Shown piece by piece: positions 1 to 38,581 of a DNA stretch of 38,581 bases. The position numbers and the translations under genes are program-made. The DNA lies in the NCBI GenBank assembly GCA_001768975.1, contig MEND01000131.1, positions 1-38,581 on the forward strand. Direction: 5' to 3'. How positions within the stretch are numbered: the first letter of the stretch is position 1; every line of letters starts with the position of its first letter. Under the pieces are notes generated by a model. The model was not told the DNA's origin, did not search any database, and was given only the letters and a program-made list of their open reading frames with translations. The stretch is from Bacteroidetes bacterium GWA2_31_9 (lineage in GTDB: Bacteria > Bacteroidota > Bacteroidia > Bacteroidales > GWF2-33-38).

Positions 1-163
1 TGTTTTCGGATAATATAATAGAATTGTAACTATTATAATTAAAAGTAATTTCCATTTCATCTTTAAAAGATTTAATTTGTGAAGAAATTTTCACAAAACA
101 AAGATGCGGAAGTTAATACGGCTAAGTATTACACAACTTTGGTTATTAGTTACATGATTCACA

Positions 164-627
164 CATGAGGAAGGTTCAAAGCTCCAAGTTCCAAATTCCA
201 AGCACCAATTTCCAAGCACCAAGTTCCAAATTCCAAATCTCAAATTCCAAGCTTCAAATTCCAAATTCCAAGTGAAGAAGAAAGTGAGAAAGTGAGAAAG
301 TGAGAGATGGAGAAAGTGAGAAGTATTCAGTTGACAGACAGCTACACAGAGCTACAGAGTAGCGAAATGTTTATAGTAAGCAGTTGGCAGTCAATAATGC
401 AGAGCTACCATGAGGAAGGTTTAAAGCTCCAAGTTCCAATTTTCAAGCACCAATTTCCAAGCACCAAGCTCCAAGTTCCAAATTCCAAATCTCAAATTTC
501 AAGCTTCAAATTCCAAGTGAAGAAGAAAGTGAGAAAGTGAGAGATGGAGAAAGTGAGAAGTATTCAGTTAGCTGTAATCAGTTGGCAGTCAATAATGCAG
601 AGCTACAGAGTAGCGAAATGTTTATAG
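164..627. repeat. Tandem duplication (~245 bp unit, copies ~164-408 and ~409-627) with internal CCAAGTTCCAAATT-type and GTGAGAAA micro-repeats
   Basis: Both copies begin CATGAGGAAGGTT.AAAGCTCCAAGTTCCAA and share AAGTGAAGAAGAAAGTGAGAAAGTGAGAGATGGAGAAAGTGAGAAGTATTCAGTT plus CAGAGCTACAGAGTAGCGAAATGTTTATAG. Confidence 0.85.
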
Positions 628-927
628 AAAAAGAAACCACCAACAATCTTGTCGCAATCAGAAACGATAATTTACGCTCTAAAGCTCCATGCGACAAATA
701 TTTAAGTTCCACGTTTCAAGCTCCAAGTTCAAAGGTGGAAGAAGGAGTTATTTTTTTTAACAAAAGACCACGTTTTAGCGAAAAATAATCAATATCACGA
801 GTTATAGATTCTTTAGTAATCACTCCTGCATTATAGTCCTGAGCTGTGCTTATTTCAGTGGCAAATTTGCCTTTGTAAATTTAATATGAACATATATCTA
901 TCAAAATATTAAATACCATTAATACAA

Positions 928-961
928 TTTGCAAGGGCTTATAAAAAAAAATATATCTTTG
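928..961 (+). promoter_or_regulatory. Candidate Bacteroidetes sigma-ABfr promoter for tig (TTTG -33 at 928-931, TATCTTTG -7 at 954-961)
   Basis: Match to TTTG-N~20-TAnnTTTG consensus upstream of ATG at 1000. Confidence 0.5.
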
Positions 962-999
962 CAACATTAAATAATTTATTAATTAACTGTTTAGTAGAA

Positions 1000-2352
1000 A
1001 TGAATATAACAAAAGAAAATATTAACGACTTAAATGCAATTTTAAAAATTAATATTACAAAAGCCGATTACGAAGAAAAATACGAAAAAGCAATTAGAGA
1101 GCATGCAAAAAAGGCAAAAATGGATGGTTTTCGTCCAGGAATGGTTCCTGTAGGTTTAGTTAAGAAATTATATGGAAATGCTATCATATTAGACGAAATA
1201 AATAGACTTATTTCAGACTCAATACACAATTATATTACTGAAAATAAATTAAAAATTATTGGAGATCCTCTACCTCATATTGAGAATGATGCAATTGATT
1301 TAGATAATTCTTCTGAATTTAATTTTTCATTTGATTTAGGTCTTTATCCCGAATTTGAATTAAAATTAAACAAAAAGGAAAAATTTAATTTCTTCGAGGT
1401 TAAAATCGACGATAAATTAATAGAAGATGAAATTAAGTACTATTGTAATTATTATGGCGAACTAAAAGAAGTTGAAAGCATTACTGATGAGGATATTGTT
1501 GTTGAAGGCGATGTTCAGGAACTCGATTCGGAAGGAAATATTTTAGAAAACGGCATTAATGCTGAAGCTGTTAAGGTTTTTATTAAAATAATTAAAGATG
1601 AGGATGTTAAAAAGAATTTCTTAGCTGCAAAAAAATTCGATATTCTTAAATTTAATGCAAAATCTGCTTTTCCAAATGACGCTGATCGTGCAGGTCTTTT
1701 AAAAATTTCAAAAGAAGCTGCAATTGCAAATAATTCTGATTTTCAGATGTCAATTAATAAAATTGAAAAATTCATACATTCTGAAGTAAATCAAGGTCTT
1801 TTTGATAAAGTATTTGGCGAAGGAACAGTTACAAACGAAGAACAATTTAAAGAAAAAGTTATTGAGTCTTTAAAAGCTAGATTTGAAACCGAAAGCAACT
1901 ATAAATTTAAGATGGACGCTAAACAGCAAATTAAATCTAGTTCTGAGGTTGAATTACCTTCCGACTTTCTGAAACGCTGGGTCAAAATGGTTAATAAAGA
2001 ATTATCCGAGGAGCAGATTGAAGAGGAATTTCCAATGTTTATTGAAGATTTAAAATGGCAAATGATTAAAGAAAAGATTGTTGCTGAAAATAAATTTGAA
2101 GTTGTTGAAGAAGAAATTAAAAAAGAAGCTACAATCTTAGCTAAAAATCAGTACGCACAATATGGCATTACAAATATTGCCGACGAACATTTGGAGCCAA
2201 TGGTTGCACAAATGATGAAAAATGAAAAAACCGTAAACAAACTACACGATAAAATTTTAGAAGATAAAATTTTTGAATTTATAAAAGAAAATGTTAAACT
2301 TGACACAAAAGAAGTTTCACTTGAAGAGCTTCAAAACATGTTTAAACAATAG
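1000..2352 (+). CDS. tig: Trigger factor (peptidyl-prolyl isomerase chaperone)
   Basis: N-terminal ribosome-binding region with GFRPGMVP signature; upstream of clpP-clpX. Confidence 0.93.
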   Translation: MNITKENINDLNAILKINITKADYEEKYEKAIREHAKKAKMDGFRPGMVPVGLVKKLYGNAIILDEINRLISDSIHNYITENKLKIIGDPLPHIENDAIDLDNSSEFNFSFDLGLYPEFELKLNKKEKFNFFEVKIDDKLIEDEIKYYCNYYGELKEVESITDEDIVVEGDVQELDSEGNILENGINAEAVKVFIKIIKDEDVKKNFLAAKKFDILKFNAKSAFPNDADRAGLLKISKEAAIANNSDFQMSINKIEKFIHSEVNQGLFDKVFGEGTVTNEEQFKEKVIESLKARFETESNYKFKMDAKQQIKSSSEVELPSDFLKRWVKMVNKELSEEQIEEEFPMFIEDLKWQMIKEKIVAENKFEVVEEEIKKEATILAKNQYAQYGITNIADEHLEPMVAQMMKNEKTVNKLHDKILEDKIFEFIKENVKLDTKEVSLEELQNMFKQ

Positions 2353-2376
2353 TATTTACAATTAATACCTAAAAAA

Positions 2377-3063
2377 ATGCACTCAAACGACGAATTTAGA
2401 AAATACGCTATTAAGCACAAAGGAATCAGTAGTTTAACACTTGATAACTACAAATCTGTTTGGAATAATTATATTTCTCCAACTATAATCGAAGAGCGTC
2501 AATTAAACATTGCAACAATGGACGTTTTTTCAAGATTAATGATGGATAGAATAATTTTTCTCGGCTTGCCCATTGATGACTATGTTGCAAATATTATTCA
2601 AGCACAACTTTTATTCCTTGAATCATCTGATCCATCAAAAGATATTCAGATTTATTTTAATACTCCCGGAGGTTCTGTTTATGCAGGTTTAGGGATTTAT
2701 GATACTATGCAATATATTTCATCTGATGTTGCTACAATTTGTACTGGTATGGCAGCCTCAATGGGAGCTGTTTTATTGTGTGCCGGAACAAAAGGAAAAC
2801 GTTCTGCCTTAAAACATTCTAGGGTAATGATTCATCAACCAATGGGCTCTGCATCGGGTCAAGCATCTGATATTGAAATCACTGCAAAAGAAATTCAAAA
2901 GCTAAAAAAGGAACTTTATCAAATTCTTGCCGACCATTCAGGAAAACCAATTGAAAAAGTTGAAGCCGACTCTGACAGAGATTATTGGATGATTGCCGAA
3001 GAAGCAAAAGCTTATGGACTTATTGACGAGGTTTTAATAAGAGAAATTAATAAAAAGAAATAG
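2377..3063 (+). CDS. clpP: ATP-dependent Clp protease proteolytic subunit ClpP
   Basis: Catalytic GMAASMGA, MIHQP and NTPGGSV motifs; adjacent to clpX. Confidence 0.97.
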   Translation: MHSNDEFRKYAIKHKGISSLTLDNYKSVWNNYISPTIIEERQLNIATMDVFSRLMMDRIIFLGLPIDDYVANIIQAQLLFLESSDPSKDIQIYFNTPGGSVYAGLGIYDTMQYISSDVATICTGMAASMGAVLLCAGTKGKRSALKHSRVMIHQPMGSASGQASDIEITAKEIQKLKKELYQILADHSGKPIEKVEADSDRDYWMIAEEAKAYGLIDEVLIREINKKK

Positions 3064-3082
3064 TTTTTAAAAATGTTATAAT

Positions 3083-3123
3083 AAAAGGTTGGACACTAAG
3101 CTTGTCGAAGTGACCAACCTTTT
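3083..3123. terminator. Hairpin between clpP and clpX
   Basis: AAAAGGTTGG-a-CACT-aagcttgtcga-AGTG-a-CCAACCTTTT: perfect 10-bp outer stem plus 4-bp inner stem, ending in a T-run. Confidence 0.5.
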
Positions 3124-3142
3124 GATATTTAATATAATTAAG

Positions 3143-4357
3143 ATGGAAAAATGTAGTTTTTGTGGAAGAGATAAAAAAGATACTGACCTTTTAATTTCAG
3201 GTATAAAAAGTAAGATATGCAATTATTGTGTTGAACAAGCGAACATTATTGTAAATGAAGAAACTAAAAAAAAGCCTTCAAGTGTCACTGACTTAAAAAA
3301 AACGCCAAAGCCATCTGAAATTAAAGAATTTCTAGACCAATATGTAATCGGTCAGGATAGTGCAAAAAAAGTAATGGCTGTGGCTGTTTACAATCATTAT
3401 AAACGAATTTCTCAGCAAAAAACTAATGATGAAGTTGAAATAGAAAAATCAAACATCGTAATGGTTGGAGAAACCGGAACAGGAAAAACACTCCTTGCAC
3501 GAACTATTGCTAAGTTTTTAAATGTTCCTTTCGCTATTGTTGATGCAACTGTTTTAACAGAAGCTGGTTATGTTGGCGAAGATGTTGAAACAATTTTGAC
3601 TCGTCTTTTGATGGTTGCCGATTATAATGTAAAATCAGCAGAAAGGGGAATTGTTTTTATTGATGAGTTAGATAAAATTGCACGTAAAAGCGATAATCCT
3701 TCAATAACCAGAGATGTTTCTGGTGAAGGAGTTCAACAGGGTTTACTAAAATTATTAGAAGGTTCTATTGTTAATGTTCCACCTCAAGGAGGAAGAAAAC
3801 ATCCTGAACAAAAAATGATTGCTGTTGATACTACAAATATTTTATTCATTTGTGGAGGTGCTTTTGATGGAATTGAAAAGAAAATAGGTCAGCGTTTAAA
3901 TACGAAATTAATTGGTTTTGACGCAACTAAAAGCCGTGATAGTATCAAAAGAGATAATTTATTACAATATATAAATCCACTTGACCTAAAATCGTTTGGA
4001 TTAATTCCAGAAATAATTGGGCGACTTCCTATTCTAACTCACTTGAATCCTCTTGAAAAAGAAACTTTACGCAGAATTTTAATTGAACCAAAAAACTCTA
4101 TTATCAAACAATATATCAAACTGTTTGAATACGATGGTATTGAACTTTCATTCGACGACGAAGTTTTAGATTTTATTGTTGATAAAGCTATTGATTTTAA
4201 ACTTGGTGCACGTGGCTTACGTTCAATCTGCGAGACAATTATGCTTGATTTAATGTTCGACCTACCTTCTAAAAATGAGAAAAAAGTTAATATTACTTTG
4301 GAATTAGCTAAAGAAAATACTGCTAAACTGAATTTTAGTAATTTGAATGTGGCTTAA
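3143..4357 (+). CDS. clpX: ATP-dependent Clp protease ATP-binding subunit ClpX (ORF opens at 3089; start at 3143 preferred)
   Basis: C4 zinc finger [12 protein letters not shown]...CNYC, Walker A GETGTGKT, Walker B VFIDELDK; the 3089 ATG lies inside the hairpin. Confidence 0.96.
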
Positions 4358-4368
4358 TTCATAGCTGT

Positions 4369-4470
4369 CAGGGATTTTCAATCCCTGAAGAATAATTATT
4401 AGCATTTGTAATGCGTTAGTAGTGGATTACAAATCCAAATAATAAAAGCTTTCGGATTCCAAATCCGAAA
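4369..4470. terminator. Cluster of three hairpins between convergent clpX and folA, probable bidirectional terminator
   Basis: CAGGGATT-ttc-AATCCCTG (4369-4387); ATTTGTAAT...ATTACAAAT (4404-4434); TTTCGGATT-cca-AATCCGAAA (4450-4470). Confidence 0.6.
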
Positions 4471-4486
4471 GGGCTGAATTTAGTGT

Positions 4487-4975
4487 TTATTTTCTTTTAT
4501 AATCAACAAAAGAATAAGCTATTCCGCTTTTTTCATCAGTAAAAATATCGCTTTCTGAAATTGTTTCCCATTCATCGAAATTAATATCCGAAAAGTAAGT
4601 ATCTGCTTCAAATTTATGATGAATTTTTGTAAGATAAAGCTTATTGGCTATTGGAAGAAATTGCCTGTAAACAGAGCCTCCACCAATAATAAAGCTTTCT
4701 TCTTCGTTGCAGATTTTTAAAACGTCGTCAATTGAATAAGCCATTTGGCAGCCTTCAATTATTTCGCCCTGGATATTTGTAAGTACAACATTTGTGCGAT
4801 TTGGCAAAGGTCTTTTGGGAAGAGTAAAATAGGTGATTTTTCCCATTATAATTTTATGCCCCGATGTAATTTGCTTAAAACGTTTCAAATCTTCGGGCAA
4901 ATGACATAATAAATTATTATTAATTCCTATTGCATTGTTTTCTGCAATCGCTACTATTATTGAAATATTGCTCAT
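4487..4975 (-). CDS. folA: Dihydrofolate reductase
   Basis: ISIIVAIAENNAIG...LPEDLKRFKQITSGHKIIMG; paired with thyA. Confidence 0.95.
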   Translation of the reverse strand: MSNISIIVAIAENNAIGINNNLLCHLPEDLKRFKQITSGHKIIMGKITYFTLPKRPLPNRTNVVLTNIQGEIIEGCQMAYSIDDVLKICNEEESFIIGGGSVYRQFLPIANKLYLTKIHHKFEADTYFSDINFDEWETISESDIFTDEKSGIAYSFVDYKRK

Positions 4976-4985
4976 TATTAGTTGT

Positions 4986-5780
4986 TTAGATTGATATTTC
5001 GCCCTTAATATGTGGATGTGGATTGTAATTAACTAAACTAAAATCGTCAAACTTAAAATCAAAAATATTTTTTATATCCTTATTAATTAGCATTTGAGGC
5101 AGTGGACGAGGTTCGCGGGTTAACTGCAACTTACATTGCTCAATATGATTATTGTAAATGTGTGCATCGCCAAGTGTATGAACAAATTCTGAAGCTTTTA
5201 AGCCTACTGCCTGAGCTACCATCATTGTAAAAAGTGCATAACTGGCAATATTAAACGGTACTCCAAGGAAAATATCGGCACTTCGCTGATAAAGCTGACA
5301 ACTCAACTTTCCATCAGCAACATAAAATTGAAAAAAAGCATGACAAGGAGGTAAAGCCATTTTGTCTAAATCGCCAACATTCCAAGCACTTACAATATGT
5401 CGGCGAGAATCGGGATTGTTTTTTAAATCGTTAATTAGTTGTGAAATCTGGTCTATTTTTCTACCATCTGATGCTGTCCACGAACGCCACTGAGAACCAT
5501 AAACTGGTCCTAAATTTCCATCTTTATCTGCCCATTCGTCCCATATTGAAACATTATTTTCATGCAGATAATTAAGATTTGTTTCGCCTTTAATAAACCA
5601 CAACAATTCGTGAATAATCGACCTTAAATGTGTTTTTTTTGTAGTAAGTAGCGGAAAGCCATCTTCTAAATTAAATCTCATTTGATAGCCAAAAACGCTA
5701 ATAGTTCCGGTTCCAGTGCGGTCGGTTTTTTTTGTGCCGTTTTTGAGAACGTGGTCGAGGAGTGTGAGGTATTGTTGCAT
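4986..5780 (-). CDS. thyA: Thymidylate synthase
   Basis: [27 protein letters not shown] active site, [22 protein letters not shown]. Confidence 0.98.
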
Positions 5781-5964
5781 AGAGTTTTGTTGTTTTATAA
5801 ATTATAAATTTTAAAGTTTTTTTGTTCAAATACTACAAAATAGTTGTTAATGAGTAAAATATAAATAGAAAAAAAGTACTTTTTTAAAGGTTAAAAAAAT
5901 CAAATTATATCTTAATTATTAATCAATTATATCATTTCTTGTAAAAAAACATTTTCAATCTTAT

Positions 5965-6025
5965 TTGCCCATCGGGCAATAATGTCAATAAAAAAATAGA
6001 ATCAAAATTTCTTTCCCAGAGGGAA
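5965..6025. repeat. Paired short palindromes, left-end type (REP-like)
   Basis: TTGCCCATCGGGCAA (5965-5979) + TAATGTCAATAAAAAAA + TTCCCAGAGGGAA (6013-6025); near-identical organisation at 6681-6742. Confidence 0.75.
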
Positions 6026-6034
6026 TTAACAGCT

Positions 6035-6496
6035 TTATTCAATTGGTTTAAAAACATATCGTTCGTCATATTCAATTTCAAATAATTTTAAAAGCTCAAG
6101 ATACTCTTCATAAAATGTTTGTTTTTTATGATGATTTTTCTGATTTTCAATATAAGTTACTATACTTGGTATTTGCGATTTTCCATAAGAAAAAGCAGCA
6201 AATCCTTCCTACCAAGAAAATTTTCCTACAACTAGTTTGTTTTCGTTTATCCAAATTGATGAACTTCGTTTTAAATTATATAATAAATCAGAAGGTGCTT
6301 GTTTTGGACTCATACTTACTAACACATGAACGTGGTCTGGCATACCATTGATTGAAAATGGCTTATGTCCTTGTTGTTTTATTATACCATTCATGTATTT
6401 GTAAAGCTCTGTTTTCCATTTATCTTGAATTAAAGAAAGTCGGTTTTGTACAGCAAATACATAATGTATATACATTTGAGTGTAAGTGTTTGCCAT
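6035..6496 (-). pseudogene. Y1/IS200-like (RAYT-type) transposase interrupted by one in-frame TAG at 6209-6211
   Basis: MANTYTQMYIHYVFAVQNR...NGMPDHVHVLVSMSP (HUH motif HVHVL)...VVGKFSW*EGFAAFSYGKSQIPSIVTYIENQKNHHKKQTFYEEYLELLKLFEIEYDERYVFKPIE; the reading frame resumes directly after the TAG. Confidence 0.85.
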
Positions 6497-6522
6497 GTAA
6501 TGTTTAATTAATTAATGGTTAA

Positions 6523-6585
6523 TGCCCTACGGGCAAAAAGTATCGTGTATATATATATTTTATTGGCATATAAGCCCTATGGGCT
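6523..6585. repeat. Paired short palindromes, right-end type (REP-like)
   Basis: TGCCCTACGGGCA (6523-6535) ... TTTATTGGCATATA AGCCCTATGGGCT (6573-6585). Confidence 0.75.
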
Positions 6586-6680
6586 ATCTTATTCTATTTG
6601 TTTTTGTTATAACTATAATATCTTCGCCTTATTTCCATTTAAGAACAGTTAGCAAATGGTTATTAATTTAATTTTTCTAA

Positions 6681-6742
6681 TTGCCCATCGGGCAATAATG
6701 TCAATAAAAAAAACTAAGTAATAATATTTTTCCCGTAGGGAA
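6681..6742. repeat. Second copy of left-end palindrome pair
   Basis: TTGCCCATCGGGCAATAATGTCAATAAAAAAA identical to the 5965 copy, then TTCCCGTAGGGAA at 6730-6742. Confidence 0.75.
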
Positions 6743-6823
6743 TAAACTAAGCTTATATGCCATTTCTTATGTAACTTATAGATATATAGAGTATTGTTAA
6801 CTTTTGCTTTTAGTGAGTATAAA

Positions 6824-8080
6824 TTAATGCTTAACATCGAAAGATACTTTTGGGTCGTGTTTGTGCTTAAATAAAAATGCAAATAAAACAGCAACTACAA
6901 GCGAATAAGCCGCAAAAGCCAGCCAGATATTTTCCCAATCTCTGAAACCATTTTCGAGCATGAAAAAATTCTTTATTATAACTCCACTTCCATAAGCACC
7001 TATCATTGTTCCAAAGCCATTTGTCATCATCATAAATAATCCTTGAGCACTTCCTCTAATGGATGAATCGCACTGTGTTTCGACAAATAATGCTCCTGAA
7101 ATATTAAAGAAGTCGAATGCCATTCCGTAAACAATACAAGATACAACTATCATCCATAAGCCACCTGCAGGGTCGCCAAATCCAAATAGTGCGAAACGCA
7201 AAACCCAAGCAAACATACTTAAAAGCATAACGTTCTTTATTCCAAATCGGTTTAAGAAAAATGGTATTGTCAGAATAAATAATGTTTCAGAAATTTGAGA
7301 AATTGACATAATTATTGTCGAATATTTTACAACAAAAGAATCGGCATATTCAGGGAAATGTTTGAATTCATCAAGAAAAACATCACCATACATATTTGTT
7401 AATTGTAATGAAGCTCCTAATAACATTGAAAAAATAAAAAATAAAGCCATCTTATAATTTGCAAATAATTTGAAAGCATCTAAACCAAGCATTTTAGCGA
7501 AAAAAGTATTACCAACTACTTTCAATTGTGGTGGACATTTTGGTAAGGTAAACGAATAAATTCCTAATACAACTGAAGCTATTGCCGAAAAATAAAATTG
7601 ATATTCGGTTGCTTTATTTCCAGTTAAATTTGTTACCCACATTGCAGCAATAAAGCCAATAGTTCCCCAAACTCTAATTGGCGGAAAATCTTTAACAACG
7701 TCATATCCTCCCTGCTTTAGTGCATTGTAACCAACAGTGTTTGTAAGTGCAATTGTTGGCATATAAAATGACATTGCCAATAACATTACCCAAAAAAAGG
7801 TGTCGGGGTCGTTTACCATAGGAAAACAAAAAACAGTTATCCCTCCTAAAATATGAACAATTCCATAAAGCTTTTCGGCATTCATCCATCTGTCAGCTAT
7901 TATTCCTGTTATAGCCGGCATAAACATGGATGCAATTCCTAATGTCAAAAAAACTGCACCAAATTCGGTGCCTCCCCAGCCTTTTGTCCCAAACCAATAA
8001 TTTGCTAAGGTAATCAACCACGCACCCCAAATAAAAAATTGGAGAAAGTTCATTATAACAAGACGTAATTTTATGCTCAT
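6824..8080 (-). CDS. MFS nucleoside permease (NupG/NHS family)
   Basis: Multi-TM protein; MNFLQFFIWGAWLITLANYWF, ITGIIADRWMNAEKLYGIVHILGG, RVWGTIGFIAAMW typical of nucleoside:H+ symporters. Confidence 0.85.
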   Translation of the reverse strand: MSIKLRLVIMNFLQFFIWGAWLITLANYWFGTKGWGGTEFGAVFLTLGIASMFMPAITGIIADRWMNAEKLYGIVHILGGITVFCFPMVNDPDTFFWVMLLAMSFYMPTIALTNTVGYNALKQGGYDVVKDFPPIRVWGTIGFIAAMWVTNLTGNKATEYQFYFSAIASVVLGIYSFTLPKCPPQLKVVGNTFFAKMLGLDAFKLFANYKMALFFIFSMLLGASLQLTNMYGDVFLDEFKHFPEYADSFVVKYSTIIMSISQISETLFILTIPFFLNRFGIKNVMLLSMFAWVLRFALFGFGDPAGGLWMIVVSCIVYGMAFDFFNISGALFVETQCDSSIRGSAQGLFMMMTNGFGTMIGAYGSGVIIKNFFMLENGFRDWENIWLAFAAYSLVVAVLFAFLFKHKHDPKVSFDVKH

Positions 8081-8225
8081 ATACTAGATTTAAATATTTA
8101 GAATTTTTGAATTTAGAATTTAGAGATTTCCTGTGTAGCAACACTTCGACTTGTTTCGTATTCGCTCAACAACAAAAGCTCAGTGCAAAGCGATTTAACA
8201 TGTAACAATTTAACCATATAATCAT

Positions 8226-8849
8226 TTATTGCTCTTTACTTCGTTTGGAAATTTCATCACGTATTTCAGAGGCTTTTTCGTAATCTTCGTCGCCGATAGC
8301 TTTTTCAAGTAAGCCATTTAAGTCTGTAAGATTATATGATGAATATTTAGACGATTTTGAAGTTGATTTTATAGGAATTTTTTCTTTATGCTCTTCGCCC
8401 AATCCTTCTTCAATAATTTCTTGTTTTTGTTGTTTGTCGAAGTCAAGTATAATTCCAGCTTTGGTAAGTATTTCTTCGGTAGTGTAAATAGGGCATTTAA
8501 ATCTTAAAGCTAATGCAATAGCATCAGACGTTCGGGCATCGATACGAATTGCTGCTCCTCTACTTTGGATAACCAATTCGGAAAAAAATATGCCTTCTTC
8601 GAGTTTGTAAATGTTTACTTCAGTAAATTTAATTTCTACAGTTCTGGCTAGGCTAACAAATAAGTCGTGAGTAAGTGGCCGAGGCGGTTTTAATCCTTCA
8701 AGTTCAATTGCAATAGCTTGTGCTTCGTAACCTCCAATTATTATTGGTAATCGTCTTTCGCCATTTTCCTCCGATAGAAGCAGTGCATAAGCCCCCGATT
8801 GTGTTTGACTATAAGTAAGTCCCAGAACATTCAAACTTATTTTATCCAT
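8226..8849 (-). CDS. Bifunctional nuclease (BFN/DUF151) family protein with C-terminal UvrB/UvrC motif
   Basis: LLLSEENGERRLPIIIGGYEAQAIAIELEG...RTSDAIALALRFKCPIYTTEEIL; C-terminal LLEKAIGDEDYEKASEIRDEI. Confidence 0.88.
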   Translation of the reverse strand: MDKISLNVLGLTYSQTQSGAYALLLSEENGERRLPIIIGGYEAQAIAIELEGLKPPRPLTHDLFVSLARTVEIKFTEVNIYKLEEGIFFSELVIQSRGAAIRIDARTSDAIALALRFKCPIYTTEEILTKAGIILDFDKQQKQEIIEEGLGEEHKEKIPIKSTSKSSKYSSYNLTDLNGLLEKAIGDEDYEKASEIRDEISKRSKEQ

Positions 8850-8968
8850 AAAAAATACTTGGAATCCATATTATAAAATTGACATAGACAAATATAATGA
8901 AATAGTTTTTAGAATAAATATTAATTTAGAATAATGTAGAGCTTAAATAATGATTTAAGAAATATATT

Positions 8969-9412
8969 TTACAAAGAATTTCTTTCAAATTTTTGTAGTT
9001 TTTCTTTCCATACTTGAGGTGTTTCTATTGAAATGTTTTTGAAAAAATCGTAACAAACAATAACAGACTTATTTATTGAGTTAAGCTCATTTTTTTGATT
9101 AAAAATTCCCTGTTCCATTTCGAAACTTTTTGTTCCAATTCGGCTTGTTCTAGAAAAAACAGTAATAGTATCGTTTAAATAAATTGGTTTTATATAGTCA
9201 ACACAAGTATTTACTAATACAACACCATAATTTTTCCAGTCGATAATATTTTCAAAAACTAAATTAAAATAATGCAAACGACCAACTCCAAAATAATTAA
9301 TATACTCTGTATTATTAACATGCCCCATTAAATCTAAATCGTTGAAACGAATCTGAACAGGGATTGAATGATTGAAAAGGTCTAGAGTTATCTTCCTATT
9401 CATTTTTAACAT
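8969..9412 (-). CDS. Acyl-CoA thioesterase, 4HBT hotdog fold
   Basis: VQIRFNDLDLMGHVNNTEYINYFGVGR motif. Confidence 0.85.
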   Translation of the reverse strand: MLKMNRKITLDLFNHSIPVQIRFNDLDLMGHVNNTEYINYFGVGRLHYFNLVFENIIDWKNYGVVLVNTCVDYIKPIYLNDTITVFSRTSRIGTKSFEMEQGIFNQKNELNSINKSVIVCYDFFKNISIETPQVWKEKLQKFERNSL

Positions 9413-11282
9413 CTAAAGCTTCGTAAACAGAATTTTTGCTTTTGAACTCGGGAACAATGTTCTTCATTTTTCTTACAATTTCAATACAATCGGGTGATTT
9501 TGTTAACGAAACAAGTTCCTCAACATCTATATTTACATCATCATGCTTATATTCTGCAACTTTCGCTATCATTATTTTTTTATGATGAGTTGGAAGATTA
9601 TTTTCATTAATGTTTAATAGTTCTTCGTATAGTTTTTCGCCTGGTCTTAGACCTGTAAATTCAATTTTAATATCTGTGCCAAGTGTTAAGCCCGAAAGTT
9701 TTATCATTTTTTTAGCCAAATCGACAATTTTAACCGGACGACCCATATCAAAAATATAAACTTCTCCTCCTTTTCCCATAGCTCCTGCTTCTAAAACCAG
9801 CTGACAGGCTTCAGGAATTGTCATAAAGAATCGGGTTATTTCGGGATGTGTTATTGTAACCGGCCCTCCGGCTTCGATTTGCTTTTTAAAACGAGGAATT
9901 ACCGAACCATTTGAGCCTAAAACATTGCCAAAACGAGTAGTTATAAATGCAGTTTCGGAGCATTGATTTAGAGATTGTATGTAGATTTCGGCAATTCGCT
10001 TCGATGCTCCCATTATGTTTGTTGGATTTACTGCTTTGTCGGTAGAAATCATTACAAACTTTACGATGTTATATTTATTGGCTAAATCGGCAACAACTTT
10101 GGTTCCGTAAACATTTGTTTTTATTGCTTCTGATGGATTGTTTTCCATCATTGGAACATGCTTGTAAGCTGCTGCATGAAAAACAATTGAAGGCTTAAAT
10201 TTACTTATTATTTCCTCAACTCGTGATTTATCAGTAACATTTCCAATTACTGCTTCATAATTTTTAAAGTTCCATTGTTCTAAAAGTTCAAGTTCTAAAT
10301 CGTAAAGTTCAGATTCTGCTTTATCAAATAATATTATTGATTTTGGATTGAAACTTGTTAACTGTCTGACAATTTCGCTACCGATTGAACCGGCGGCACC
10401 AGTTACTAAAACCGTAGAATTTAAAATAATATTCCCAATTTCTTTAACATCAAGTTTTATAGGACTACGTTCGAGTAAATCTTCAATTTTTACCGTTTTT
10501 ATCTGATTTAGACTTAATTCGCCATTAATCCAGTTTTCGATTGGTGGAACGTCTAAAACCTCAACATTATGATTTAAACAAATCTCAATTACATCTTTTT
10601 TGCGAGTTTTTCCAAGATGTTTTTTTGCAATAATTAATTTTGAAACAGAATGTTTGGTGAAAAGATATTCAAGTCTATCGACGTGTAAAATCGAAATTCC
10701 TTCTAGTTTTTTTCCTTTATTTCGGTTTGTGTTATCAATTAGAGCAACTATTTTATATTTAAATTCATGGTCGCTTTCTAGGGTTCGTTTTGTTGCCAGT
10801 GCAGTTTCGCCAGTTCCATAAATAACAATATTGTTTTTCTCTTTATTGGCTGTATTTAGTTCGTAATAGATAAATTTTACGAACATTCGAAAAGCAATCA
10901 AAACAAAAATAGAACTAATAAAATCAATAATAATAATTGAAAATGGAATAAAAAAAGTAGCATTAATAAAGTAGTATGAAACCACATTATATAATGCAAA
11001 AAGTACTGAGCCAGATAATATTGTAATAAAAATTCTTTCAGCATCTTCTGTACTTGTAAACCGTACAATACCGCTGTATGTTTTGCCTATTATAAAGCTA
11101 ATTATTCGAGCTATTATAACTGTTGGAATTACATATTTTAACGATTGTAAATCGGTTTCAGGAATTGAAAAATTAAACCTGAGCATATATGCCAGAATAA
11201 TACTAAATAATACAATAAATGTATCAATTAATAAAATTACCCATGAAGGAGTATTTTTTCTTAATAGATTAATCTGGTTCAT
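9396..11282 (-). CDS. Membrane nucleoside-diphosphate-sugar epimerase/dehydratase (CapD/PglF-like polysaccharide biosynthesis protein)
   Basis: N-terminal TM segments, VTGAAGSIGSEIVRQL Rossmann motif, HAAAYKHVPMMENNP, STDKAVNPTNIMGASKR. Confidence 0.92.
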   Translation of the reverse strand: MNQINLLRKNTPSWVILLIDTFIVLFSIILAYMLRFNFSIPETDLQSLKYVIPTVIIARIISFIIGKTYSGIVRFTSTEDAERIFITILSGSVLFALYNVVSYYFINATFFIPFSIIIIDFISSIFVLIAFRMFVKFIYYELNTANKEKNNIVIYGTGETALATKRTLESDHEFKYKIVALIDNTNRNKGKKLEGISILHVDRLEYLFTKHSVSKLIIAKKHLGKTRKKDVIEICLNHNVEVLDVPPIENWINGELSLNQIKTVKIEDLLERSPIKLDVKEIGNIILNSTVLVTGAAGSIGSEIVRQLTSFNPKSIILFDKAESELYDLELELLEQWNFKNYEAVIGNVTDKSRVEEIISKFKPSIVFHAAAYKHVPMMENNPSEAIKTNVYGTKVVADLANKYNIVKFVMISTDKAVNPTNIMGASKRIAEIYIQSLNQCSETAFITTRFGNVLGSNGSVIPRFKKQIEAGGPVTITHPEITRFFMTIPEACQLVLEAGAMGKGGEVYIFDMGRPVKIVDLAKKMIKLSGLTLGTDIKIEFTGLRPGEKLYEELLNINENNLPTHHKKIMIAKVAEYKHDDVNIDVEELVSLTKSPDCIEIVRKMKNIVPEFKSKNSVYEALDVKNE

Positions 11283-11345
11283 AACTTTTTCAAAAAAAAA
11301 GGCACAAGATTAACATCTTATGCCTAATTCAAAACCTAAAAAATT

Positions 11346-11663
11346 CTATAATAAAGCATCAATTTTAGATGCTAAAACGCTTTTTGGAACTGCGCCAACT
11401 TGTTTATCAGCAACTTCGCCATTTTTAATAAATAAAATTGTTGGAATATTTCTGATTCCAAATCTTGCAGAAATTCCAGGATTGCTGTCAACGTCAACTT
11501 TTCCAATTTTTGCTTTTCCTTGGTATTCATCAGCTAATTCGCTAATAATTGGAGCTACCATTCTGCATGGACCACACCATTCAGCCCAAAAATCAACAAC
11601 TACTGGTTTGTCAGATTTTAATACTTCTTCTTCAAAATTTAAATCTGTAAATTCTAATGCCAT
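11346..11663 (-). CDS. trxA: Thioredoxin
   Basis: VVDFWAEWCGPCRMVAP active site. Confidence 0.97.
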   Translation of the reverse strand: MALEFTDLNFEEEVLKSDKPVVVDFWAEWCGPCRMVAPIISELADEYQGKAKIGKVDVDSNPGISARFGIRNIPTILFIKNGEVADKQVGAVPKSVLASKIDALL

Positions 11664-11708
11664 GATTATAAGTGTTTAATTGTTATATATTTAAGTAATT
11701 CGGTGATT

Positions 11709-14700
11709 TTATTCAATTTTGTACTCAATAAAAGAATTTTTTTCGAGAAAATCAATAAATTCCTTTGAAATAAATACACGTTTTGTTCTTGAAAACAATT
11801 CAACTTGTATCTCGCTCAGTGGGTCGTATAATACAAAATTTAACTGAGTTTTTCCGGTATATTTATCAGAATATTCGAGTATGTTCTTAATCAGCTCTTT
11901 GTTTATGTCTGATGCTGAAACAATTAGCTTCAATCGCTTAATGCTCTTTTCACGCATTTCAGATAGCAGTTCAACATGCGAAATTCTAAATTCCATTTCA
12001 ACCTCTTGCTGTGGTTTATCTTTACTTGCATAAAAATTTCTTGCTTTGTAACGCCCTTTTATAAAAAGGCTAAAGCCCATAGTAAAGAATTTTTTGAAAT
12101 TCACATAGTCATCGGTAAATAAAGTAAACTTTATAGAATCGGTATAATCCTCAATCATATAAGTTCCATAAGGCTTTCCGGTTTTTCCGAGACCTTCTTT
12201 AACCTGAACAACAATACCAGCAATTGAATATTCTTTATCAAGATTCTTGTTAACCTCTTTAAGTTCAGTTATTGATGTATTACAGAAATGATCAATTTCA
12301 AGCCTGTAATCGTCGAGTGGATGAGCCGATAGATAAATTCCAATATGATCTTTTTCTTTATTTAACAAATCAAGATTTGTCCATTCTTCGCCAGTAGGAA
12401 TGTCGGGTTGTTGAATTTTTGCTTCTAAAATATCTCCAAATAAGGATTGTTGCATTGAGCTTTTATCTTCTTTAAATTTATTTCCATAGTTTATTAATTT
12501 CTCTATGAAATTTCCGCTTGAATCTTCAATAAAATACTGATGTCGAGCAATATTTGTAAACAAATCGAAGCCTCCTGATAAAGCTAAAGCTTCAAGTCCT
12601 TTTTTATTTACAGCCGACAAATTAATTCTTTCTATAAATTCGAAAAGGGAATTAAAGTTTCCATTTTTTTCTCTTTCTTCAATTATTGTGATTGCTGAGT
12701 TTTCGCCAAATCCTTTAACTGCAGCTAATCCAAATCTGATTGCTCCAGCTTTATTTACACTAAATCGTAAATCGCTTTCGTTAACATCTGGACCAAGAAC
12801 CTGAATTCCCATTCTTTTGCACTCGTCCATCAGAATTGTAATTTTTTTAATATCGTTGAGGTTACGACTAAGAACAGCCGCCATAAATTCTGCCGGATAA
12901 TGTGCTTTAAGATAAGCCATTCGGTACGACACATAAGCATAACAGGTTGAATGCGATTTGTTAAATGCATACTCTGCAAATGCTTCCCAATCTTGCCAAA
13001 CTTTGTGGGCAATTTTTTCGTCGTGATTGTTTTTTTTGCAACCTTCTATAAATTTGACTTTCAGTTTGTCCATTTCTTCACGCTTCTTTTTACCCATCGC
13101 TTTTCGGAGAATATCCGATTCGCCACGTGTAAATCCTGCCAAAGTTCTGGACAATAACATCACCTGTTCCTGATATACTGTAATTCCGTAGGTTTCTTTC
13201 AAAACCTCTTCCATCTCTGCCAAATCGTATTCGATTGGTTCTTTTCCGTGCTTTCTTTTTACAAACTTTGGAATGTACTCCATCGGACCAGGTCGATAAA
13301 GTGCATTCATTGCAATAATATCTTCGAATTTATTTGGTTTTAGTTCACGAAGATATTTTCTCATCCCTTCAGACTCAAACTGGAATACACCGGTAGTATC
13401 TCCCATACTGTATAAATGAAAGGTTTTTTCGTCGTCGTGAGGAATATTATCTATATCAATGTCTATTTTTCTTGTTTTCTTGATTAACTCTGTTGACTCT
13501 TTAATAATTGACAATGTTTTTAATCCTAGAAAATCCATTTTTAAAAGTCCAACTTGCTCAACAAGTGAACCTTCGAATTGTGTTACAAGTTCAATTGAAC
13601 CTGCATCTTTTGACATGTACAAAGGAATATACTCGTCTAAATCTTCTTTTCCTATAATTACTCCACAAGCATGAGTTCCAACATTTCGGATGCTTCCTTC
13701 GAGCGAAACGGCATATTTTAATGTGTTAGCAATCTGTATATTATCTGATTTTTTTGCATCTGCTAATTCGGGAACTTGCTTAAATGCGTCGATGAAGCTT
13801 GTTCCAGCTCTTTCGGGAACTAGTTTTGCAAGCCTGTCGGCATCTTTAAGTGGAAGATTTTCGACTCTTGCAACATCACGAATTGCCATTTTTGGTTGCA
13901 TACTTCCGAAAGTAATAATCTGAGCAACTCGTTTTACTCCATACTTTTCAACAACCCATTTCATTACTCTATCACGTCCCTCTTCGTCGAAGTCGATGTC
14001 GATATCAGGCATTGAAATACGATCAGGATTTAAAAATCTTTCGAAAAGTAAATTATATGCTAATGGATTAACATTTGTAATTTCAAGGCAATATGCAGCA
14101 ACTGAGCCAGCAGCAGAGCCTCTTCCTGGTCCAACCCACACACCCATTCCACGTGCTGCACGTAAAAAATCCTGAACAATAAGGAAATAACCAGGAAATC
14201 CCATATTGTTGATTGTTTCAAGCTCAAAATCAATACGTTCCTTTATTGCAATATCATAATTTTCGCCATATCTTTTAATTGCACCATCGTAAACAAGTTT
14301 TCGTAAATAATCGGACTCCAGTTTTACACGAATTACTTTTTCGTATCCGCCAAGTCGCTTATAAGCATCCTCGCTATACTCTTCTATAAGTTGAGCTTCT
14401 GAAAATTTACTTTTATAACCTTCTTCTGTATCGAAACTATCAGGAATTGGAAAAACAGGCATTATTGGACTGCTGTTTAAATTGTATGTTTCAATTTTTT
14501 CGGCTACTTCTAAAGTATTGCTAATGACTTCTGGTAAGTCTGCAAATATTTCTGCCATTTCAGCAGGACTTTTAAGATATTCCTGCTTTGTATAACGCAT
14601 TCGTTTAAAATCGCTTACAAGACTGTTTGTGTTAATGCAAATTAAGCGATCGTGAGCTTCTGCATCTTGAGCCTCAACAAAATGGACATCGTTGGTTGCT

Positions 14701-15332
14701 ACAACTTTAACATTATGTTTTTTTGCTAATCGAATTAGTTCGACATTAGCTCTTAGCTGCAATTGATAAACTTCTTGATCTGCCGATGGATCAGTAGTTT
14801 TATGACGTTGAATTTCGAGATAATAGTCATCGCCAAAAAGTGCTTTATATTCTTCAATTGCTTTTTCGGCTTTGTCAATATCGTTTTTAAGAATTGCTCT
14901 GGGAACTTCACCTGCAATACATGCCGAAAGAGCAATAATTCCTTCATGATGTTTTGCTAAAATTTCCTTGTCGATTCGTGGTTTGTAGTAAAATCCTTCG
15001 GTATAAGCCATGGTTACAAGCTTGATAAGATTTTTATAACCAACCAGATTTTTTGCAAGTAATATTAAATGATTTCCACTAGCATCTTCTTTTGTTGATT
15101 TGTCGAATCGGCTTGTACGAGCAACATAAGCCTCGCATCCAAGAATTGGCTTGATATTGTTTTTTATAGCTGTATCGTAAAAAGTTTTAGCTCCAAACAT
15201 GTTTCCATGGTCGGTAAGAGCTATAGATGTCATGTTATATTCTTTGGCTTTTTTAATAAGAAGCTTAATATCAGACGCTCCATCTAGTACAGAATACATT
15301 GAATGGACATGTAGGTGAACAAAGTTCGACAT
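11709..15332 (-). CDS. dnaE: DNA polymerase III subunit alpha
   Basis: PHP domain HLHVHSMYSVLDGASDI, PDIDIDFDEEGRD, ALYRPGPM, VYQEQVM, AFNKSHS; 1207 aa. Confidence 0.98.
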   Translation of the reverse strand: MSNFVHLHVHSMYSVLDGASDIKLLIKKAKEYNMTSIALTDHGNMFGAKTFYDTAIKNNIKPILGCEAYVARTSRFDKSTKEDASGNHLILLAKNLVGYKNLIKLVTMAYTEGFYYKPRIDKEILAKHHEGIIALSACIAGEVPRAILKNDIDKAEKAIEEYKALFGDDYYLEIQRHKTTDPSADQEVYQLQLRANVELIRLAKKHNVKVVATNDVHFVEAQDAEAHDRLICINTNSLVSDFKRMRYTKQEYLKSPAEMAEIFADLPEVISNTLEVAEKIETYNLNSSPIMPVFPIPDSFDTEEGYKSKFSEAQLIEEYSEDAYKRLGGYEKVIRVKLESDYLRKLVYDGAIKRYGENYDIAIKERIDFELETINNMGFPGYFLIVQDFLRAARGMGVWVGPGRGSAAGSVAAYCLEITNVNPLAYNLLFERFLNPDRISMPDIDIDFDEEGRDRVMKWVVEKYGVKRVAQIITFGSMQPKMAIRDVARVENLPLKDADRLAKLVPERAGTSFIDAFKQVPELADAKKSDNIQIANTLKYAVSLEGSIRNVGTHACGVIIGKEDLDEYIPLYMSKDAGSIELVTQFEGSLVEQVGLLKMDFLGLKTLSIIKESTELIKKTRKIDIDIDNIPHDDEKTFHLYSMGDTTGVFQFESEGMRKYLRELKPNKFEDIIAMNALYRPGPMEYIPKFVKRKHGKEPIEYDLAEMEEVLKETYGITVYQEQVMLLSRTLAGFTRGESDILRKAMGKKKREEMDKLKVKFIEGCKKNNHDEKIAHKVWQDWEAFAEYAFNKSHSTCYAYVSYRMAYLKAHYPAEFMAAVLSRNLNDIKKITILMDECKRMGIQVLGPDVNESDLRFSVNKAGAIRFGLAAVKGFGENSAITIIEEREKNGNFNSLFEFIERINLSAVNKKGLEALALSGGFDLFTNIARHQYFIEDSSGNFIEKLINYGNKFKEDKSSMQQSLFGDILEAKIQQPDIPTGEEWTNLDLLNKEKDHIGIYLSAHPLDDYRLEIDHFCNTSITELKEVNKNLDKEYSIAGIVVQVKEGLGKTGKPYGTYMIEDYTDSIKFTLFTDDYVNFKKFFTMGFSLFIKGRYKARNFYASKDKPQQEVEMEFRISHVELLSEMREKSIKRLKLIVSASDINKELIKNILEYSDKYTGKTQLNFVLYDPLSEIQVELFSRTKRVFISKEFIDFLEKNSFIEYKIE

Positions 15333-15425
15333 TTTGAGATTATATGTTTTAGATTTTTGTAAAAATAGTGTAAAAGTTGGCTGTATTTTGATGTGTTGAT
15401 GAAATGTTGATAAAAAGGATAAGTC

Positions 15426-16259
15426 TTAAATCAACTTAATTCCATCAGCCAATAACTCTATTTTCTTTTGTTTGTACAAAGTGCCGATTGCTTTTTTGTA
15501 AGCTTTTTTGCTTATTCCAAATTCGGAATAAATATCATCTGGTGAGCTTTTATCGGTTATTTGTAAAAACCCATCATTATCGACTAAAGTTTGATAAATT
15601 ATTTCGCAATTTGGGTCGTTAGAGTTTTCAAATCCAATTGGATGAAGCGAAATGTCAACTTTATTGTCTTCTCTGATTTTTTTAACATATCCTAAATGTT
15701 TTTCGCCAATATTTAGTCTTTTGAATATTTCGTTGTCGAAAATTAGTCCGCTGTGTTTATTGTTTATAATTACTGAATATCCCATATCTGTTTGTCTCAA
15801 GATTAGAATATCAACTTTTTCACCTTCTTTAATTGTTAAAACGTCGTTACTAAGATATTTTTCAACTTTGTTGCTGGCAAAAAGTCGGTCGGTTTCTTTA
15901 TCAAGGTCTAAATAAACAACATACCAACGACCTCTTTCCATCCTCATGCGTTGCTCTTTGAATGGAACCAGTAAGTTTTTTTCCATTCCCCAATCGACAA
16001 AAGTTCCGACTCTTGCTTCGTCAGTTACTTCTAATAATGCAAATTCATGTAAAAGTATTTTTGGAGTTAAATTAGTTGCTATTTTTCGTTCTTCGCCATC
16101 ACGATAAACAAAAACATCAATTTTATCGCCCATGTTTACATTTTCAGGACAATATTTTAGTGGCAAAAGAACATCTTCGCCTGAATCATCGCCAAGAAAC
16201 AAGCCAACGCTTGTTGACCTTAAAATTGTAAGATTATTGTATTTCCCTATTTCAATCAC
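15426..16259 (-). CDS. S1-like RNA-binding protein, CvfB family
   Basis: S1-like repeats GLFLGDDSGEDVLLPLKY, VGTFVDWGMEKNLLVPFKEQ...GRWYVVYLDLDKETDRLFASNKV, C-terminal winged-helix-like segment. Confidence 0.88.
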   Translation of the reverse strand: MIEIGKYNNLTILRSTSVGLFLGDDSGEDVLLPLKYCPENVNMGDKIDVFVYRDGEERKIATNLTPKILLHEFALLEVTDEARVGTFVDWGMEKNLLVPFKEQRMRMERGRWYVVYLDLDKETDRLFASNKVEKYLSNDVLTIKEGEKVDILILRQTDMGYSVIINNKHSGLIFDNEIFKRLNIGEKHLGYVKKIREDNKVDISLHPIGFENSNDPNCEIIYQTLVDNDGFLQITDKSSPDDIYSEFGISKKAYKKAIGTLYKQKKIELLADGIKLI

Positions 16260-16350
16260 TTTAAAAAAGATTTTTTACAAAACTAATCATTAGTAATGAG
16301 TGTTTGTAAGAAAACTCCAAAAAACAAAAAACAAATGTCAAACAAATTCC

Positions 16351-16429
16351 AATTCTCAAAATCTCAATTATTAAAACAGCTTAGATATTAGTTAGTTGTA
16401 ATTTAAGATTTATTTGGATTTTGAGAATT
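16351..16429. repeat. 13-bp inverted repeat in the intergenic region
   Basis: AATTCTCAAAATC (16351-16363) and GATTTTGAGAATT (16417-16429). Confidence 0.55.
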
Positions 16430-16619
16430 AACTTCGTTGAGCTCGCAAGCTCGGTTGAAATTAGATATTTCTAAAAACACACTGTTTTTCAAGAAGCACT
16501 AATTATACATAAAACGTAATAATTTATTTGCATTTTATATTTCAAAACTAATAACTAAAATTTTTAGTAAAAATGTACAAATTTACACCACGCACAGTAT
16601 AATAAAATGGTAGAAAAGG

Positions 16620-17021
16620 CTATTTGTCTTTTTGTAATAACAAAAACAAGTAAGTAAGAGAGCCTTCAACTATAGCACAGCCAAAACATCTACCGCCAAA
16701 TGGTGCTAATGGATTATTCACATCATAGTAGTATTTATTTGATATAAGAAACGTTTTATTTTCATGATTATAAAAAGGATTGAATCGCGAATTTTTTAAA
16801 TAAAGTGAATCGTGATAAATATTGAAAGGAGATAATATTATTCTATTTTTAAAAGTGTAGTTTGATAAAGGAACTTTCTTATTACTTATTTCATTAAAAG
16901 TTAAAAAATCAAATGGTTTTTTAATGAGTTTTGCTGTGTCAGGTTTTGAAAATGTACTTGTTTGGGCATTACAAAAGGCTGAAAATATTACAATTAAAGA
17001 TGTTAACAAAGATTTTTGCAT
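16620..17021 (-). CDS. Hypothetical secreted protein
   Basis: Signal peptide MQKSLLTSLIVIFSAFCNAQ; no recognised domain. Confidence 0.6.
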   Translation of the reverse strand: MQKSLLTSLIVIFSAFCNAQTSTFSKPDTAKLIKKPFDFLTFNEISNKKVPLSNYTFKNRIILSPFNIYHDSLYLKNSRFNPFYNHENKTFLISNKYYYDVNNPLAPFGGRCFGCAIVEGSLTYLFLLLQKDK

Positions 17022-17068
17022 AATGGTTTTTACGCTTTATTAATTTTTTAGTTTTGATGTTATTAAAC

Positions 17069-17485
17069 TTAAAATTGCAGTCTTTTTACTATTAGTTCAT
17101 CTATTAATGTTTTAAGTGGCAAAAATGATTCATTGTCACTGATTTCAAATTTTAAGGCAAATCCTTCAGAATATTTTTTAGCATTTTTTATTTGATTATG
17201 TAATTCAATTAAATTATTGTTTGATATAAATTCACTTTTTTCTTGCTCCCGGAGAGTTAAACTTATAATAAAAGAATTGTTTAAAGGGATTAAATAAAAT
17301 AGTGCCTTTTTACCATTATGCACTTTGAGCATCCAACCACTACTTTTTGAAAAATGCCATTCTTTTTTAAATTGATTTGCTAGAATGTTAAGTTCACTAT
17401 AATAAATATAACTTTTATTAAGAATTCTCTTAATATCCTCATCTGATGGTTGTATGGTTTTGTCTGAAAAAGGTCTTTCGTCCAT
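17069..17485 (-). CDS. DUF3788-like protein (ORF opens at 17581; MDERPF start at 17485 preferred)
   Basis: WHFSKSSGWMLKVHNGKKALFYLIPLNNSFIISLTL pattern; starts 11 bp after the kinase ORF ends. Confidence 0.6.
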   Translation of the reverse strand: MDERPFSDKTIQPSDEDIKRILNKSYIYYSELNILANQFKKEWHFSKSSGWMLKVHNGKKALFYLIPLNNSFIISLTLREQEKSEFISNNNLIELHNQIKNAKKYSEGFALKFEISDNESFLPLKTLIDELIVKRLQF

Positions 17486-17495
17486 ATTATGATAT

Positions 17496-19100
17496 TCATA
17501 TTTCAGTTTTTTCGATTTCTGAAACTGGGTTATATGGAATACTAAAATAAAAAACGGAACCTTTATCAATTTCTGATTCAACCCAAATTCTGCCGCCTAA
17601 TAATTCTGTGAAAGCTTTTGATATTGTAAGACCTAAGCCAGTCCCACCATATTTTTTATTAATGTTGTCGTTAGCTTGGCTAAAACGTTCAAATATTTTT
17701 TCTAGCATTTCTGATTTTATTCCTATCCCAGTATCTTTGACGTAAAACTCAAGCTCTATTTGTTGCTCTGTATCAACAATGTCGAAAGTCTGAGGTTTTA
17801 AATAATATCCAATTTCAATATTTCCTTGATTTGTAAATTTTAAAGCATTCGTTATTAGGTTGCTAAGTATTTGTGTGACTTTAATGTTGTCAGTATATAT
17901 TTCAGATTCATTGTTGTTTAATTGAAAATTTGAATGAATTGATATGTTTTTATTTTTTATTTGAAGTTTGAATGAAGATATTAAATCAGAAATTAAATTA
18001 TTAATACAAACTTTTTGAATTTTAAGTTTTTCTTGCTTAGTTTCAAGAGATGAAATTGTTATTATGTCTGAAATTATAGACAGAAGTTGGTCAGTACTTT
18101 TTTTAATTATTGAAACATATTTCTTTTTGTCGTCAAATAATAAGTCTGGTTCGTCAAGAAGGTCGCTAAATCCAACAATTGCATTCATTGGTGTTCTAAT
18201 TTCGTGAGAAATGTTTTGTAAAAAAGCAGTTTTCAAATTGTCGCTTTCTTCAGCCTTTTCTTTAGCCTTTCGTAACTCTATTTCCGTTTCTTTAATTTTA
18301 GAAATATCATAACTTAATACAATTATGTCTTTTAATTCAGCTTTTTCATTATAACCTGGAACATAATTTACGTTTATATATCGTTCGCCTTCAGCGAGTT
18401 TAAACGAGTTAATGTATGAAGATGGTCTTCCCTGCCTGACTTCATTAATATGTTTCATAGCAAATTTTGTATTTTCTTCTCCAATAACCTCAGAAATATG
18501 TGCACCAATTATCTCGTTCATTGTTTTATTAAAACTTGAAGTAAAGTTTAAACTAACAAATTTATATTTCAAGGTATTAATATCAACAACAGCTATATAT
18601 GCAGGAATATTATCAGTTATATTTTTAAGTAAATTTGCATATTCTTCAGCTTTTTCTTTTGCATTAATAATATCACATTCATTTTTTTTAAAATCAGTTA
18701 TATCTTGAGATATAACTTGAACAGAAACAACCTTTTTATTTTCATCAAATACTGGTAGATAAGTTGATTTAAAACATTTATTTTGAGATAATAAAGAAAA
18801 CTCTGTTTCAAAAACTTCTGAAATCCCAGTACTTATTACCCTTTTCATTCTGTCAAAAACATTTTTTCCTTTTTTTTCTCCAAAAATTTCTAAAACAGAT
18901 AACCCAATTCCGCCATTTTCACCTGCTCCAAGATAATCTTTTGATAATTTATTTTGTAAAATTAACACACAATTTGTATCAAAAATTGCATTTGCGGTAC
19001 CAGTAGAATCAAAAATTAGTTTGTAGTTTCGCTCTATTTCTCTAATTTTTTCTTTTGACTTATTTAATTCAACATTTAATGAATTGAAATCTTCTATCAT
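17496..19100 (-). CDS. PAS-domain sensor histidine kinase, apparently soluble
   Basis: Two PAS-like regions, H-box FLQNISHEIRTPMNAIVGFSDLL, N-box NLITNALKFTNQG, G-boxes DTGIGIKSEMLEKIFERF and GGTGLGLTISK. Confidence 0.93.
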   Translation of the reverse strand: MIEDFNSLNVELNKSKEKIREIERNYKLIFDSTGTANAIFDTNCVLILQNKLSKDYLGAGENGGIGLSVLEIFGEKKGKNVFDRMKRVISTGISEVFETEFSLLSQNKCFKSTYLPVFDENKKVVSVQVISQDITDFKKNECDIINAKEKAEEYANLLKNITDNIPAYIAVVDINTLKYKFVSLNFTSSFNKTMNEIIGAHISEVIGEENTKFAMKHINEVRQGRPSSYINSFKLAEGERYINVNYVPGYNEKAELKDIIVLSYDISKIKETEIELRKAKEKAEESDNLKTAFLQNISHEIRTPMNAIVGFSDLLDEPDLLFDDKKKYVSIIKKSTDQLLSIISDIITISSLETKQEKLKIQKVCINNLISDLISSFKLQIKNKNISIHSNFQLNNNESEIYTDNIKVTQILSNLITNALKFTNQGNIEIGYYLKPQTFDIVDTEQQIELEFYVKDTGIGIKSEMLEKIFERFSQANDNINKKYGGTGLGLTISKAFTELLGGRIWVESEIDKGSVFYFSIPYNPVSEIEKTEI

Positions 19101-19457
19101 CGTCTAAATCTCTTTGTTTTAAACTTAAAGCAAAATTGATTTTGTATTCAAACAAAAATAATCAAAAAGCTATATAAATATTAAAAATTTAGTATTAATA
19201 ATAAGAAGTATGGAACAAATTACATATCAACTCACTAAAAAAAAGTGCAAATTAAACCCGTACAGTTTTGTGAACTAAATATATGATACATAAAGTAATA
19301 CACTAATAATTGGTATGGTATAGATTTAACCTAATTAATTCATAAAAAAAATTCATAACACTTGTCCCGATTATTGAATTATAGTAAAAATAAGCTTAAT
19401 TGTATCGCTAACAATTTTGTAGCATTGTTCTTAATTTTGTACTAAATAATTTTGAGC

Positions 19458-19612
19458 TTGCCCATAGGGCAATAATGGCAATAAAAAAGCACAAGCGACA
19501 ATTCAGGATTTCCCATAGTGAATATATATGATACAATTTGTTGATGTATATGTCCTACGGACAAACTTTAATCTCGTTATTGTATTTTATTGACACTGAA
19601 GCTCTAAGGGCT
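19458..19612. mobile_element. Transposase-less left+right palindrome element (MITE/BIME-like derivative of the 5965-6585 element)
   Basis: TTGCCCATAGGGCAA (19458-19472) TAATGGCAATAAAAAA ... TTCCCATAGTGAAT (19510-19523) ... TGTCCTACGGACA (19551-19563) ... TTTATTGACACTGA AGCTCTAAGGGCT (19600-19612). Confidence 0.65.
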
Positions 19613-19846
19613 ATTTTATGAAATCAAATTATGTTGCTTACTTAAAAATAGGACAGTTTCGTTTGTTGGCGACTCAGAAGATTTTAAATTCAGAGTTCAA
19701 ATGTTCGAATATTCTATTGTTCAAACATTTAAGAACATTTGTAAATAATTCAGGTTAATAGTTTTTAGTTTCGATGTTATTAAACTTAAAGTATTGAATT
19801 TAGTAACAAAAAAACGATACTCCTTTTAGTAGTCTAATTGAAAATG

Positions 19847-19854
19847 TATATTTG
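19847..19854 (+). promoter_or_regulatory. Candidate -7 element (TATATTTG) upstream of nadB
   Basis: TAnnTTTG match 15 bp before ATG 19869. Confidence 0.4.
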
Positions 19855-19868
19855 TCAAATTTTTTTCC

Positions 19869-21452
19869 ATGAAATTTATTTCAGATTTTCTTGTAATTGG
19901 TTCAGGTATTGCCGGATTAAGCTATGCTCTTAAAGTTGCCGAATTTGGCAAAGTACACCTTATTACAAAAAGCAACGACATTTTAGAAACGTCAACACGC
20001 TATGCACAAGGTGGAATAGCAGCGGTTTTAAATCAACAAGATGATACTTACGAAAAGCACATTCAAGATACACTAACGTGTGGTGTTGGTTTATGTAACG
20101 AAGAAATAGTTCGAATGGTTGTTAACGAAGCTCCATCGCAAATTAATGAGCTTATAAAATGGGGAACAAATTTCGATAAAAATTTTACAGGAGAATACGA
20201 CTTGGCTAAAGAAGGTGGACATTCTGAAAAAAGAATTTTACACCATAAGGACAATACTGGATTTGAAATTCAACGTGCATTATCAGAAGAAGTAAAAAGG
20301 AATAAAAACATTACAATTTTTAACGACCATTTTACAGTTGAAATTATCACTCAACATCATCAAAAAAAACTTGTAAAAAGAGGTGATAAGGATATTCAGT
20401 GCTTTGGTGCTTATATTTTTAATAACTGTACCAAAAAAGTTGATACATTTCTTGCAAAGTCAACATTGCTTGCTACTGGAGGAATTGGCAGTGTTTATTT
20501 AACCACAACAAATCCAATAATTTCTACTGGTGATGGTATTGCTATGGTTTATAGAGCAAAAGGCGAAATTGAAAATATGGAGTTTGTTCAGTTTCACCCT
20601 ACATCATTGTATAACCCAAGCGAAAAACCTTCGTATCTTATTACAGAAGCAATGCGTGGATTTGGTGCGATTTTAAAAACAACTGATGGAAAAGAATTTA
20701 TGCATAAGTACGATTCCAGAGGGTCGCTTGCACCTAGAGATATTGTTGCAAGAGCAATAGACAACGAAATGAAAATTAGTGGAGAAGGCTTTGTATATCT
20801 TGATGCTACAAATTTAAATGCTGAAGAATTGATTAATCATTTTCCAAATATTCATAGCAAATGTCTTGGTTTAGGAATAGATATTACAAAAAATATGATT
20901 CCTGTAACTCCAGCTTCACACTATTCTTGTGGCGGAATAAAAGTAGATAAGGATGGGAAAAGTTCAATTAATCATTTATATGCTGCAGGAGAGGTTACTT
21001 CTACCGGAATGCATGGTGCAAACAGATTAGCTTCAAATTCGTTGCTTGAGGCAGTAGTTTTTGCAGATAGAGCAGCAAAAGCTGCAGTAAATGAGTCTTT
21101 GAATACTACAATAAATAATAAAATACCTGAATGGAATGACGAAGGAACTACACACAATGAGGAACTAATACTTATTACTCAAAGCATGAAGGAAATGCAA
21201 CAAATAATGAGTAATTATGTTGGAATTGTTCGTTCAAATCTTCGTTTAAAAAGAGCACTTGATCGCCTCGAAATTCTTTACAATGAAACCGAGGATTTAT
21301 ACAAAAAATCTAAAGTTTCAGTAAAGCTATGCGAATTAAGAAATTTGATAAATGTTGGTTATCTAATAATCAGAATGGGTCAACAAAGAAAAGAAAGTAT
21401 TGGATTGCACTTTAATCTTGATTACACTTCTGTTGGAAACAAAAAGCATTAA
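19869..21452 (+). CDS. nadB: L-aspartate oxidase
   Basis: FAD motif FLVIGSGIAGLSYAL, TRYAQGGIAAVL, EFVQFHPTSL, RDIVARAID, HYSCGGIKVD, GMHGANRLASNSLLEA. Confidence 0.97.
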   Translation: MKFISDFLVIGSGIAGLSYALKVAEFGKVHLITKSNDILETSTRYAQGGIAAVLNQQDDTYEKHIQDTLTCGVGLCNEEIVRMVVNEAPSQINELIKWGTNFDKNFTGEYDLAKEGGHSEKRILHHKDNTGFEIQRALSEEVKRNKNITIFNDHFTVEIITQHHQKKLVKRGDKDIQCFGAYIFNNCTKKVDTFLAKSTLLATGGIGSVYLTTTNPIISTGDGIAMVYRAKGEIENMEFVQFHPTSLYNPSEKPSYLITEAMRGFGAILKTTDGKEFMHKYDSRGSLAPRDIVARAIDNEMKISGEGFVYLDATNLNAEELINHFPNIHSKCLGLGIDITKNMIPVTPASHYSCGGIKVDKDGKSSINHLYAAGEVTSTGMHGANRLASNSLLEAVVFADRAAKAAVNESLNTTINNKIPEWNDEGTTHNEELILITQSMKEMQQIMSNYVGIVRSNLRLKRALDRLEILYNETEDLYKKSKVSVKLCELRNLINVGYLIIRMGQQRKESIGLHFNLDYTSVGNKKH

Positions 21453-21573
21453 TGTTATTTGTTAACAAAATGCTAATTTACATATTCATTGGTCAAAAAA
21501 ATAGCTTAAAACCCTAATCCTCCTTGAATTTTAGGATTGATATTCATACTTTTATAAAATAAACAATAATTGT

Positions 21574-23661
21574 ATGAAAAATTTAATATTTTGCACATTA
21601 GCTATTTTTCTCAGTATTAATCTTTTGTATTCGCAAAACGAAGGTTTTTCATGTTCTAGTGCTGAACGTAATAGAATTTTAGAAGAAAACAATCCATTAA
21701 TAAAAGCTGATAGAGAAAAGCTTGAAATAGAAACACAAAACCATTTGAACAATCCAAATAAATCAGATGTTTTACATATAGTACCAATAGTTTTTCATAT
21801 TATTCACAAATATGGTTCAGAAAATATTTCAAAAGCACAAATTGAAGATCAGGTAAGAATTCTTAATGAGGATTTCCGAAAATTAAATAATGACACTTCA
21901 TCAATAGTTGCTGCATTTAAAAGTATTGCTGCAGATTCAAAAGTTGAATTCCGACTTGCTAAAAAAGACCCTAATGGGAATTGTACAGAAGGAATTACCA
22001 GAGTATATTCTTTGCTTACAGATGATGCAGATGATGATGCAAAATATGAAGATCCTGCATGGCCTCGAAATAAATATCTTAATGTTTGGGTAGTTAAATC
22101 AGTGTCTGGAGCTGCTGGATATGCGTACTATCCAAGCACATGGACTAGTGCTGAAATTGATGGTATAATAATTAATCATCAGTATATTGGAAGTATTGGA
22201 ACTGGTTCAACAACAAGATCAAGAGCATTGACTCATGAAATTGGACATTATTTAAATTTGTCACATCCATGGGGAAACTCTAACGATCCAGGATTAGCCG
22301 ATAATTGCAACGATGACGATGGCGTTTCTGATACTCCTAATACAATTGGCTGGACAACATGTACTTTAGCAGGAACAAGTTGTGGTTCACTTGATAATGT
22401 TCAAAATTTTATGGAATATTCATATTGTACAAAAATGTACACAACTGGTCAAAAAGACAGACTAAGAACTGCATTAGAATCAACAACTGCATCAAGAAGT
22501 AGTTTGTGGCAAACTTCAAATTTGATTGCTACCGGAACAAATGACGGTTATGTGCCAACTGCATGTACTCCAATTGCCGATTTTTCTATAAGTCACGAAA
22601 ATATTTGTAATGGAAATGTAGTTCAATATTCAGATTTAAGTTATAATGGCGATTTAAGTCAGGCAACTTGGCTTTGGACTTTTCAAGGAGGAACTCCGGC
22701 AACTTCTACCGAATTAAATCCTACTGTAACCTACGTTAATGCTGGAAATTTTAATACAACATTATCTGTTACAAACCAAACAGGTACTGGACAAGCTACA
22801 AAAAATTCAATTTTGTCAGTTTTTGATAAGTCATTAGGCGAGCAAGCACCTTTTAATTATGGCTTTGAAAATTCATCTTTCCCAAATAACACAATTGATG
22901 CAAATAAAAGTTGGGAAGTAATTCAAGGTGATTTGTATCCTTTTCAGAGGACAACCTCTGCTTTTACTTCAGGCAGTGCATCTGTTAGAATTAGAAACTA
23001 TGGAAATGTTGATGGAACTCTTAATTCTCTTATTTCCCCAAATATTGTAATGCCTCAAAACACTGTATCTGTTTCGCTTACATTTAAAGTTGCTTATGCA
23101 AAAAAAACAACTACATCGGCAGATAATTTAAAGGTATATTTAACTTCAGATTGCGGAAAAACATGGAGTTTGAGATATTCTCGTTCTGGAACAACATTAT
23201 CTTCAACTGCTTCCATAATTAGTGGCACATTTGTTCCTACTTCTACTCAATGGAGAGAAGAAACTGTTAGTATGGGAAGTTTTGCTGACTCTACAAATCT
23301 CAAAATTAAATTTGATATGACAAGCAATGGTGGAAATTACCTATATATTGACGATATTAATATTTCAATTGTTACATCTGACAATTTGCTTGAAAACCAT
23401 GAGCCATATATTGATGTTTTCCCAAATCCAATTACCGAAAATACAAAAATATCATATTCGGTATATAAAAATTCCGATGTTCAATTCTCTTTAACAGACT
23501 TAACTGGACGTACTTTAGGCGTATATTCAGAAGAGCAAACAGTTGGAAATTACACTTTTAATTTAAATGAAATTGTAACTGAAATACCAAATGGTGTATA
23601 TATTCTTACTACAAATATCAGTGGATTTAAGAAGTCATTTAGACTTACAAATGCGAAATAA
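21574..23661 (+). CDS. Secreted M43-like (pappalysin/cytophagalysin) zinc metalloprotease with PKD domain and T9SS C-terminal sorting domain
   Basis: Signal peptide; HEIGHYLNLSH zinc motif (HExxHxxxxxH); Met-turn region NFMEYSYCTKMYTTGQKDRL; PKD WLWTFQGGTPATSTELNPTVTY; C-terminal VFPNPITENTKISY...GRTLG...PNGVYILTTNISG. Confidence 0.9.
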   Translation: MKNLIFCTLAIFLSINLLYSQNEGFSCSSAERNRILEENNPLIKADREKLEIETQNHLNNPNKSDVLHIVPIVFHIIHKYGSENISKAQIEDQVRILNEDFRKLNNDTSSIVAAFKSIAADSKVEFRLAKKDPNGNCTEGITRVYSLLTDDADDDAKYEDPAWPRNKYLNVWVVKSVSGAAGYAYYPSTWTSAEIDGIIINHQYIGSIGTGSTTRSRALTHEIGHYLNLSHPWGNSNDPGLADNCNDDDGVSDTPNTIGWTTCTLAGTSCGSLDNVQNFMEYSYCTKMYTTGQKDRLRTALESTTASRSSLWQTSNLIATGTNDGYVPTACTPIADFSISHENICNGNVVQYSDLSYNGDLSQATWLWTFQGGTPATSTELNPTVTYVNAGNFNTTLSVTNQTGTGQATKNSILSVFDKSLGEQAPFNYGFENSSFPNNTIDANKSWEVIQGDLYPFQRTTSAFTSGSASVRIRNYGNVDGTLNSLISPNIVMPQNTVSVSLTFKVAYAKKTTTSADNLKVYLTSDCGKTWSLRYSRSGTTLSSTASIISGTFVPTSTQWREETVSMGSFADSTNLKIKFDMTSNGGNYLYIDDINISIVTSDNLLENHEPYIDVFPNPITENTKISYSVYKNSDVQFSLTDLTGRTLGVYSEEQTVGNYTFNLNEIVTEIPNGVYILTTNISGFKKSFRLTNAK

Positions 23662-23670
23662 TTTTTAAAA

Positions 23671-23709
23671 AAAAGACCTAACAGGTTTTTAAAACCTGTT
23701 AGGTCTTTT
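23671..23709. terminator. Strong hairpin terminator, long perfect stem
   Basis: AAAAGACCTAACAGGTTTT-t-AAAACCTGTTAGGTCTTTT between convergent genes. Confidence 0.85.
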
Positions 23710-23737
23710 TATATCTATTCCTGAAAATAAATACTTA

Positions 23738-24058
23738 TCACTTTTTTTCTCTTTTTATAATTTTGTCAGGGTTTTGTCTTGTATCAAAAATGTCGGTTAT
23801 ATAAACCTTTTTATCTTCAATTTTATAAATAATTTTATAGTTTCCTCTTACCAAAAATCTATGTTCTTCATTTAATTCCTTCAATAAATCTTCTATTTTA
23901 CCCGATAACGAATAAGGTTCTAATTGTTGAGCTCCAGATAAAATATTCTTTTTAATATTACTTGCGATTGTAATACTTACATTTTCCTTGTAATACTTAT
24001 AAATTTCAGATAATGAGAACAGTGCAAATTTAGTCCAAAATACTTTCATTATTACCAA
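23738..24058 (-). CDS. RelE/ParE superfamily toxin
   Basis: MKVFWTKFALFSLSEIYKYY...RFLVRGNYKIIYKIEDKKVYITDIFDTRQNP; overlaps the upstream small ORF. Confidence 0.85.
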   Translation of the reverse strand: MVIMKVFWTKFALFSLSEIYKYYKENVSITIASNIKKNILSGAQQLEPYSLSGKIEDLLKELNEEHRFLVRGNYKIIYKIEDKKVYITDIFDTRQNPDKIIKREKK

Positions 24059-24291
24059 CTTTTAGACATTTTTTCTACTTCATCTTGTGAATAAATCTCC
24101 CCATTTTCAATATTTTTATTAGATAATTTGGCTCTATTTACTAATTCTTGCTTTGTAAACTTTTTTAATTGAGGTCTATGTAAAGAGTTGTTAATAATAT
24201 CTTCAATTTTCTTAAAAACCTTATCATCATTTAGTATAATAAGTTGTTCAATAATGTTTAATTTTTTGGTTTGAATTTCTAAACTTCTCAT
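24052..24291 (-). CDS. Cognate antitoxin of the ParE-like toxin
   Basis: 79-aa ORF overlapping the toxin start by 7 bp; standard antitoxin-toxin order. Confidence 0.75.
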   Translation of the reverse strand: MRSLEIQTKKLNIIEQLIILNDDKVFKKIEDIINNSLHRPQLKKFTKQELVNRAKLSNKNIENGEIYSQDEVEKMSKSW

Positions 24292-24550
24292 CCTTTGATA
24301 TTTATCTAATTTTAAACAATTTTGTCGATTTATGTTTTTTACTTAAAGCATTTATACCACTTGAATTAATAAAATAGCCCAAATATTATATGGTAAAATG
24401 CCGATGCTACACGAAAATAGTACAATTCAATTGGACTATATTGAGTGTGCAATCGGTATTACAATTTCTATATTTTTCTCAATTAAATTCATATATCAAA
24501 AATACAAAAAAAAATCACTATTTCTATGCTTTGTTTTTACAATATTTTTT

Positions 24551-27010
24551 TTACTCCTGAAAATAAACCCTCTTAACCCTTCTCGAAATTGAAGTCAGGA
24601 TTTCGTAAGGAATTGTTTGGGCATCTTTTGCAATATTTTCAATCGGATAATTTTCGTTAAAAATTATTACTTCGTCACCTTCTTTTGCTTCAATTTCAGA
24701 AATGTTAATCATTGTCATATCCATGCAAATATTTCCAATTATTGGAGCAATTTTATTGTTTACCATTACTTTTCCTGCTCCATTGCTTAAAATACGGTGC
24801 AAACCATCGGCATAACCAATTGGAATTGTAGCAATTTTTCCTTGCTTTTCTAATTTCCCTTTTCTGTTATATCCAACAGTATCAGTGGTTTCTAAAGTTT
24901 TTATTTGCGAAATAATTGTCTTTAACGAACACACATTCATTAACCGACCTTTTGAAACCGAGCTAACTCCATATAAGCCAATTCCAAGTCTTACCATATC
25001 AAAATTATATTCCGGAAATCGTTCAACTCCAGATGAATTAAGCACATGCTTGATTACATTGTATTTTAGGTGTTTTTCTATTTTCTCAGCTACAGTTAAA
25101 AAAATTTCAATCTGATGTTTCGTAAAATCGTCTTGATTTTTGTCTTCACTGGCAACTAAATGCGTAAATACAGATTTTACAATAATTGAATTATTCTCGC
25201 TCAAAATATTAAGTAATTCGTCAACTTCGGAACTTAAAAAGCCTAAACGCTTCATTCCTGTATCAATTTTTAAATGAATAGGATAGGAGCCTGACAAATA
25301 ATATTTTTGAGATTTAATAAATGAATTTAAAATCTTTAAGCTATAAATTTCGGGTTCCAGATTATATTCAAACATTTGATTGAATCCATTCTCTTCGGGA
25401 TTCATAATCATAATTGGAATTGTGATTCCTGCTTTTCGTAATTCAATTCCTTCGTCGATATATGCAACGGCCAAATAATCAATTCTCTGGTGAGAAAGCA
25501 GGTTTGAAATTTCTAAAATTCCGCTTCCATAAGAAAAAGCCTTTACCATTGCCATAACTTTAGTTTCTGGTTTGAGTAAAGATTTATAGTAGTTAAGATT
25601 ATGAACAACAGCATTTAAGTTGACTTCATGAACTGTTTCGTGTACTTTATACTGTAAAATAGAACTTATTTTTTCAAACTGAAAAACCCTAGCTCCTTTT
25701 AGCAAAATTGCTTCATTTTGAAGTTGATATTCAGTAATATGACTTAAAAAGTCAGAAGTATTAAGAAAAAAATGTTTTTTGACTTTGAAAAAATCGGCAT
25801 ATTTTGAGATTCCTTCGCCAATTCCTATAAATCTATAAATTTCGCTTTTATTGATTAATGATGCAACTTCCTTGTAAAGAGCTTCTTCGTTTTTGCCAGA
25901 CTCTAGCAAGTCAGATAAAATAACTGTTTTTTGAGAATATTGATGTTGTTGTTTAAGATAATCAAGGGCAATTATTAACGAGCCAATATCTGAATTGTAA
26001 CTATCGTTAATAATTAAACAATCGTTAATTCCGGCTTTTAGCTCCATTCGCATTTCAATAGGCACAAGATTTTTCATGCGTTCAGCAATAATTTCATGTG
26101 AATATTCTAAGTGAATCATTGTAAGCCAGCATGTTATTGAGTTTTCAATTGATGCATCATCAATAAATGGAATTTCAATCTCGAAATGTTTGTTCCGATT
26201 TTCAGCCTTTATTTTAGTCGATTTTTCAGCTTTAATTATTGATTCAATTTTTAAAGTAGCATTATTGTCTTTTGACCATGTTAATAGTGTTTTATCGGAA
26301 TATTTGCTGATAATTGCCTTGTGAATATCCTGAAAATCTGAGCAATAAATAATGGTTTTGCAATTGTAAAATAGCTTTAGTTTTTCGGAAATTTTTTGGT
26401 TCAAATTTTCAAAATTTTCTTGATGTGCCTGACCAATATTTGTAAAAATTCCGATGTCGGGTTTTATAATATTTTCGAGATTTTCCATCTCGTTTGTTAA
26501 GCTTATTCCTGCTTCAAAAATTCCAATATCCGAATTATCATCTAATTGCCAAACCGAAAGAGGAACTCCAATTTGTGAATTATAACTTCGTGGACTTTTT
26601 GTGATATTTTTTTCGGTCGAAAGCAATTGTGAAAGCCATTCTTTTACAACTGTTTTACCATTGCTTCCAGTAATTCCAATAATTGGAATGTTAAATTTAT
26701 TTCGGTGATATTGAGTTAATTTTTGAAGTGCATTTATTGTGTTTTCGACTAAAATAAATGCAGAATTTTTATATTTTTCTGTGTCAGGAACTGATGTAAC
26801 AACAAATGCACGAAGTCCTTTTTCGTAAAGTTCATCAATATATTTATGCCCGTTGTGCCTTTTTCCATTTATTGCAAAAAATATAGTTTCACTAGGCGAA
26901 ATCAACGAACGGCTATCGGTTAGCAAATATCTGAAAGAAGTTTTTTGGTTTGTTCCAAATATTTTTCCTCCAATAATAGATGCAATTTTATCAATTTTAT
27001 ATTCTGACAT
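24551..27010 (-). CDS. Bifunctional UDP-N-acetylmuramoyl-tripeptide:D-Ala-D-Ala ligase / alanine racemase
   Basis: MurF half with ITGSNGKTVVKEWLSQLL; Alr half with VMAMVKAFSYGSG, HLKIDTGMKRLGF, ICMDMTMI; typical Bacteroidetes fusion. Confidence 0.95.
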   Translation of the reverse strand: MSEYKIDKIASIIGGKIFGTNQKTSFRYLLTDSRSLISPSETIFFAINGKRHNGHKYIDELYEKGLRAFVVTSVPDTEKYKNSAFILVENTINALQKLTQYHRNKFNIPIIGITGSNGKTVVKEWLSQLLSTEKNITKSPRSYNSQIGVPLSVWQLDDNSDIGIFEAGISLTNEMENLENIIKPDIGIFTNIGQAHQENFENLNQKISEKLKLFYNCKTIIYCSDFQDIHKAIISKYSDKTLLTWSKDNNATLKIESIIKAEKSTKIKAENRNKHFEIEIPFIDDASIENSITCWLTMIHLEYSHEIIAERMKNLVPIEMRMELKAGINDCLIINDSYNSDIGSLIIALDYLKQQHQYSQKTVILSDLLESGKNEEALYKEVASLINKSEIYRFIGIGEGISKYADFFKVKKHFFLNTSDFLSHITEYQLQNEAILLKGARVFQFEKISSILQYKVHETVHEVNLNAVVHNLNYYKSLLKPETKVMAMVKAFSYGSGILEISNLLSHQRIDYLAVAYIDEGIELRKAGITIPIMIMNPEENGFNQMFEYNLEPEIYSLKILNSFIKSQKYYLSGSYPIHLKIDTGMKRLGFLSSEVDELLNILSENNSIIVKSVFTHLVASEDKNQDDFTKHQIEIFLTVAEKIEKHLKYNVIKHVLNSSGVERFPEYNFDMVRLGIGLYGVSSVSKGRLMNVCSLKTIISQIKTLETTDTVGYNRKGKLEKQGKIATIPIGYADGLHRILSNGAGKVMVNNKIAPIIGNICMDMTMINISEIEAKEGDEVIIFNENYPIENIAKDAQTIPYEILTSISRRVKRVYFQE

Positions 27011-27013
27011 TAT

Positions 27014-27604
27014 TTAGTGAGATTCACTTTTTGCAAGAGCTTCTTTAAAACAACTTCGGCATAATGGCTCATAAATATCTTTTTCGCCAAGTACTACAAG
27101 CTTTTCGATTGCCGAAAGGCGATGCGAAAATTGTGCAAGATTTCCGCAATGAACACATATTGCATGAACTTTTGTAACATATTCGGCAATTGACACTAAC
27201 GCAGGAATGGGTCCGAAAGGTTTTCCTTTAAAGTCCATATCTAATCCTGCAACAATCACTCTCACACCATTATTTGCTAAAGTATTGCAAACTTCAATTA
27301 GTCCATTATCGAAAAATTGTGCTTCGTCAATTCCAACTACATCAACATCTCCGGTTAGTAATAAAATATTTGCAGCGGTTTCAACTGGGGTTGAAAGAAT
27401 TGCATTTGAGTCGTGCGAAACAACTTCTTCTTCAGAATATCTGACATCAACTTGTGGCTTGAATATTTCAACTTTTTGTTTAGCAAATTTTGCACGCTTC
27501 AATCGTCGAATCAATTCTTCTGTTTTGCCCGAAAACATTGAGCCACAAACAACTTCAATCCAGCCACTTCTCTTGGTATTTCCTATCCTATTTTCTAAAA
27601 ACAT
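27014..27604 (-). CDS. tdk: Thymidine kinase (ORF opens at 27652; internal start at 27604 preferred)
   Basis: [23 protein letters not shown]-loop, [13 protein letters not shown]-terminal C-x2-C and C-x2-C zinc site. Confidence 0.95.
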
Positions 27605-27749
27605 TTTAATTAATCTGTACCTACAAAAATAAAATAATTTGGCTATTTTCAAGCAATATCAATTTTTTTAATTATTAAAAATTTAAGATGTTATAAATCG
27701 GTATTATGTTTGTATGATGCTTTAATTTTTATAACATTATCATTTAAGG

Positions 27750-27780
27750 TTGTTAAACTGAAATGATTTTTCTATTTTTG
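27750..27780 (+). promoter_or_regulatory. Candidate promoter (TTG near 27750, TATTTTTG 27773-27780)
   Basis: TAnnTTTG match 20 bp before ATG 27801. Confidence 0.4.
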
Positions 27781-27800
27781 ATGTTCGAATAAAATTTATA

Positions 27801-28679
27801 ATGAGATACATAATAATAATATTGATTTCTGTTTTTTTTCAGTTTGTAGCTAGTTCACAAACGTCTGAAAATTACAATGGAGAAACGATAAACCTAACTG
27901 ATGCAGAAGGTCTTAAACAGGGTAAGTGGCTTAAGTTTAATACTGATAAAACTGTTGTAATTGAAGAAGGAAAGTACGTTAATAATAAAAAAGAAGAGCT
28001 TTGGAAACAATATTATAATAGTGGAAAAATTAAAACTGAGCTGACTTACAAGAATAATAAAGCTGACGGATATGCAAAGTTTTACTACGAAAACGGAAAT
28101 GTTTCAGAAGAAGGTTTATGGCAAAGTAATAAATGGATAGGTGCTTATAAAATGTATTTTGAAAATGGAAATCTATCTTATGAGTGGAATTATACCGAGC
28201 AAGGAAAGCGAACAGGAGTCCAAAAATATTATCATCCAAATGGTAAAATAATGATTGAAGGCGATTGGCAAGAAGGTAAAGAAAACGGAATAATTAAAGA
28301 ATACGACGATTCAGGAAATCTTGTTGCCGAAAAGAACTTTAATGGTGGAAAATTTGATGTTGCTACTTCAAAAGAATACACAACAACTTCTACAAATAAC
28401 AATACTACTAATAATACAACTCAAGCTGAAATCAAAAAAGATACCGTAAAAACCAATACGAATGTAACCACTACAACTAAAGCTTTAGAATTATTTACCG
28501 GAACTGGCTATAATAAATTATACACCAAAGATGGCAAAATTGAACAAGAAGGCGATTTTGTAAATGGTATATTAATGAAAGGTAAAAAATTCTATTACGA
28601 TGCAACTGGCAAATTATCTAAAACAGCCATTATTAAAGACGGTAAAGTCCTTAACGTTATTGTCGAAGAACATAAGTAG
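27801..28679 (+). CDS. MORN-repeat (YwqK-like) secreted protein
   Basis: Signal peptide; repeated YYxNGKI..EG.W..GK.NG repeats. Confidence 0.85.
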   Translation: MRYIIIILISVFFQFVASSQTSENYNGETINLTDAEGLKQGKWLKFNTDKTVVIEEGKYVNNKKEELWKQYYNSGKIKTELTYKNNKADGYAKFYYENGNVSEEGLWQSNKWIGAYKMYFENGNLSYEWNYTEQGKRTGVQKYYHPNGKIMIEGDWQEGKENGIIKEYDDSGNLVAEKNFNGGKFDVATSKEYTTTSTNNNTTNNTTQAEIKKDTVKTNTNVTTTTKALELFTGTGYNKLYTKDGKIEQEGDFVNGILMKGKKFYYDATGKLSKTAIIKDGKVLNVIVEEHK

Positions 28680-28776
28680 TTTTTGATTTTTGAATTAGAA
28701 AAATAACGTTATTAAACACCACACATGTTCAATTAAATTTGGAAATATTGTGTGGTTTTTATGAACATATAAACGA

Positions 28777-30329
28777 GTTGGCGGATATTTGAAAACGCTC
28801 CTAGATAATTGTACTGTTTAAATTAAATAATTGGGGTGAACAAATATCTTTCCTTTACAGGGTTCGTTTTTATTCTATTTACATTAAAAAGAAATAATAT
28901 AAATGGCTAATAATACTCATGGTGCTCTTCTTAAAAGAGGAATTGAAAGTACTGTAGCACAAAATCTTGTTGAATCTGGTTATACAATTGAAAAATTACA
29001 ATACAAGACTTTAGAAGACTTAATTGCCCTTGGAATACCAGAAGTACAATCAAAAAAACTATTGGATGGACGCCCACCAATTCCAGACGACACGTTTGCT
29101 CAAGTTTTACATGATTCCAAACATGTTTGCTGTGTTTGTAGAGAAGCAAGTAGAGGAATTATTATTCACCATATCGAAGAGTGGGCTATAAGTCGAAGTC
29201 ATGATTATGATAATTTGGTTGTATTATGCTCTTTACACCACGATGAAGCTCATACTAAAAGATATTTAACAATAGTTCTTAGTTCAGACAAGATCCGATT
29301 CGCAAGAGAGAAATGGTATGCACAAGTCAAGGCTCATGATACTGCTGTAATTACAGGACACCCAATTCCCGAATTTGACAATCAGGAAATCAGTGAGGTT
29401 GAAGTGAGTGATGTGGAACAATTCATTAATTCATTAAAATCTAATACTATCATCCGATTAAAAGAAGGAAAGTACAATCTTTCTGACATCGCAAAATACG
29501 ACTCTAATCCAAACGTAAGATGGCGAACTGTTTTTAACGGTTATGAACCTCATATTGAAAACATAAAAAATCTGAAAATAGTTGGCGAGGGAAGGGTTGA
29601 AATATTAATTAACCCATCATACGCATGGGTTCTGAGATTTAATAATAGTTCAAACATTGAAATAACTAATATAACCGCAGGACATATCACTCCTGGAAGT
29701 TGTACTGGTGGAGTATTTATGTTTAATGAATGCCACCGCATAAAAATATCAAACTGTGACCTTTATGGATGTGGTACATATGGATTGACATTCAATAAAA
29801 GTTCTAATGGCACTATTAATAAAACGATTGTTCGAGAATGTACATACGGCATTGCCCAATTCTTTAATTCAAGTAAAATAATTTTTAGAGATTGTTCATT
29901 TTTAGACTGTCAAGAGTTTGATTTATTGACCATTCTTGAATATTGTGAAGATATTTCATTTTTGACATGCAATTTTCGCAATAATTATATCTCCTGGGAT
30001 GAACGATTTTTCATCGAGACAGATAGAACCTGCAAGGACATTGTAATTGAATACTCAGAAATAAAGAACAATAAGGTTCTAAATTGGTCTAATGAACCTG
30101 AGGTAATTTTAACAAGACACAATGATTACAGCAATAATAACTTTCAACACCCAGAAGACCAGTGGTATTTTGATGATGAAAATTAACTATGAAAGACAAA
30201 CATCCGATAACAGCACCTTGCCAAAAGCAGGTCAGTCGTGGTTAAAGAAACTTTTGGCTCTGAATAAATATTAGAGATAGCTTGACAGGTTGGTGCTCCG
30301 AAAGCCCCGCCTTCGGCAAGCTGCAAACC
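28777..30329 (+). other. Candidate cassette 1 (start motif GTTGGCGGATATTTG, ORF 28903-30186, closing imperfect palindrome 30197-30336)
   Basis: Start motif is complementary to CAAACATCCGATAAC (30197-30211) at 12/15 positions; palindrome flanks AACAGCaCCTTGCC...GGCAAGCTGCAAACCGTT. Confidence 0.5.
28903..30186 (+). CDS. HhH-like + HNH nuclease domain fused to a right-handed beta-helix domain
   Basis: GIESTVAQNLVESGYTIEKLQYKTLEDLIALGI; HVCCVCREASRGIIIHHIEEWAISRSHDYDNLVVLCSLHHDEAH; repeated short beta-coil segments NSSNIEITNITAG, ECHRIKISNCDLYGCGTYGLTFNKSSNGTINKTIVREC, NSSKIIFRDCSFLDC. Confidence 0.8.
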   Translation: MANNTHGALLKRGIESTVAQNLVESGYTIEKLQYKTLEDLIALGIPEVQSKKLLDGRPPIPDDTFAQVLHDSKHVCCVCREASRGIIIHHIEEWAISRSHDYDNLVVLCSLHHDEAHTKRYLTIVLSSDKIRFAREKWYAQVKAHDTAVITGHPIPEFDNQEISEVEVSDVEQFINSLKSNTIIRLKEGKYNLSDIAKYDSNPNVRWRTVFNGYEPHIENIKNLKIVGEGRVEILINPSYAWVLRFNNSSNIEITNITAGHITPGSCTGGVFMFNECHRIKISNCDLYGCGTYGLTFNKSSNGTINKTIVRECTYGIAQFFNSSKIIFRDCSFLDCQEFDLLTILEYCEDISFLTCNFRNNYISWDERFFIETDRTCKDIVIEYSEIKNNKVLNWSNEPEVILTRHNDYSNNNFQHPEDQWYFDDEN

Positions 30330-30359
30330 GTTCCCACACAGTTTAAAAAAGCTTTGATT

Positions 30360-30617
30360 AAGTTTGTTTCCTAATAAAGAAACTCGTAAAATGACAGAGA
30401 ACTCTTTAAAAAGCTTAATGAAAATATTTGGGAATTTAGAACACAATTCAACAGTAAAGCATATAGACTTTTTTCATTTTGGGACAATACAACAGAACAA
30501 ACAACTTTAGTTGTAGCAACTCATGGAATATTGAAAAAGACACAAAAGACACCAAAAAAAGAAATAGAAAAAGCGGAAGAAATTAGAAAACACTATTTTA
30601 TCAATAAAAACAAATAA
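30360..30617 (+). pseudogene. HigB/RelE (Gp49-like) toxin remnant, N-terminus missing or frameshifted
   Basis: From 30393: DRELFKKLNENIWEFRTQFNSKAYRLFSFWDNTTEQTTLVVATHGILKKTQKTPKKEIEKAEEIRKHYFINKNK*; stop upstream in frame at 30387; PNKETRKM in an adjacent frame. Confidence 0.75.
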
Positions 30618-30619
30618 TT

Positions 30620-30943
30620 ATGAATAAGAAATTAAAAACAATCTCGCTTGATACAATGATAGACAAGCATATTGGTAAAATCGGAACTCCAAAACGAGAT
30701 AGCTTTGAAAATGAGTTAAGGCTTGACTTGCTTGGAGAAGCAATAAAACAAGCACGATTAGAGCGAAAATTAACACAAGAAGAACTTGGGCAACTCGTAG
30801 GAGTTAAAAAAGCACAAATTTCAAAATTGGAAAACAGCTTGACAGATGCGAGATTCGAGACAATAATTAAAGTTTTTAGAGCATTAAACGCTAAAATAAA
30901 TTTTAATGTAGAGCTACTGAATCAAACAATGAAACTAGCTTAA
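30620..30943 (+). CDS. HigA-like XRE-family antitoxin
   Basis: LGEAIKQARLERKLTQEELGQLVGVKKAQISKLENSLTDARFETIIKVFRALNAKINF helix-turn-helix; directly follows the toxin remnant. Confidence 0.9.
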   Translation: MNKKLKTISLDTMIDKHIGKIGTPKRDSFENELRLDLLGEAIKQARLERKLTQEELGQLVGVKKAQISKLENSLTDARFETIIKVFRALNAKINFNVELLNQTMKLA

Positions 30944-31079
30944 AATAAAAACCGTGTGGCAACAAATGCTAATTGTAATAAGGCTTTCAGTGATAATTTG
31001 AGCATTCTGCATTGTACAAACTTCGGTGTAACTCGACAAAGAGGTATTCCAAAATCCCTTGCTGCATTTAGCCTTAGAC

Positions 31080-31190
31080 GTTATCGGAAATTATGAGTCG
31101 TCCTAAAAAATGTCAACACTCCAAAAAAGATAAATTGAAAAATATGAAATCTAAATCTTTAAAGGGATTTTGTATTTTCCGATAAATCGA
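31080..31190 (+). other. Possible third, ORF-poor cassette start
   Basis: GTTATCGGAAATTA (31080-31093) complementary to TATTTTCCGATAAA (31173-31186) at 12/14 positions; only a 30-aa ORF (31093-31185) between. Confidence 0.35.
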
Positions 31191-31372
31191 AACAAGTCTT
31201 GTAACAACTATTCCACAAAAAACACAAAAGAGAACTCTGCGAAAACACATCAGCGTTTTTATATTTGAAGAATGTTTTTAACATATTTTGATTTTTTTTA
31301 ACAAATTGATTTCAATTTACATTAATTTCTTATTTTTATACAAATATTATTAATTTAAAACATTAAAATTTT

Positions 31373-31822
31373 ATGGAAGAACAAGCTGTAAAAACTAAAG
31401 CCGGAATGGGATTAGGAATAGCCGGATTTGTATTAGGTTTAGTTGCATTAATTATTTCTTTTATCCCATGTCTTGGTACTTGGGCTCTTATTCCAGGTGT
31501 TGTTGGTTTAATTTTAAGTGCTATTGCTCTTTCAATGGCTACTAAGGGAAATGGAGCTAAAGGTTTAATTATTGCTGCACTTATTGTTTCTATTATTGGA
31601 ACTGGAATTGCTGCTTATCAGTGGTATTTTTGGAATAAAGTTGCAACTGAAGCAACTGAAGGTCTTAAAAACTTTGATGACGAGTGGAAAAATGCAATGA
31701 ATGATTTAAATGGTGAATTAGAAAACTTAGACACTGATTTAAATGAACAACTTGATGCTGTTGCAGATAGCTTAACCGAAGATGCTACTGAACCAACAGA
31801 ATCTAACGAATCAACTGAATAA
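31373..31822 (+). CDS. DUF4190-like small membrane protein
   Basis: KAGMGLGIAGFVLGLVALIISFIPCLGTWALIPGVVGLILSAIAL two-TM pattern. Confidence 0.7.
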   Translation: MEEQAVKTKAGMGLGIAGFVLGLVALIISFIPCLGTWALIPGVVGLILSAIALSMATKGNGAKGLIIAALIVSIIGTGIAAYQWYFWNKVATEATEGLKNFDDEWKNAMNDLNGELENLDTDLNEQLDAVADSLTEDATEPTESNESTE

Positions 31823-32222
31823 TAAGACATTGCTTCTTAAGCAACCTTATCAGATAATAAATTTAATTTTTGCCGGAATTTTCATATCAATTATGATTTA
31901 TTCTGGCTTTTTTTCTGCTGAAAAAAACAATCACCCTATTGATTGTCAGGTTTATGAAAATACTGGCAAACCATGTCCTACATGTGGTTTATCAAGATCT
32001 TTTTCTGAAATTATTCGATTTGAATTAGATAAAGCAGTAATCTATAATAAGTATTCATTAAAATTATTTTCATTTTTCTTTATTGAATTAGTTTTAAGAC
32101 TATGTTTTTTCATAATTTTATACTTTAATTTTATCCGATTAAGAATAATTCTATTTATAGATATAATTATTTCAGTCGTATTATTTTTATATTGTTTTAG
32201 TGATTTAATATTTTATGTATAA
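31782..32222 (+). CDS. DUF2752 family membrane protein (start uncertain)
   Basis: TGKPCPTCGLSRSFSEIIRFELDKAVIYNKYS motif plus TM segments. Confidence 0.75.
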   Translation: MLLNQQNLTNQLNNKTLLLKQPYQIINLIFAGIFISIMIYSGFFSAEKNNHPIDCQVYENTGKPCPTCGLSRSFSEIIRFELDKAVIYNKYSLKLFSFFFIELVLRLCFFIILYFNFIRLRIILFIDIIISVVLFLYCFSDLIFYV

Positions 32223-32670
32223 GCTATTTATATTATTATTTGTTTGTTTTGAACTTATTGCATGCAAGATTAAACTTGTTGACGAAGTAGTAAAAACATA
32301 CCCAGATGGAAAAAAAGCCATGGTTAACATGTACGAAGAAGGAGACTCAACTAAAGTCGTAAAACGTCAAATTAAATATTACCAAAATGGGAATATAGAA
32401 GTTGAAGGCGATTTTGAAAATGGGAAACGTACCGGCAAGTGGACTTATTATTATGACTCAGGTAATAAGTGGAGCGAAGGTACATTTGAAAACGATTTAA
32501 GTAATGGAAAATTTACTGTTTGGTATAAAGATGGTAAAATAAATTACAAATCAGAATATAATAAAGGACAACCTGATGGCAAATGGACTTTTTATGATGA
32601 AAAAGAAAAGCCTATTAAAGAAGTAGTTTTTGAAAAAGGAAACAAAAAATCAGAAAAAAAGTTAGATTAA
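32215..32670 (+). CDS. MORN-repeat (YwqK-like) protein, possible lipoprotein
   Basis: N-terminal LFVCFELIACK; KYYQNGNIEVEGDFENGKRTGKWTYYYDSGNKWSEGTFEN repeats; start overlaps the upstream ORF. Confidence 0.85.
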   Translation: MYKLFILLFVCFELIACKIKLVDEVVKTYPDGKKAMVNMYEEGDSTKVVKRQIKYYQNGNIEVEGDFENGKRTGKWTYYYDSGNKWSEGTFENDLSNGKFTVWYKDGKINYKSEYNKGQPDGKWTFYDEKEKPIKEVVFEKGNKKSEKKLD

Positions 32671-32721
32671 AAACAACTAAAAGCATTTTCTTGATAATGG
32701 GGGAAGTTATTTTGAAATTAT

Positions 32722-32782
32722 TACCTACGGACAAACAGTATTACCGTTTTAGTATTTTATTGACATATAAACCAAATGGATT
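32722..32782. repeat. Degenerate right-end palindrome pair
   Basis: TACCTACGGACAAACAGTATTACCGTTTTAGTATTTTATTGACATATAAACCAAATGGATT aligns with the 6523 and 19551 right ends. Confidence 0.6.
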
Positions 32783-32833
32783 ATTTTCTCAATAAGAAGT
32801 TCCAACAAAATAAAATTTTTAGTCGGTTAGTAG

Positions 32834-34066
32834 TTATTCTTTAATAAAATTAAAGTAAAAGCTATTACTACCTGAAAGTATTTGAATTAAATAATATCCT
32901 CTTGTAAGTTCATCTAAATTAAGCTTATAAATATATTTTTCGTCAATATTATTTATGTTGCCATTTATTACTTTTCGACCCGACAAATCAGAAATGACAT
33001 AGCTGAATGGTTGAGCATTTTTTTGACTGTAAGAAATATTTAATATATCGTTAGCTGGGTTAGGGAAAATATTTATTTGAATATTACTATTTTCATTGCG
33101 ATTAATTGTTTCGATTTTTGAATAGGTTGAATTACCATCAAAATCAGTCTGCTTAAGTCGGTAATATGAAATTCCAGAATAAGGATTTTCATCAACTTCA
33201 GAATATTCAATTATAGAATTTGATGTGCCAGCACCTTTTGTATAATTTATTGAAATAAAATCAATTCCATCTTTAGAACGTTCAATCGTAAACAAATTGT
33301 TGTTTTTTTCGTTTGTCGTAATCCATTTTAATTCTACAATATTGCTTTTCAATTTACAATTAAACTCAATTAATGAAATGGGCAAAGAACCAGAACAATC
33401 ATAAATATTAAAGCTTTTTGGACCTATAATATTGCAGCATGTTCCTGATGGACAGCCAACAACATCGCTCCATGCTCCAAGATTATTTATTTCAGTTTTT
33501 AATGCTGCATCGTCGGTATTTACTGCATAAAGGTTATAATCTCCAACAGTTAATCCGCTAAAAGTTCCTGATGTATTTGTTACAACAATATTTCCAGCTG
33601 GATTTACAACAACATATTTTTGCTCAAAACTGCCTCCTGTTGTATGCCCTGATGTTGAAACGGAGATGTCTGTTCCGAAGCAAATTTGGTCACAAACAGT
33701 AACAGCACTTCCTGAATATGGTCCAATGTAATCAAAACAATAACTTGATGCATTTGCAACTACAGAAGCCCAAGTGTTGCTTACAGCTAATTCAGTAGGT
33801 CGAGAATTTTTGTAATTAACCGCATAAACTCTGTAATTAATATTTGTTAATGAACTAAATGTCCCTGTTGAATTTATTGCTAAAATTATATCAGAATTAT
33901 CGTTAACTAAAACATATTCTTGTGTATATCCGGCACCATTTTCAAAACCTGATGCACTTACCGATATTGAACCATAAAAATCGCATTGTGAATATATAGG
34001 AATGAGTATATTAATTAAAAGTGCAGTTATTAATGATCGTTTTATGATGTGGCTTCGAAATTTCAT
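32834..34066 (-). CDS. Secreted protein with two duplicated N-terminal domains and T9SS C-terminal sorting domain
   Basis: Signal peptide; repeated I(S)VS(A/T)SG...G..(T/F)(Q)EYV(L/V)VN units; C-terminal IFPNPANDILNISY...GYYLIQILSG. Confidence 0.8.
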   Translation of the reverse strand: MKFRSHIIKRSLITALLINILIPIYSQCDFYGSISVSASGFENGAGYTQEYVLVNDNSDIILAINSTGTFSSLTNINYRVYAVNYKNSRPTELAVSNTWASVVANASSYCFDYIGPYSGSAVTVCDQICFGTDISVSTSGHTTGGSFEQKYVVVNPAGNIVVTNTSGTFSGLTVGDYNLYAVNTDDAALKTEINNLGAWSDVVGCPSGTCCNIIGPKSFNIYDCSGSLPISLIEFNCKLKSNIVELKWITTNEKNNNLFTIERSKDGIDFISINYTKGAGTSNSIIEYSEVDENPYSGISYYRLKQTDFDGNSTYSKIETINRNENSNIQINIFPNPANDILNISYSQKNAQPFSYVISDLSGRKVINGNINNIDEKYIYKLNLDELTRGYYLIQILSGSNSFYFNFIKE

Positions 34067-34079
34067 TTTTGAAAATTAT

Positions 34080-35804
34080 TTAATTCCAAGAACCAGCATT
34101 TGCATTACAGCCTGTACAAGTTAAACTTATCTCGAACTGACCTTCTGTAGCTCCGTTTCCATCAACATAAATGAAATATGTTACGGCATTTGTTGCGGTA
34201 AAAGTATATGATGAAGTTGTTCCAGTTCCGCTGTCAGTGTCGCCGCCAATACAGCTTAATGACCCGCAAGAACCCGAAAAAATATTGATGTCGGTATCGA
34301 AGTTTGTTCCTGCATTGTCTGTACTTATTATTACTTCTTGTCCAGTTCCTGTAAATGTGTACCAAACTCCTTTACTTGTTGTTCCACCTCCGGAACATGC
34401 TGTTGGAGCATCGGTTGCCGTTGCCAAAATATTACTTGCAATATCAGAGCCACCACATGCAAGAGTCATTGCATCTGCACATAAATCGTTGGCAGGAGTT
34501 ATTACAACTCCGGAAATTGGTGTAAACCAGTAGTCGCATAAATCTCCAGCATAACCGTCAATACGAATATAATATGTGTTACCAATTGTCAAACCCGAAA
34601 AAATCCATGATGACGTTGTTCCAGAATTGTAACCATCACTGGCAGGATTAACGCAACTTCCAGCCAATTCCGATAATGAACCACAAGAACCACTAAACAC
34701 AACTAATTGAATTCCATAACCTGAACTACAAGTCCCAACCTGAAATTCGATTTCGACATCAGAACTGGCTGCTATAAAAGTCATCCATGAGTCATTTTCT
34801 ATAGTTCCGCAACCGCTTGGACTTCCTGCACTTGCAGTATATGAACAGCTTGTACTTCCTGCAAAAGGTTGAGTAAGATCAATTAATGGAGCATCTGCAC
34901 ATTCATCGGTTGGTAATGAAGGAGCGTCGGTACAAATATTACAAATTGCAAAAGCTTCTGAATATTTACAAGCTACATCGGCATTATCTTGGACATATAT
35001 TGTTTTTCCGGTAGTTAAGCCCGAAATTGTATAAGTTCCCAAGCCTACATTGGTTTCATAAGTTGTTGTGCCATCTGTTATATCAACACCTGTCGCATCT
35101 CCTAAATCTGTAACATTTACAGCTAATGAATATGATGCAAAGTCTGTTGCACAGGTTTTTGTAATTGTTGCAATTGGAGCGTTACACGTTGCCCCAATAG
35201 TCAATTGAACTCTTGGTTTATAGTTTCTGGTAGTTGAAGTGCTAGTTCCACACTGATTTGCTGAAGTAGAATATACAGATATAGTTTGATTCGCAACATT
35301 ATTGTACATATATACTTGTCCATTGTATCCATAACCAGAATTTACTCCCCAGCAAACATCTACAAGTAAATTGTCGGTTCCATTCCAGTTAAAATTTGAA
35401 TCAAATGCAATAGTTCTCCAACCTGTTGAGCCTGCTGTCAATGTATGAGCATTTTTAACTGTCGTTAAGCTTGCGGCATTATGAGATGAAGCGTCGGTAG
35501 CGGTTGTATGTGCTAATCGTATAGTATAATTTAAAAGACTTCCACTATTTATTTCAGATACATCCCATGCGATTGCTGAAATTGCCCCAGCAAAACCTCC
35601 AGCAGCATCAATTTCTGCTTTTGTATAAACAAATTGCACTCTTCGGCTCTCCCAGGCATAGTTATATGGCGATGCTCCTGAAGTTCCGCTTTGAGTTGTT
35701 TGTGCACCAATAGTAATAGTAGTTTGACTAAAACTTTGATTTAAATTCAGAATATTAAATAATCCAAAAAGACTAAATGATAAGTACAACGAAAACATTT
35801 TCAT
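34080..35804 (-). CDS. Secreted repeat protein; no recognisable C-terminal sorting domain
   Basis: Signal peptide; repeated (C)ADAxxL...W(Y/M)TF.A...I..FSGSCGSL...YYIRIDG modules; ends at ...CNANAGSWN. Confidence 0.7.
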   Translation of the reverse strand: MKMFSLYLSFSLFGLFNILNLNQSFSQTTITIGAQTTQSGTSGASPYNYAWESRRVQFVYTKAEIDAAGGFAGAISAIAWDVSEINSGSLLNYTIRLAHTTATDASSHNAASLTTVKNAHTLTAGSTGWRTIAFDSNFNWNGTDNLLVDVCWGVNSGYGYNGQVYMYNNVANQTISVYSTSANQCGTSTSTTRNYKPRVQLTIGATCNAPIATITKTCATDFASYSLAVNVTDLGDATGVDITDGTTTYETNVGLGTYTISGLTTGKTIYVQDNADVACKYSEAFAICNICTDAPSLPTDECADAPLIDLTQPFAGSTSCSYTASAGSPSGCGTIENDSWMTFIAASSDVEIEFQVGTCSSGYGIQLVVFSGSCGSLSELAGSCVNPASDGYNSGTTSSWIFSGLTIGNTYYIRIDGYAGDLCDYWFTPISGVVITPANDLCADAMTLACGGSDIASNILATATDAPTACSGGGTTSKGVWYTFTGTGQEVIISTDNAGTNFDTDINIFSGSCGSLSCIGGDTDSGTGTTSSYTFTATNAVTYFIYVDGNGATEGQFEISLTCTGCNANAGSWN

Positions 35805-35808
35805 ACAA

Positions 35809-36144
35809 CTAATGCTTTAATTGATTAATAATGACAAGCACTTCAGATTGTTTTATTGCTTTTTTTTGTTCCGTTTTAGATAGCAATTCAAATTTGTCAT
35901 CGCTTACCATTTGGCGAATAGTTGTAGGTTTTGTTTGATTGATTTTGTAAATAACTTTTTCAGTTAAATTATCATCTCCATTTGTAAGGTTATGAATTTG
36001 TTTTATAAATGGATTGATTTGTTTTGGGTTTTTAAACGTAACAGTTGCTTTTGGTTCTGAATGTGTTTCTAAAACTGTTTTTTCTTGCGAATAAATTGAT
36101 ATTGAAAAGAGTAATAAAACAAGAATAAATATTTGCTTCATCAT
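35809..36144 (-). CDS. Hypothetical secreted protein
   Basis: Signal peptide MMKQIFILVLLLFSISIYSQ; just upstream of the secreted-protein pair. Confidence 0.55.
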   Translation of the reverse strand: MMKQIFILVLLLFSISIYSQEKTVLETHSEPKATVTFKNPKQINPFIKQIHNLTNGDDNLTEKVIYKINQTKPTTIRQMVSDDKFELLSKTEQKKAIKQSEVLVIINQLKH

Positions 36145-36274
36145 AATAATTAGAGATTAAATTTTGATGAAACAAATGTAGTTCGAACCTAAAAAAAATT
36201 GCTAAAATTGGGTTGCAAGTCTGTTCGGATTCATGAATTGGAACAAAATTAATGTACTGAAAATCTGCAATCTG

Positions 36275-37411
36275 TTATTTCTGCTTAAATTCGGATGGTG
36301 TTTTCCCAGTAATTTTTTTGAAATATGTATTAAACGAAGATTTAGATTGAAATCCTGCTAATTCAGAAATTGCCTCAATTGTGAATTGATTGTTTTCGGG
36401 ATTATTGAGCAACGAAATAGCTTCCTTAATTCGATATTCGTTTATAAAAAGTATAAAGTTTTTTTCGGCACAAAGGTTTATTGCCTGAGAAATATATTTG
36501 TAGTTTATTCCTATTTTTTTTGCAATGTCAAAAATTGATAATTCTTTGTTGAGATAAAGTTTTTCACTTTCAACCAAGGTGTTTATTTTTGAATAAAGTT
36601 CGGATAAATACTCTACGTTTTTTTCTGTTTTAGATGTTGTTATGATTTCTTTTTCAGGAGCTTTATCCGCCTCAACAATAGATGCTTGTCTTAAAATAAA
36701 TAAAGTATCAAATTGTTTAATTTTTGTTTGCCATAAAAATATTATGTAAGCCAATAATGAAATACTAAAGAATATATCTCCCCAAAAGGCATTAAAAAAT
36801 TCTGATAAATAAACACATGCTATAAATATCAGATAACCTATTATATAGATTAAAACCCATCGAAGTTTTAAAGTATCTTCATAAGAAATAGTTTCGTTTA
36901 TTTCTTTGCAATAATTACGATATTTTCTAATGCTTTTAAAAATATAAAAGATGTTTTGAAATGTAAAAACACCTATCATTCCTGCTAAAATAGAATACGA
37001 TAGAATATTGAAGAAAACATTAATAAATTCTGATTTTGGATTGATAATAATTACTGAGATAGAAACTGATGTTGTAATAAAAACAATTAACGATAGTATT
37101 AAATGCCGAAAAAACCGTTTGATTGGTTGATTCAGGTTTATAAGTATATATCGGTACATTAATGGCGGAATTGCAAGCAAAACAGAAATAAATAATGGTA
37201 AAAGATATTGGGCAACGATTGCTAATTTGAAATCGTTTAAAATCAGAATTAATTGAGTAAAACCAAGAAATGCAATATATATTGAAAGTACTCTATTTTC
37301 TTTTGGATTAATATTCTTAATAAGCAATAATTGAATTGAAAAAATTATTGAAAATATTACAGGAATTATCCCTATTAACCCTGAAATTGAAACTGAATAT
37401 TCTGAAAACAT
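36275..37411 (-). CDS. AraC-family regulator with N-terminal multi-TM sensor region
   Basis: About seven hydrophobic segments; C-terminal SIFDIAKKIGINYKYISQAIN...FTIEAISELAGFQSKSSFNTYFKKITGKTPSEFKQK. Confidence 0.9.
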   Translation of the reverse strand: MFSEYSVSISGLIGIIPVIFSIIFSIQLLLIKNINPKENRVLSIYIAFLGFTQLILILNDFKLAIVAQYLLPLFISVLLAIPPLMYRYILINLNQPIKRFFRHLILSLIVFITTSVSISVIIINPKSEFINVFFNILSYSILAGMIGVFTFQNIFYIFKSIRKYRNYCKEINETISYEDTLKLRWVLIYIIGYLIFIACVYLSEFFNAFWGDIFFSISLLAYIIFLWQTKIKQFDTLFILRQASIVEADKAPEKEIITTSKTEKNVEYLSELYSKINTLVESEKLYLNKELSIFDIAKKIGINYKYISQAINLCAEKNFILFINEYRIKEAISLLNNPENNQFTIEAISELAGFQSKSSFNTYFKKITGKTPSEFKQK

Positions 37412-37665
37412 AAATTATTAAATCCGCTCAATATTAGCTTGCAAATATAGTAAAACAGTTTACGATTTGGATATTGCATATATGCTGTTGATTTATATAA
37501 ACATACAACTCCAATAGAGCCGAAGAACTAAAAATAATTTGATTTAATTGCGAATAATTTGTAGAAGTTGTTTTGAAATATTCATGAAGTTTTAAAGGAT
37601 TTTTCTGAAAATCAAATAAATGTGGAACTTGTTGTTGTGATAAAAGGCTTTAAAAAATAAAATAA

Positions 37666-38581
37666 TTATTTTTCTTCTTCTGGTGTTGAAGATAAAGTGC
37701 AAATCCCTTTTTCATCAAAAATTTTATACGGATATTGAACACTATTTTCTTTATATATTATTTCCTTCCATACTTTACCATTTTCGTAATACCAAAGCCA
37801 TTTTCCATCTTTTTTGCCATCAATAAACTTACCTTCATAAAACAGATTACCAGATTTAGAGTAAAAATTCCAAGCACCTATTTCAACACCATTAATAAAA
37901 TTTCCACATTGCTTTAAATTATCGTTTTCATAATAAATAAACCACTCTCCATCTAACTTATTGTTGTTAAATTTTCCGATAGTATGTAATTTTCCATTTG
38001 GATAAAAGCTTTTCCACTCTCCTATTTTAATATCATTTTCATATTGTCCAATTTCTTTAATTCCACCTTTTAAATTTAATGAATCATTGATGTCGAAATA
38101 TAAAATATATTGTCCTGTAATTTTATCACTCATATATTTACTCTCCATCATAATATTACCACTTGGGTAATATCCGATAAATATTCCTTCAAGTTTTCCA
38201 TTTTTATAATAACATTTTTTTTGAATATCCCCATCATTATAATCTTTGTAATAACCTATAAACAAGCTATCAAATACACCATTTACTTTATATGATTTTT
38301 CTCTGATTTTTTCATTTTCATAATATTCAATAAACTCCCCATTTTCTTTTCCATTTTTAAAATTTCTTATTGCACGAATTTTACCATTTTTAAGATAACT
38401 TATTGTTTTTCCGTTTAATATGCCCATATTATATTCTGCTTCTTCCATCAGAATACCATTAGGATAATATATCAAAAGCTTTCCGTTCAATAAGTTATTG
38501 GTGTATGACTGAATTTGTTCGACTTGACCAGTAATATCATAAGTTTTTGTAATTCCTTCGAGAGAACCATTTTTATAATTA
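37666..38581 (-). CDS. MORN-repeat (YwqK-like) protein, 5' end beyond the window
   Basis: Repeats Y.NGKL..IG.F.NNKLDGEW..YYEN; frame stays open upstream of 38490 to the window edge (NYKNGSLEGITKTYDITGQVEQIQSYTNNLLNGK). Confidence 0.85.
   Translation of the reverse strand, partial: NYKNGSLEGITKTYDITGQVEQIQSYTNNLLNGKLLIYYPNGILMEEAEYNMGILNGKTISYLKNGKIRAIRNFKNGKENGEFIEYYENEKIREKSYKVNGVFDSLFIGYYKDYNDGDIQKKCYYKNGKLEGIFIGYYPSGNIMMESKYMSDKITGQYILYFDINDSLNLKGGIKEIGQYENDIKIGEWKSFYPNGKLHTIGKFNNNKLDGEWFIYYENDNLKQCGNFINGVEIGAWNFYSKSGNLFYEGKFIDGKKDGKWLWYYENGKVWKEIIYKENSVQYPYKIFDEKGICTLSSTPEEEK

Follow-up and report, generated by a model that had tools for sequence, protein, structure and literature searches.

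The locus studied here raises the question of whether a run of genes bounded by long imperfect palindromes in a Bacteroidota genome is an array of mobile gene cassettes and, if so, to what kind of system it belongs. It lies in a window of 38,581 nucleotides (the whole stretch of DNA analysed), contig MEND01000131.1 of Bacteroidetes bacterium GWA2_31_9. An initial annotation of the sequence had proposed attC-like cassettes of an integron or of a divergent or different system. This proposal is borne out by covarying sites, pairing of cassette ends, orientation, cassette-precise sharing between genomes and platforms composed of a recombinase and an attI-like site. We put at roughly 0.87 the probability that the window is part of an integron-like cassette system of Bacteroidota, represented by an attI-like site without an adjacent recombinase and two gene cassettes. 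Judged from sequence, the system appears to be widespread and, by the features tested, not of the IntI type.

The locus in the window

The features of the locus are as follows.

28709–28779, + strand: attI-like site, with the inverted repeat ACCACACA (28718–28725) / TGTGTGGT (28749–28756), then ACATATAAACGA
28777–30329, + strand: gene cassette 1, 1553 bp, from GTT to the next GTT
28777–28791, + strand: start arm of cassette 1, GTTGGCGGATATTTG
28903–30186, + strand: gene of cassette 1, 427 aa; C-terminal right-handed beta-helix, N-terminal part HNH-like by eye
30197–30211, + strand: closing arm of cassette 1, CAAACATCCGATAAC
30209–30332, + strand: attC-like site 1, closing cassette 1; 124 nt, AAC...GTT
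30330–31079, + strand: gene cassette 2, 750 bp
30390–30617, + strand: presumed fragment of a HigB-like toxin gene that lacks a start codon; TAA in frame at 30387–30389
30620–30943, + strand: HTH antitoxin-type gene, 107 aa (Pfam HTH_3, E 4e-13)
30949–30963, + strand: closing arm of cassette 2, AAACCGTGTGGCAAC
30961–31082, + strand: attC-like site 2, closing cassette 2; 122 nt, divergent subtype
31080–31186, + strand: third unit of the initial annotation, a possible cassette start without closing site, 107 bp

The attI-like site, which ends at the GTT where cassette 1 starts, is a correction to the earlier account. The complementarity claimed there for the first unit (28777/30197), 12/15 between GTTGGCGGATATTTG and the complement of CAAACATCCGATAAC, was found again; this start outranks every other GTT 15-mer in the 6.5 kb upstream, the next best reaching 10/15, and one other GTT 15-mer in the whole window also stands at 12. 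Pairing in the second unit (30330/30952), given as 10/12, is slightly higher, at 13/15 over GTTCCCACACAGTTT, which is, the arm itself aside, the sole GTT 15-mer above 10 among 1529. Both cassettes show an A-versus-G mismatch at position 11, as fixed across the family. The palindromes do open at AAC, as had been noticed, and close at GTT; their proposed length of 125–140 bp was slightly too great, the measured figures being 124 and 122 nt.

Site 1 scores 111.9 bits (E 3.4e-21, own genome) with R1, our covariance model of the site family, a value to be read with the fact that R1 includes this site, BLAST having found the family in other genomes beforehand. Site 2 scores 93.5 bits (E 4.7e-17); its stem is almost wholly different in sequence from the rest of the family, and pairing is kept by compensatory changes.

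The predicted cargo, an HNH protein and a toxin–antitoxin pair, was confirmed in part. The HTH antitoxin is supported by Pfam. No Pfam match to HNH was obtained for the cassette 1 protein, whose HNH-like look rests on a motif read by eye and which matches Pfam PF13229 (Beta_helix). The toxin looks truncated: no open reading frame of at least 60 aa is listed in its region, and the fragment, which we take to be HigB-like, is probably a 5′-truncated pseudogene beside an intact antitoxin gene. Sequence homologous to cassette 2 occurs in Algoriphagus boritolerans (72.6% identity) and at one further locus, L084 (74%). Homologues of the cassette 1 protein contain either its first ~150 residues or the beta-helix part; in 10 other genomes, a site lies near such a homologue at one locus only, and this protein therefore lends the system no support.

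Two to three cassettes had been counted, the third starting at 31080. The complementarity of that unit (31080/31173, 12/14) holds but is modest against chance, a partner of this kind within 300 bp being seen in 0.4% of shuffles and at 5/775 window GTTs; GTTATCGGAAATTAT fits the cassette-start profile, in which position 11 is A in 88% of starts. Against a third cassette stand the lack of any closing site found by R1 after 31080, even with filters off, a position 11 that is paired, unlike in the family, the absence of a gene and a length of only 107 bp. We consider it unlikely that 31080–31190 is a real third cassette. Since a closing site is absent, we do not count it, which leaves two cassettes in the window; the unit is a remnant at most, or chromosomal flank.

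In relatives, the contig of a congener has a gap of Ns at this locus; in the next relative, a member of the same family, another gene lies upstream and synteny is absent. Several genes with MORN-variant repeats lie in the window (27801–28679, 32215–32670 and 37666–38580; one recognized by Pfam, the others by eye).

A family of sites with a conserved structure

A blastn search with 30190–30345 gave matches to its 3′ half, at ~80% identity, in further genomes of the order, including a congeneric one. In that genus, two sites bound a gene at locus L031 whose first bases, GTTATGTGCTAT, can pair with those that precede the closing site. Ten sites align almost gap-free at 122–124 nt, and 95% of 301 distinct sites measure 121–126 nt. 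Structure is conserved in these palindromic cassette sites: 14 of the 20 inner-stem pairs have changes on both sides (RNAalifold and an explicit pair count), and 91.7% of cells are paired, a level equalled in none of 500 shuffles and falling to 25–38% in slid registers. An asymmetric spacer separates the inner stem from the outer arms, with one A on the left and AAAAC, AAACC and similar sequences on the right.

GTT is present in 91% and AAC in 93% of the 301 sites. The observation that the bases after GTT do not strictly match GTTRRRY extends to the whole family, with GTTRRRY in 5% and RYYYAAC in 10% of these sites; the integron attC rule is not followed. Single-strand folding of either window site was no better than that of shuffles (z −0.9 to +0.7). 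As folding alone is unremarkable, support for the window sites comes from their relatives and not from single-sequence energy. No Rfam match was found in the window.

The centre of the site (e.g. 30238–30256) keeps a TTAATTGAACAT-like sequence, and the attI copies of this genome carry its reverse complement, TGTTCAATTA (28727–28737 in the window). The shared motif could possibly be bound by the N-terminal extension of the recombinases described below.

Cassette ends and exchange of cassettes between genomes

Between consecutive same-strand sites, cassettes have a median length of 1.08 kb (quartiles 0.81–1.85 kb). Like R″ in integrons, the closing arm pairs with the first bases of the cassette that it closes: over 141 distinct cassettes, the nine bases after GTT are complementary to this arm at 6.2/9 positions on average, against 3.05/9 in mismatched combinations; a permutation test of this pairing was run on the first 72 cassettes. 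In 106 good cassettes, positions 1–9 match in 95–100% of cases, position 11 in 3% and positions 12–15 in 73–87%. A bulge or mismatch is thus fixed at ~11 nt from the crossover. Arm complementarity is lacking in about one-fifth of consecutive-site pairs, as missed sites or decayed cassettes may explain.

The longest open reading frame runs in the orientation of the site in 141/149 cassettes, and arrays of up to ~50 kb contain sites once per gene, in one orientation. In relatives, as distinct from the window locus, comparison of whole loci points to cassettes moving singly between sites. A cassette of 1133 bp is 99.9% identical between genome G302 and Algoriphagus formosus, one of 870 bp is 100% identical between L224, from an OLB5 MAG that bears the label Chlorobi, and L180, from a MAG of the Sphingobacteriaceae, and one of 838 bp is shared at 91.5% by the latter MAG (L180) and a Dyadobacter (L239). 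On both sides, homology breaks at the GTT boundaries and the flanks are unrelated. Near-identical cassettes thus recur in different families, a pattern that argues for transfer between genomes cassette by cassette. The conditions under which the initial annotation was to fail, complementarity no better than in shuffled sequence and relatives free of cassette-precise gains or losses, are contradicted by these data.

Two cassettes each occur twice within the G302 array (L081, L082; 512 bp at 99.8% and 718 bp at 100%), which suggests recent copying within the array. Cargo of other cassettes in the genome under study includes Avs2, a NERD-helicase and a RhuM/Fic protein. The Avs2-type anti-phage protein, of 1423 aa, is the product of a cassette on contig C96 of this genome (L109:1627–5898), the first one after an attI and a decayed recombinase.

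Platforms and their recombinases

In genomes with long contigs, arrays begin beside a tyrosine recombinase gene on the array strand. A platform of recombinase, attI-like site and array was found at seven loci (L101, L103, L106, L219, L188, L271 and, in a Flavobacterium MAG, L247); at all of these except L271, the first cassette was recorded as starting ~100 nt or less from the recombinase stop. The attI-like end is often TATTTACTA directly followed by GTT. A complete 66-kb plasmid of Chryseobacterium sp. SNU WT5 carries a recombinase, then an inverted repeat, ACATATAAACAA followed by GTT and, all on one strand with it, four sites; its attI end (ACATATAAACAA followed by GTTGG) matches that of the window.

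The window itself has the attI and cassettes only. Its genome has exactly four copies of a 75-bp sequence that ends at such a GTT; the window copy has 80% identity over 71 nt to the three others (contigs C96, C22 and C55), each of which abuts the GTT of a first cassette. Three of the four copies lie behind decayed recombinase 3′ ends. The earlier remark that no integrase is visible is thus right for the window, remnants of recombinase 3′ ends being present on other contigs. No such remnant lies beside the window copy, which is for this reason assigned as attI by similarity; the two-cassette window reads as an attI-like copy with cassettes and no recombinase beside it. On C96, C22 and C55, a near-identical recombinase 3′ end and attI precede different cassettes, an arrangement that suggests duplication or spread of the platform end itself within the genome. 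Recombinase pairs on C50, C177 and C226 were considered as array recombinases and rejected, with ~28–33% identity to the array type and no site-bearing contigs among them.

Ten aligned array recombinases keep the catalytic residues, mostly with an SPLD-like tail, and lack the ~40-residue I2 insert present in all four IntI references. Escudero et al. (PMC4792948) attribute to this insert recognition of extrahelical bases and control of second-strand cleavage. A tree of 31 recombinases with a small IntI reference set places the array recombinases in several supported clades outside IntI, which groups as a single clade (100/100). Six array-associated recombinases score 163–217 bits on TIGR02249 (cut-off 265), with matches in two pieces. 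IntI4 (PDB 2a3v), the best PDB hit, is likewise matched in two pieces. Scores on the XerC/XerD models TIGR02224/TIGR02225 are 146–177 bits, below cut-offs of ~330, and those on NF040815 (‘site-specific tyrosine recombinase/integron integrase’) are 192–201 bits, with a cut-off of 220. An integron-like subgroup in which the insert is ‘not fully conserved’ has been described (Smyshlyaev et al., PMC8138268) and may include recombinases of this kind.

In several lineages, the array recombinases have an N-terminal extension of 150–300 aa, reaching ~590–600 aa in total (e.g. L101:9822–11630, L219:1434–3197 of Algoriphagus formosus, L103:7225–8985). In these three, the extension shows repeats of a WSxxxKCWYxP-type motif and has no Pfam match above the cut-off. 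For the Algoriphagus recombinase, a structure predicted from that one sequence had a pLDDT of 41, too low for a structural search; what can be recognized in its extension is a repeated beta-alpha pattern.

The recombinase of L104, one of the six scored on TIGR02249, is a separate lineage beside an array end that was entered as ‘other’ in the tree and is also represented at L110. At L104 it lies beside a transposase. A further end match of 14/15, GTTGAACTACATCCC, is shared by this lineage away from the cassette arrays, and the recombinase could possibly belong to a single-recombinase mobile element with a similar end logic.

Distribution

The search for further GTT...AAC sites that had been recommended gave 17 R1 sites in the genome under study, many of them single. 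With 9–11 candidates scored per genome, the wider counts are lower bounds: R1 sites occur in at least 210/393 genomes of the order and, in a phylum sample of genomes at least 90% complete (E ≤ 1e-4), in at least 133/296 Bacteroidota genomes (~45%) and 78/140 genera. A 30-nt exact pattern of the most uniform subtype was present at 120 or more named loci, nearly all in Bacteroidota; among the matches listed are Flavobacterium, Algoriphagus, Belliella, Spirosoma, Pontibacter, Runella, Dyadobacter, Chitinophagales, Saprospiraceae, Bacteroidales and others. Misbinning may account for a few short contigs that carry the labels Clostridium, Chloroflexi or Acidobacteria. A blastn search of sites against plasmids gave no match at E 1e-5, the plasmid example having been found via its recombinase.

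Comparison with known systems

The likeness to integrons, such as those of class 1 and the Vibrio cholerae superintegron, is extensive: a recombinase and an attI, co-oriented one-gene cassettes closed by imperfect palindromes, GTT/AAC ends, a cassette start that pairs with the 5′ end of its own site, chromosomal and plasmid forms, and a cargo of defence and toxin–antitoxin genes. An ordinary integron remnant (CALIN), with canonical attC sites and a lost IntI, would share this architecture and logic, and the recombinases score best or second best on TIGR02249 and have IntI4 as best PDB hit. This explanation is nevertheless very unlikely, because the six scored recombinases stay below the TIGR02249 cut-off with matches in two pieces, the I2 insert is missing in 10/10, IntI keeps to its own clade, and the GTTRRRY and RYYYAAC motifs are rare. 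The sites further differ from those of integrons in their fixed length of ~124 nt and conserved centre, neither of which is typical of canonical attC, and in arms that pair over ~15 nt with the position-11 mismatch. The recombinases, outside IntI and extended in several lineages, are usually encoded in the same direction as the array, with attI at the 3′ end of the gene where seen.

Explanations that dispense with site-specific recombination of cassettes fare worse. Dispersed copies, 17 in one genome and many of them single, are what a non-autonomous transposon or MITE family flanking genes by chance would leave; occurrence once per gene in one orientation over arrays of up to ~50 kb, and arms specific to each cassette in place of fixed terminal repeats, make this extremely improbable. 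We give next to no credence to a structured RNA element or terminator without a role in recombination. A covarying hairpin between co-oriented genes would suit it, but the outer arms pair across the whole cassette and do not form one contiguous element, homology between distant genomes ends at GTT, recombinases are linked to the arrays and the window lacks an Rfam match. Arms ~1 kb apart in the linear array whose pairing is nonetheless conserved point to a substrate of folded DNA and speak against an RNA element.

The integron-like cassette system that we favour also has parallels outside integrons. Xer-type and XerA-like recombinases (NF040815) have the same catalytic core and no I2; those of the arrays differ in their linkage to attI and cassettes, in an SPLD-like tail as in IntI1 and, in some, in long N-terminal repeats. 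In CTXphi, a folded single strand is recombined by recombinases without I2 (PMC4792948), but this phage borrows the host XerCD for a phage site, whereas the recombinase here lies beside its array and would move many cassettes.

In the mechanism that we propose, an excised cassette, circular or single-stranded, would fold and bring its two arms, start and end, into pairing around the GTT/AAC crossover, giving a helix with ~15 bp outside the asymmetric spacer and 20 bp inside it. The platform recombinase would join the folded site to attI at GTT. Insertion would be directional, so that genes face away from attI. We infer single-stranded DNA recombination from these sequence features. The platform recombinase of the genome studied was probably lost or left unassembled, and the window cassettes, whose platform has no recombinase, would move only by one acting in trans.

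Significance for Bacteroidota

Integrons are reported to be nearly absent from Bacteroidota, with a single complete one, in Salinibacter (IntegronFinder 2.0, PMC9024848). No description of the present system was found in the open-access literature searched, subscription papers and preprints being outside the search. The cassette system described here has its own class of site, occurs in ~45% of the Bacteroidota sampled, including cultured isolates and at least one plasmid, and its near-unchanged genes appear to move between families. With R1, genome collections could be searched again for cassettes that may escape current attC models.

The I2 domain and extrahelical bases have been held to be the key adaptation of integrases to folded single strands (PMC4792948). 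With ten cassette-linked recombinases that lack I2, this idea becomes open to direct testing. Tentatively, and at a little short of even odds, we suggest that cassette capture evolved in Bacteroidota on single-stranded sites in folded form, through recombinases related to Xer and IntI in which I2 was never present, whether as a separate invention or as a pre-I2 ancestral state of integrons, and that the N-terminal domain, the fixed 124-nt geometry and the position-11 mismatch may replace I2 and the extrahelical bases.
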